DNA of 64,000 bases from Bidens hawaiensis (taxonomy: Eukaryota; Streptophyta; Magnoliopsida; Asterales; Asteraceae). The notes beneath the pieces are model-generated. The model saw nothing but the letters and a program-made list of their open reading frames with translations, ran no database searches and was not told where the DNA came from. The DNA is taken from NCBI GenBank assembly GCA_021521415.1, contig JAIQDT010007598.1, forward strand, positions 29,665 to 93,664, read 5' to 3'. Shown here in pieces: positions 1 to 64,000 of this stretch; position 1 is the stretch's first letter, and each line of letters starts with the position of its first letter. Position numbers and translations under genes: made by a program.

Positions 1-247
1 CCGGGATGTTTTGGAACTTCACAAGCATTCGTTGTTACCAAAGGAGAAAGCAAAAGTTTTCCAAGCTATTTGTTTGATCACGGCTTGGAGTTTGTGGAAA
101 AGGAGAAACGCGTTAGTCTATTAGGGAACTCCGATACATATCACGAATTTGGTGGAGGAAATAAAAGTGATGGGGTTTCTATGGATCAAAAATAGGGGAC
201 GAAAACAGAGTCTCTTGTGGGAAGATTGGTGTGCCTTTCGGTTGTAA
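1..247 (+). pseudogene. LINE (non-LTR) reverse transcriptase ORF2, C-terminal end
   Basis: Reading from base 2, the frame gives about 80 residues typical of the extreme C-terminus of plant LINE ORF2 (zf-RVT tail): PKEKAKVFQAICLITAW, then SLWKRRNALVY, then WIKNRG and LLWEDWCAF. The W-x-x-W..RN and final W..WC pattern is what identifies it. One in-frame TAG follows NALVY and the frame ends at TAA near 247. The 5' part lies outside the window. Up to about 395 follows a LINE-like 3' UTR ending in TTCAAAAAAA. It is a dead fragment. Family identity is inferred from motif recall. Confidence 0.7.
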
Positions 248-1914
248 TGGGTTGGTTGAATGGTTTGCCAAATAGTTTTTGTTTGCGCTTGTCTATGTTT
301 GGTTTTGGTGCTCTTGGTGAATTGGCGTATGTTTCTTGGATTTGCTAGCTACTTGCTAGTGTTTTCAATTATATTTGTTGGTCGTTCAAAAAAATAGAGA
401 TGACATGTCTTTCTGACATTTACTGTGCACTATACTTACTTTTTGTGTATAAATTTAAATTCCCATTTTTAAATATCAAGCATCTTCTTCATGTTTATCC
501 TTGCACTTACCTCCGGCATCTTTCACATGCACCAGAAAATTGCTGGCAAGTTCAAGTTTAATCTTTTCGTTTCATCTTACATTCTCACAAGTTTTACAGG
601 GGTCGAAGTCAAAATTTTACAGGGGTCGATTGAGATTTAACACATATATAATGACAAAAAATATGTATTTCACAGGGGTCGGCCAACACCCTTACCACCA
701 TCGTAGGTCCGACCCTATATATAATTAAAAAGCCACGTTAGTTTAAAGTTTTGTCACATAAGTTTCAAACATTTAACTTTTGGCTCCTTAAATTTATTTA
801 CAAACTTTGGTACATTAAAATTTTGTCACAAAAATTTTCATGTATATGTTTTTTTGTTCCATCAACATTAGTTTCACATGTTTAATATTTGCCCCTCAAC
901 ATTATTTACAGTTTTGTACATTAGTTTTTTGACCACACAAGTTTTACATATCTACTTTTTAACCTCTTAACTTTATTTATACAGATTTACATTTTAACCC
1001 CTTAACTTTTATACCCAAACTTGACAATTAAACTTTTTTCCACAAACTTTTTCCATAACAAATCAAACTACTACGGAATAATATTCTATTGTGTGCACGT
1101 CACAACATCATGTAACTTCTAAAAATGCATTGTATTTAACCTGTTTTGTCGCAACAAACATATAAAAATACATGTTATAACCTGATGCCTAAATGCATAT
1201 AATAAAAAACCTTTGAGCGCTTCATTGGTTCAATATGTAAATTAAAATTCGTTGGAATGTATTTCAAATATCCACATCTAATGTGTTAAAATATTTTTAG
1301 ATTCAAAAAAATAATTATAGTAACAACATTCCATTGGTCTTTTCAATATGATGTAGTGATAGAAAAGTTGAGTTCATTAGTAAAAATTCAGGTTCAATTC
1401 CTATAAATAACATTTTGAGAGGCATATGTGACTCAATGAAGGAAAACTGGAATATTTGTGATGCCCAATTCGATACTGAGGGTGTCCGGGTTTTACCATC
1501 AGTGGGCCTACATGCGGATAGGTTTTCCCTGAAACTAGAGATAACTTGGAGGCACTTTAGGGCTTTGTATGGCTGGGTTGGGCCAGCTGGCGTTGTGATC
1601 TTTTGCCATTGGGTCACCCCGTACGAAACACATAGGCAATTATATGTTTGTTGGTCGTTCAAAATATAAACATCATGTCGACATCTCATGGTGTTTGAAT
1701 TTCATATTTCAAAAATACACATAATTCACCATTTTTTTGGAACGATGACTTTCGTGTGTTAGGCCATCGCGCTTCGCAAATTGGAGAGCTCGTTGTCTCA
1801 CTTTGATCAGACTATGTTATCTTAACCAGACCGCTTCAGAATTTGGCGTGTGCATTCCCTCAGGAAATCATACCGCCGGCTTCCACTTGAAAATTGTTGT
1901 ACCACAACAAGTGC
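248..1914. other. AT-rich non-coding stretch
   Basis: No credible gene is seen. 600-720 contains short GGGGTCG-bearing repeats. 770-1030 holds degenerate repeats of the 'TTAACCCCTTAACTTT' kind at roughly 70-bp spacing. 1410-1670 is less AT-rich and open in one frame for 84 codons, but resembles nothing I know. Around 1640-1665 the string TTGTTGGTCGTTCAAAA repeats the end of the LINE 3' UTR at 378-395, so a second LINE tail is possible. Confidence 0.5.
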
Positions 1915-1919
1915 ATAAC
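1915..1919 (+). repeat. Target-site duplication ATAAC (left) of LARD copy 1
   Basis: ATAAC lies directly before the TGTTGGG start of the 5' LTR and again at 5369-5373 directly after the CA end of the 3' LTR. Confidence 0.92.
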
Positions 1920-2462
1920 TGTTGGGACTTATATTTTAGACCGACGCATCGAATTAATCTTTGGGTGAAAAATATATTATTTTGGTCTCAACCAAGGGTG
2001 GATGGCTTGAAGACTAAGTCATGCTAGGCTAGTATAAATAGATGTTTTTATTCATTTGTCTAGTATGAGTGACTGTATTGTGTATATGTGAGATTTAGGG
2101 TTTTATCCCTTTGAAAGAGTCTCTGCCTCCAGGATGAGCTCTCCTGGTGGCGGCTGAGATATTTCTTAATTGATTGTATGTATGAATATATGTATGAGTG
2201 TTTCATCTTAATGAGAATCATTCGGCTAATATTTCATACTACCGTTTCTATCTTGTTTGTGTTTTGACTACAATTGTTCATCCTACTTTATTGTTGATTG
2301 TTAATCAAATCAGGCTCTCTCTCAATACACCTCATCCGTCCAACTAACATTATTCAAGAGTGAATACGAGTTAGATTCGATCCTAAACCTAGATCCGAGC
2401 TCCACACCGTTGATTAGTATTGACTATTATTCACGCTTCCGCACCGGGGCTCGGACATGTCA
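1920..2462 (+). repeat. 5' LTR of LARD copy 1
   Basis: Begins TGTTGGGACTTATATTTTAG and ends CTCGGACATGTCA. It carries a TATA box (TATAAATA, 2033-2040), so U3 is about the first 110 bp and transcription should start near 2065. It contains an inverted motif around CCTCCAGGATGAGCTCTCCTGG (2127-2150). Confidence 0.9.
2033..2040 (+). promoter_or_regulatory. TATA box of LARD 5' LTR
   Basis: TATAAATA in the context GCTAGTATAAATAGATG. The same box is at 4939-4946 in the 3' LTR and, reversed, at 52593-52600 and 55207-55214 in copy 2. Confidence 0.7.
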
Positions 2463-2463
2463 A

Positions 2464-2477
2464 TTGGTATCAGAGCC
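2464..2477 (+). other. Primer-binding site (initiator Met tRNA), LARD copy 1
   Basis: TTGGTATCAGAGCC starts two bases after the 5' LTR. TGGTATCAGAGC is the standard complement of the plant initiator-methionine tRNA 3' end used by many Copia and some Ty3 elements. Confidence 0.85.
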
Positions 2478-3079
2478 TGGGTTACCGAATCGTTCAGACT
2501 AACCGCTGAACAGATTCATTTCGCTCTTGAATCCACCATGGACGTTAAACGATGAAGTTCGTTGAAATTATTTTTGGGGGTTTTGAAATTATTTGATGAT
2601 TCGGAGAAAAGTATATGGATTGATGTTTGGGTTGATGACTCGTTTGGAGATCCAACATCAATTTCATGTTTGTTTGGTCAAAATGGTCCAGATCTGATGT
2701 AACAGTGTTATTTGGCTCGTTTTGGGGCAACACTGTTCATCTGATTATTTCTAGATCTGAAAAGGTTGATTATGATATGAAGATAGGTTTCTTTGATTTT
2801 GAGATGACTTGGATGGTGCTACAATGATTTATTTCAGATGCCAAAACTTGATTTTGGATTTGAAAAATTAGGGTTTTGTGTGCTCGTGCTGCAAAAACAG
2901 TAGATGTTTGTTGAAAAATATTGCCGATGGTACAAACTGATAAGGAGAATGTACAAGTCAAGAATGAACAGGTACTAAAGGCAATTTCATCATTGTTTGT
3001 TGCAGCAGATGCAAAGTGAACATTCGAGCAGGTTCTGCAAGGGCAAATCAGTGACTGATGACGCATAAATGAAGTTTTG

Positions 3080-3905
3080 ATGTCTCGAGCACACTATGAA
3101 AAAAATAAGATTGGACTCGAGTATGGAAAATGACTAAGTGCTGCTTCGAGCACAGGAGGTGTTTTGCCCAAGCACATCTTTGTTTTGCTCGAGCACAGGT
3201 TATTTTGAGCACATCTTATATCGAGCACGTCAAATTCGAGCACACTTTGTGAAACCCAGAGCATATCCTTTGTCTTCTCAAGAAAACTATCTTTAAGTCT
3301 CGAGCACACTTTGTTATTTATTTGAGCAGACTCTTTTTCGAGCATACTTTGTTTTGTCTTGAACAATTATGCTTGTGAAGAGAAAACTCAAGTTTGTGTC
3401 GAGCACACCCTTGCTCCCGAGCACACTTTTGCTCCCGAGCATGTTTGGTGGAAAATGAAAAAACACTTTTGTTTCCGAGCACTAAGTAATCCGAGCACAC
3501 TTGTACTTCCGAGCACACTTTGTGCTAGTTGAAAATTGAAAAATCACAAGTGTTTTGATTTCCGGGTACACTTTGTGCTAGGAATGTGCTTCCGGGTACA
3601 CTTTGTGCTAGTGCTAAAATTGAAAAAAAAATCACAAGTACTCCCGAGCACACTTTTGCTCCCGAGCACACTCTGTGCTCGGTGAAAAATTGAAAAATCA
3701 CAAGTGTTTTGATTTTCGAGTACACTTTGCTTCCGAGCACACTTTGCTTTCCGAGTACACTTTGCTTTCCGAGTACACTTTGCTTCCGAGTACACTTTGT
3801 GCTTGGAAATTGAATCAGAGTATGCTTTGTGCTTGGAAATGAAACCAAGCATACTTTGTGCTAGGAAAGTGCTCCCAAGCACATTGTGTGCTAGGAAACA
3901 GAGTT
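3080..3905 (+). repeat. Internal array of short CGAGCACACTTTG repeats (LARD)
   Basis: About 820 bp of irregular tandem repeats with core CGAGCACACTTTGTGCT. Subunits are roughly 18-40 bp, interspersed with the spacer TTGAAAAATCACAAGTGTTTTG. Many units contain the perfect inverted repeat AGCACA-CTT-TGTGCT. The array makes long open frames on the minus strand (for example 3318-3915), but these encode only the repeat (SVLGKQSVLGK-like) and are not taken as genes. The reversed counterpart is at 53640-54140, and a detached array is at 29237-29725. Confidence 0.85.
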
Positions 3906-4100
3906 TGTGAAACATTTCAAAGTTTTGAAGAAACTTTTGAGATTTTTGGTGCCGTTGACCGTTTGACCAAGCTGTTCTCTACGGAAGATATATACCAGGG
4001 GTATTTTGGTAATTTTTCTCCAATCATCAACAAGCTTATGGAATTCAAACCTCATCCAATTTCAAGACTTCATCAAAAGCTTTACAAGAACAAGTGTTGA
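3858..4100 (+). other. Short conserved open frame in LARD internal region
   Basis: An 80-codon open frame. Its last 65 residues (from RVCETFQSF to HQKLYKNKC) recur in LARD copy 2 (minus strand, 53437-53649) with three substitutions by eye. It has no recognisable domain. Because the DNA itself is highly similar between copies, conservation of the frame is weak evidence for a protein, and it may simply be non-coding element sequence. Confidence 0.3.
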
Positions 4101-4813
4101 CCAAGCTTAAGGATTTAATCACTTTTAGTGTCAACCAACTTTTGAATATGTTCATTTGAGATTTTTACAATCTTGATGAGGATGATCAAGATTGTTTCAC
4201 CCACACTTGATTTGAAGACACATTTATTAAAGACAATTGCAACGAAATTGGGGGAGTAAAAATCTTTGAATTTCATTGCAAATGGCATGCTTCAAATCAA
4301 GTAAAAGACTCAAGTTAAGGAAAAGTTGATCAAGATCAATAATCCAAGGTTTTTCAAAGACGTTTCATCATTTGTAAGTTTTCAGATTTCCTAGTACGGA
4401 TGAGAAGATGGAGTCATCACGAGCAACAATGTTGAAAGGATGATCAGTAGAGTCTAACCTCCTATGAAATAGTCACTTGAACAGTCAAGAACGGGTTATG
4501 GTTGACTTGAATGCTATCATAATTCAGGGAATGGTTTGAAGATGATTTACATGGGAAGAAACGGTTTTTGAAGAATTGAAGATTATTTGATGATCACAAT
4601 GAGTTTATTTTTGTTTTTGTGATAACCTTGTTACTTGAAGTTGATCTTTGAAGTTCAACGCCTCGTTCATATGCCCATACAACTATATCCAAAAGTGATA
4701 TAAGAGTGATGATTCGAAATGAACAATGGGAGAAGCTTAACGTGAGAGGGAGAATTTCAATGAAAGACAACGAGTTATGAGGTGATCATGGAAGAAATTC
4801 GATGGCATCGGTC

Positions 4814-4825
4814 TAAGGGGGAGAT
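4814..4825 (+). other. Polypurine tract of LARD copy 1
   Basis: The purine tract AAGGGGGAGA (4815-4824) sits directly before the 3' LTR, as needed for plus-strand priming. The same tract is found in reverse at 52713-52725 in copy 2. Confidence 0.8.
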
Positions 4826-5368
4826 TGTTGGGACTTATATTTTAGACCGACGCATCGAATTAATCTTTGGGTGAAAAATATATTATTTTGGTCTCAACCA
4901 AGGGTGGATGGCTTGAAGACCAAGTCATGCTAGGCTAGTATAAATAGATGTTTTTATTCATTTGTCTAGTATGAGTGACTGTATTGTGTATATGTGAGAT
5001 TTAGGGTTTTATCCCTTTGAGAGAGTCTCTGCCTCCAGGATGAGCTCTCCTGGTGGCGGCTGAGATATTTCTTAATTGATTGTATGTATGAATGTATGTA
5101 TGAGTGTTTCATCTTAATGAGAATCATTCGGCTAATATTTCATACTACCGTTTCTATCTTGTTTGTGTTTTGATTACAATTGTTCATCCTACTTTATTGT
5201 TGATTGTTAATCAAATCAGGCTCTCTCTCAATACACCTCATCCGTCCAACTAACATTATTCAAGAGTGAATACGAGTTAGATTCGATCCTAACCCTAGAT
5301 CCGAGCTCCACACCGTTGATTAGTATTGACTATTATTCACGCTTCCGCACCGGGGCTCGGACATGTCA
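4826..5368 (+). repeat. 3' LTR of LARD copy 1
   Basis: Same length as the 5' LTR (543 bp). The five differences seen are single-base changes (AGACTAAG/AGACCAAG, GAAAGAG/GAGAGAG, ATATA/ATGTA, GACTAC/GATTAC, TAAACC/TAACCC). Confidence 0.92.
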
Positions 5369-5373
5369 ATAAC

Positions 5374-5560
5374 TCACTGGCGTAACACACGGTGGGAAGA
5401 AAACCCGGGTAGACACGAGATTCGAACTGACAACTTCGCAAGGCTTAGCTCAAATCCATCATTGTCATAATCCACCAAAAATGATACAAGTGGATATCGA
5501 TCTTGAGTCTTCACTGAAAAACTCAAGCCTCCTACCACTAAGCCACAAGTGGTGATTACA
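5374..5560 (-). repeat. tRNA-derived SINE-like sequence
   Basis: On the minus strand, TGGCTTAGTGGTAGGAG (near 5538) resembles a pol III A box and AGTTCGAATCTCG (near 5425) a B box. The two boxes are about 110 bp apart, which is long for a tRNA-derived SINE, so this could be a degenerate or composite element. No clear poly-A tail or TSD was identified. The LARD copy 1 insertion lies at its left edge. Confidence 0.35.
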
Positions 5561-5562
5561 CG

Positions 5563-5597
<35 letters not shown>
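5563..5597 (+). repeat. (ATA)n microsatellite
   Basis: About 11-12 uninterrupted ATA/AAT triplets. Confidence 0.95.
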
Positions 5598-5906
5598 TTT
5601 CAATTTCAAAAATACACAGAATTAGAATTAAATGGAATTTGAATTTCTTGATGTGTTTTTTACTTTGGTTCACAAAATTTGTTGAAACTGAATTTAAATT
5701 AAAATATTAATTTGTCGGATTAGCAAATGAAAATTTTAACTTGACAGGCCCAACACTGATGCATTTGGACACCGATATACGATCTTATAAGCGTCGGTGC
5801 CGATACAAGTCCGTTGTTGGTTCACGTTTAATTAGGTTGTGTTGATTCCTTGTCACGGAAAAGAAAAATGGCATGGTCTCTCAATTTCTACAAAGTTAGA
5901 GTTTTA
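5598..5906. other. AT-rich flank, nothing recognised
   Basis: No gene or named repeat is seen. It is the left flank of the Tat element. GAATT at 5907-5911 is the left target-site duplication. Confidence 0.5.
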
Positions 5907-5911
5907 GAATT

Positions 5912-6711
5912 TGAAGAAACACGGATCTACTCCCTTTAACGGGTCTTAGATCTGATGAGTCCACAGGGTATGATACGGATAACAACCAATACGATATAAG
6001 CCCAACTTCCCGAAGTCTAGTGACGTAAACCTGCAAAACCAACACCGTGAGCTCGTTACGGGAAGGACAAGAGGGGGTTCTTCCCGTAATCACCCTCCGG
6101 CGTAAGAATAAGTACAATTCTGATGAAGATAAAGTACTTAAGTATATAGAGAGTACAGTGGGAGTGCATGAATACCTCATGAAGATTGAGAGGGTATTTA
6201 TAGCCGAATGATGTGGGAAGGTGATTGGGCCAACTGTCCTTTTCAGAAGATGCTCTCGTAACCACCAGGAAACGTGTCCTCAAATGATTGGTTCAGCTAT
6301 ACATCGCATGTGCATGTATAACAACCTGGACACACGTCCTTATGTGATAGGATGATAAATAACCATGGCCATGTGCACGGTTATTACGGCCTTGCCAGAT
6401 GTCCTTTATTCATTGGCCGAGAGATCACGTATTGCCCAAGAAAACATATTGGTAAATCTTCTAGAAAGTAATTAGTTAATTACAGCTGTCCTGAGGCATT
6501 ACCTCCTGGTCATTTAGGCGGACGGTTACTTTGTCCCGCGGATGACTTCTGAGGGTGCCAGGATGCTTCCGCATAAGTCGTACGGGTGTTCCCTCCTTAG
6601 ACGGTTATGCGGGTGATTCATATGTTCCGTAGGTGTCTTACGAGGAAGAATCCTCTGACCCGCGGGAGGTTCTTAAGGGTATTTGGGTATTTTTGGTACC
6701 CTACCTCTATA
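5912..6711 (-). repeat. 3' LTR of Tat element
   Basis: On the plus strand it runs from TGAAGAAACACGG to CCCTACCTCTATA (800 bp). The purine tract follows internally. The LTR 5' end in element orientation is TATAGAGG rather than the usual TG, yet the TSD and the tract position support it. Confidence 0.85.
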
Positions 6712-6722
6712 AGTCCCCCAGT
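6712..6722 (-). other. Polypurine tract of Tat element
   Basis: AGTCCCCCAGT on the plus strand (ACTGGGGGACT on the element strand) abuts the 3' LTR. The second Tat copy has the same tract at 20339-20348 (CCGGGGGACA). Confidence 0.8.
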
Positions 6723-6944
6723 CCAGTGTTTCTTCCGCATGAAGCATTTTTATGCGGGTGAAATTTTGGACTTAAGGATGTTTTTGGGGATTTTTCTGAA
6801 ATTCGCAAGTTTTGGTGAAGATATTTTGTAATGGATAACCATACTGATAGTACGATGTGACAGCTTGCAGGTGCGTGTGTCAGGGAATGCGACGTTTATG
6901 CCGGCTGTCATTGTACCTGAATGTTCACCTTTTTGCTTTTTCGA

Positions 6945-7037
6945 ATTTCCCGCGTGACGTGGCATCTGTCGATTAGATCCCAATGTTCTCTCTCCACTGT
7001 TCATATCCCATCGCATTAATTGCGATGGGTATAAATA
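6945..7037 (+). promoter_or_regulatory. Promoter A of the Tat antisense gene
   Basis: Contains TTTCCCGCGTGACGTGGC (about 6944-6962; E2F-like TTTCCCGC plus bZIP-type TGACGTGG). Next comes a 23-bp inverted repeat CCCATCGCA-TTAAT-TGCGATGGG (7007-7029), and TATAAATA at 7030-7037. The inner repeat TGCGAT ends 3 nt before the TATA box. The ATG is at 7174, giving a 5' UTR of about 110 nt. The same arrangement recurs at promoters B and C. Confidence 0.75.
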
Positions 7038-7173
7038 GTGGAGGTTGCCTTCTTTTGGAAGTTTTATCGCCTTTGATTTCCAAATATTGTCTTTCTTTTT
7101 CTTCCTTAAGCTCCGATTAACCATTCAACTTTTTCTCACAATTGCTCGTTGTTCTTTACTTCTTGCTAAAGTG

Positions 7174-10024
7174 ATGGCTAATCGGTCTTTAACTCCAAAT
7201 ATTGACAAAGTGGAGGTCAACTGGGACCGATATGAGTATGAGGATTTGATTCGTACCTACGGTATTCCACCGGAATGGGGACCAGAGTTTCTCGCTGCCG
7301 GATCCATTGCCTGTCTGCCGCCACTTGGCAAGATGGCTGTATATGCTGACTATTTTACTTACCGGATGATCAACCCCGTTTTTTACTTACGAGATGTCGC
7401 CTCGGCTTGATCGATTTCCCGTTTTTTACCGGATGATCAACCGAGGTGGGTGGTTCAAGTGCCAGCCGATAGCCGATAGGATTATTAGCCACGTTACCGA
7501 AAGTGGTTCCAAGAATTGGCACGGTAAGTTCTTCTGGATCTCCGAGGATGTCGTGCCGGAGATAATGGTTCATCGTACGGCGAACGAGGCACTCCCAGAG
7601 ATTATCATAGCTTCTCATGAGGGTCGGGAGTGGTTCCGCGTCCTAGTTTCGGAACCAACCCCTATGCGGGCATTGCCCGAGGAAGCCCTTGTATGGGCGG
7701 GTATGAGCCGTTTGTGGCCATCTTCATTCTTGGAGCCTGTTTTCATCGGTTTAGACGATCTTAAGTTGCCCTCTTTCTTTTTCTTTTATTTGAAACTTTA
7801 TGATTGATTCTTTACGTTTTCTCTTTCAGGTCCAAGATCTATGCTAAACGCTCTTTTTGAGGACAGGGGTTGTACAAGGAAGAGTATTCGCGACGCGAAA
7901 GATAAACCCGCTCTTGAGAAGACTAAGAGCCACTTCCTTTTTCCTGTTAAGGTGTGTGCCGAACCCGTAGTTTCGGACGCTACCTTTCAATCAGGTGCTT
8001 ATGTTTTAAACCCTCCTCTGCTTAATGCCCTTACTTCTGATGGGGTAATCGTCGTTCTATCGTCGAGTGACGATTCTGCAACCCAAGAAGAGGGGAGCTC
8101 TGATGATGCTTCTAAATTTTCATCTGTCTCGCATCTATTGGCAGAATTGGAGCGAAAGAGGACCCTTCGGTCCTCTCAGGCAAGTGATGCAGGCTCAAGT
8201 TCTGTGGATGCCGGAGAAGAACCAGTAATAAAGAAACGGCGGACCCATCGCCCTAAGAAGCAAGGTGCCAGTCTTGCTGAACGCATGAAGACGATGGCTG
8301 GTAAGTATTATCATTTTGTATTTCATTATTTTGACCGATACTCTGATGTTGTTTTACTTGTGCAGATCCGTCGATGGTTGTTGGTGGGGGTGTTATATCA
8401 GACAAGCTACCATCGCCAACACCTGAGTCTGAGAAGCAGCCATCTCCTCCTCCGGGGAAGGAGAAGGAAGACAGGCCTCCTACCCCTCTTGCTGAGACAA
8501 ATGTAGAGAGTCCGAATCTCTAATCGGAGGTTAATGACTCCTTGGATTACCTCTTTGAGACTGGAGAAGCTACTGGTTTCCAAGAGAATGATCCCGTTGT
8601 GAACGAGGAAGGCTTCAGAACCCAGGAATCCCCTCCTCGTCCTCCTCCACAATTTTCTTTCACTTCTTCACCTCTACCCATGGGTGAGGGGGGAAGTTTT
8701 CGATTTGGGCGATCATTTCAAGACGCCGGGGGGGGGGGGGGGGGACACAAAGTGCTCTTGAACAATCTTCCTCTGTCCCTGTTCGCCTTCATGCATCAAG
8801 CTCTGACTATTACGGAGAGGCGAATTCAGGGGAGGACTACCACCTGTTTGTTCCTAACTGGGATATTGTTAACGGGTCTCTTTTTACTGACCCGGACGTT
8901 TGTATGTCGTTCATTAACCAGTGTGTGCCACCTGGGGAACGAATTCACTAGCGTAGGCGTTCTCGTCATGACGTTCATGTGGATTATTCCTCATCCTTGG
9001 CCAATACTTTAGCTTGTGGACAGGAAATACTACGTGAATGGCGAACTATGGGTGGGAAGCTGGGAGAGATGAGACGGGCTGCTGAAGATGCTAAAAAAGA
9101 AGTTGAGGAGCATCGTGCAGTGGCTAATACAGCAAAGTGGAAATTATCCGATGCAGAAATTGCCCTTAAGAATGAAAAAGACCGGCATTCCACTGCTGCT
9201 CGTCAATGGAAGGAAGTCTGTGAGAGGCAAAATTCCCTTCTTGACGCTGCCCGCGGCGATGCTCATCGGAAAAAAGAAGACCTAGCCAAAGCACTTGAGG
9301 CTAATTCAGCTCTGGAAAACCAAGTGACCCGCCAAGGTACCAAAATTCAAGAACTTGAAGTAGAGTTAAAGCTACAGAAGGAGCAGGTTGAGCTTAAGGA
9401 TAAAGGAGCTGCCGAAATACAAGCTGATAATGACTTGCTTTTGCAAGCACGTGAAGAAGCGGAAGCCCGTGCAACTAAAGCTTTAAATGACAAGAAAAAG
9501 ATAGCTGACGGGTTCCGGGAACTTCAGGAAAGGGCGGAACGTGCTGAGCAAGACCGTCGATGGTTGTTGGGTAAAGGAATTGACTCTGTAGGTTTCCTTT
9601 ACATATTTTTCATCGCCCATTGTAATGTTGTTGATGCTAATGAATCACTTTTCCTTTGTCAGGTCATTTGACACATTAAAGGGAGTCCTAAGCTAACTGA
9701 CAGGCCTTCCTGCTAACTGCCTCTTCCCAGGTTGGCCGCGTGACATGCTTTAATGAAGGGATGATGTATGCTCAGACCAGTCGCTCCTTTGAGGACCATC
9801 CGCTTCATGGTCTTGACGTCAAGCAGGAATACGATATGCGGATTAAAGAATACGACGACTTGGTATTTCCTTTGCAGGGTATGTTTCCAGAGTTTGCCAC
9901 AGCCAACGATGGTGTGCAACAATTGATGAACTATCTGGATGACGAGTCAGAGGATACCCCGCCTACCCCTCTTGAGGACACTCCATCAAAACCTCCGGAA
10001 GATGTATCAGCTCCTAATCCTTAG
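7174..10024 (+). pseudogene. Tat antisense extra gene, copy A (gypsy-type transposon protein with coiled coil)
   Basis: Starts MANRSLTPN. Contains the block PPEWGPEFLAAGSIACLPP then GKMAVYADYF, typical of the plant 'putative gypsy type transposon' family (Transposase_28 class). It has predicted introns at 7765-7829, 8301-8365 (GTAAGT..TGCAG) and 9592-9662. The C-terminal half (8979-9590) is a long charged coiled coil (KKEVEEHRAVANTAKWKL onward). The last exon (about 9731-10024) ends in an acidic, proline-rich tail. Compared with copy B, about 55 residues after YADYF are missing and replaced by filler. A 17-G run at 8728-8744 may break the frame. Function is unknown. It is antisense to pol. 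Decayed, but architecture and splice positions are still legible. Confidence 0.65.
8728..8744 (+). repeat. Homopolymer run of 17 G
   Basis: Seventeen consecutive G inside copy A of the antisense gene. A real frame change or a sequencing or assembly length error are both possible. Confidence 0.95.
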
Positions 10025-10283
10025 GATAGACTTAATCTTTAAGATTTGTAACTTCTTTTCATATTTTGTAACCATCTTTTGACTATGAATGAAAAGGAAC
10101 TTTTTGTCTTGTGAATATTATATTGTGTGTAAGATAATATCTTTTGTGAGATATTTTTGAGTTACCAACGATTTGAACTTTTGCAAATGGAATGGTTATG
10201 ATGACGTGGCGGAAAGAGAAATATCGTGGGACAACTGACATGACGTGTACAACGCCCTTTGACAGCATGTTCTCACTTTTTCG
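10025..10283. other. Spacer between antisense genes A and B
   Basis: 3' UTR-like AT-rich DNA after copy A (TTTGTAACCATC, ATGAATGAAAAGG), then the GACGTGGC-bearing upstream part of promoter B. No gene is seen. Confidence 0.5.
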
Positions 10284-10377
10284 TCTTTCCCGCCTGACAT
10301 GTCAATCATCTACTGGTCCTCTTTCTCTCTCTCTTCTGGCAGTCAGTCGGTCGCATTAATTGCGATGTGTATAAATA
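10284..10377 (+). promoter_or_regulatory. Promoter B of the Tat antisense gene
   Basis: TTTCCCGCCTGACATGTC (degenerate counterpart of the box in A), a CT-rich tract, the inverted repeat TCGCA-TTAAT-TGCGA (10351-10365), and TATAAATA at 10370-10377. Spacing from TGCGAT to TATA is 3 nt, as in A and C. ATG at 10522. Confidence 0.72.
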
Positions 10378-10521
10378 GATCAAGCCTGCTTTCCGTTCAT
10401 TCTTATCTTCCACTGATTTTTATTCTTTCCTTCTCAATAGCAAATTTGAGATTTCCTACTTCGATCTTCTAATTTTCAGATCTAGGTTTGACAAATCTGT
10501 AGTATAATTCCTCTTATTCAG

Positions 10522-13177
10522 ATGGCTGGTGAAAAGAAGAGCGCTCCTGCTATTCATGAGGTTGTTGTTAGCCTCAAGGAGAAAGATTATAATGACGTTG
10601 TAAATATATACGGTCTGGCACCGGAATGGGAGCCAAAATGTCCTGCCGAAGGTTCTATCGCTACTGACCCTCCGGCTAATAAAATGGCCGTATACACAGA
10701 ACACTTTATCTCAGGAAACCTTAGGTTTCCTGTAATGAAGTTCGTCCAGTCGATTTTGACGACATATGGGGTTCACCTTTCACAAATCCACCCTTTTGGG
10801 ATGTTGAGGGTTCGACACTTCGAATTCTGCTGTCAGGCTAGGGATCTTGAACCGTCCGTCAGCATGTTCGTTGTCTTTTACAAGATGACCTATCGAGACG
10901 GGTGGTATAGTTGGGCCACAACCGGAAAGGCGGTTATTGGCACTGAAGGGATCCGCAACCTCTATGGCTGGAAACTGAAATTCTTCTGGATCCGGGAAGA
11001 TGTCGTCCATTTTACGATGACCCGCCGAAAATCAGCCGATGGGATGCCAACAATTACCACTACCACAGCGGTGAACGCGACTTGGTACAAAACGTTGACC
11101 AGTACTCCAACTCCCATGTGCTCGATTCATGAGGGCGCGATGGTGAGTGCGAGGATGAGTCGTTTGTGGCCTTTTTCGGGATTGGAACCATACTTTGAGA
11201 AGCCCGACAAGAGTAAGGTTAATATTTCTTTTCTGAAATTCTTCTTTGATCCTGACTTCTGTTTTCTCGTATACAGGTGATGGTTCCGTTTTTAGCACGC
11301 TTTTGGACCGCGAGGAGGGTCTCATGGTGCGTCGTCCTATTGATCCAAAGGACGAGCCCATACTTGAGTGTCCCCGCCATAATTTTTTGTTCCCCGCCAC
11401 GCTTCGCTCGGAACCCGTAGTTTCTGAGGCGATGTATGCGAAAGGTGAGGAACTTTATTTGAAAGGTGAGGGTATTCTTCAACCCCGACCAATTACTACT
11501 GCTACCTCCAGTGGGGTGATAGTACTTCTTTCGTCTAGCGAGAAGTCGTCACTCTGCGAGTGAGGATTAACAGTTGATTCTACTAAAACCCTGCGTTCTA
11601 TTGTAGGTCTGACCCGCAAGCAAGACTCAAAGGCAACCACCAGCCAGGTGGGGAATGATGAAGGTGCTGACGCCACTGCCGAGGGTGATCATCAGATCGC
11701 TGATGATGTTAACGTCGAGGGAGAGCCTCAAGCTGTTGGCGCGGGTGTTTCCAAGGTAGATGGTAAACGTAAAGTTCAACCTACCAAGGTCGCTCCGTTT
11801 AAAAAGCAGAAAACGGTGAATTTGGAAGCCCGCCTTCATCAGCTTGCTTCCAAAGATATTTCTTTAGGTAAGCTTAACACTTTTCAAACTTGACAACTTT
11901 ATTATATCAAACATGTTTTTGATGGACGATTGTCATCTTACAGTAGCCCTAAAAGATTTTTCTGAAAGACGTTTTAGGTCTAAAGAGTTCAACTCTGCCT
12001 CCTACTCCACCATCATCACCACTCAACACCGCCAGTGACCCAATTGTTGTAACAGATACCTCTCCTCTTAAAGAGAAGGAAATTGGTAACTCCGAAGACC
12101 CCGTTATGTCATCCTCCTTCAAGTCCCATCATTTCAGAGATCAAGGAGGGGTTAGTGTGTTTTCCTACGGGCGTCAAGCATCTCCATCTCCTCGTGAGGA
12201 AGAGGCTGCAGTACATCATCCGCGCTGGTCTTTACGCTAAAACTCAACGCTTAGCGACGCAGATGTATGTTTTGAGTATTTGCGGAAAAGCCTTCTTCCT
12301 GCAGAGAGAGAACGCCAACGCAACCGCATTCACCAAGAGTTGCTGAACACTCATTATTACTGTATGGCGAATGCTGTTTCCACCAGCCAGGAGATATGCC
12401 GAGACTGGTTGAGTATGAATGAGGCGTGGGATGACCTTGAAGCTAAGGTGGTTGAGGCTAAGAAAGAATCCCTCGGGGCTATGGATGAGGCCAAGGAGAT
12501 CCGTCATGCTCTAGAAGCAGAGAAGGCTAATCGGTCTGCCGCTGAGGAAGCCAAAACTGTTCTCCAGCAGCAGCTGGATGAACGTGATGAATTGATAAAG
12601 ACTTTGAAGGCTGAATCAGCGGCCAAAGACGAACACCTTACCAACACTGCCACCAAGAACTGAGAACAGGCCCTGGAATGTGCTGGCCATAAGATGGAGC
12701 TCGTTCGAGCTGAAGCGGATAAAAAAAGGTTACTGGCGAAAGGAGTTCCCCAGGTAATTGTGCTTCTATGTATTCTTATGATCATTTGTGAAACTTTTGC
12801 TTATGTCTATATTTTACCAGGTTACTAGCCATATACGGGCAGGCGATGAACTTGGGAACTGTGTCGCCGTACTCTTAAACGCATCTTCCCAATCCGGTCG
12901 TCAAACAAGATTTCAGAAGGTTTCAGATTTGTTGAAAAGGGTAAACTTCGGGAGGAGTTTGTTTTGCACGGCCAAGATACTGCCAATATTCTTATTGAGA
13001 AAACCAAAACTTTTGACAACTTGAAGTTTTCTATTGAAGGGCAGATAACTGAGCTTGTAGATAAAGAAGATGGCATAGACCAGTTGAAAGCCCTTCTTGA
13101 GGCTAAAGAGGAAGATGAAGAATCGTAAGACGGTGCGGAAGACGAAAACACGGAAGGTGAGGATGTGGCATCATAGA
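10522..13177 (+). pseudogene. Tat antisense extra gene, copy B (gypsy-type transposon protein with coiled coil)
   Basis: Starts MAGEKKSAP. Exon 1 (to 11212) keeps the whole globular domain: APEWEPKCPAEGSIATDPP, GKMAVY-like NKMAVYTEHF, SGNLRFPVMKF, FGMLRVRHFEFCCQA, FFWIREDVV, MSRLWPF. Predicted introns are 11213-11276 (GTAAGG..ACAG), 11868-11943 (GTAAGC..TACAG) and 12754-12820 (GTAATT..CCAG), at positions matching copy A. 12280-12660 is a charged coiled coil with a TGA after TNTATKN. The last part (12821-13177) is readable with a frameshift and ends acidic (AKEEDEES, ENTEGEDVAS). The best preserved of the three copies, though not intact. Role unknown. An RNA- or DNA-binding or structural partner of the element is only a guess. 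Confidence 0.68.
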
Positions 13178-13500
13178 TATAGATTTATCTTCTCTGTAAT
13201 CATAATCTTTTTCTGTAATCCCTTTTGATAAATAATAAGTTTGTGTTGTCCGGTACACTTTGTCTTATGCTTTATAATATAAGTGTTTGTAGGATCTTTT
13301 TGTTTGTCAATAAATGATTACATACGAATGGAAACACATATTACATGATACTAATTTTTTTTTCATAAATTGGGCATAAGCCGGATAAAATTACAAGAGA
13401 TAACGTTGCATATTTTTGGCTAGTCTATATAGGCACGCAGGCCAAAAATGAAAAATAACTGCCATTGCTATATGTAACATTTCTTTAACTGTGCCACATT
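13178..13500. other. Spacer between antisense gene B and integrase
   Basis: AT-rich. Likely holds the convergent 3' ends of gene B (plus strand) and the pol transcript (minus strand). TTTGATAAATAATAAG at 13225 is a plausible polyadenylation context for gene B. Confidence 0.4.
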
Positions 13501-14913
13501 CCAAGTTCTAGGGATCTCCGTCCCATCCAACTTCTGTAACTTGTAATCACCTTTGGATAAAACTTTTCTTTATCTTATAAGGGCCTTCCCAAGTTGGGGC
13601 CAACTTGCCCGGTGGTTCCTGGCCAGAAGCCTCATTGTTGCGAAAGACAACGTCTCCAGTATCAATTCACATTTTTGGACCCGCGAGTTATAATATTTCT
13701 GCAGTTGGCGTTTTTAATTGTGCTCGCGGATCGACGCCAGTTCCCTCCGTTCTTCCAGGAGGTCAAGATTCATCCGGAGTTAGTTATTATTATCATCAAT
13801 CAACAAAACCCTTGCTGATGGAATCCCGATTTCGGCTGGGATCATGGCCTCAGTGCCGTAGGTTAGACTAGCGGGCGTCTCAGAGTTACTAGAATTCTTT
13901 TGGGTGAGTAAGGCCCAAAGTACATGAGGCAATTCGTCAACCCAACCCATCCGTTTAGTTCCTAACCTCGCTTTGATCCCTTCCTTGATTGTTCGGTTGG
14001 TCCGTTCAACCTGACCGTTTGCTTGTTGGTGGGCTACAAATGTAAAGTTTTGAATAACTTGAAGTTCTTTCAACCATTCTTGTAGTCCACTGTCCGCAAA
14101 CTGGGTCCCATTTTCACTTACCAGTTCCTGCGGAAGACCAAACCGGAAAATGATGAATTCCCATAGGAATTTCTTAATGCTCGATGCCGTGATCGATGCA
14201 ACTGGTTTAGCTTCCACCCATTTGGTGAAGTAATCAATGGCCACTATCAAAAATTTGACTCGTCCAGGGGCTTCTGGGAATGGTCCCATAATGTCGATGG
14301 CCCATTTTTGAAACGGCCATGCGGATGTCACCGGTATCAATTCGTTCTTTGGGCGCAAGGTATTGGGAGCATGACGTTGACAAGAATCACATTTCCTGAT
14401 TTCTTGCACAGCGTCTAAATGCATCCCAGACCAGTAATAGCCAACGTTCATGAGTTTTGCCACGGTCATCCTAGGACCCGCGTGTAAGCCAGAAATGCCT
14501 TCGTGGACTTCTTGTATTATGTAGTTCGCGTGTTCGGCGTCCTCACAGCGCAATAACGGTCCCAAAAACGACCTCCGGTACAAAATACAATCATTTATTT
14601 GGTAATTCAAGGCCTTGTGCTTGATTTTTTGAGCCGCGGCCTTTTCGGCTAGCAGAATTCCTGACGACAGATAAGTTATAATTGGTGTCATCCAAGATTC
14701 TCTGCCAGTCTGAATTACCAGAACTTGATTTTGCGGAACGGACGGGTGTTCAAGGACTTCAACACGAATATATTTAGCAAAGTGTTCAAAATTTGTTAAA
14801 GCCAACTTGCTAAGGGCATCCGCTGACTTGTTCTCGCTCCTTTTGATGTGAATAATGTTGAAAGAGGAAAATTGGCGAATTAAATCCTTTGTTTGGGACA
14901 GATATGAAGCCAT
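13501..14913 (-). pseudogene. Tat integrase (with C-terminal end of aRNH region)
   Basis: The 377-codon frame 14913-13780 reads through the end of the RNase H module (KSADALSKLA) into integrase. The zinc module H..H..C..C is seen in VHEGISGLHAGPR then CDSCQRHA. The catalytic core has WAIDIMGPFPEA (first D), GLPQELVSENGTQF and NGQVERTNRTIKEG (E). The second acidic residue is E where D is normal (SENG instead of SDNG), which should impair catalysis. Beyond 13780 the frame has stops, but PPGKLAPTWEGPYKI (about 13615-13570) shows the integrase C-terminal end. Confidence 0.85.
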
Positions 14914-15410
14914 GACATCATTTCTTGCTTCGTAAGTTCCTTAATCTGTCCCGCAATCAGCATAGAATCCACCTGTGCTTCCAAATGTTTCACCCCAAGC
15001 TTCTTGGCTATCCACAGGCCTTCAAGAAAAGCTTCATATTCCGCCTCGTTGTTAGTACTTTTGAAGTCTAACTTAATGGCGTATGTGAATTCGTGGCCTT
15101 CGATATTGACTAGTCTGAGGCCTACGCCAGATCCCTCACTGCTTGAAGCCCCGTCCGCAAAAAGTGACCAAATTTGTCCTTGTTCAGGAGGTGCTTGTGG
15201 TTGCTGCTCAATCAAACATTCTTTTTCTTTGTGTTGCGGAAGCTCAGTGACGAAGTCTGCCAACACCTGTCTTTTAATTGCTAGTCTGGGTTTATATTCT
15301 ACTGCATGTTCACCCAGCTCGTTGGCCCACTTCGCCAGTCGCCCAGACAATTCTGGTTTACTCAGAACGCTTTTGAGTTTATATCCAGTTCACACATTGA
15401 TGGGATGCCC
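14880..15410 (-). pseudogene. Tat archaeal-type RNase H (aRNH) domain
   Basis: Frame 15350-14880. WSLFADGASSSEGSGVGL supplies the first catalytic D, NNEAEYEAFLEGL the E, and QVDSMLIAGQIKE a further D. This second RNase H, placed between the native RNase H and integrase, is diagnostic of Tat elements. The frame is interrupted before integrase and restarts at 14913 with an overlap. Confidence 0.83.
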
Positions 15411-16474
15411 CTAAAAGTACATGCGGAGACGTCGGACGGCATAGACCAGTGCTAAAACAAGTTTTTCCAGAATTGAATATCTGGTCTCATGGTCTGACAA
15501 TGTCCTACTGACGTAATAGATCGGCGTTTGGACATTCTTTCTATCCGTCAATAATACAGCCCTGATGACAGTATCAGATGCTGATAAGTATAGCGTCAAA
15601 GTTTATCCCGCATAGGGTGCTGTCAACGTAGGTAACTCCATTAGGCATTTTTTGACCTCTAGGAATGCTTTCTCAGCTTCGCGGCCCATTTGAAGTGTGC
15701 CTTCTTGAGGCAATTTCTCAATGTTGAGACGAACGTATAAGATTTGGCTGCATGATTTTCTAAAAAACGATTCAGGGCAACCAATCGACCGTTAAGCGTC
15801 TGAACCTTTTTGAGGGAAGAAGGAGAAGGCATGCGGGCTACTGCTTGGATTTTATCTGGATTGGCCTTGAAACCCGCACCAATGACAATTACTCCAAGAA
15901 ATTTTCCTTCTTCCATCCCGAAGGAATATTAGGCTGGATTCAGCTTCATGTTGATACCCCTTAAGGTTTCGAATGTCTCTTCGATATCTCTCAACATATG
16001 ATCTTCTTCGATGCTTTTTATTGCCAAGTCATCCATGTAGACTTCCAGGTTTCGACCAATCTGGTTCTTGAATGCTTGATCCATTAGCCGCTGATATGTG
16101 GCACCCACGTTCTTCAATCCAAAGGGCATCATTTTATAGAAAAATGTCCCTTGGTCTGTACAAAACGCTGTTTTATCCTCATCACTCGCCGCCATGCGGA
16201 TTTGGTGATAGCCTTTATAGGCATCGAGGAAGCATTTAAACTTGAACGGGGCCACTTCGTCTACTATGAGATCAATTTTCGGCAACAGATAACAGTCTTT
16301 CGGACACGTCTTGTTCAAATCTTTGAAGTTTATACACATCCGCCACGTTCCGTTACTCTTTGGATCAATGACCGGATTAGCCACCCATGTCTGATATTTG
16401 ATTTCCCGAATAATTCCGGCATGAAGCAAATCTTGTACTTGATCATTCATGGCTTTCGTTTGTTCTGGGCCCAT
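15411..16474 (-). pseudogene. Tat reverse transcriptase and native RNase H
   Basis: RT frame 16474-15929 contains GTWRMCINFKDLNKTCPKD, MMPFGLKNVGATYQR and the catalytic EVYMDDLAIKS (YMDD intact). A stop follows MKLNPA. The thumb continues in 15916-15659 (GKFLGVIVIGAGFKANPDK, LNGRLVALNRFL). RNase H is in 15599-15411 (LTLYLSASD region, YYVSRTLSDHETRYS) and ends at a stop before the connection. At least three disruptions separate the pieces, so no functional RT is expected. Confidence 0.87.
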
Positions 16475-17066
16475 ATTTCGCTATTTCTGGACAATTGGTG
16501 TAAACATCAGGTTTACCCTTAATTTGTGTTCCGCAATGCTCCGTGGACACTAGTCATGTCTGCGGGTTGCCAGGCGAAGATGTCCATATTTTTGGTTAAT
16601 AACTGCTTTAAGAAAGTCCTCACTATTTCTGAAATAGCGGGTCTGATTATGACTGTCTGATCAGGGAATTTTTTTGTTCAAAACCCATTTTTCTAGTTCA
16701 GTCCTCTGAGTTTGTTTTGGAACTTTTCTAGGCTTTGAACTTTCAGTTGCGAAGCAGTGTCGATTGACATGAATTATTGCCACGCCGGTGCGGGTTGGAA
16801 CTCATACCGTGCCGTGAGCTATGGATGGGTGCGCATTAAAGTCACCAATTGCTTCCCGTCCTAGGATGATGTCATGTTTGGAAGTTGCGGGTAGGACCAA
16901 AAACTCAACTTCCTCGGTTCTTGAATGAATCCCATCACTAAGAGTGACCGGGAAGTGTTTTTGACAATGGAGTCCAATTGTTGGAGGACCGTGCTAAAAA
17001 AATTTGCTTGTTCTCATTACCAATCAGAGATCTTGTGTCAAATGATTTTGATACCTCCGCGTTCGG
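16475..17066 (-). pseudogene. Tat protease/connector remnant
   Basis: No open frame of length. On the minus strand around 16870-16690, fragments such as LGREAIGDFNAHPSIAHG and TRTGVAIIHVNRHCF match the usual linker between protease and RT in Tat elements, with stops. The protease DTG/DSG motif was not found. Confidence 0.5.
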
Positions 17067-17960
17067 CTAAAGTCTAGACCAAATTGTCCCCTTTGCCTGT
17101 TTATTAGGCCGTGGTGTTTGGAATTCTACTTTCAACTTCTTCTTTGAATTGTTATACCCCAAGGTTTTCTCAGCTCTGGCATACAACTTTGCCGCGGTCA
17201 TGATATCATCCCATTCTTGTGGCATCCCATCTCTGCCAGTTAGTGTGCGGATCAACGGATCACATCTAACATTCTTGCGGAAGGCACCGCAAAGGCATGT
17301 CTTTTCTGATTCCACCGATGTTCAGACTTTCATCATTGAATCGGGTAATGAAATCTTCCACAGATTCGTTATCTCCGCGAATAACGTCCAAAATTTCCGA
17401 CTGATCACGAGTGTGTTTCTTTTGCTGGCTAAACTGTTGGGAAAATTTTTTCACCAGGTCATCCCAGCTGGAAATTTGACCATCTGGTAATTTTTCAAAC
17501 CATTCACGTGCTGCCCCTGTTAGTGTCAATGCAAACATGTGACACCAATAGGGAAGCGTCCATATGCTAACACCACCTACCGTCACAAAGTTTTGGAGAT
17601 GATATCTTGGATTAGTCATTCCATTATATTAACCCACCGATGTAGGTATTTTAGCATTGACTGGAAAGTTGCTGTTGCGATGCGTGCTATAAACTTCGAT
17701 TTTTCAGCAAAGGATGCTGGGCGATACGGTTTAGTGAAATCCTCTTCCGCATCGCTATGATATTGAGTATGACGGACCACGTCCTACGGGCGACTGATCC
17801 CTTCCCGTGAACTCAGCCTGCTGTCACCAGTGTAGAAATTGAAGTCTCCTGGGTGATATGTTGAATCGTAACTATCGAGCTCATCTACGTAAGACGGCAT
17901 CTGCATGTCCACACGAGGACGGGGACGCAACCTCCGTACTTCGCAAAATTCATGTTCCAT
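17067..17960 (-). pseudogene. Tat gag core
   Basis: Frames 17619-17266 and 17315-17067 carry the retrotransposon gag signature: LTGAAREWFEKLPDGQISSW, then DDLVKKFSQQFSQQKKHTRD, then ESVEDFITRFNDESL. A frameshift joins the two frames near 17290. The segment ends KLKVEFQTPRPNKQ. 17960-17620 is the N-terminal side, with stops. Structural protein that would form the virus-like particle. Confidence 0.8.
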
Positions 17961-18491
17961 TTATTGACTATAACAGATTTGACTTCCTCTCACCGTTGGT
18001 GGAGGGGAAAGAGATCTCCTGGGCGATTCATCATAAGTCAGAGTGCGGGCATGGAAACATTGGTTGCGCACTCTAAGCTCGTATTCGGCTGTCACATTCT
18101 CTTGTTGGATACGGAGCCACTCCTCTGGAGACCGTGGTCCCCTAGATCTGGAATTATGTCGATCAGTTCTTGCCAGATCAGAATCGCCAGAATCATCTTC
18201 CAAACCCAATTTTGACTGAGTCCGGCGAGTTTCTCTCATAATTCGCCCGAGGTCACCCAAATTGGAACCCTCTGGTGCTGTGACACATCCCAAATCAGTA
18301 GGAGTTGGTCCAACTGGTACTATAGTACGCTCGAGGGTATGACCTCCAGGTGTTATATCAGCAGTACGTGAACCCGGAGCCGTGACACTTGCAAAAAAAC
18401 TTGAAGAAAAACCTTCAGGTGCTTCTGTATTAGTAACACGTGAAGCAGGTGAAGGGGTTCCTGGCTCATATCGTACAACGAAAAGGAACAA
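17961..18491 (-). CDS. Tat gag N-terminal leader region
   Basis: A 176-codon open frame just inside the 5' LTR. It is rich in Ser, Pro, Thr and Arg (LARTDRHNSRSRGPRSPEEW, SPRRSLSPPP), as often seen in the low-complexity N-terminal part of Tat gag. It is separated from the gag core by stops, so it is probably part of a broken gag. Confidence 0.55.
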   Translation of the reverse strand: MFLFVVRYEPGTPSPASRVTNTEAPEGFSSSFFASVTAPGSRTADITPGGHTLERTIVPVGPTPTDLGCVTAPEGSNLGDLGRIMRETRRTQSKLGLEDDSGDSDLARTDRHNSRSRGPRSPEEWLRIQQENVTAEYELRVRNQCFHARTLTYDESPRRSLSPPPTVRGSQICYSQ

Positions 18492-18531
18492 AAATTTATT
18501 GCTGTTCTAACAAAAGAACGGATGGAGTCAA

Positions 18532-19332
18532 TGAAGAAACACAGACTACCCCCCTAACGGGTCTTAGATCCGATGAGTCCACAGGGTAGGATACGGATAA
18601 AAACCAATACGGTATAAGCCCAACTTCCCGAAGTCCAGTGACGTAAACCTGCAAAACCAACACCGTGAGCTCGTTACGGGAAGGACAAGAGGGGGGGGGT
18701 CTTCCCGTAACCACCCTCCGGCGTGAGAATAAGTACAATTGTGATGAAGATAAAGTACTTAAGTATATAGAGAGTACAGTGGGAGTGCATGAATACCTCA
18801 TGAAGATTGAGAGGGTATTTATAGCCGAAGGATGTGGGAAGGTGATTGGGCCAGCTGTCCTTTTCAGAAGATGCTCTCGTAACCACCTGGATACGTGTCC
18901 TCAAATGATAGGTTCAGCTATACGTCGCATGTGCATGTATAACAACGTGGACACGCGTCCTTCTGAGATAGGATGATAAATAACCCTGGCCATGTGCATG
19001 GTTGTAACGGCCTTGCCATGTGTCCTTTATTCATTCGCCGAGAGATCACGTATTGCCCAAGAAAGCATCTTGGTAAATCTTCTAGAAAGTAATTAGTTAA
19101 TTACAGCTGTCCTGAGGCATTACATCCTGGTCATTTAGGCGGATGAATACTTTGTCCTGCGGATGACTTCTGAGGGTGCCAGGATGCTTTCGCATAAGTC
19201 GTACGGGTGTTCCCTCCTTAGACGGTTATGCAGGTGATTCATATGTTCTGCGGGTGTCTTACGAGGAAGAATCCTCTGACCCACGAGAGGTTCTTAAGGG
19301 TATTTGGGTCTTTTTGGTACCCTACCTCTATA
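18532..19332 (-). repeat. 5' LTR of Tat element
   Basis: Runs TGAAGAAACACAG to CTACCTCTATA on the plus strand (801 bp), followed by TSD GAATT. Retains conserved blocks with the 3' LTR such as ACCGTGAGCTCGTTACGGGA. The primer site on the element strand (after TTCTTCA) reads TTGACTCCATCC. I cannot assign it to a tRNA. Confidence 0.85.
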
Positions 19333-19337
19333 GAATT

Positions 19338-19496
19338 AGTTGTAAATAGGTGCCATATATTTTTAATAATGAAAAAATTAACCAAGTAAAAAATACTAGG
19401 GAACTTGAATAAGGATTGTTTATTAACTAGCCCACCTACAAAACGACTTTTCAAACTAAAAACTCAATTGACGAGCATATTGGCTCATTTACAACT
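19338..19496. mobile_element. Possible 159-bp MITE between the two Tat elements
   Basis: AGTTGTAAAT (19338-19347) is inverted as ATTTACAACT (19487-19496), and GAATT abuts both ends (19333-19337 and 19497-19501). The left GAATT is also the Tat TSD, so part of the symmetry may be coincidence. The interior is AT-rich and non-coding. Confidence 0.4.
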
Positions 19497-20572
19497 GAAT
19501 TCCTAGAAAAAAAAAGAAAAAGGAACATGAAAGCGTGCGACTTTTCTCTTACGCGCCAAGGACTCAGCCCAAACCAGTTTTGGTGCCATGTTGGTAGATG
19601 AAGAAACACGGATCTAATCCCTAAGGAATTAGATCAATGAGTCCACGAGATTCGGAATTACCAAAGTAACGATACAAGCCCAATCTCCCAAGTCAAATAA
19701 CCAAAACCCGAAAAACAACCACCGTGAGCTCGTTACGGGAGGGACAAGAGGGGGGCCTTCCCGTAACCATCATCCGATATGAGAATAAGTACTGATCTTA
19801 GGGAGAGAAAAGTATAAAGTATTGAGAGTAAGAGTGAAGTGTGAATGAATACCTCATGGAGATGACAAAGGTATTTATAGCCGAAGGGTTTAGGGAATAT
19901 TATTGGTCTAGCTGTCCTTTTCTACAAGATGCCTTTGTAACAACCTGGACACGTGTCCGCATGTGACTGGGAGAGATTAGTTGCCATGTGTACGGTTATA
20001 ACAAACTCGCCACCTGCCCTTTCTTCATTGGTCGTTACCTCACATGCTTCCTAAGGAAAGATCCTGATAAATCTTCTAGAAGGAAGTTAGTTAACTACAG
20101 TTGCACCCTCTGACGTCACCCTCTGGTCACCTTCGCGGGTGGGAATAATACCCTGCGGATGACTTCTGAGGACGTCTGGATTACCCCGCAGATAGTCTCT
20201 GAATCTTATTACTATTCTTCCTCTAACTTGAGTTATGCGGGTGATTAATATGTTCCGTGAGTGATCTTTGAGGGAGTCCTCTTCCACCCGCGGGTAATCT
20301 CTAAGGAATTTGGGTCCTTTTGCTACCCTACCTCTATATGTCCCCCGGTCCATTGTTTCTTCCGCGTGATGTTTTATGCCGGTGAAATTTTGGACTTGAG
20401 ATATTTTTTGAGGATTTTTCGATTTTTTTGTGTTTGGTGGAGATAGTTTGTGTTTGTGAGGATAAACATGAAAAAGGACGATGTGACAGCTTGCAGGAGC
20501 CGCATAGTTGACGTGAAGTCTATGTTGGCTGTCAACTGTACTCTACTGTACACCTTTTTTTCGCTTTTTTGG

Positions 20573-20666
20573 TTTTCCCGCGTGACGTGGCGTAACTTTA
20601 GTGGACCTTGTCTTTCTCTCTCCACTGTCAAAACTTCCATCGTATTAATTACGATGGGTATAAATA
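20573..20666 (+). promoter_or_regulatory. Promoter C of the Tat antisense gene
   Basis: TTTTCCCGCGTGACGTGGC (about 20573-20591), a CTCTCTCCACTGTC tract, the inverted repeat CCATCGTA-TTAAT-TACGATGG (20637-20657), and TATAAATA 20659-20666. Relative to A and B, C:G is replaced by T:A symmetrically in both arms. The 3-nt gap to TATA is kept. Confidence 0.74.
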
Positions 20667-20788
20667 AGGAGGCTACCCTCCTTTGAGTCCTTTACCGTCT
20701 TCAATCGTTCGTCTTCTTCTTTGTTTTCTCTCTATTATCTTTTCGAATTTCCACGATTGGTCACTGTTTTCCTTTCTTTTCTGATTCG

Positions 20789-21284
20789 ATGGCCGGCGAT
20801 AAGAAAGCTTCGTCCTCACCTTCTATCGAGATGGTTGAGATAAAATGAAAGCAATCTGAGTTTGAAAAACTTGTTACCACCTATGGGGTAGCACCGAAGT
20901 GGGAACAGGAGTTACCGGCTGTCGGTTCTACCGCCGACAAGCCTCCGTCCGGCAAAATGGCCGTTTACGCTGAATGTTTTTCGTTGGGGAATCTTCGGTT
21001 TCCGATAACCAAGTTCCTAGGAAACGTTCTGACCGGCCATGGGATACACCTGTTACAGGTTCACCCCTTCGACTTAATGCTAATTCGCCACTTCGAATTC
21101 ATTTGTAGGGCGAACAACATTGTGCCCAAAGTTGTTTAGTTCTCTGTTTCTTACAAGATGCATGATCGTGACGGGTGGTTTAATTGTGCCACTGTGGCCA
21201 AGAGGGTTATAGGCATTGAACCTCCGCACAGTGCTTATGATTGGTGGACGAAATTCATCTGGATGGGGGAGGATGTCATCCTAA
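20789..21284 (+). pseudogene. Tat antisense extra gene, copy C (truncated)
   Basis: Starts MAGDKKASSS and meets TGA after MVEIK. It then continues readable: VAPKWEQELPAVGSTADKPP, GKMAVYAECFSLGNLRFPI, FDLMLIRHFEF. A further TAG follows VPKVV. The 3' portion is lost at 21285. Same family as copies A and B. Confidence 0.7.
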
Positions 21285-22763
21285 TGTGCATAAAATTATA
21301 CATCTTTTTAAAATCAAATAACCTTTAAAAACTGCAACTTCTATCAAATAATATAGCTCAGAAGGGTACTTATCATATTAAAATGCAATTTCAGGTAAAA
21401 CCAAGCCTTAAACGAAGAAACAAGTTAAAAGACGAAGAAAAACGAAAGAAAACTCAAGAAAACACTCAAGCACGGGGCCATGCCTCAAGGACCACGCCCC
21501 GATTCTTCTGAACCCAATAAAAGACAAAATTCTACAAGAAAAGACAAATACTGGAGAAAGAAGCACGGGGCCGTGCTTATGTCACCATGGGCCCGTGGTC
21601 ACCTTCTAGATAAGACAAAAATAATTAGCACATGTCACTAAAATGCACGGGGCCGTGCCTCAGGAAGCATGGGGCCGTGGTGAGTTATCATGTACTATCT
21701 GACAACATTTAATGCAACTGGACAGCTGGACATGGGGCCGTGCCTCATAAAGCACGAGGTCATGCCTCTCTCTCCAGAAAGCCTATAAATAGAGGCTCAT
21801 GTTGCATTAACCAAGTGTGCTTGAAGAAGATCTCTAAACGGGGTTCTCTTATAAAAACACCCACATTACACTCATATTAAAGATCTTGTGAGGAGTTTGA
21901 AGGCTTGGAGATTACCATCATCATCCATCATCATCAACATCATCATAATCCATCATCACCATTAAGAAGGGAGATTCATCCACATTTGGTTAGATTGTTC
22001 TAGTTTAATCATGTGTTTGTTATCATCATCTTTTTTAATGTTCATAACAATGCTCATTATAAGCTAAAATCCATTTACCATATAAAATCTATGAAGAAGA
22101 TTTGTTTTACTTGATGATTATATTAAACATGTGATTTAGTTTAGTAAAGTACATGGTTATCTTGCAATTATCTTTTGATGAGAAATGTTTCACCATCTTA
22201 ATTCAACAATTCAAAGTTGGTGATTGACAATTATATTGGCAATCATTCATGATCGATTCATGTTCTTGAAAGATAGAAATACTTTGATAATTAATCGAAA
22301 CATGGATCCTTATATTGTACTTAGAAATGATGAGATATAAGTTATGATCTATTTCTCAAGTTTTGGTAATTCTGAAATAACATTGTTAACACGATTGCTT
22401 AGGTTATCATGCTAGTTAAAGAAATCATATGTTAAAGGAATGTGTAATTATAACCTACTTAAATCAACCAAGGAAAGGTTGTGTGACTAAACTATAACCA
22501 CCCAAAGTTGTTAGAATTGGTATTTGAGAAATCAAAGTCAATCCTAATCTTTCTACTTTACTAAACTACTTGCCAACTCAAATTGACATTCTCGTGGTAG
22601 CATGACATTAGGAAAGGGTTGACTTTAAAATGCGCGTGCTAATTTCTTTTATGTCATAGGGTATGCTCACTTAGAAATGAGGGGCTATTTTATCATAAAT
22701 TATTACGACAAGTTTATCACGTGTTTATTTAATAATCACCAAGGATCAATGGAGTGGATTCTT
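21285..22763 (+). repeat. LTR-like block with GGGGCCGTG repeats
   Basis: Starts TGTGCATAAAATTATACATC directly at the break in the Tat copy. 21460-21770 holds about seven variants of GCACGGGGCCGTGCCTC (some palindromic). A TATA box (TATAAATA, 21784-21791) and a 5' UTR-like region rich in ATC triplets (21915-21965) follow. No coding sequence. It looks like a long LTR, but no matching second LTR, primer site or TSD was found, so element type is open. Confidence 0.5.
21784..21791 (+). promoter_or_regulatory. TATA box in LTR-like block
   Basis: TATAAATA in the context GCCTATAAATAGAGGCTC, itself a short inverted repeat (GCCT..AGGC). Confidence 0.6.
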
Positions 22764-24267
22764 TGTAACACCACATCTTTAACCCTATAAAATTCTAGCT
22801 AAAATAATTAACTTGTAAAGAATAGGTTCCAAATATGAATTTTGAAAACTTCACCCATCGCGATACTCGACGGGGTAAACATAAGCCCATCGCGTAGCGC
22901 GATGGCCTTGCACACAGACCCAGAAATGGGCGGCGTAGCAATATGCTACGGCCCAACTATAAACGGTCATCGCGATAAACGGTCATCGCGTATCGCGATG
23001 ACCATGCTGAGTCACTGGACACGTGTCCAACCACGTGTCAACACGTGGCACACAATATGACAGGCCACGTGTCATAAGCAGATAAGGCGACGACGACGGG
23101 GTAAAGAAAACCCATTGCGTATCACAATAAGTGGCAGATTCTGCCTATAAATAGAGGGTTACGGGATTGTAAATCATTCATCCCATTACACCTTCACTTT
23201 CACACACATAAGCATAGGGAAACGTGCCATGTTGACGCAGCAAGCCGATGTACCTTTATCTTGAAGTTCGTGCGAGAATAGAAGTTATAATCAAGTAGCA
23301 ATCACATAAGCGAGTAGATCAAGATCCCGCCTTTTTCTTATTATCATTCTAAGTATCCGATCTATGGTAGGAGTTATGTTTAAGTTATTTGAATTATCGC
23401 TTAAACAATCAATCGAGGCTATGGCCTTTAACCTTGAAAATATTTTGTAAACATTCACATTCATAAACGAGTTTTCATAAATGTTACTTCGTAGCAAAGT
23501 AATGTTAAACAAAGATATATTTTGACGGGCATGTAGTAACTGTAAGGGTGATATCGCTAGTAGTAAGTTTCTTGCCTAAGGAAAAGTAATTCGTACAAAT
23601 CTTAATCAACCAAGGGACCCGTTTACTTACCTGGAGAAACTTACCAACGTGTTATAACCTCTTAAGCTAAAGCATGCTACATCAAACGTCACATAAAAAC
23701 TAAGTGTTTTCATTCACAATCAAGGATAAACGATTTCAAGGTTAAGCTTAACAATCATAGCTTAATCAAAACACCATTCAGGTATTTATACAAACCTATT
23801 TATGTATAGGTTAAATATCATTCTCAATCATTCACAGTCAAGGTTTTCCAACGCCGACGGTACAGGTGAATACGTTAACCTTTTCAATCAATCAAAACAT
23901 ATTTATACTCGACAAAGATGAACGGGTGTTTGTCTTAACGAGTCAGTCAATGATTTCATGAGATTATGTGATCTCTAAAATGTTATAAGACAAAGTAGAG
24001 AATAAAATCAACTCAGACTGAATATGCATGTTTCTGGATCCAAATATAACTGTTAAGACTAATCAGTCAAAGGCTATGTAGCCGCTGGCTAAACGGTCAT
24101 GAATAGTTCTCTGTTCAGGGCTTTGTGGCTTGGAGAATACCGTTATATGTGTAGGGAAGTGGTACATATACTGGAAGTAGAAAACCTAAATTGAATGCAG
24201 ATGTCTTACATTAACTATCTTGGTCTTAGACGCCGAGTAGCAATACGATAAAAACCAACATTCAACT
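22764..24267 (+). repeat. 5' LTR/leader of a degenerate Ty3 element
   Basis: Begins TGTAACACCACATC, a common LTR start. It carries two perfect 17-bp palindromes of CATCGCGTAKCGCGATG (22888-22904, 22984-23000), four CACGTG boxes (23020-23071) and TATAAATA (23146-23153). The 3' limit of the LTR and the primer site were not found. The region up to the gag start is taken together. No matching 3' LTR is in the window. Confidence 0.5.
23020..23153 (+). promoter_or_regulatory. LTR promoter with four G-boxes and TATA
   Basis: CACGTG at 23020, 23032, 23042 and 23066, three within ACGTGTC and one within ACGTGGC, the plant ABRE/G-box form bound by bZIP factors. TATAAATA at 23146-23153 lies about 75-125 bp downstream. 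Confidence 0.6.
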
Positions 24268-26280
24268 ATGAACCATCCGATATGGAAAGTAGCAATAATT
24301 ATTATACTAGCTTTTTCAATCACAATCAACCGATCATTCCGATGTTACCATACGGGAGCCAACCCGTGTATCTCCCAGGAAGTCGACAATGCCCAATCGA
24401 AATCTCCGACAGCACTCCCAACAACATTCCCCAGTACTATCCATCCGACATTCCCACACATCATCCTTCCGAGGAACAGGAAGTGCAGAGTAAGATCAAA
24501 CAGGAGACTGAATCAGAATCGTCTAGCTGGATGAATTGCCACTCTGACCAAAGGAGATGGCAATTCGGATCACCACCATTGAACTATCAATACCAGATCC
24601 CACCGACCACTGCAGAACCAAGCCGTAAACCAAGGATGAGGGTCATCTTGCCATACAAAAAGAGATTAGTTCAATCACCAATCAAGAATCCTTATGAATC
24701 GGAGGAAGACCCGAGGAAGAGGAGGATCCCGAAGAAGAAAATGAGGAGAACGAGAATCCTTATTTTCCTCTGTATGTTGGACCAAGACCTTCAATATCAC
24801 AACAAGCTAATGAGATCCGCGAGGAAGCAAATCTCATCGAGGAATTTTATACTACCAATATTCCCGATGAAGAAATGCATGCATACGTTGCAAACCCGCA
24901 TCTCTATCCAAGGGAAAACGCTTATCTCTGCCCAGCTGCATCCGCACCAACGGGATATCCTAACCCGTCAAATTCAGTGATGGACGAGCTGAGGAATGAG
25001 AAAGTAGACAAATAGAAAATAGGAAAGAAGATAGTTAAGAAATGTGACAAGATGAAGAATCTTGTTAAAAAGTGGATTAAGGATTAGGAATCGTTGTTAT
25101 GTGCTGTTGTTAACTATGTTTTCTTTGTAAAATAAATAATGTATTATAAAGAAAGTCTGTCTTTTTTCTGAACTTGTTTTATTCATGTAACAGCATGTCT
25201 AAAGCCAACAGTAATCAATAAATAAATAATAAAGAAAAGACCGTTGAAGAAAACATAATCAACAATAAAGAAAAGACTGTAGCAGAGAACATTCAAGCGA
25301 TACTGAAAGACTATGTACTTGGTATTCGCGACCTAATAAAAGAAGCTGTAACACCAATCTATGAATTAACGAAAAATGATCCAAGCCGAACCGCTTCCCA
25401 ATCTAATAAAAGAGGAAGTCGATGCAAAAGTGAAACCGCCTGTTCAAAGAAAGAATCTAAAAAGGAAACAGAAAAGAAAGAGAGTAAGAAAAAAAATGAG
25501 AAAAAGAAAGAAGCAAGTGATGAAAGTTCAACGGCTGAAAATGATCTTCGTGATAAAACCAAGAAATTAAAAATTCACGAGGGTTGTGATTTCAAAGTAT
25601 TCAAAGTTTATAACCCCAAGTAGTTCCATGGGGATAAGGGAGCGATAAACACCCTCCGATGGTTAGAGGAAATGGAATCAATTGTACTGATTAGCAAGTG
25701 TACGGAAAGTAAGAAAGTGCAATATACCTCCCAGATGTTTAAGGGAGAGGCACTAGAATGGTGAAATACCCTAATCGGAATCAAGGGTAGAGAAAATTTC
25801 TATAATCTAGACTGGGTAACGTTTAAAGCTATGATATTAAAGAAGTTTTGACCGATTAATGAAATGGATCAAATACAAACAAAGCTTTAGAATCATAAAG
25901 TTGTAGGAACAAATCTCAAGGAATATAACACTAAATTTCTTGAGTACTGTCGAATTGTACCTCACCTGGTCACTCCTGAAATTAGCAAAGTGACACGATA
26001 CATCTACGGGTTACCAATATATATCCTTGATTTAGTTCGTTCACATATGCCGTCCACGATGGAATCTGCTATGGAGTTGGCCGAGTATTTGATGGATGGG
26101 CTGATTAGAAATCGTGATGAGAAGAAGAGGGATGACGGAAAAACGACTGTGGGAGGAAAGATGAAGAAGGTTGAGAAGAAACGGGAAGGGGCGTTTGTGT
26201 ATAGTCGCCCTGTGTGCAAATCTTGCGGGTGGAGACATTTCGGTAGATGTCTTCGACCAACCAACACTGTTGTATAATTT
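24268..26280 (+). pseudogene. gag of degenerate Ty3 element
   Basis: Starts at ATG 24268/24282 with a low-complexity N-terminal region (SNNYYTSFFNHNQP, many P, S, E) followed by a Lys/Glu-rich stretch (25370-25570). The gag core at 25600-26110 (FHGDKGAINTLRWLEEMES, QMFKGEALEW, LKEYNTKFLEYCRIVPHLV) has four or more stops. Then comes a basic linker. The window ORF from 25990 covers the gag C-terminal part (MPSTMESAMELAEYLMDG). Confidence 0.7.
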
Positions 26281-27364
26281 TTGCAAGAGACCAGGTCATG
26301 TGGAAGCAGACTGTAAGAAGAAGGAAGGTGTGTGTTTCGACTGTGGTGAGAAGGGACACTTTAGCAATGAGTGTCCGAAGAAGAAGCCAACAACAACGGC
26401 GGCTCGTTCAGATGGCAGCTGTACCAAGACCGATGCCAAGAAAGGAAATGCTCGTGTCTTTATGCTAGACACCCAGAATGCAATTGATATACCGGACGTG
26501 ATGACTGGTACGTTTCCTATTAATAATGTTTATGCTAGGGTTTTATTTGACTCAGGAGAAAACCAAAGTTTTATAGATTATAAATTCTGTAGTCTATTAA
26601 AAGAACCCTTGGTTAAACTAGATAAACAATATGAAGTCGAAACTGCTGATAGAAATGTGAGTAAAATAACTGAAGCTTTAAATAATGCCACAATTTCGTT
26701 AGCCGATCACATCATACCTATACGATTGTTACCTATGACGTTAGCAAATTTTGATGTAGTTCTAGGTATTGACTGGTTATCCACTAATCAAGCCCGTATC
26801 TTATGTAATGATAGAGCCATTGACATTCAAACGTCTAACAATAAAACCATTCGTATCACTGGAGACAAAGAAAGGGGAAAAGTAGGAATTATTTCTAAGA
26901 TCAAAGCAAGTAGTTTCTTAGGCAAGGGATGCCTTGCATTCATGGCCTATGTAACTAAAGAACTAGAACCCAAGAAGATAGAAGAGGTGCCAATCGTTTC
27001 CGAATTCCAAGATGTATTTCCTGATGAGTTACCTGGAGCCTCACCAGATAGAGAAGTAGAGTTTAGAATCAACCTCATGCCAGGAACTTCACCGATAGCT
27101 AAGTATCCTTATAGACTAGCACCTACAGAAATGAAAGAATTAAAGAAGCAGTTAGATGAGCTTTTTGAAAAAGGATTTATACGACTGAGTTCGTCACCAT
27201 GGGGAGCTCCAATTCTATTCGTAAAGAAGAAGGACGGATCGATGAGAATGTGTATAGATTATAGAGAACTAAATAAAGTTACCATTAAGAACAAGTATCC
27301 ACTTCCAAGAATCGACGATTGGTTCGACCAGCTTCAAGGAGCAAGTTGTTTTTTCAAAGATTGA
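26171..27364 (+). pseudogene. Ty3 zinc knuckle, protease and RT 5' half
   Basis: A 397-codon frame. First a zinc-knuckle region, [16 protein letters not shown] then [17 protein letters not shown] (CX2CX4HX4C). Next an aspartic protease with [14 protein letters not shown] (DSG active site) and [15 protein letters not shown]. Then RT from [14 protein letters not shown] through [20 protein letters not shown] to [13 protein letters not shown]. It ends at a TGA caused by a frameshift in a T run near 27345-27350. Confidence 0.85.
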
Positions 27365-27386
27365 TCTTAGATCGGGTTACCACCAG

Positions 27387-28891
27387 TTGAAAGTACAAGA
27401 GGAAGATATACCTAAAACGGAATTTAGATCCCGATACGGACATAATGAGTTCACCGTGATGCCTTTTGGACTCACTAATGCTCCGGCAGCTTTCATGGAT
27501 ATGATGAATCGTATTTGTAAACCATATATTGATAAAATTGTTATCGTCTTCATTGATGACATTCTTGTCTACTCAAAATCCAAAGACGATCATCAAGTTC
27601 ACCTCAAAATCATACTTGAAACCCTAAGTAACGAGAATTTGTACGCCTTCTCCAAATGTGAATTCTGGTTGTCTGAAGTTCAATTTCTTGGTCATGTTAT
27701 AAATGAGAAAGGTATTCAAGTAGATCCAGCTAAGATAGAAGCCATTACCAAGTGGGAGAAACCCAAGACACCGACTCAAGTCAGAAGTTTCCTAGGCTTA
27801 GCCGGATATTACCGAAGGTTTATTCATGACTTCTCCTGAATAGCCGTTCCATTAACTTCAATCTCGAGAAAGAAAATTAAGTTTGAATGGGGATCGAAGC
27901 AAGAAGAAGCATTCAAAACACTCAAACAAAAGTTAACCAATGCACCTATCCCGGCCTTGCCAGAAGGACTAGAGAACTTTCCATTTACTGTGATGCTTCG
28001 CACACAAGAATGGGATGTGTTTTGATGCAAGGAAAGAAAGTAATTGTTTGTGCTTCGAGACAATTAAAGGTTCATAAAAAGAATTACACCACACACGGCC
28101 TTGAATTGGGTGCTATAATTTTCACGTTGAAAATATGGCGACATTACTTGTATGGTGTTAAGTTCATTGTATACACTGATCACAAGAGTTTAAAGCATAT
28201 ATTCAATCAAAAGGAATTTCATATGAGACAAAGGCGTTGGATGGAAACGCTTAATGATTATGACTGTGAGATTATATACCACGAAGGAAAAGCCAATGTT
28301 GTGGCTGACGCCTTAATTAGGAAAGAACATGAGAAACCAAAGAGAGTCCGAGCTCTTATATTGGAACTCAAAGTTGATTTAGCTAGTCAGATCAAAGAAG
28401 CTCAGAAGTTAGAACTGGAAGAAGGAAACATTAAAGCCGAAAAAGAAAATGGTACAATCGACCAACTAGTCAAAGGAAGTGACGATATACTTAGACTTGG
28501 TATAAGGATTTGGGTACCAATGGTCTGGAATTTAAGAAAGAAGATTATTGAAGAAGCTCATAAGTCGAAGTATATGATGCATCTGGGAAGTAACAAGATG
28601 TATCACAAACTAAAAGATGATTACTGGTGGATCGGTATGAAGAAAGATATTGCTCTATATGTAGCTGAATGCCTGACGTGTTCTAAAGTAAAAGCCGAAC
28701 ATCAAAATCCGTTAGGATTACTACAACAACCTGAAATTCCGATATGGAAATGGGATATGATAACTATGGATTTCATCATGAAGTTACCTAAGACTTCTCG
28801 CCAGAATGATGCAATCTGGGTTATTGTAGATAGAATTACTAAGTCTGCTCATTTTATTTCGATACAAGAAACGTTTAGTATGGATAAGTAA
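27387..28891 (+). pseudogene. Ty3 RT 3' half, RNase H and integrase N-terminal half
   Basis: Frame 27387-27839 has [16 protein letters not shown] and the catalytic [11 protein letters not shown] (intact), then [16 protein letters not shown] and a stop. Frame 27887-28891 holds RNase H ([36 protein letters not shown]) and integrase (YYW-like [43 protein letters not shown]). Two frame breaks are seen. Lineage: chromovirus-like Ty3, close to Tekay/Del type by motif. Confidence 0.85.
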
Positions 28892-29216
28892 GCACACTTA
28901 TATGTCGAAAAAATAGTATCCTTACATGATGTGCCGCTATCCATCATTTATGATAAAGGCAACCATTTTATCGACTTAGGAGGGGACCCGATTAAATGTA
29001 GTACTGCATACCATCCCCAAACTGATGGCCAAAGTGAGCGTACGATTCAAACCTTGGAAGATATGCTTCGTGGTTGTGTTATCGACTTAGGAGGAAGTTG
29101 GGATACTCATCTTGCTTTAATGGAATTCTCGTACAACAACAGTTATCATACGAGTATCCAAATGGCCTCGTTTGAAGCATTATGTGGGCGTAAGTGTAGA
29201 ACACCTGAATGTATAC
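28892..29216 (+). pseudogene. Ty3 integrase catalytic core, truncated
   Basis: Continues with VPLSIIYDKGNHF (second D in a degenerate SDRD motif) and [19 protein letters not shown] (catalytic E), then SYHTSIQMASFEALCGRKCR. The coding sequence stops matching integrase at about 29216, where the GTGTGCTCGG array begins. The integrase C-terminus, any chromodomain and the 3' LTR are missing. Confidence 0.8.
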
Positions 29217-29236
29217 AAATGGCCCCGTTTCAACTA

Positions 29237-29725
29237 GCACATAGTGTGTTCGGAAGTAAAGTCTACTCGGAAAGCACAACACTTGTATTTTTCAATTTTT
29301 AACTAGCACAAAGTGTGCTTGAAGTAAAGTGTGCTCGGATTACTTAGTGCTCGTAAACAAAGTGTGCTTGGATTACTTAGTGCTTTTTCATTTTCTTTCA
29401 CATAACACCAAGCATGCTCGGGAGCAAAAGTGTGCTCGGGAGCAAAAGTGTGCTCGGTAGCAAGGGTGTGCTTGGGAGTACTTGTGATTTTTCATTTTCT
29501 CACTTAACACCAAGCATGCTCGGGAGCAAAAGTGTGCTCGGAAGCAAAAGTGTGCTCGGTAGCAAGGGTGTGCTCGGGAGTACTTGTGATTTTTCATTTT
29601 CTTTCACTTAACACCAAGCATGCTCGGGAGCAAAAGTGTGCTCGGTAGCAAGAGTGTGCTCGGTAGCAAGGGTGTGCTCGGGAGTACTTGTGATTTTTCA
29701 TTTTCTTTCACTTAACACCAAGCAT
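29237..29725 (+). repeat. Array of GTGTGCTCGGNAGCAAA repeats (LARD-type) inside Ty3
   Basis: Same repeat family as the LARD internal arrays. Short units of about 18-20 bp are organised in a higher-order repeat of 102-105 bp, marked by ACACCAAGCATG at 29405, 29507, 29611 and 29715. It includes the spacer TTGTGATTTTTCATTTTC. No LARD LTR accompanies it. Confidence 0.85.
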
Positions 29726-31089
29726 GGACAACTTCGCCTCTTTACCTTAACACAAGTTCGCCTAACTTAATTTACAAAACAGGACCTTATAAATTTGATC
29801 GAAAAGCAACTTTCTTTTAAAATCCTCCGTTAAAGATTTAAACTTTACGATCAAAGAACCAAGTAACCGAGTTTTAAACCATAAAACAAAATATGCAATG
29901 AAAATTTTAGTAATTAAATAAAAGGGATCAAATTTCAGTCTTGACGAGAACCTGCATGTTTTAGAAAAGATCCGAACTGGAATCATACTAATTAAGTGGC
30001 TGTCACATAGATCCATGTTCAGCGGTATTATGACATAAAGAAATAGGTTGTAAGCAGGTATAAAACTTAGTATGGTTTTCATAGCTTCTGTGATACGGAT
30101 TAGGTTCAATTAAGCTCAAAATTTAGATGGACATCACATGAGAGATTGTGATGCCTCCTATCTATTCTCAAAGCGTATTTGGCTTTCCCCAAGTCACCCC
30201 GAGTTGACCTTGACCCGTAGTGTCTGATTAAACAGTAAGTACATATTGATCTTTAGAGTCTTCTTCCCGTTCTCTTTCTTGCCTCTTGGTTGATATTTGA
30301 AATAACATAAGCTTCAAAAAGGCTTAACAACACATTTTTTTTTTCTTTTTTTTAAATAAAGGTATTAATACAGCTTCAAATAGTAGACGACTGCAAGTCC
30401 CGAATCTGGATCACTGCAGGTACTTGACACACCATCTTCTCGGGAATCAGAACACTCACGGGCTCGTGTATGACAGGGTAATCACTTTTCTGCCTATCAT
30501 TCGGAAAGATGTATATGGAGACATGCACAACTCAGAATGATTCTCCACATTAAATCGAGGAGATTTAGTTTGTATCACTTCTACTTTTACGCACCATATA
30601 AAGCTACCATAACTTACAATGGCTGTTCTAGAGTCTTTTAGGCCTAATAACTTCACCAGTTAAGCACACAGAATTAGTTTTTCTATCACTTTCCATGGTT
30701 GGATCAATTTTCTTTTAAACATTGTATTGAAACTTCTTACGAAGTTATAGACTTGAAAAATTATATCATCTCCCATTTAAAAATGTTAAATTCTATCGCC
30801 CCGATCAAGTCAAAGTCTTCAGGTAAACGGCTATCCTGAAGATCCAATGGATCAGCTGGACCGACCACATACGAGTATGTGTCCTTCTAACTAAGTATGA
30901 ACGACTATTTTTCAGCGAAAAAAAACCCATCATAAACCGCCCCGATCACTTTCAGTCATCTGGTTAATGGCTATCCTCATAATCTACTAGTAGAAGTAAG
31001 GACCAAACATATCCGAGGATGTGTCATTCAAACTGAAGCAACCGACATAATTCTAAGCGGTTTTTTTTAAATAATAACGAAAAACAAGG
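29726..31089. other. Non-coding stretch, partly Copia 3' region
   Basis: No open gene. 30790-31060 holds two diverged direct copies of about 150-180 bp starting CGCCCCGATCA and ending near GAGTATGTGTC/GAGGATGTGTC. They lie downstream of the minus-strand Copia RNase H and probably belong to that element's 3' region. T-rich run at 30333-30352. Confidence 0.45.
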
Positions 31090-31605
31090 TTACTCGGGAT
31101 TGATCATCCCATTTAGCTCAACCAGATTTTGAAAACGGGATCGGTCAAACGCTTTAGTAAAAAGGTCGGCGAAATTATCCAACGAATCAACCTTTTCTAG
31201 CACAATTAATTTCTTCTCAGCACAATCCCGTATAAAATGATGACGAATGTCAATATGTTTAGTTTTGCTGTGTTTGACGGGATTGTTAGTTACTGAGATT
31301 GCAGCAGTGTTATCAATGCAAATAGGAGTTTGAGTGAAATTCAGACCGTAATCGCGCAATTGCTGTTGTATCCAAAGAACCTGGGAGCAGCAGTTCGATG
31401 CTGCCATGTACTCTGCTTCACAGGTGGAAATGGCTACTGAGGTCTGCTTTTTGCACTGCCACGACACCAATCTTCCTCCCAGAAACTGACATCCACCGGT
31501 TGTTGACTTCCTGTTCTGATTGCAACCACCATAGTCAGAATCTGTGTAACCTACCAAATTTAGTTCTCCCCCTTTCATGTACCATAAGCCCAACTTAAAT
31601 TTAGA
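31090..31605 (-). pseudogene. Copia RNase H and pol C-terminus, SIRE-like
   Basis: Open frame with LGLWYMKGGELNLVGYTDSD (first D), STCEAEYMAASNCCSQ (E), CIDNTAAISVTNNP (D), KTKHIDIRHHFIRDC and NFADLFTKAFDRSRFQNLVE at the C-terminus. Wording is close to SIRE/Maximus lineage Copia elements. Truncated on its 5' side near 31605, where AT-rich DNA begins. No RT, integrase or LTR could be linked to it. Confidence 0.85.
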
Positions 31606-33504
31606 AAAAAAAATAGGAATTTGTGTTATGTGTTTGATTTTGTGTTTTGTAAATAAGAATAGGGTTGTGCAGGTCTGTAAATAAATTGTGTAAGATACTT
31701 TAGTCCATTAACATATCAAAATATTTGGTGTAGTAACAATGCAATTTTGATGATGCTTCAGATTATGAAGTATTGTTTTTTTTTTTATTTTTAAAACATA
31801 GATGTATTTGAATATTACAATAAAAGTTCTGAAGATTTGGGGAATGATAAAGTTGAAGAGGATTCTTAGGCCTAATTTTAGAAATAAATTAAAACCATAT
31901 CGTTGCACTACTAAACATGAAGACCAATATACCCTTTCTCTCTAAAAACTAACATAATTTTTTCATATTTATTATTGCCACTAGTTCATTTAAACCATTC
32001 ATTACAGGTAATTAATGGTTCAGGTCGATTTCTCTCACTTCTCGCATTAATTTCATTTCTCTCATGAACCATCTCCTATATATATATATATATATATAGT
32101 GTCCTTTTATGAAGAATATATATACAGTAGGGGTAACAGTAATAGTTTTTTTAATAGATATTACGTGATGTTCCTCTTATGGATATATACATGTACGGTA
32201 TGTGTATGTATTGTATGATGTATGATTAACTAGAACTCACTCAGCGTAGATGACTTTTAGTATGCACACAGGTGATCAGATTAAAGAGCTAGCATGAGGA
32301 TGGCTCATGGCATGGATTGAATGGTTGGCATCTGAAGATGGAAGAAATGATGTTTTAAATATGATGTTTTTTGTTATGGTTTCAAAGAAAATATTAAATG
32401 TTTTGTAATGAATGATTTAAGTTAACGTTTCCGCGAAGATTTTAATTAACTCTGATTTGTAGAACTGTGTGTTATGAGTAAATCCGACGTTAAAGTAGGG
32501 CTACCGGGTTCAGGGCCTTACACCCGGGGGCAGCGCCCTTGTCAGCAGGGTTCTAGGGGTAGCAGCCCCTAGCATGGTCCAAGGGGCAGAGCACCTGGCT
32601 GGGGTTAAGATGAAGTTCAAACCCCCTTATATGTTTCCAGCGTATATGTTCTCCAGTGTAACAACACGGATTTTTCGATAATAAACAAAGACCATATTAC
32701 TGGACCTGTTTTCGTTTTCGAGAAATTTAAATCAATATAAAAGAATTTTTTTATCTTTTGCTTTCTTATTATATTGTTAATTATAATTATTATTATATTA
32801 TTATTATTTATAATATTTATTATATAGTAAAACTTTGGAATATACACAAAAATTATCCAAACTTACACTTTATCCAAAACTGTTTCCATCTCTTAAGTTC
32901 AGGGACCGGAATACAAATAAATAAAAGTTATAATATAATAATAGTAATTCAAATCTGAAACCCATATCTATATTAAAACCCGTATACCCGTTTTTGTATC
33001 TTGAGCCACAATTCTCGTTATAAACTTGGTAATTGAATCTTCCAGCTGTTGATCTTACCTTAAGCGGCCAACCGATTATCGTAATTATGTAAAATCAATT
33101 ATATTTGATACGAATTGCTTATAATACGAACCGGGTATAACTCGTAAATCATAAACATATTAAATGGCCATCATAATTCAATTAAACTGGTCCTCACCAT
33201 CTTTGACCCATCGCCAACATAAGCCCCATAGCGGATTTCAGTAACGAAGCCTACTGATATGGATTCATGATCGCGTCAGGACCGACGGGTTCTATATCAT
33301 CGCTCTCCATCGATACGTAAGAGAGTCATATAATTGATTTATGTTTTCAATTTGATAAACCTAAATAATCATAACCCTAACCTTAATTCACCAAACGTAG
33401 AACGGATTAACCAATGGCAAATTTATGGTTTATAATCAATTTTAGGAAAAATTGGTTTCCGTATATAAAGTATTCTTTGCATTTAATTACCATCTGATAT
33501 TAGA
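31606..33504. other. AT-rich intergenic sequence
   Basis: No gene is seen. Contains a (TA)n run at 32078-32098 and a TAA/TTA-rich tract 32765-32830. A GC-rich block lies at 32505-32600 with GGGGGCAGCGCCCTT, GGGGTAGCAGCCCCTAG and AGGGGCAGAGCACCTGG, hairpin-forming words typical of plant LTR or transposon DNA. Confidence 0.5.
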
Positions 33505-33605
33505 GTCCAGTTGGTGGTCTGGTGTGCGTATTCATGGTTGAGCCAGCCAAGGGCTCAGGTTCGACCCCGACCAGCCCAACCATTTTGGCTATTTTTGGGT
33601 TTTAA
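33505..33605 (+). repeat. tRNA-derived SINE-like fragment
   Basis: GTCCAGTTGGTGGTCTGGTG (A-box-like) and GGTTCGACCCC (B box, about 33560-33571) are about 50 bp apart, followed by a pyrimidine-rich tail and GGGTTTTAATTG. This fits a pol III promoter-bearing SINE or tRNA relic. Its ends were not defined. Confidence 0.45.
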
Positions 33606-33752
33606 TTGTTTAAATGGTTTCATTATTTATTAATTATCTATAATTAATGCTAAAATCAAATAAATATTATTTTTGTTTAACCCACCATTAAGTTTTACGT
33701 TTCTTGACAAATAATCTCGTTAAAAATTTTTGGTGTGTGTGTGTGTGTGTAT

Positions 33753-34140
33753 AGGGTTGGTATCATTTAAGAACTCAAAAAATGTTAAGAACTGTTAGGA
33801 ACTCTAAACAATCAAACATTTTTTTAATTTCTTTATATACTAACATTATTTAAGAGTAGTTTTATCATATTTTATATAAAAAATTTTGATTACATATATT
33901 AATCACAAGTTTACATATGTGTAAAATTTATGTACTACCAAATTTACATAGCTGTAAAATAAAATACAGATATGTATAAAAACTAATTTTCAAAATTTTG
34001 TAATTATAAATATAGATATACAAAATGATGAAACTACACTCAAATAACATTAACATACAAAATTTTTTATAAAAAACGTTAGGTTTCAATGGTTCCTTTA
34101 AGTTCTTAAATAATTTGACAGTTCTTTAATGATACTCATC
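33753..34140. mobile_element. MITE-like element with GGTATCATTTAAGAACT ends
   Basis: The left end GGTATCATTTAAGAACT is inverted at the right as AGTTCTTTAATGATACTC. The AAGTTCTTAAATAATTTGAC segment repeats the same word. The roughly 390-bp interior is AT-rich. It lies between a (GT)n run (33734-33751) and a (AT)n run (34141-34159), so the TSD is obscured. Confidence 0.5.
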
Positions 34141-36746
34141 ATATATATATATATATATACTAACTATATTATAATACATATAGGAAGGGCAAAAACGTCA
34201 TTTACTCAAAAACTCTTAAAAATTAAGAGATACAAGTAATAATGGTTGAGGTACAACCCTTTAATGCATTCCAGAATACAAATCCTTAATATCCCGCACG
34301 TTTCTTCTTTCCATTCCAGATCCCCTTTCACACAACAATTCAAATTTCAAAATTCAAAACCTTATCCTTTTCATTTTACTGCAAAAGTGCAAATCACACT
34401 ACATCTCATTTCTTCACTGCGTACCAGCTTTTTTTCACTCACAATTCGAAATCTATTAACGCTGGTGCAAATTAATACCCAGATATCATTCTAATTGTTA
34501 AACGTATGTGTTTTTAGAGGTTCATTCTTGCTATTGCGCTTTTGATAATGGCTCTTTTATTCTTCAAGAGACGGATTAAGGTATTGTTTAATTTGTTTAT
34601 TTGTACCCTAAATGTCGTTTGTTTTAAATTAGCATTTATGGTTTTGTGGTTTTCGTTTTCGTTTTTTCTTGTGGATTTTGTTGTTAATTTTTGCCTTAAT
34701 TGTTGTTTTTGTATGATGTTTAACATATATGACTACTTATTTTGTTAAATTTCTTTTAGCTCTTAGGTGTCTTCAACTTATTATATGATGTAGGTATTTG
34801 TTTGGTTTAGTCACATTAAGTTCACCAGTGGTTAACAAATTTTAGGTTTTAGGTTTGTTTACAGGTGTGGCAGTAGTATTATTGAAAGCTTTGAAGCATT
34901 TAGTGGATGAATGGTGTTGCCTTGGCTACCTTTGGTAGCTGTTCGGGTAAGTCTTTAATCTCTTACATGTAGAAGTCATTATATGTGCCGGTATGTATTT
35001 CGTTTAGGTGACTGTAGGTTTGCAAGTGCTTAAAAAATTTCAGTTATTGGGTTTTATCCTTGTTTATGTGATTTGTGTAGTCAAATAGGTATGTAGTATA
35101 TACATGTAGAGCCTATTATGTTGCTTTTTGTTTCGTTTAGGTGACCATAAGTTTACAAATTTTAGGTTGTAGGTGATTAGTGTAGTTAAATACACAACAA
35201 TTCTTGAGAATAGACACTAATGTCCTGCTTTACGTCTCAGGATTTAGCGAGAAAAGTAGTTTTTAACAATGCTAAACGGGTGGTTTTTGCGGGTTGATGT
35301 GTCGAGCCCGACCCAAAAACATCACTGAACCGAAGTTAGTGTCACAATCATAAGAAAAGAGAGTTTTATTTGCATATTGTTACTCTAAATTTATTAATTT
35401 ACATTTTATTGATTGTTGACTGATATGTGTTATTCATTTTGTTATTATTTATTATTGAGTCTATTTATGATGTTGTGACAAGTAGCTAGGTGGGTAAGGG
35501 TTTGTTACTTGATTGCAAAGCTCATAACTTTAGTCTTCAACACTGGATTGAAGCTGTAAATTTTGGGTTTAATATATTTTAACATTCTTTTGATTTTTGG
35601 AGGTTATTTGAGTCAAATTTGTGATGTTGTAACAGGCGGGTCATTTTGAAGTATCTTGTATTGCTAATAAATAGGTCCAAGGTTTCATAATCCCTCTTCA
35701 AACAGTTGAAACTCTATTGGGTTACAGAAGACGTCTTTCATAATGGCATATTTGGTTGTAGCAAATTGGAGCAAAAAGGGGTGTTTCGGTAAGTAATTTG
35801 TACTCTTTTTATATGTATATATAGTCCAGTTCTCTGAATAATTTGGTTTTTATTTTTGTTAATGTTAAAGGTATCAATAATTTACGCATCTACCATCTAA
35901 CCATGCTGGCCACGCAACCATCTGTTTAAAAGTTGAGCAACATGGTTTTGGTTAGTTTAGATTTATTAGTCAGGACTTCACACAAGTTCCATTTTGTCAC
36001 TTGCAGAGTTCAGAATGTCGTGGTTCAGAACTTGAGTCCGGAAGTTAGACGTAATAGAGTTAGAACGTTTCACTATTCAGAAAGTTTTTGACAGGTTCCT
36101 CTTTATATTTTTTTACATATAATCATATGATGGTGTATTCAAATAATCCTCTTTAAAAATATTGCTAACAATAAAAAGTTGCCTTTTATAGTTCAAGGCT
36201 ATGGTGGAGAAATGTCTCGCAAGATGGGAAATATCTTAGTTACATGATGTAAAAGCATAGTCGGGGATACATACACATAGGTAGCACCATCGTAAAGTTT
36301 ATGTAAGTTCAATATATAAAAATATTACAGTCATAAGTAATAACAGACCTATTACATGTAACCACTGTCGGTACATGCCTAACCATTATGAGTGTAACGC
36401 CGCATCGGACGCACAACCAGTGTCGTTACATGCCTAATCGTTACCAATACGTGCGCAAGACAACATGGGACGTATAACCGGTGCTGGTAATTTGGCAACA
36501 TCAGATTATTTATTATGAAAGCAACATATTAAAGCAAGGGTAATATGGCAAACAAAAATTTTGGTTTTGAATTTGTAGTTGCAGAGGTGTTTAAGGGCAA
36601 ATTTGGGTATTTAAAAATTGGTCATATGTAGTATAAAAATTAGATATGTATTAATTTATAATAGGCCGCTTTAAAACAGAACGTTTGGTTTGGTTAGTTA
36701 TTCTGTTTTTCATATTGGCTCGACTGAATTATTCGGTTTAGCCCGG

Positions 36747-36951
36747 TTTGCTTCTGGTCAAAACAGGCTGTTTTAAAAAGATATTAGTTTGGTTCGGGTT
36801 AAAATGGTTCGTATTAAAATGATATCAGTTTGGTTTGAGTCAAAATGGGTCGTTTTAAAAAGGTATCGGTTTTTGTTCGTGTTAAAAGGGGCCGTTTTAG
36901 AAATGCATCGATTTGCTTCGGGTCAAAACAGGCCGTGTTAAAAAGGTATCG
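36747..36951 (+). repeat. Tandem repeat, about 42 bp x 5
   Basis: Unit GTTTGGTTCGGGTTAAAATGG then about 20 further bases ending AAAAGGTATCG. Five diverged units differ mainly by transitions. Confidence 0.8.
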
Positions 36952-37344
36952 GTATGATTTTAATAATAGTAGCTTATTTTGTGTTAGGAGATCTGAAATG
37001 ACCTGTATTAGCAAATCTGACCCGTTACAGAATGCGGTTAGGCTTATTGCGTTCAAACATATCAATTGTACTATGTTTCAAAATTTAATCATTTAGTGTG
37101 GTCGGTTTGTGATAGTGGTCACTTCATCAAATTGTTGTAGGGTCTTTTGAGTTTCAAAATTAAATAATGCAATAAACATCTAAAAGGAAATTTGAGATTT
37201 GGATTTGATGGAATTAGTAGAACAAGTTCGAGATTGATTTCTGTGTAAACTAATTTGAGTTTTGATGTCAATTAGTTTTTGCTCCCTGATTATATGGATT
37301 ATAATGTGAAGTTACATGAATAAGAAAACTAACAAGCACTATTC

Positions 37345-37679
37345 TAGACGTGCACAAATCGGGTATTTTTTAAACCCGGTTCCGGTTCCGGGTATGGTCA
37401 ACAAAAGTCAAACCGGGTCCGGGTAGGAACTGGTTCCGGGTATAGTCGGGTATTTAAACGGGTTTTGACTGGTTCCTCCGGGTTTTTTTTCGAGTTTCGG
37501 GTAGGGTAGGGTCGAGTTTTGACCGGGTATTTCCGTTTCCGGTTCCACCGGTTCCGGGTCGGTTCGGATCCGGGTACGGCTCCAAGAAGGAATCCTATAC
37601 CTTGTCCTACCCGCGGGTCGGGTATGGGTAGGAACCGGTTCCGGGTCAGGTACAAACCTGACCTTTTTGTGCACCTCTA
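37345..37679. mobile_element. hAT-type MITE 1 (TAGAGGTGCACAAA family)
   Basis: Left end TAGACGTGCACAAA, right end TTTGTGCACCTCTA. An 8-bp flanking repeat CACTATTC/CACCATAC matches at 6 of 8. The interior is full of CCGGTTCCGG and CCGGGT words. Non-coding. The open frames here only translate the GC-rich repeats. Confidence 0.75.
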
Positions 37680-38356
37680 CACCATACAATGTATTATTGC
37701 ATTAGGACTAATAAACTAACATAAACGAGTACCGTGTCGCAAACCCACTAAACCACCTTTTACACTTTGCATCTGATACAACTTTTTTATTCTATTTTGT
37801 TGTACTGCAGGCCTTGTTGTTAGAACTATGCATACCTACATGTTTTATGGTGGTGTTGACAAACAAGTCAAATGTTTGGACCTAGGCGAGTACAAGGTTT
37901 TCATCATTGACCAAAGTATTTTTATTTTACTTTATGTATGTGCTGCACTTTCTAAGATTTATTCTTTGTTTTTGTATCATAAACGAGGCTAATGATCCAC
38001 CTAATATGTAACCTGATATAAATCAATAAGATTTACCAAGCAGGTAAATTTAACTGCTGTAAATGTACTTATCGTCAATTATTTGTTTGTTACAAAACTT
38101 AATAATTTTTTAAGTACATGATCAATTGCATTTATTAAAACTGAACTTTTAAAGACTGCTATTTCAAATAAAGAGTTAATTCTAATTCACGTTCATTGAT
38201 TTTATGGTTAAATAATATGGGATCAAGGAACCAAAAATCCTTCTTGCAATGGATGTGTGTAACAATTAGCATGGTCAATCTTACGCATGAGTATTATTTA
38301 TTAATTTTTTTGTTTTTTAGGTTGTTAGTTCACGTTATTGGCCATTAGTATCTTGC

Positions 38357-38583
38357 TAGAGGTGCACAAAAAACCGAAACCGACCTGGATCCAGTGGAAC
38401 CGGTTCCTCTAATACCCGGTCAAAACCCGAGCCTAACCTACCTAAAACCCGAAAAAAAACCGGTGAACCGGTCAAAACACGGTCAAACACCCAACTATAT
38501 CCGGAACCGGTTCCTATCCGGAACCGGTTTTGACTTTGTTGACCATACCCGAAACCGGTTCCTGCCCGGTTTGTGCGCTTCTA
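38357..38583. mobile_element. hAT-type MITE 2 (TAGAGGTGCACAAA family)
   Basis: Left end TAGAGGTGCACAAA, right end TTTGTGCGCTTCTA. The 8-bp TSD TATCTTGC/TTTCTTGC matches at 7 of 8. 227 bp with GAACCGGTTCC palindromes. Same family as MITE 1, in opposite base composition order. Confidence 0.82.
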
Positions 38584-38802
38584 TTTCTTGCTATAGAGCC
38601 TTTGTTCTCGGCGTTCAAAACTCCATTTTAAGAAAGTTTATGACACATTAACACTAAGGATGAAGGAATAATGAAGTTGATAATTTTATTATACTTTTAA
38701 ATAATATGACTTCTAGAATTTTTAAAATGATCTTCACACTTTTACCTATGTGCATGGGATATCTATGTTTTTCTTATATTGTTGTACAAGTCTTTATCGG
38801 AT

Positions 38803-38830
38803 CCCGCCGCATCGCGCGGGTTCCTACTAG
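38803..38830 (+). other. Helitron 3' terminus
   Basis: Hairpin CCCGC-loop-GCGGG, short spacer and terminal CTAG before T. Sequence around it is ATCCCGCCGCATCGCGCGGG. Confidence 0.75.
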
Positions 38831-39300
38831 TATATATATATAATTTGTATGCATTATAAGTATATATTTTAAAAAAAAAAAACTTATTAAAACCCTACAC
38901 TTTAAATTCACGTTTTATCATCGTTAAGCGTTTTCACAAACTTTTATCTCTATTATATATGTATTATTGGTTTTAAACAAAAACATAATAAACGTATTAA
39001 ATAAATTTTCGTTAAAAAATGCAAAAGAAATATTTACTTATATCTTACTACATACTATATTTAATTATCTACACATTATTAAAATTATTTATTCTTTTAT
39101 ATATTCGTGTTTTATTCTATTCGAAAAATTATAAGTGTATCTTAAGTTATATTTAATCAAATTATTTTATTACTTATTTAGATATTATTATTATTATAAG
39201 CATATCTTATATCTTGTTTGTTTTAAAATCTTAAATATTTAATTATATATATTTTAATTAGAGTAATTAATTGTGATTTTATAATTAATAGAGCTAATGA
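38831..39300. other. AT-rich sequence
   Basis: Very AT-rich with A-runs (38871-38882). No gene or element recognised. Confidence 0.5.
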
Positions 39301-40252
39301 TCCGAACAATAACCACAAAGATCAATCGTTCAATCCATAATATTATAATCCCAATCATAACTCAAATCACATCGAAATCTTAATTCATTAAATCATGTTA
39401 TATCATTTTTAATTAACTCTTGAAATAATATTATTTAACTAGGAATCCTTGATGATATATCCTGAATGATTTATCTTTCTGCATCATCAACATTGTAATT
39501 TCATTCCTCTAATCAGGTAAGTATCTCACTCTCCTTTTTAACTCATTTTTGCTGTTTTGGGGACATATTCGTTTCTAATTATTTCATTATTATTTAATAC
39601 TCAACTGCAACTGTTAATCATGTGTGTGTATCAGTTTATGCCTAACGTGTTATATGCTTATTTGCTTGTTTGATTGAATTGTTGTAATAGTCATCGCCTA
39701 GTTTATCTGGCATCGTGCTCATTGACAACTTATTTACTTGCTTATGTAGTAGCCACCTCCCAGTGTATCTGGCATTGTGCGTATCTACAAATTATTTATT
39801 TTCTTATGTAGTAGTCATCGCCTAGTTCATCTAGCATCGAGCGTATCTACAACTTTTACTTGCTCATTGGTTAAATTTCTCATCTCACTTGACACAGTTT
39901 GCATTTTATTTATTATTATATATTCACAAAATCTGGTGTTTATTCACTCAACCTTGTGTTGACAAACCTATTGTATTTTTGACGCATATGCATGTTACCG
40001 CATGATATGATTATCAAGATTTGTTTGAAGAAACTTAAGGTGCATGCTAGAGAAAAAGATACAAGAATTAATTTTTGGATTTTGTTTTACTTGCTTTAAT
40101 TCTAAATTATGTAATTTGTTTACTTTGATGTATTCGATTCTTTAAATAACTATAATAGATATTGTCACATTTAATATTGCATGATAGTACATTGAGAGCT
40201 GTGAGCAATCAGCTCACGCCCCGGCATTTCCGCCTTAGGTTAAGGTGTGACA
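39301..40252 (+). repeat. LTR fragment (Tekay-like 3' portion)
   Basis: The right end GCTCACGCCCCGGCATTTCC ... AAGGTGTGACA at 40252 parallels the end of the Tekay 5' LTR at 45700-45748 (CACCCCGGCATG ... GGGTGTGACA). 39680-39865 holds about three tandem units of roughly 60 bp (GTAGTCATCGCCTAGTT..ATCTGGCATCG). No primer site follows, so this is a truncated or solo LTR. Its left limit is uncertain. Confidence 0.5.
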
Positions 40253-40896
40253 TCCAGTGTACAAGTACATACACGCCAGATACATATGCGCCTGTATAAG
40301 TCGAACCTACATATCCATTATATATGTTTCAACATATCCGTCGTATATGTGTATGTGTACCCATATACGCTCCTCACTTAACCGTTGGGCAAGTATCCAA
40401 CGGATATGTGCAGGTCAGCTCATTTTTAACGCGTTTTTAGGGGTTTTCATCGATTCCCGCATCGTTAGCCGCCGTTAACCACAACGATTGGCAGGATTTT
40501 GATCGTATATAACCCAGATAGCTTTGGGGTGTCCAGATCAAAGCTAAGAGGGCCCTTAAGTTCGTTTTTGATAGATTAAACACCCGATTAAAGCTAGTTC
40601 TAGATTCAAACGGCTCATTCGGCATCCCAAGCCTACGGTGTCAGGTTCTAAAATGTTGGGTCAGTTGAGATAAATGATTTCTTACCTTCGGTTGCTCTTG
40701 GATTGTTGATCAAAATGGTGTAGAAAGTGTGTGGCTTAAGTGTGTGTTTTTTATGTGTAGGCTAATTTGTAGAATGGATGGAGATGGAAATGATTAGGGT
40801 TTATGGGGTATTTATACTCCTTAAGCCCATGGACCTTAGGTTCGTCTTCATCTTAAGTCCATGATTTAATCTAATTCCATCTATTTTAGCCTACTA

Positions 40897-40937
<41 letters not shown>

Positions 40938-40995
40938 TATTAACTAAAACTAATTCCTCCAATATAATAATATTTTAATATTATTCATAGACATT
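40253..40995 (-). repeat. Reverse-oriented LTR fragment
   Basis: On the minus strand it starts (TA)TAACATCCCAAATG and carries GGAGTATAAATACCCC (near 40810) and the words CCATGGGCTTAAGG. These match the arrangement of the reverse LTR at 55677-58437. It includes an (ATT)n microsatellite at 40899-40937. It abuts the plus-oriented LTR end at 40252, giving a head-to-head junction. Confidence 0.5.
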
Positions 40996-41428
40996 TGGGA
41001 TGTTATAAGGAGACTAGTTATCCATGATAAGATACTAAAGAGTGAAGAGTGTCTTTTTCATACTTTATATCTAGTTTTTTTCAGAACAATAGGATTGTGA
41101 CATATACAAAAAATAAGGGAACGTACTAGATGATGAGGGACTAGTTTGGACATGTATCATTATCGCATAATTTAAATATAAAAGATATTATAGGATGATA
41201 AACACAGTCTATCAATTCAAACTTGCCACATTATCATAAGTTTATGCAACGTTTATCTTGTTAAAATTTTTTTAAAAGATTTAAATTTATGTAAAATCCC
41301 ACAAAAACTTAATTTGTACAAGTAAAACTTAAACACAAGCAGCCTATTTACTTTTACATGACCAAAGAATTCGAATCTACACTATGTGCATGTGTTGATA
41401 TATGAAAGTGCATTGAAACAAAGCCTAA

Positions 41429-42115
41429 GGAGCCGTTTGGTTCCAGAATCTTGTTAAAGGAATTGGAATGTTTTATAGGAATTGGAATTTGATGGAATTG
41501 GAATTGTTTTCAACCAAAATTTTAATCATGCTTGATTGGTAATTTCTTGAATAGAATTGAAATTAAGCAAAAGTTAAAAGGACATAACTACCCTCAAAAT
41601 CCTCTTCCTCAAATCGCCCCCATCCCCACTAACAACCTTCCTAAACTTTTTTTATTTTGGTTTTTTTACTTTTCGTTATTGATTCTTAAATAAATTCATT
41701 CCATTCTTTAATATCCCGTAAAATTAATTAATTCAACATCCCTTTTGATTCTCCGTTGTTGCTCATCGTGAATGATCTTCAATATTATTTTCTGATCAAA
41801 TTGAAAACCGAGGTGAAAGTTGGTCTTCTTCATAGGTCATTATAAAATTAGTGCAAAAGAAAAAAGAAGAAACAGGGGTGAGATCTTATTTTGGGGAAGA
41901 AAGGGTCAGGGTGGTTTTGGTAATTTTTCAAACATGCCATAGGAATTACATAGCCACCGTGAAGGAATTTACAATTCCTAAGGCTGATGGAATTTTAAGA
42001 AATTAATTCCAATTCCTTTTCCTTTTTTAACTAACCAAACATGATTTTTGTGGGATTATTTTCCAATTCCAATTCCATTTCCATTTCCTACGGATTCCAC
42101 GAACCAAACGGACCC
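41429..42115. mobile_element. PIF/Harbinger (Tourist-like) MITE
   Basis: Left end GGAGCCGTTTGGTTC, right end GAACCAAACGGACCC, flanked by TAA (41426-41428) and TAA (42116-42118), the 3-bp target of PIF/Harbinger elements. 687 bp. Extra inverted GGAATTGGAATT/AATTCCAATTCC blocks lie inside each end. No transposase frame. Confidence 0.82.
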
Positions 42116-42118
42116 TAA

Positions 42119-43529
42119 GTCATGCCACCTTGATTGAAAATGGATCATGATAGCTAGGGTGTATTGAAAGATTCAAATATAAATAATAATGTATAATGAT
42201 TTGTCACTCGACACTAGCTTATGCGTGTTCAAGAATCAAGGAGGCTACAAAACCGAAACCATCCATGAAAAGAAGATTGCATGGGTGGCCTAAAAATAAG
42301 CTTAAGACACATAACAATAGTAATGGTGCAAAATCTGTGGGCTTGGTGCCTTGTTCTGTATAAATTTTAAATGTAAAAATTATATTATATATAATATAAT
42401 ATTTACATTTGGGATTTTGCTTTTTACAAGATAGAACACTTGAAAGGATTTACAACAATTAGGTGATGTTTTACTAAATCAGCAAATACAACTCTGTAAG
42501 AGATTGTGTGTTTGATGTTTTTAGTCATTAAATTATGAAGGGGTGTTGAAAACTTGAAATGTATAAATACTAATTTGGATCTGGAGTGCTCTTGGGCTTA
42601 TATTATTTTTTGACTGGGCTGTAGCATGTTGGGCTTAAGAGAGGCTGATGGGCTTTGGAGAAAAGATGTGGGTTAAAGCCTCGATGCAGATTCCAGACTT
42701 TCTCATTTTTTTAATAACTAGCACTTTGCACTTTCTCTTTTTTTAGAAAAAATGGGGGAGTAGTTTGTTGATGCAAACCATGATGCGGATGGTTGTTGTG
42801 GGGCCACCCACTCACATACATACATACTATACACATATAAATACAAATATAATATTTTTATTGGCGTTTGTGAATACTTGGTGTTGTGGAAGAAAGTGCA
42901 GGTTTTGTTTTTAGAAATGTTTGGAATATGATGCTGTGGTTTATGAACATCACCGTTGTAAATGCGCTATGTAGTCTAGGGTTAGGGTATTGTTTCTTGT
43001 TTATGCTGATAGAGAATTGTTTAGCCTGTAAAATTAAAGTGTTCATTGATTCAAGCGTGTTGATGATATGATATTGTATTAAAATTAGATATGGTCTTCT
43101 TTCGTTGATTTGTATTGTTGATTACGATCAAAAAAATATACGAGAGGTATTCTGTTTTCTAATTATCATTTCGACACTATGTAATTGTAGTTTTTGTAGC
43201 ATAACAAACTCCCATTTGGATGCATCTAGTAATGTGTATCTGCTTCAACATCCTATATAAACTTCTAGCAACACCATCATGCATGTCTTGATATCCTTTT
43301 AAGAACCGATACATGTAACAAAGTCACAATATGAATAAGAACAATAATTGTTGTAAATGACATGTTTGGATATGTTATGCACTACACAGAGTCAAACTAA
43401 AAAACTGCTAACTTGGCTTGATGACATCGATTCGCATGGTTACATGTTAAGCCATGCAAATTGTCATTTTAGATAATTAAAACAATATAAAAGCCAAAAT
43501 GTTCTGACGTATTTTTGCTATTGTAAAAC
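42119..43529. other. AT-rich non-coding stretch with a 42-bp palindrome
   Basis: No gene recognised. 42369-42410 is a 42-nt palindrome (AAATGTAAA ... TTTACATTT) with one mismatched pair. The open frames at 42858-43071 show no known domain. Confidence 0.5.
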
Positions 43530-45748
43530 TGTGACATTTGTTATTTTTGGTTTAACTTTTATTTGTTTTTTATTGGAAACCCGACCCGTTTTGGTCTTTT
43601 GGACCTTTTTTATTAATAAATATTGGGTTTTATGTTCGTTTATGTTACACAATTGTCGGATCAAGAAATCATCTCTTTCGGAACGTTAAAACACCCTTTT
43701 TTTTTGCTAAAAACGAGTTAAAACAAACTTAACGGACTAAAATTGTCAAACAACAAAAGCATGTAACTCTTGAAAGAAACATTATGGCCAACTCTTCACC
43801 CTATCCCTATATAAACAAGACCAATGCATCCCATTTGGGTTTGCTCATTCACCTCAAACTCTCTCCAATCTAGATCTAAGTATTCTTTCTTCAAACTCTT
43901 GATAGTTTGACTTCTCAAGGTCAAACTACTTCTAATCTTTGTTTTTAACTAATTCTTGTTAACTAAAGCTTGTTCTTATAGCTTGATTAAAAGATACTCC
44001 CCTTGTTTCCTTGGCTTTCCCTTCTCCGGCCATGTCGGTTTAGGTGTATTGCTAGGCAAGGCTTCATGGAGGACTATTATAGTCCATAATTAAACACTTT
44101 AATGTATTCTCTAATTTATACAAGATTACTAATGTTGTTTAGTTTCTAATTACTTTAGTTTCCAAATCATTTTAATGAGTTCTATGGTATTGAGTATGTG
44201 GCAACTATCCTCGGTTCCCTTTCGAGTCAAGGACTGAACCAAAACCGAACTCTTGTTTAAATACTTTATTTTTAACATGTTGTATGTAAGACTTGAGTAT
44301 TATCGTTTCTAAGTTATTTTAATAAAGTTCTAGTGGTATTGGGTATGTAGTAACCATCCTCGGTCTTATTTCGAGTCAAGGACCGAACTAAACCGAGTTC
44401 ACTCGCTTAAGACACACTAGTGTGTTTTGGGCCACCGAATCTCATATTTTACTTGAAACTATATTATAAACAAATTTTAAATTGTTTTCTCAAAATACTT
44501 GGTATGTCGGATCCAACTTGATTTTATAACAAGTTTTGACCGACAAAGCCAAATACTCGTTAACGGGCGTTAGGGTTCTTCCTAATAGAACTATACACTT
44601 GGTTAAGTTTCTTTTGATTTCATTGAGTTATCTCATAACATTTATTATTTTGGAATCTCGACTTTAGGCTTGACCAATTATCAAGACTCGAACCGACAAA
44701 TCCGAACACCCTTGTAAAATCTCGTCTTAGTATATATTTAACAAAGGGTAGTTCAATAGCATAAATTATACCCAAATATTTACTTAACAAAGGTTATTTA
44801 AAACTAACGAATAGAATACCAAGACCCGATTTCGAGTAAACTTACTTTTCTAAAACCATTACTTTAATTTCTTATGTATTTACATTTTAGCCTTCAAACT
44901 TTAATTATTTATCTTACTAGTCATGTCATTTTACTTTAAAGCTTTTAAGTCCATCTACTAACTCAAGACCCTTTTTAATCTAGGTCTTGCTCGTTGAACT
45001 TACCTTTCCGTTTTATCGCAAACTAATCCTTCAAGTTACTTATCTCATGTGAGTGCATTTCATCCCCAATTTTCACTTGTATACTTTGGGGGTAACATGC
45101 ATACTTATTCAAAACAAGAATGATTTATAATACTTGACCCTTAAACCACAAACTTTAGGGTGTATGATACTAGAATACTTTCTCTATTGTGTGTTATATG
45201 TTTCATATGCTTTACCTGCACGAGTGTTTATTTTGATGTTGTTGTTGAGCCTCAATAAGTATGATCATACTCACCCCTAACTACTTTAATCTTGTGCTAG
45301 TAGAATAGGGCCTCATTATCCGAGTATGTCGGTTGTTACCGATTAGAAAGGATCCTCATTTATTTATGGTTTATATACCGCAATACTTGCTCTTATTTAT
45401 AGTTTCATATACGATTTGTGGATTTTGCCTCATATATATACTCAAAACTATGAAAGTTCTCACCAACATACGTGTTGACAAATATTATTTTATGCATTGT
45501 TACAGGTTTGATTATTGATGTATTGGAGTTTGAAGATGCTATCTTATTTTGAGATCGTTTAAGTTATTAGAAGAATGAACAATTAAATTCTTATATTTGG
45601 TGTTATTTTGTATGAACAAGATGTGTTACTTTTGGTGATTGAATGAAATTAATGAGTTGTTTAAATATTGTCACTTTAATAGTGTCTTGTGTTCTTGAGC
45701 AATCCGTTGCACCCCGGCATGTTCCGAGCCTTTGGTCGGGGTGTGACA
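43530..45748 (+). repeat. 5' LTR of Tekay unit A
   Basis: Begins TGTGACATTTGTTATTTTTGG and ends GGTCGGGGTGTGACA (2219 bp). A TATA box lies in CCCTATATAAACAAGACC (near 43809). Contains two related blocks around CCATCCTCGGT..TTCGAGTCAAGGACCGAAC (44206-44235 and 44353-44390). It is the fullest LTR of the three here and serves as the empty-site reference for LARD copy 2. Confidence 0.85.
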
Positions 45749-45750
45749 GA

Positions 45751-45767
45751 TTGGTATCAAAGCCAAG
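45751..45767 (+). other. Primer-binding site of Tekay unit A
   Basis: TTGGTATCAAAGCCAAG follows the LTR by two bases. Close to the initiator-Met tRNA complement (TGGTATCAGAGC) with one change. Confidence 0.75.
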
Positions 45768-46683
45768 ACTATATGATAGGTGATTAGACGTAACGGCCAA
45801 GTATAGTTTTGCTTTAGGGTCTTATACGTGATGCCTATACGTGTTACCTTACTTGATTGTTCATTACACTTGTATATTTATTTGCTTATTTATTTCATTT
45901 AATCCCAAAAATATACACCTGCACACACTCTCATAGTATTCTAAGGTATCCTTACCATACCACAAAAAGTAGGTTTTTATGATAATTTTTATGGATCACA
46001 AACTTAATTTGGATCCCGTTATTTATAATCTTTTTAAAACTTGACCCTATAACGGTTTTGTTGCCACTTTAGGGGGGGCGAAACACTATGAAACGATCAT
46101 TTGACATAAAGATTTCAAGAATCGAAGTTGATTTACTTATCTAGGATGACTGAATTGTAGTGTTGGTCTTCTAAGCCAACGAACCGTGTTATACATGTCA
46201 ACGAATTTAAGTTGTCGAATGCAAGCATTTCGGTTGCCTCCTTATATTTTTGTTGGAATCATAAGAGCCATGGTGATACGTGGACTAATGTTTTCAACAT
46301 CTCGATTACCTCATTGTTTACTTGTTATTGTTATTATTACGATATTTGGGACAAAACGTATAAAACACGGTAATTTCGTGCACATATTCAACTCCCCACT
46401 TTACCACGATTTTTAAGATTTAATGTTGGGACAACTAGTCATGGTTATTCATGCAAGTTTTCCCACTTTTAAATCCTAACACATTATTTTCAAATCTCAA
46501 ATATTTAAATTATTTAACATTTCATCTATTAACTTGATTTACTAACTAAAGAAAAAAAATTCTAACATTTTCATCCTCATAACTCTAGGACTCATAATCA
46601 TTAACACTCCATGTTTACATATCATCCTCATACTTATTATCAATTACCCCAAAGTTATGTAATTTCTCTTTAGTTATTTTAGA
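45768..46683. other. Untranslated leader of Tekay unit A
   Basis: AT-rich leader between primer site and gag. Nothing else seen. Confidence 0.5.
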
Positions 46684-47700
46684 ATGCCTCCTCTTCGTCG
46701 TCACACTCGCAAGACTAACTCCGGTCGTTGGATGGCTTCTATGGTCGCTAGAGAGATCGCCGCTGTGATTCCCGGACTGATAACCCAAATTAAAGCCACC
46801 CAACCCACCATTACCCAAGCCATGCCTAAACCTGCACCTTTCGCCTTGAAAAATTTCACCGGTGCCAACCCATCTCAGTTTTTTAATAAGAACTATGCCA
46901 CTACCTTGTTGTAATGGTTCGAAAAGATGGAAAGTATTTCCGATCTTTGTGAATGCCCTGAATCCAAGAAAACCACATACGCCTCAAGCATGTTCAAGGA
47001 AACCGCCCGCACTTGGTGGAATGGCAAAATGTTCGCCATGGGACGGAAGTAGATATGGCCTCCTCATGGACCAAGCTCAAGGAAGTCATGATGAAGAAAT
47101 TTTGCCCGAAACATGAACTTCAAAAACTCGAATCCGACTTTTGGGAACTTAAGCAAGAGAGTGATGACAACTCCACCTACTCCAACCGCTTTCATGAGCT
47201 TAGTCTCTTGGTTCCTCACTTAGTCACTCCTCTCGAGCGGGCAATTGACAAGTATGCCGGCGGTTTGCCTATTCAAATCCGCGACTTGGTGATGAATAGT
47301 AAACCACAAACACTCCATGATGCAATTACCTTAGCCGATTCTCTTTCCGAAAACCATGTCAAAGCTGGTACCCTCACTATCAAAATCTTCAAAAAAAACC
47401 CAATGAGAAGAGTACACCCGAACCATCAACCCTCACCAAAGTTGACCCTCAACCCCAATCCATAAACTACTCCAACTCATTCCACCACTCCAAGAAGAAA
47501 AAGCAAACCCAACTACCGAAACTATGTCGTCACTCACCCATCTCAACCTCAAACACAATCCCAAGCACTTCAAAACCAAAAACTGTATTCCGGCTCGCAT
47601 CCTTTGTGTAACACTTGCCAACGCCATCATCCCGCTTACTCCGGTTGTCGCCATTGCACGAAGTGTAACCGCTATGGTCACCTTAGCAACGTGTGTAGGG
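46684..47700 (+). pseudogene. Tekay gag, unit A
   Basis: Starts MPPLRRHTRKTN. Contains KNFTGANPSQFFNKNY, a TAA at 46912, then WFEKMESISDLCECPESKK and ETARTWWNGKM. After a frameshift near 47040 it has SWTKLKEVMMKKFCPKHELQ, FWELKQESDDNSTYSNRFHE and PHLVTPLERAIDKYAGGLP. The C-terminal zinc module at 47590-47700 reads CNTCQRHHPAYSGC and CTKCNRYGHLSNVC. Structural capsid protein, now broken by one stop and at least one frameshift. Confidence 0.85.
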
Positions 47701-47759
47701 AAACCTCCCGTGGGTAACCCGCTCCACTAAGGTTTGCTCCATCTAACCAAAACCGTATC

Positions 47760-48528
47760 GTGCCTTTTGCTCAAACTCCTCATCAACCTAGAGCTTGTTT
47801 TAATTGTGGAGACCCGAATCATTTCCGCAATGCTTGTCCTCGACTTGCGTTTGTTAACCAAGCCAAATCATGCCCACACCCTACTAGAAACCCAAGCCTA
47901 CCAAGTTCAAACCTATCAACCTCAAGTCCCGAAACTCTTGGCTCCTCCAGCTCAACCCCTCAACCCTCCAAGCAATGCAAGCCCTGCCTCCTCCGAAAAT
48001 CCTGCAAGCAATGCAAGCTCTTCCTCCTCCTCTAGCTCAACAAGTCAACGACGACAACCAAGGGCGTGCATTTATGGTGAACGCCAACCAAGCTCAAGTT
48101 GCCAACAACGTGGTGAACGGTACGTTTTCAGTAAATGAGCATTTAGCTTCAATTTTATTTGATACAGGAGCTATAAGAGTATTGTTTCTTTTAATTTTGA
48201 ATCCATCCTTGCCGTGCATCGCACTAAACTTTCTCGCCCTTTCTGTCGAAGTCGCTAATGGAAACTCCATCACCATCGATTCGGTCATTCGGGATTGTAT
48301 CCTCACGCTTTGCAAGCACGAATTCTCGATCGACCTCATCCCGATGCAAATGTGAAGCTTCGACATCATAGTAGGTATGGATTAGTTAGCTTTGCACCGT
48401 GCCGAAGTTGTTTGTGATGACAAAATTATTCGAATCCCGCTCGTCAATGGCAAAACCCTCAAAGTCTTTGGCAAAACGATTCCCAAGAAACTCAGCCTCA
48501 TGTCTTGTCCTCGATCTCGTAAGTACAT
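47760..48528 (+). pseudogene. Tekay second zinc knuckle and protease, unit A
   Basis: CFNCGDPNHFRNACPR (CX2CX4HX4C), a Pro/Ser-rich linker, then GRAFMVNANQAQ and the protease active site SILFDTGAIRVLF (DTG present). The flap and C-terminal part read SFDIIVGMD with stops on both sides. No intact protease. Confidence 0.75.
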
Positions 48529-49536
48529 GTGCCAAAAGTATGTTCCATTCATAGCCTAAGCGGTGGTAAAAGACCTCGAAGAAAAAAAACTCAAGACATC
48601 CCCGTTTTTTGTGAATTTCTCGACGTTTTTCCCGAAGACGTATTTGGTCTCCTTCCCATTCGTCCGGTTGAATTTCAAATTGACCTTGTGCCCGACGCGA
48701 CTCCCGTAACAAAGGCTCCCTATCATTTAGCTCCTTCGAAAATGCAAGAGTTATCGAACCAACTTCAAGAACTCTCCGATAACGGCTTTATCCGTCCAAT
48801 CTCTTCCCCTTGGGGTACTCCCGTTCTCTTCGTGAAGAAGAAAGATGGATCGTTTCACATGTGTATCGATTACCGTGAACTCAATAAACTCACCATCAAG
48901 AATCGTTACCCTTTGCCTCGTATCGACAACCTCTTCGATCAACTCCAATGCGCAACTTGTTTTTCCAAAATCGATCTTAGATCGGGTTATCATCAATTGT
49001 GTGTTCATGAAGATGACATTCCTAAAACAACTTTTAGTACTCGGTATGGACATTACGAGTTATTGGTTATGCCTTTCGGATTAACCAACGCACCCGCGGT
49101 ATTCACGGACCTCATGAACCACAATTGCAAACCATTCTTGGACAAATTCATAATTGTTTTTATCAATAACATCCTCATCTTCTCCAAGAACAAAGCCGAA
49201 CATGAGCATCATTTACGTTCCATTCTCGATCTTCTAAGAAAAGAATAACTTTATTACAAGTTCTAAAAATGTGAATTTTGGTTAAAAGAATTTTAGTTTT
49301 TGGGACACATCGTCAACGATAAAGGTATTCATGTTTATCCCGCAAAAATAGAGGCCGTAAAAGATTGGAAATCTCCATCCACACCCACGAAAGTCCGATC
49401 TTTCCTTGGTTTGGCCGGGTATTATCGGCGATTCATTCTAAACTTCTCCAAAATCGCGTTGCCCCTCACCGCACTAACTCATAAAGGAAAACCTTATAAA
49501 TGGGACCGAAACAAGAAGAAGCTTTCCAAACTCTAA
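48529..49536 (+). pseudogene. Tekay reverse transcriptase, unit A (catalytic FIDD changed to FINN)
   Basis: Frame 48529-49248: [61 protein letters not shown] and [11 protein letters not shown]. The two catalytic aspartates of the FIDD box are both Asn (codons AAT AAC), so polymerase activity is lost. After TAA at 49246 the thumb continues ([31 protein letters not shown]). Confidence 0.87.
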
Positions 49537-49935
49537 AGAATATGCTTTGCAATGCTCCCAACCTAACCCTTCCCGATGGAAACGAAGACTTTGTGGTATT
49601 TTGAGATGAATCAACCAAGGTCTAGGTTGCGTTCTCATGCAACGAGCTCAAGTTATAGCATATGCCTCAAGGCAACTTAACTTTCATGAAAAGAATTACA
49701 CGACTCATGATCTCGAACTTGGTGCCGTCGTTTTCGCTCTCAAAATCTAGAGACATTATATTTATGGCACAAAATGTGTTGTATTCACCGATCATAAAAG
49801 TCTTCAACACATCTTTGACCAAAAAAATCTCAACATAAGACAACGTCGATGGGCCGAATTACTTAATGATTACGATTGCGAAATTCGCTACCACCCCGGT
49901 AAAGCGACTGTTGTAGCCAATGCCCTTAGTCGTAA
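49537..49935 (+). pseudogene. Tekay RNase H, unit A
   Basis: Readable with several stops: [52 protein letters not shown] and [20 protein letters not shown]. The YCDAS motif is degraded. Confidence 0.7.
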
Positions 49936-51048
49936 AGTTAATGTCAAATCCATTCTGCTTCATAGCATCATCATCCAAACCGATCTTCAAGACCGCATCT
50001 ATCGAGCCCAATGCATCTCCATTGGTGAAAGCAATATGTATGAAAAAATGTCATGTGGAGCCGAACTTCAACTCGAAACCAAACCCGATGGCTTTCTTTA
50101 TTTTCTCAATCGTTTGTGGGTTCCCGATCATGATGAACTTCGTACTTTCATTCTCAACGAAGCTCATATGTCGCGATATTTCATGCATACCGATGCGGAA
50201 AGGTGTACTTCGATCTATTTATTGGTGGTCGGGTATGAAAAAGGACGTAGCACTTTATGTCTCAAAATGTCTTAGATGCTCAAAGGTTAAATCCGAACAT
50301 CAAAAACCTTTTGGTTTACTCGAGCAACCTCCTATTCCCGTTTGGAAATGGGAAGACATTGCTATGGACTTTATCACCAAATTACCCACCACTCAAAAGC
50401 AAAATGATAGTATTTGGATAATCATCGATCGATTAACCAAATCGGCCCACTTCATCCCGATCAGAGAGAAGTACTCTGTCCAACAACTCGCTCAAATCTG
50501 TGTTCGTGAAATTGTATGGCGCCATGGTATTCCGCTGACCATTATTTCCTATTGTGATGCTCGCTTCACTCCCATTTTTTGAAATCGCTTCAAGAAGCTT
50601 TGGGCACTCACCTTGATCTTAGTACCGCTTATAACCCTCAAACCGATGGTCAGTCCGAGCGTACAATCCAAACCCTTGAAGATATGCTTAGATCTTGTGT
50701 ACTTGATTTTGGTGGAAATTGGGATTCTCATCTCCCGCTTATCGAATTCTCATACAAGATAACTATCATTGTAGCATTAGTATGGCTCCTTTCCAAGCCC
50801 TTTATGGTCGCAAGTGTCGTTCCCCGATTTGTTGGAACAAGATTGGTGAAGCCCAAATCACCGGCCCCGAGATGGTCCAAGACACTACCGATCGTATCGA
50901 TCAAATCCGAAAAAACCTTCTTGCTGCTAGAATTCGTCAAAAGAGCTATGCCGACAAACAGCGAAAGCCTCTCGAATTCAATGTTGGCGACCTTGTCCTT
51001 CTCAAAGTATCCCCTTGGAAGGATAGTCCGTTTTGGAAAGAAAGCTAA
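49936..51048 (+). pseudogene. Tekay integrase, unit A
   Basis: Frame 49920-50582 and following: [35 protein letters not shown] (first D) and [13 protein letters not shown], where the normal SDRD is SYCD, so the second catalytic Asp is lost. [20 protein letters not shown] carries the E. C-terminal GPF/Y-type region: [18 protein letters not shown]. Stops and frame changes at 50276, 50580 and around 50760-51010. Confidence 0.82.
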
Positions 51049-51415
51049 ACTAGCACCCCGTTTCATACGCCCATTCAAAATCCTTGAAATGATTGGAAAA
51101 GTGGCTTATAAACTCGAATTACCGCAAGAACTTACCGGTGTCCATCCAACCTTTCATGTCTTGAACCTCAAAAAGTTCTTAGCCGAGGGTAATCTTCATA
51201 TACCTCTCGACGAAGTACGTATCGGCAAAACCTTGCAAATGATCGTAAAACCCGTTGAAATCATGGATCACAACGGCAAAACCAAACATAGCCGCATCCA
51301 TTTAGTTAAATTCCGTTAAGATTCACGGCGTGGCGCTAAATCTACTAGGGAATAAGAAGACGTGATGAAGGAAAAGTACCCGCGTTTGTTTATTACGGAT
51401 TCTTCTTAATTTCGG
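51049..51415 (+). pseudogene. Tekay integrase tail and chromodomain remnant, unit A
   Basis: [40 protein letters not shown], then [19 protein letters not shown] and KFR. The chromodomain tryptophan position is a stop (TAA), and the rest reads DSRRGAKSTRE and MKEKYPRLF. Chromodomains of chromoviruses direct integration by binding modified histones. This one is truncated. Confidence 0.72.
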
Positions 51416-51428
51416 GACGAAGTTTACT

Positions 51429-51442
51429 AAAGTGGGGAAGAC
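51429..51442 (+). other. Polypurine tract of Tekay unit A
   Basis: AAAGTGGGGAAGAC directly precedes the 3' LTR. In unit B the tract is AAAGTATGGAAGAC (60697-60710). Confidence 0.7.
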
Positions 51443-52183
51443 TGTGACATTCGTCATTTTCGGTTTAACTTGTATTTGTTTTTGTATCGGAGACCCGACC
51501 CATTTTGGTCTTTTGGATCTTTCGTTATTAATAAAATATTGGTTTTATGTTTTTTTATGTTACACATTTGTCGGATCAAGAAATCATCTCTTTTGGTACG
51601 TTAAAACACCTTTTTTTTTGGCTAAAAACGAGTTAAACAAACTTAAGGGACTAAAATTGTCAAATAACAAAAGCATGTAACACTTGAAAGAAACATTATG
51701 GTCAACCCTTCACTCTTTCCCTATATAAACAAGACCAATGCATCTCACTTGAGTTTTCCCATTCACCTCAAACTCTCCCCAATCTAGATCTAAGTATTCT
51801 TTTTTCAAACTCTTGATAGTTTGACTCTCAATGTCAAACTACTTCTAATCTTTGTTTGTAACTAATTCTTGTTAATTAAAGCTTGTTATTATAGTTTTTT
51901 TAAAACATACTCCCCTTGTTTCCTTTGCTTTCCCTTCTCTGGCCATGTCGGTTTAGGTGTATTGCTAGGCAAGGCCTCACGGAGGACTTTTATAATCCTT
52001 GATTAAACACTCTAGTTCATGCTCTAATTTATGCAAGTTTACTAATGTTGTTTAGTTTCTAATTACTTTAGTTTCCAAATCATTTTAATGATTTCTATGG
52101 TATTGGGTATGTGGCAACCATCCTCGGTTTCATTCCGAGTTAAGGACCGAACCAAAACCGAACTCTTGTTTAAATACTTTATT
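51443..52183 (+). repeat. 3' LTR of Tekay unit A, first part
   Basis: Starts TGTGACATTCGTCATTTTCGG, with TATA box in CCCTATATAAACAAGACC (near 51726). It is interrupted after AATACTTTATT by LARD copy 2 and resumes at 55332. About 90% identical to the 5' LTR by eye. Confidence 0.82.
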
Positions 52184-52712
52184 TGATAGAACCGAGCCCC
52201 GGTGCGGAAGCGTAAATAATCGGTATTAAACAACGGTGTGGAGCTCGGGTCTAGGGTTAGGATCGAATCTCACTCAAATTCACTTTTGAAAGATGTTTGG
52301 ACGGATGAGGTGTATTGGGAGAGAGCCTGATTTTATTTACAAACAATAATAGGATGAACAATTGTAATCAAAACACAAACAAGATAGAAATGGTAGTAAG
52401 AAATACTAGCCGAATGATTCTCATTAAGATGAAACACTCATGCATACATTCATACATACAATCGATTAAGAAATATTAGCCGCCTCCAGGAGAGCTCATC
52501 CTGGAGGAGGAGACTCTCTCAAAGAGATAAAACCTTAGATCTCACACATACATAATACGCTCACTCATACTAGACAAATGAATAAAAACATCTATTTATA
52601 CTAGTCTAGCATGACTTGGTCTTCAAGCCATCCACCCTTGGTTGAGACCAAATAATATATTTTTCACCCACAAATTAATTCGATGCATCGGTCTAAAACA
52701 TAAGATCCAACA
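52184..52712 (-). repeat. 3' LTR of LARD copy 2
   Basis: Reads TGATAGAACCGAGCCCC to AAGATCCAACA on the plus strand (529 bp), next to the purine tract complement ATCTCCCCCTTAG. Confidence 0.9.
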
Positions 52713-53436
52713 ATCTCCCCCTTAGACCGATGCCATCGAATTTCTTCCATGATCACCTCATAACTCGTTGTCTTTCGTTGAAATTCTCCCCCTCACGTTA
52801 AGTTTCTCCCATTGTTCATTTCGAATTATCACTCTTATACCACTTCTGGATATAGTTGTATGGGCATATGAACGAGGCTTTGAACTTCAAATATCAACTT
52901 CAAATAACAAGGTCATCACAAAAAGAAATTAACTCAATGTGATCATCAAATAATCTTCAATTCTTCAAATTTGTGTCTTCCCCTGTAAATCATCTTCAAA
53001 CCATTCCCTGAATTAAGATAGCATTCAAGTCAACCATAACCCGTTCTTGACTGTTCAAGTGACTATTTCATAGGAGGTTAAACTCTACTAATCATCCTTT
53101 CAACATTGTTACTCGTGATGACTCTATCTTCTCATCCGTACTAGGAAATCTGAAAACTTACAAACGATGAAACATCTTTGAAAAACCTTGGATTATTATT
53201 CTTGATCAACTTTTCGTTAACTTGAGTCTTTTACTTGATTTGAAGCATGCCATTTGCAATGAAATTCAAAGAGTTTTACTCCCCCATTTTCGTTGCAATT
53301 GTCTTTAAAGAACGTGTATTCAAATCAAGTGTGGGTGAAACAATCTTGACCATCCTTATCAAGATTGTAAGAATCTGAAAATTATCATATTCATATGTTG
53401 GTTGACACTAACAGTGATTAAATCCTTAAGCTTGTG

Positions 53437-53649
53437 TCAACACTTGTTCTTGTAAAGCTTTTGATGAAGTCGTGAAATTGGATGAGGTTTGAATTCCATA
53501 AGCTTGTTGATGATTGGAGAAAAATTACCAAAATACCCCTGGTATATATCTTCCGTAGAGAACAGCTTGGTCAAACGGTCAACGGTATCAAAAATCTCAA
53601 AAGTTTCTTTAAAACTTTGAAATGTTTCACAAACTCTTTTTCCTAGCAC
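53437..53649 (-). other. Short conserved open frame in LARD copy 2
   Basis: A 70-codon counterpart of the frame at 3858-4100 (RVCETFQSF ... HQKLYKNKC). No known domain. See copy 1 for the caveat. Confidence 0.3.
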
Positions 53650-54140
53650 ACAGTGTGCTTGGGATCACTTTCCTAGCACAAAAGTCTGCTTGGGAGCACT
53701 TTCCTAGCACAAAGTGTGCTTGGGAGTAATTTCCTAGCACAAAGTGTGCCCGGAGTACTTTCCTAGCACAAAGTGAGCCCGGAAAGTAAAACACTTGTAA
53801 TTTTTCAATTTTTGCACTAGCACAAAGTGTGCTCGGAAGCACTTTCCTAGCACAAAGTGTGCCCGGAAAGCAAAACACTTGTGATTTTTCAATTTTTACA
53901 CTATCACAAAGTGTGCTCGGAAGCACTTCACTAGCACAAAGTGTGCTTGGGACTTAAAGATAGTTTTCTTGAGAAGACCAAGGATATGCAAAGGGGTTAC
54001 TCGACACTAGAACTTGATGTGCCCAAGATAAGATGTGCCCGAGATAAAGTGTGCCTGAACCAAAAGTTGTTCTTGGGCAAAACACAAACTGTGCCCGGAG
54101 CAACACTTAACCATTATTATTACTCGAGATCAATCTTATA
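53640..54140 (-). repeat. AGCACAAAGTGTGCT repeat array of LARD copy 2
   Basis: Units such as CTAGCACAAAGTGTGCTTGG, about 20-45 bp, many with the perfect inverted repeat AGCACA-AAG-TGTGCT. Shorter than in copy 1 (about 500 versus 820 bp), so array length varies between copies. Confidence 0.85.
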
Positions 54141-54798
54141 TGTTCATTGTGTGCCCGGTACATCAAAAATTCATTTCTGCATCATCAATCACTGATTTGC
54201 CCTTGTAGAACCTGCTTGAATATTCACTTTGCATTTGCTACAACGAACAATGATAATATTGCCTTCAGTACCTATTCATTCTTGACTTGTACCTTCTTCA
54301 TACCAGTTTGTACCAACGGCAACGTTTTCCAACATACCATATCCTGTTTGTGCAGCACACTTATCAAAATCAGTATCGAGCAAACAAAACCCTAATTCTT
54401 TCAGATCGAAAAAGTAGTTCCGAAATCTGAAAAGAATCGATGAGCAGTATCCAGGTCATCTCGATATAAACAAAAGAAATCTATCTTTATCCACAACCTT
54501 TTCAGGTCTGGAAATCATCAAATGAACAGATTTGCCCCAAAACGAGCCAAATAACAATGTTACATCAGATCTGGACCGTTCTGACCAAATAAACATGAAA
54601 TTGATGTTGGATCTCCGAACTAATCATCAACCCAAACATCAATCCATAAAATTTTCTCCGAAACATCAAATAATTTCAAAACCCTCAAAAATAATTTCAA
54701 CGAACTTCATTGTTTAACGTCCATGGTGGATTCAAGAGCGAAATGAATAAGTTCAGCGGTTAGTCTGAACGATTCGGTAACCCTGCTCTGATACCACT

Positions 54799-55326
54799 TG
54801 ATAGAACCGAGCCCCGGTGCGGAAACGTGAATAATCGGTATTAAACAACGGTGTGGAGCTCGGGTCTAGGGTTAGGATCGAATCTCACTCATATTCACTC
54901 TTGAAAGATGTTTGGACGGATGAGATGTATTGGAAGAGAGCCTGATTTGATTAACAATCAATAATAGGATGAACAATTGTAATCAAAACACAAAAGATAG
55001 AAATGGTAGTATGTAATATTAGCCGAATGATTCTCATTAAAATGAAACACTCATACATACATTCATACATACAATCGATTAAGAAATATCAGCCGCCACC
55101 AGGAGAGCTCATCCTGGAGGCGGAGACTCTCTCAAAGGGATAAAACCCTAGATCTCATTCAATACACAATACACTCACTCATACTAGACAAATGAATAAA
55201 AATATCTATTTATACTAGTCTAGCATGACTTGGTCTTCAAGCCGTCCACCCTTGGTTGAGACCAAATAATATATTTTTCACCCACAAATTAATTCGATGC
55301 GTAGGTCTAAAACATAAGATCCAACA
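54799..55326 (-). repeat. 5' LTR of LARD copy 2
   Basis: 528 bp, from TGATAGAACCGAGCC to AAGATCCAACA on the plus strand. The TATA box complement TATTTATA is at 55207-55214. Confidence 0.9.
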
Positions 55327-55331
55327 TTATT

Positions 55332-55482
55332 TTTAACATGTTGTATGTAAGACTTGAGTATTATCGTTTCTAAGTTATATTAATAAGGTTCTATTGTATT
55401 GAGTATATAGTTACCATCCTCGGTCTTATTCTGAGTTAAGGACCAAACCAATACCGAACTAAACCGAGTTCACTCGCTTAGT
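55332..55482 (+). repeat. 3' LTR of Tekay unit A, continuation, truncated
   Basis: Continues TTTAACATGTTGTATGTAAG exactly as in the unbroken LTR at 44270 onward, then breaks in CACTCGCTTA, where gag sequence of unit B starts. Confidence 0.82.
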
Positions 55483-55676
55483 TAACCAAAACCGCAATGC
55501 TTGTCCTCGACTTGAATTTGTTAACCAAGCCCAAATCATGCCCACACCCTACTACGAAACCCAAGCCTACCAAGTTCAAACCTATCAACCTCAAGTCCCG
55601 CAACTCTTGGTTCCTCCGGCTCAACCTCTCCAAGCGATGCAAGCCCTACCTCCTCCGCCAATCCCGAAATAATTGC
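55483..55676 (+). pseudogene. Tekay unit B, gag C-terminal fragment
   Basis: CCGCAATGCTTGTCCTCGAC onward matches the unit A zinc-knuckle and linker DNA at 47826-48000. About 190 bp only. The 5' LTR end, leader and most of gag are missing between it and the preceding LTR. Confidence 0.75.
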
Positions 55677-56148
55677 AAGGCTCCGTTACCGGTTCCCTAC
55701 TTTGGACGTTGGATTTACTCATAAACGCAGTTCTAAATATCAGAGTTAATTAGAACTTTCTCGGAACATTAAATCTTTCATAAAACATTACATAATAATT
55801 CGTAACTTGTCTTAAACAACAACTTGTCTTTCACATTTAAAAACATTAAACATAAAACATAACAATCTTCCTTGAGATGCTAGTCTCTTTCTTCCCATGC
55901 CTTGTGCCCACGTCAAGCGAGTTGCCTCATCCTACTCACCTGCATTCATACTAAAATTCAACTACGCTGAGTGAGTTCTAGTTAATCAATTAACATACAA
56001 TACTTTCACATACTTATACATACGCATCCGTAGATACTTAGTATTTACTTAGCATGCTTAACTTTCTTTAGTACATACAAGAATATATATACTTTCATTC
56101 TTTCTTTCTTTCATTCTTTATTTTAAACCCTACTTTACATTATTCTAT

Positions 56149-56318
56149 TCTGCCTCGAGAATTATAAGGGCTCGGTCCCTTTTCTGCCTCGGATATTATT
56201 AGGGTCTGGTCCATTTCTGCCTCGAGTATTATTAGGGCTCAGTCCCTTTTCTGCCTCCAATATTATTAGGGTCTAGTCCCTTTCTACCTTGAGTATTAAA
56301 AGGGCTCAGTCCCTTTCT
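56149..56318 (+). repeat. Tandem repeat, about 36 bp x 5
   Basis: Unit CTGCCTCGAGTATTATTAGG then GCTCAGTCCCTTTT. Alternate units carry GGGCTCRGTCC and GGGTCTRGTCC. Confidence 0.85.
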
Positions 56319-56889
56319 TCTGTACCTAGCCATCTCTTACATTCATTCATAATATACATATATCATTCACACATTATATATAGCATTCATATCCGTAATT
56401 TTAGCTTGACAGTACATGCAATATCCGAAGATCGTTCACGTACTGACAAGCAATCATTCATACCTTTCAAATATACCATATATGGCATACACTTATCACT
56501 TAGGATAAGTGTATTAACTAATCACATTGAGTATGCAAACAGCCCCGAAAACATAACAAGGAATGGGGTTAGAAACTCACCTGGATCTTGTTTCTTTCTC
56601 CGTTAATTGTTAATCCCTTCTTTAATTGAGCTCTGCTAACTGTATATAAGTTACATATATCAATACTTGTCCTATTTGCATTTCAACCAAAATGGCTAAG
56701 TCTGGTCTAATCTAATGGTTTTGTTTTATATTACATTATACTTAGATTATTTTATCCGTAAACCCTAATGTACAAGGTATTTCATTATTTTAATATTCTT
56801 TTCTTTCTTTTCATTTTTAAACCCTAACCTTGGTTAATCTTTCTTTACAGTCAAGTAGTATACATTCATGTAATCGAGTTAAGACATTG

Positions 56890-57705
56890 TATGCAAAGCA
56901 TATAATGTAATCGAATGTTAAGCTCGTATTCGAGTCTTTGGTGAATTTGATTAAGTATAGAGTAAATAAATTCTAGAATTGTATGCAACCTAAACTTGTA
57001 AGCGATTTCATCATTTGTATGCGATTAGCTGGATTGTAAGTGAGTTATAATTGTATTCGAGTCTAAAGTAAGCGGCTCAAGAAAAGTGTGATCGAGTGCT
57101 ATTATCACCGAATGCTAATGTAGGCAAGTTAAAGTAATCGAATCCAACTCTATGCGAGTCAAAAGTAATCGACATGTGATAATGTGATCGAGTTCCATGT
57201 AATTGACTTGGCCTTGTAATCGAGTTGTATAAGTGGTCGAGTAATAAAAGAAATCGATCATCAAAGTGATCGAATGATTATACTAAAAAGTGATCGATAC
57301 TCAAAAGTGATCGAGTCCTCAAGTAATTGACCCTCCTCTCATTATTTGCTAAGGCTATTGTAAGCGAATCTTAATGTAAGCTATCATTTTGTAATCGAGT
57401 ATAATGTGATCGATTCTATAAAAGTAATCGAGTTTCATGAGTAATCGAGTTCGTTAATTGTAATTGAATTATAAACTTGTGATCAACTTCCTCAAAGTAA
57501 CCGAGTAATCAAAGTGATCGATTTTCAAAGTGATCGATTACTTAAAAGTAATCGATTTGGGCAATGTAAGCGAGTTATATAAGTGATCGATCCTAAAAGT
57601 AATCGATCATAACGTGATCGATTATAAAAGTAATCGAATGATAATGTGATCGATCATAAAGTGATCGATTTGTCTAAAGTAAGCGAAATTCAAATTGTAA
57701 GCGAG
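56890..57705 (+). repeat. Degenerate AAGTRATCGA repeat field
   Basis: Dozens of copies of AGTGATCGA/AGTAATCGA and relatives at irregular 15-30 bp spacing, the densest at 57240-57670. Not a clean tandem array. Confidence 0.8.
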
Positions 57706-58439
57706 TGAGCTGCACTTTATTCAATTGCTAAGTCACGGCTTGGTCCATTATCCACGTTATATCCACTTGTTATAGCCCTAACCTCATTATTAGGGCTTGG
57801 TATAGATCCATATTAGTTTCCTTAACCGTTTTCGGCCAAAACTTGACTCGGTTAACCGTAAAGCTTGAACCTTTATGATAAAACGTTCAAAACCAGATTT
57901 AGGGTTTCTTTAAACGAGTCGTTCATAACCATAGGTTCGTTAAGTTCATTTTAACATCAAGTTTGCTACTTTATGTTTCGTTTATAGCCGATCTTCTCTA
58001 GGTTTAAGTTTCAAGGCCAACCGTTCATTAAAACGTAAACTTTAATATAATGAACATACCTTTGTGTGACTGTTAGGTCACGGTTAACTTGGTTATGAAC
58101 TTTAAATCTTGTATATTAAAGATCTATCAAAACCCAACGTTCGTTTGATTTCGGATCCTTCTCTTTCCTTCGGCCGTATATGGTGTAGGTGTGTGAGTGT
58201 GTTTTGAGTGTGTAGAGATTATGGAAATATGGAAATGAGGATCTAGGGTTTTAGAGAGGTTTAAGGGATTATTTATACTCTCTTAAGCCCATGGACCTAA
58301 GGCCCATCCCATCCTTCTATTCCATCTTAATTACCCAAGTTCATACTTCTTTCTTTTATTTAATTTTTATTAAATATTAACACACTTTTCAAAACATAAA
58401 CTCTCTTTTATTTAATATTATAAATCTCGGGATGTTACA

Positions 58440-60690
58440 CAAGACCAAAGCCGAACATGAGCATCATTTACGTTCCATTCTCGATCTCCTAAGAAAAGAA
58501 TAACTTTATTCCAAGTTCTCAAAATGTGAATTTTGGTAAAAAGAAGTTCAATTTTTGGGACACATCGTCAACGATAAAGGTATTCATGTTGATCCCGCCA
58601 AAATAGATGTCATAAAGATTGGAAATTTCCATCCACACCCACGGAAGTCCGATCTTTCCTTGGTTTGGCCGAGTATTATCGGCGATTCATTCTAAACTTC
58701 TCCAAAATCGTGTTACCCCTCACCGCACTAACTCATAAAGGAAAACCTTATAAATAGAACCGAAACAAGAAGAATCTTTCCAAACTCTAAAGCATATGCT
58801 TTGCAATGCTCCCGTCCTAACCCTTCCTGATGGAAACGACGACTTTGTGGTATTTTGAGATGCATCCAACCAAGGTTTCGTTTGCATTCTCATACAAAGA
58901 GCTCAAGTTATCACATATGCCTCAAGACAACTTATGGTTCATGAAAAGAATTACACGACTCATGATCTCGAACTTGGTGCCGTCATTTTCGCTCTCAAAA
59001 TCTAGAGACTTTATATTTATGGCACAAAATGTGTTGTATTCACCGATCATAAAAGTCTTCAACACATCTTTGACCAAAAAATCTCAACATGAGACAACGT
59101 CGATGGGCCGAATTACTTAATGATTATGATTGTGAAATTCGCTACCACCCCGGTAAAGCGAATGTTGTAGCCAATACCCTTAGTCGCAAAGTTAATGTCA
59201 AATCCGTTCTGCTTCATAGCATCATCATCCACACCGATCTTCAAGACCGCGTCTATCGAGCCCAATGCATCTCCATTTGTGAAAGCAATATGTACGACGA
59301 AATATCATGTGGAGCCGAACTTCAACTCGAAACCAAACCCGATGGCTTGCTTTATTTTCTCAATCGTTTGTGGGTTCCCGATCGTGATGAACTTCGTACT
59401 TTCATTCTCGACGAAGCTCATATGTTGCGATATTTCATGCATCCCGATGCAGAAAGGTGTACTTCGATCTTCGATCTATTTATTGGTGGCCGGGTATGAA
59501 AAAGGACGTATCACTTTATGTCTCAAAATGTCTTACATGCTCAAAGGTTAAATCCGAACATCAAAAACCTTTTGGTTTACTCGAGCAACCTCCTATTCCC
59601 GTTTGGAAATTGTAAGACATTGCTATGGACTTTATCACCAAATTATCCCCCACTCGAAAGAAAAAAGATAGTATTTGGGTAATCATCGATCGATTAACCA
59701 AATCGGCCCAACTTCATCCCGATCAGAGAGAAGTACTCTGTAGACAACTCGCTCAAGTCTGTGTTCATGAAATTGTATGTCGCCATGGTATTCCGTTGAC
59801 CATTATTTCCGATCGTGATGCTCGCTTCACCTCCTGTTTTTGAAAATCGATTCAAGAAGCTTTGGGCACTCGCCTTGGTCTTAGTACCCGCTTATCACCC
59901 TCAAACTGATGGTCAAGCCGAGCATACAATCCAAACCCTTGAAGATATGCTTAGATCTTGTGACTTGATTTTGTTGGAAATTGGGATTCTCATCTCCCGC
60001 TTGTCGAATTCTCATACAATAATAGCTATCTATCTAGCATTAGTATGGCTCCTTTCCAAGCCCTTTATGGTTGCAAGTGTCGTTCCCCGATTTGTTAGAA
60101 CGAGATTGGTGAAGCCCAAATTACCGGCCCAGAGATGGTCCAAGACACTACCGATCGTATCGATCAAATTCGAAAAAACCTTCTTGTTGCTAGAAGTTGT
60201 CAAAAGAGCTATGCCGATAAACGGCGAAAGCCTCTTGAATTTAATGTTGGCGACCTTGTCCTTCTCAAAGTATCCCCTTGGATGGGGGTAGTCCATTTTG
60301 GAAAAAAAGAAAAACTAGCACCCCGTTTCATAGGCCCATTCAAAATTCTTGATATGATTGGAAAAGTGGCTTATAAACTCGAATTACCGCAAGAACTTAC
60401 CGGTGTCCATCCAACCTTTCATGTCTTGAACCTCAAAAAGTGCTTAGTCGAGGGTAATCTTCATATACCTCTCGACGAAGTATGTATCGGCGAAACCTTG
60501 CAAATGATCGAAAAATCCGTTGAAATCATGTATCACAACGAGAAACGAACCAAATGTAGCCGCATCCGTTTAGTTAAAGTCCGTTGAGAATCACAGCGTG
60601 GCGCTGAATCTACTAGGGAACAAGAAGAAGAAATGAAGGAAAAGTACCCGTATTTATTTATTACGGATTCTTCTTAATTTCGGGACAAAG
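58440..60690 (+). pseudogene. Tekay unit B, RT tail, RNase H, integrase and chromodomain remnant
   Basis: The join at AAGACCAAAGCCGAACATGAG enters RT downstream of the catalytic box. Pieces: RNase H (58830-59190; [12 protein letters not shown], [26 protein letters not shown]), integrase (59390-60100; FITKLSPTRKKKDS, IPLTIISDRDARF with the acidic motif intact, [18 protein letters not shown]), then [48 protein letters not shown]. The chromodomain is cut by a TGA after VKVR, then QRGAESTREQEEEMK and EKYPYLF. Numerous frameshifts. Confidence 0.82.
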
Positions 60691-60710
60691 TTTCCTAAAG
60701 TATGGAAGAC

Positions 60711-61715
60711 TGTGACATTCGTCATTTTCGGTTTAACGTGTATTTGTTTTTGTATCGGAAACCCGACCCGTTTTGTTTTTCCGAATCTTTCGTTATTAAT
60801 AAAATATTGTTTTTATGTTCATTTATATTACACAATTGTAGGATCAAGAAATCATCTCTTTCGGAACGTTAAAACACCCTTTTTGGCTAAAAACGAGTTA
60901 AAACAAACTTAAGAGACTAAAATTGTCAAATAACAAAAGCATGTAACTCTTGAAAGAAACATTATGGTCAACCCTTCACTCTTTCCCTATATAAACAAGA
61001 CAAATGCATACCATTTGAGTTTGCCCATTCACCTCAAACTCTCCCCAATCTAGATCTAAGTATTATTTCTTCAAACTCTCGATAGTTTGACTCTCAAGGT
61101 CAAACTACTTCTAATTTTTGTTTGTAACTAATTCTTGTTAATTAAAGCTTGTTATTATAGCTTGTTTAAAACATAATACCCTTGTTTCCTTGGCTTTCCC
61201 TTCTCTGTCCATGTCGGTTTAGGTGTATTGCTAGGCAAGGCTTCATGGAGGACTATTATATTCCTTGATTAAACACTTTAATTTATGCTCTAATTTATGC
61301 AAGCTTACTAATGTTGTTTAGTTTCTAATTACTTTAATTTCCAAATCATTTTAATGAGTTCTATGGTATTGGGTATGTGGCAACCATCCTCGGTTTCATT
61401 CCGAGTCAAGGACCGAACCAAAACCGAACTCTTGTTTAAATACTTTATTTTTAACTTGTTGTATGTAAGACTTGAGTATTATTGTTTCTAAGTTATTTTA
61501 ATAAAGTTCTATCGTATTGGGTATGTAGTAACCATCCTCGGTCTTATTCCGAGTCAAGGACCGAACCAAGACCAAACTAAACCGAGTTCACTCGCTTAAG
61601 ACACACTAGTGTGTTTTGGGCTACCGAATCTCATATTTTACTTGAAACTATATTATAAACAAATTTTAAATTGTTTTCTCAAAATACTTGGTATGTCGGA
61701 TCCAACTTGATCTTA
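60711..61715 (+). repeat. 3' LTR of Tekay unit B, truncated
   Basis: Starts TGTGACATTCGTCATTTTCGG after the purine tract. TATA box near 60992. The LARD target region is uninterrupted here (AATACTTTATTTTTAACTTG). It ends at about 61715 (GGATCCAACTTGATCTTATT), less than half of the full LTR, where the inverted-array element begins. Confidence 0.82.
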
Positions 61716-62655
61716 TTAGAAGTTTGTTATATAAAATTTAAAACAAAAATCATGTCATTGTGTCTTTTCGCACACCATTGCGTCTTTTTCGCTTATCATT
61801 GTGTCTTTTCGCACACCATTGTGTCTTTTCGCTTATCATTGTGTCTTTTTTCATCATTGTGTCTTTTCACACACCATTGTGTCTTTTCGCTTATCATTGT
61901 GTCTTTTTTCGTCATTGTGTTTTTCCCATTCCATTGTGTCTTTTCGCACATCATTGTGTTTTTTCGCACACCATTTTGTATTTTCGCACACCATTGTGTC
62001 TTTTCGCTTATCATTGTGTCTTTTTCGCCATTGTGTCTTTTTGTCATTGTGTCTTTTTGCACACCATTGTGTCTTTTCATTTATCATTGTGTCTTTTTTC
62101 GTCATTGTGTCTTTTCGCACACCATTATGTCTTTTTTCGCCATTGTGTCTTTTCGCACACCATTGTGTCTTTTTTCGCACACCATTGTGTATTTTCACAC
62201 ACTATGTGTCTTTTCGCTTATCAATATGTCTTTTTTCGTCATTGTGTTTTTTTGTCGTTGTGTCTTTTAACTCATCATTATGTTTTTTTAAATACTAATA
62301 ACACCATTGTGTAATTATAATAATATGTAAAAATAATGATAAAATAACAACAAATTATCTAATACATAAAACAAAATGATTAATACGTGTTACACAATAA
62401 CTTGAAACGTAAAACACACTGGTGAATTCGTATAACACAATGACCTAAAATGTAAGACACAATGGTGAATACGTATAACACAATGACCTAAAACGTAAGA
62501 CACAATGGTGAATATATATATATATATATATAACACAATGACTTGAAACGTAAAACACAATGGAAACAACATATTACACAATGACACAATGAAAAACAAA
62601 AAACACAATTAAAAAACCCATTAGTTTTTTTTTTATTTTTATATAACAATATGAT
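61716..62655. mobile_element. Candidate foldback element with inverted CATTGTGT/ACACAATG arrays
   Basis: Left arm: about two dozen CATTGTGTCTTTTCGCACAC-type units of about 20 bp (61755-62280). Right arm: about eight ACACAATG words in 43-bp units (62390-62600). The outer ends share TTGTTATATAAAA (about 61725) and its complement TTTTATATAACAA (about 62637). No transposase. The long frames on both strands only translate the repeat. Confidence 0.55.
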
Positions 62656-63225
62656 ACTCATATTGAAGATAAAAAACGCTTATTATTATGGTGAATTTTT
62701 TTTAAAAAAATAATGTCGTATGAAAAACTTATGGACATTTTAAAATGATGGGAGAATTGACATGTGTCTTGCATGTGAAAAGAGAAAGTCAACAAATGTG
62801 AGTCATTACCTTCATGCCCTTTCCATTAATTTTTATTTATTTAATTAATCTCAGCCATTTACATCTAAGATCAATGGACTTGATTCTTTCTCACCCTTCT
62901 CATTCTTGTTGTCCTTTGTATTTTAACTTTACCCCATATATATATAATCAAGAGTAATTATACTAATCCATGAGTAATTTTTTTTTTCTTAAAATGCTAA
63001 TTTTTATAAAAAGAAAAACTAAAAGAGAATTCTGCAATTTGTCTCCCTGGTATATGGATCAATTCTACAGGTTTGACACTGAAAATGATTTTGCGAACTT
63101 TGGACCATCGTGATATTTGGGCGGGTCAATCTGACTCCTTGCCGTCAGTTGACCGTCAGACCAAAAAACTGTGAAATTACCTTTTTACCCCTGAGTCTAT
63201 AATTAAACCTAAAACTAAATATCCA
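62656..63225. other. AT-rich non-coding stretch
   Basis: No gene or named repeat recognised, apart from a short (TA)n at 62936-62946. Confidence 0.5.
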
Positions 63226-63229
63226 AATT

Positions 63230-63313
63230 TCGTGTAGTGGCTGGGGTTCGAACCCCGGATCCCCTGTTTAACAACAAACAATACAAACCAGTTGGACTGA
63301 GCTACCATTTAAT
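63230..63313 (-). repeat. tRNA-like SINE or tRNA relic
   Basis: On the minus strand: GGTAGCTCAGTCCAACTGG (A box) and GGGGTTCGAACCCC (B box/T-loop). The boxes are separated by about 35 bp, close to tRNA spacing. A folded tRNA with acceptor stem was not evident, so a SINE head is more likely than a functional tRNA gene. Confidence 0.55.
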
Positions 63314-63334
63314 AAAACTACACAATATCTAATA

Positions 63335-63406
63335 TATATTAAGTACCACAATGTGCTGTATATGTATGTTGTATATATGTTCTGTATGTATGCCGTATAG
63401 TATATA

Positions 63407-63450
<44 letters not shown>

Positions 63451-63545
63451 TGCATATATATATATATGTTGTATATATATGTTGCATATATACATATGCT
63501 GTATATATATGCTGCATATATATATATACTTATGGTATATAATAT
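63335..63545 (+). repeat. TA-rich compound microsatellite
   Basis: (TA)n with interspersed TATGCTGCATATA and TATGTTGTATATA words. The open frames (YIYIYIYIY) are repeat translations. Confidence 0.93.
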
Positions 63546-63547
63546 TT

Positions 63548-64000
63548 TTAAACGACGAAACGAGTCCGAAAACGACGAAACGGGTCGTTTTTTAACAAAC
63601 TTTTTATTCAAAAACGACGAAACGGGTCGTTTTTTAACAAACTTTTTATTCAAAAACGACGAAACGGGTTGTTTTTGAACAAACTTTTTGTTCAAAAACG
63701 ACGAAACGGGTCGTTTTTTTAACAAACTTTTCACTAAAAATCGACGAAACGGGTCGTTTTTTAACAAACTTTTCACTAAAAAACGACGAAACGGGTCGTT
63801 TTTTAACAAACTTTCGTTCAAAAACGACGAAACGGGTCGTTTTTTAACAAACTTTTTGTTCAAAAACGACGAAACTCGTTTTTTAACAAACTTTTCACTA
63901 AAAAACGACGAAACGGGTCTTTTTTTAACAAATTTTTCTTTCAAAAACGACGAAACGGGTCGTTTTTTAACAAACTTTTCACTAAAAACGATGAAACGGC
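63548..64000 (+). repeat. Minisatellite, about 40 bp x 12, each unit a hairpin
   Basis: Unit AAAACGACGAAACGGGTCGT then TTTTTAACAAACTTTTTATTC. Each unit has an inverted repeat AAAACGAC-GAAACGG-GTCGTTTT (8-bp stem). About 12 units are seen and the array runs off the right edge. The minus-strand frame with repeated FVKKRPVSSFLN is a translation artefact. Confidence 0.93.

Follow-up and report, generated by a model that had tools for sequence, protein, structure and literature searches.

Apparent conservation of a putative TATA-proximal promoter element before three antisense TRP28-type genes of Tat/Retand-type retrotransposons

Three inverted repeats, each lying shortly before a TATA box, occur in a 64-kb window of the Bidens hawaiensis genome (the whole stretch of DNA analyzed here) and raise the question of whether they belong to one kind of promoter and whether their symmetry is itself maintained by selection. 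The reading we favor, with a probability of roughly 0.55, is that a single conserved promoter, used by RNA polymerase II and bound at the dyad by a dimeric host factor, would drive the antisense TRP28 gene in Tat/Retand elements, and that the three sites would be its TATA-proximal portion.

Two of the sites, A and B, lie within a single Tat/Retand-type Ty3-gypsy LTR element (element 1; 5912..19332, minus strand), recognized by its LTR pair and by minus-strand domains for reverse transcriptase (RT) and integrase. Its LTRs (~5912-6711 and 18532-19332, ends read from the sequence) are 93.9% identical over 803 columns and are flanked by the target-site duplication GAATT (5907-5911 and 19333-19337, likewise read from the sequence). 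Both the LTR length of ~0.8 kb and the internal region of ~11.8 kb fall inside the ranges given for Retand/Tat elements (315-1,194 bp and 7,380-12,869 bp, respectively; PMC11963269). The first open stretch of antisense gene B (10522..11280, plus strand) carries a Transposase_28 domain (PF04195; E 4.8e-8, 33.5 bits, cut-off 26.2), which is antisense to RT and integrase and situated between the integrase and the 3′ LTR, the arrangement expected of Retand/Tat elements; it is on this antisense TRP28 gene that the lineage name of element 1 rests. Gene A (7174..10024, plus strand; stop-to-stop frames, extent inferred) is a broken paralog of gene B, with 25/54 identical residues in one comparison and 51/135 in a second (E 4e-28), and two pieces of it gave no match when compared with Pfam. 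The first-pass annotation had spoken of three copies of a Tat antisense promoter; A and B instead belong to two genes within one element, not to two element copies. The third site precedes a gene of element 2, a truncated element with an LTR at 19599..20338 (minus strand, ends read from the sequence) that was identified by its resemblance to the LTRs of element 1 (68-76% identity, in pieces). Antisense gene C (20789..21280, plus strand, delimited from frames with the right end judged by eye) is truncated and broken by stops; its Transposase_28 match is under the curated cut-off (E 2.4e-4, 21.7 bits), and 48 of 95 residues are identical to those of gene B.

The inverted repeats around TTAAT that had been reported to precede the TATA box at 7007, 10351, and 20637 are all present at these coordinates on the plus strand. 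Promoter A comprises an E2F-type site TTTCCCGC (6946..6953) followed by TGACGTGG at 6955, the dyad CCCATCGCA-TTAAT-TGCGATGGG with 9-bp arms (7007..7029), and the TATA box TATAAATA (7030..7037). Promoter B has the same E2F-type site (10286..10293), TGACATG at 10295, the dyad TCGCA-TTAAT-TGCGA with 5-bp arms (10351..10365), and the TATA box (10370..10377), and in promoter C the corresponding parts are found at 20574..20581, 20583 (TGACGTGG), 20637..20657 (CCATCGTA-TTAAT-TACGATGG, 8-bp arms), and 20659..20666. The common order is thus TTTCCCGC, TGACRTG, a CT-rich tract, the dyad TCGYA-TTAAT-TRCGA, and TATAAATA. TGACRTG, which we take to be a bZIP-type site, follows TTTCCCGC in all three promoters at 75-76 nt before the TATA box, and the CT-rich tract lies 42-43 nt before it. 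On both strands of the window, TTTCCCGC occurs three times, each time in one of the promoters and at a fixed place, 84, 84, and 85 nt upstream of the TATA box in A, B, and C; the evidence lies in this placement, because the count alone is not above chance (60 simulated windows: mean 1.3, largest 5). Two upstream words had been assigned to A and C as shared. One of them, TGACGTGGC, is indeed common to these two promoters, with TGACATGTC at the same place in B, whereas TTTCCCGC is present in all three. As for the claim of an identical 3-nt spacing, it is the position of the dyad center that is constant, with ATTAATT starting 15 nt before the TATA box in 3/3 promoters; a gap of 3 nt is obtained only with arms cut at ...CGAT, because A and C have longer perfect arms (9 and 8 bp) than first stated.

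Conservation of the promoter with its TATA-proximal element among the three sites appears to be supported by a comparison that covers three copies in one 64-kb window. The module looks constrained because 27 of the 30 bases of the dyad and TATA block match without gaps between A and B despite a protein identity of 38-46% between genes A and B; the corresponding figure for A and C is 28/30, and the best unrelated place scores 19. In a fixed register from the TATA box, A and B agree at 9/10 bases in each of the three blocks from -20 to +9 and at 1-5/10 bases per block from -70 to -21. The gapped A/B flanks match at 26/39, 83/122, and 61/85 positions, as raw identities without a shuffled baseline, and those of A and C at 179/217, 30/38, and 89/111, so that the 28/30 of the block is not clearly above its flanks in the latter pair.

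The dyads themselves differ in how unusual they are. In a chance model based on Markov-1 sequence, with a loop of up to 10 and a maximum distance of 35 nt from a given point, arms of at least 8 bp are expected with a probability of ~0.003, those of at least 9 bp with ~0.0009, and those of at least 5 bp with ~0.21; the dyad of B, taken alone, is unremarkable, unlike its match to A. Among the 26 TATAAATA boxes in the window, an arm of at least 8 bp is found at A and C and at 0/24 others (5 bp at B, 7 bp at the best of the rest). When the window was searched with the 17-nt dyad word, no place besides the three TRP28-type promoters came within 2 mismatches, and allowing up to 3 added a single place (46327-46343, 3 mismatches). 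Separately, the GCGATG hairpins at 22846-23130 have a 7-mer in common with the arms of the dyad (CCATCGC), as seen by eye; a link between the two was considered and set aside.

Whether the symmetry is under selection is a distinct question, for which the present comparison makes at best a thin case. The arms had been described as covarying, with C changed on both sides. One symmetric pair does separate A from C, and the chance that two changes would fall on one pair and be complementary is ~0.02-0.04 (a product of factors); however, the term rests on this one base pair, and we rejected covariation as strong proof. In the three-row pair count, 1/9 pairs changed on both sides, which was matched in 176 of 500 shuffles, three rows having little power. 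Furthermore, the outer four pairs of B differ from those of A at four positions, all one-sided (3 left, 1 right) and none symmetric. The comparison of symmetric with asymmetric arm changes that the first-pass annotation had proposed therefore yields, on three copies, one symmetric change (A/C) against four one-sided ones (A/B), the latter being the pattern it had named as speaking against selection; its view that a dimeric-factor site is selected fares better for the conserved promoter with a TATA-proximal element than for the symmetry, where the evidence is limited to that one pair.

These observations bear on an alternative that we regard as unlikely, though it deserves serious weight, namely, that conservation acts on an extended core-promoter sequence that is asymmetric (approximately TTAATTRCGATGNGTATAAATA), with the A/C symmetry partly inherited, partly accidental, and unselected. 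Such a core is consistent with the shuffles and with promoter B, which keeps most of the TATA-side right arm and differs in the left outer arm. The TTAAT loop, fixed in 3/3 promoters, is itself asymmetric, which also counts against a dimer-site reading. By contrast, the inner left half TCGYA is retained in all three promoters and its sole change is symmetric, 92.6% of cells (G-U counted) pair in the named register versus 22-44% when slid, and a 9-bp arm, as in A, would be rare at a given place under the chance model.

Autoregulation, in which a dimer of the TRP28 protein would bind the dyad of its own antisense promoter, seems improbable. DNA binding has been predicted for TRP28 (PMC11963269), and in the window the site precedes all three genes of the family, the search with the dyad word having found no place elsewhere within 2 mismatches; yet a site common to diverged genes fits any factor, the structure model of gene B (AlphaFold, three rows) is unusable at a mean pLDDT of 28.8, and the protein is without a solved relative (one match, E 0.51). 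A broader proposal, in which the antisense promoter of Retand elements would be a portable cassette of E2F site, TGACRTG, dimer site, and TATA box that is better conserved than its gene, and a dimeric factor, perhaps TRP28, would have co-evolved with the dyad through a half-site change from GCA to GTA, each family controlling its own antisense gene, strikes us as quite improbable. Least probable of all is that the dyad acts as a DNA cruciform or as a hairpin of the sense genomic RNA. When folded as RNA, A is strongly structured on both strands (z -6.98 and -6.76) and C moderately so (z -2.79 and -3.40), but B does not surpass shuffled sequence (z +0.26 and +0.52, with 117 and 139 of 200 shuffles folding equally well or better), and on that ground the core-promoter hairpin suggested earlier was rejected as a shared function. 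Furthermore, 1/9 pairs changed on both sides, where a hairpin maintained by compensatory change would be expected to show several such pairs together with a stable fold in every copy, and the antisense mRNA should not contain a dyad located upstream of the TATA box.

Returning to the favored reading, in which a conserved RNA polymerase II promoter would drive the antisense gene for Transposase_28 (TRP28) in Tat/Retand elements, E2F and bZIP factors of the host would act on this promoter and a dimeric host factor would bind the dyad adjoining TBP. The host would thereby control the antisense accessory gene of the element, possibly in step with cell division or in a particular tissue. Among plant E2F words, TTTCCCGC is already catalogued (PMC1779545); the form found in B, TTTCCCGCC, is named there as a non-cell-cycle E2F word, which counts against a cell-cycle reading. 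For the dyad, the leading guess is perhaps a homeodomain-type dimer, because GCATTAATTGC is one base off the HD-Zip IV palindrome GCATT(A/T)AATGC (PMC3645734). By eye, this center of A and B fits the palindrome at 10/11 positions, whereas the center of C, GTATTAATTAC, fits at 8/11, and the dyad reaches beyond the 11-mer. The L1 box TAAATG(C/T)A has 8 matches in the window, all of them outside the three promoters, and a literature search with GCATTAATTGC as text returned no match about plant homeodomain sites, as judged by title.

Further copies were sought in other sequence collections. A pattern scan of viral contigs gave 78 stretches, 10 of which have at least 3/6 complementary arm positions (best 4/6); none of the 78 has the dyad, because the best 10 show at most one unbroken pair beside the loop. 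A scan of genome contigs with the pattern yielded 15 matches, bacterial or archaeal to judge by their titles, which we took as chance. No relatives of gene B, of the integrase stretch, or of the three-row alignment were found in viral contigs. A protein search with gene B alone retrieved no relative, and one with the three-row alignment retrieved 3 short proteins (P0001-P0003) on contigs of 1.1-2.1 kb.

If it proves recognizable, a promoter that combines an E2F-type site with a fixed TATA-proximal dyad would aid in finding antisense TRP28 genes through their control region and would predict when these genes are expressed, and the dyad promoter offers a defined DNA probe for binding by TRP28 or a host homeodomain factor. 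Among the matches listed for literature on promoters of Retand or antisense accessory genes, no title or abstract opening contains the module. Dyad-symmetric motifs near-upstream of a TATA box and common to diverged plant retrotransposons are known as the palindromic repeated motifs (RMs) of Sirevirus Ty1-copia elements; most RMs, however, have a CGG-CCG core and form clusters, either inside the LTR or ahead of the ENV gene, as far as the excerpted account goes (PMC2829016); here, there is one dyad per promoter, without a CGG-CCG core (by eye), in an internal antisense promoter outside the LTR. In gene order the genes described here resemble both the Retand antisense TRP28 genes, which lie between pol and the 3′ LTR and carry Transposase_28, and maize Grande gene23, which has the same antisense position and is described as being transcribed from a promoter of its own (recounted in PMC7264820), although the excerpted descriptions of these genes (PMC11963269, PMC7264820) include no promoter motif, dyad, or TATA box. 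A survey of recently active Retand clusters reported antisense TRP28 ORFs in 97% of them, with 57 TRP28 ORFs >600 bp in 63 clusters, or about one each, in a table that marks presence only (PMC11963269), whereas element 1 holds two TRP28-type genes in one element, each with its own module.

The sequence confirmed all three promoter sites (A, B, and C) proposed by the first-pass annotation, each with an inverted repeat around TTAAT just before a TATA box. Dyad A (CCCATCGCA-TTAAT-TGCGATGGG, 7007–7029) has arms of 9 bp and is directly followed by TATAAATA at 7030; dyad B (TCGCA-TTAAT-TGCGA, 10351–10365) has arms of 5 bp, with its TATA at 10370; and dyad C (CCATCGTA-TTAAT-TACGATGG, 20637–20657) has arms of 8 bp, with its TATA at 20659. 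Because the arms differ in length, the fixed 3-nt gap to the TATA box claimed earlier depends on how far the arms are taken to extend; what does not vary is the position of the central ATTAATT, which begins 15 nt before the TATA in all three.

Promoters A and B lie in element 1, a minus-strand LTR retrotransposon (5912–19332) that has reverse transcriptase and integrase stretches, two LTRs (approximately 800 bp each, 93.9% identical), and a GAATT target-site duplication. Two genes that run antisense to pol lie between its integrase stretch and its 3′ LTR. Gene B encodes a Transposase_28 domain (PF04195; E = 4.8e-8), and gene A is its broken paralogue (25/54 identical residues in one stretch and 51/135 in another), the pieces of which had no match in a Pfam search. 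Two tandem antisense genes of this TRP28 type, each with its own promoter module, span 7007–13180. Gene C, downstream of promoter C, is part of a second, truncated element, whose LTR is, in pieces, 68% to 76% identical to those of element 1; it is interrupted by stops and has 48 of 95 residues in common with gene B.

Dyads per se are not rare, since the window contains 28 perfect inverted repeats (arms ≥8, loop ≤10, arms ≥30% G+C); A, B, and C are special by their place and their sharing. The chance of an inverted repeat within 35 nt of a point, computed in Markov-1 sequence, is approximately 0.003 for arms of at least 8, 0.0009 for at least 9, and 0.21 for at least 5, and arms of at least 8 occur at only 2 of the 26 TATAAATA boxes of the window, those of A and C. 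When the 30-nt block of A was slid along the whole window, C scored 28 matches and B 27, versus 20 for the reverse strand of A itself and 19 for the best unrelated place.

Upstream of another TATAAATA (23146), the region 22846–23130 contains four copies of a CATCGCG..CGCGATG-type motif, including perfect hairpins (22887–22905 and 22981–23003) and a decayed copy (23113–23128), and four CACGTG boxes. It may be the LTR promoter of a different element; self-comparison of the window revealed no partner LTR for it. The self-comparison also showed an array of self-similar repeats (61753–62289), and tandem repeats of approximately 42 bp with inverted repeats AAAAACGAC/GTCGTTTTT occupy 63569–64000.

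The conserved promoter extends beyond the dyad. TTTCCCGC, catalogued as a plant E2F word in PMC1779545, has three occurrences on the two strands of the window, one upstream of each of these TATA boxes, at distances of 84, 84, and 85 nt. Its count is ordinary for 64 kb (mean 1.3, maximum 5 in 60 simulations), and its placement, rather than its count, is unusual. One base further on stands TGACGTGG in A and C and TGACATGT in B, so that of the upstream words previously assigned to A and C, TGACGTGG is indeed common to these two, but TTTCCCGC is present in all three. CTCTCTC lies 42–43 nt before the TATA, and TGACRTG is presumably a bZIP-type site. In fixed register from the TATA, A and B match at 8/10 positions in each of two blocks from −90 to −71 and at 9/10 in each of three blocks from −20 to +9, versus just 1–5/10 per block between −70 and −21; their gapped flanks match at 26/39, 83/122, and 61/85 (raw identities, without a shuffled control). 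As proteins A and B are far diverged, we read the matching promoter blocks as constraint rather than recent copying. The case for constraint is weaker for A and C, in which the gapped flanks match at 179/217, 30/38, and 89/111, beside the 28/30 block.

Covariation of the arms holds for one symmetric change between A and C, but the outer-arm differences of B are all one-sided. In the inner eight pairs, A and C differ at two positions, both on one pair and complementary. The chance of two changes falling on one pair is 0.067 (8 pairs; 0.11 for 5 and 0.059 for 9), which, with a complementarity factor of approximately 0.39 from the transition share of the flanks, gives a combined chance of about 0.02–0.04. 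Relative to A, B shows four outer-arm differences (three left, one right) and C shows a one-sided difference at the ninth pair, where the T common to B and C implies that A may be the changed copy. Of 27 cells in the pair count, 92.6% pair (G-U counted), versus 22% to 44% when slid by 1–3 columns; two cells of B are unpaired, and four cells depend on U-G/G-U or on a pair differing from these on one side. Changes on both sides occur at one of nine pairs, and as many were obtained in 176 of 500 shuffles. The pair count and the differences among the copies indicate that the inner five pairs are retained in all three, with one symmetric change; Watson–Crick pairing of the outer four is lost in B. 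With three sequences, selection on symmetry is neither proved nor refuted.

The dyad is more likely a protein site than an RNA hairpin. By eye, the centre GCATTAATTGC shared by A and B is one base off the palindrome described in PMC3645734 as the preferred site of HD-Zip IV proteins, and that of C fits more poorly. Because of this near match in A and B, we favour a host homeodomain-type dimer, which would occupy the dyad next to TBP; E2F and bZIP factors may bind farther upstream. The core-promoter hairpin suggested by the first-pass annotation is unlikely, at the RNA level, as a function common to all three dyads: folding is stronger than in shuffled sequences for A and C, but B gains nothing over its shuffles (z +0.26 and +0.52). 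In addition, the antisense transcript is expected to start downstream of the dyad. Autoregulation by TRP28, for which DNA binding is predicted in PMC11963269, is a less likely candidate mechanism; a search for a solved relative found none, and the structure model was of too low quality for use. As a separate feature of A, the predicted RNA hairpin runs outward via CTCCACT/AGTGGAG (6991–7044), with the TATA box inside the stem, an extension not predicted in B or C.

Our comparison of the module covers three copies in one window; scans of sequence collections beyond it yielded no further plant copies, and no earlier description of an E2F-dyad-TATA module was found among the matches listed in the open-access literature. 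The anatomy is the same as that described for Retand, a Tat-type Ty3-gypsy lineage, with antisense TRP28-type genes between integrase and 3′ LTR and an antisense TRP28 ORF in 97% of clusters (PMC11963269); that survey reports approximately one such ORF per cluster, whereas element 1 has two. As told in PMC7264820, the antisense accessory gene gene23 of Grande is driven by a promoter of its own, an arrangement like the one we propose here. Sireviruses likewise carry palindromes upstream of TATA boxes, but the boxes described in PMC2829016 are those of the LTRs.
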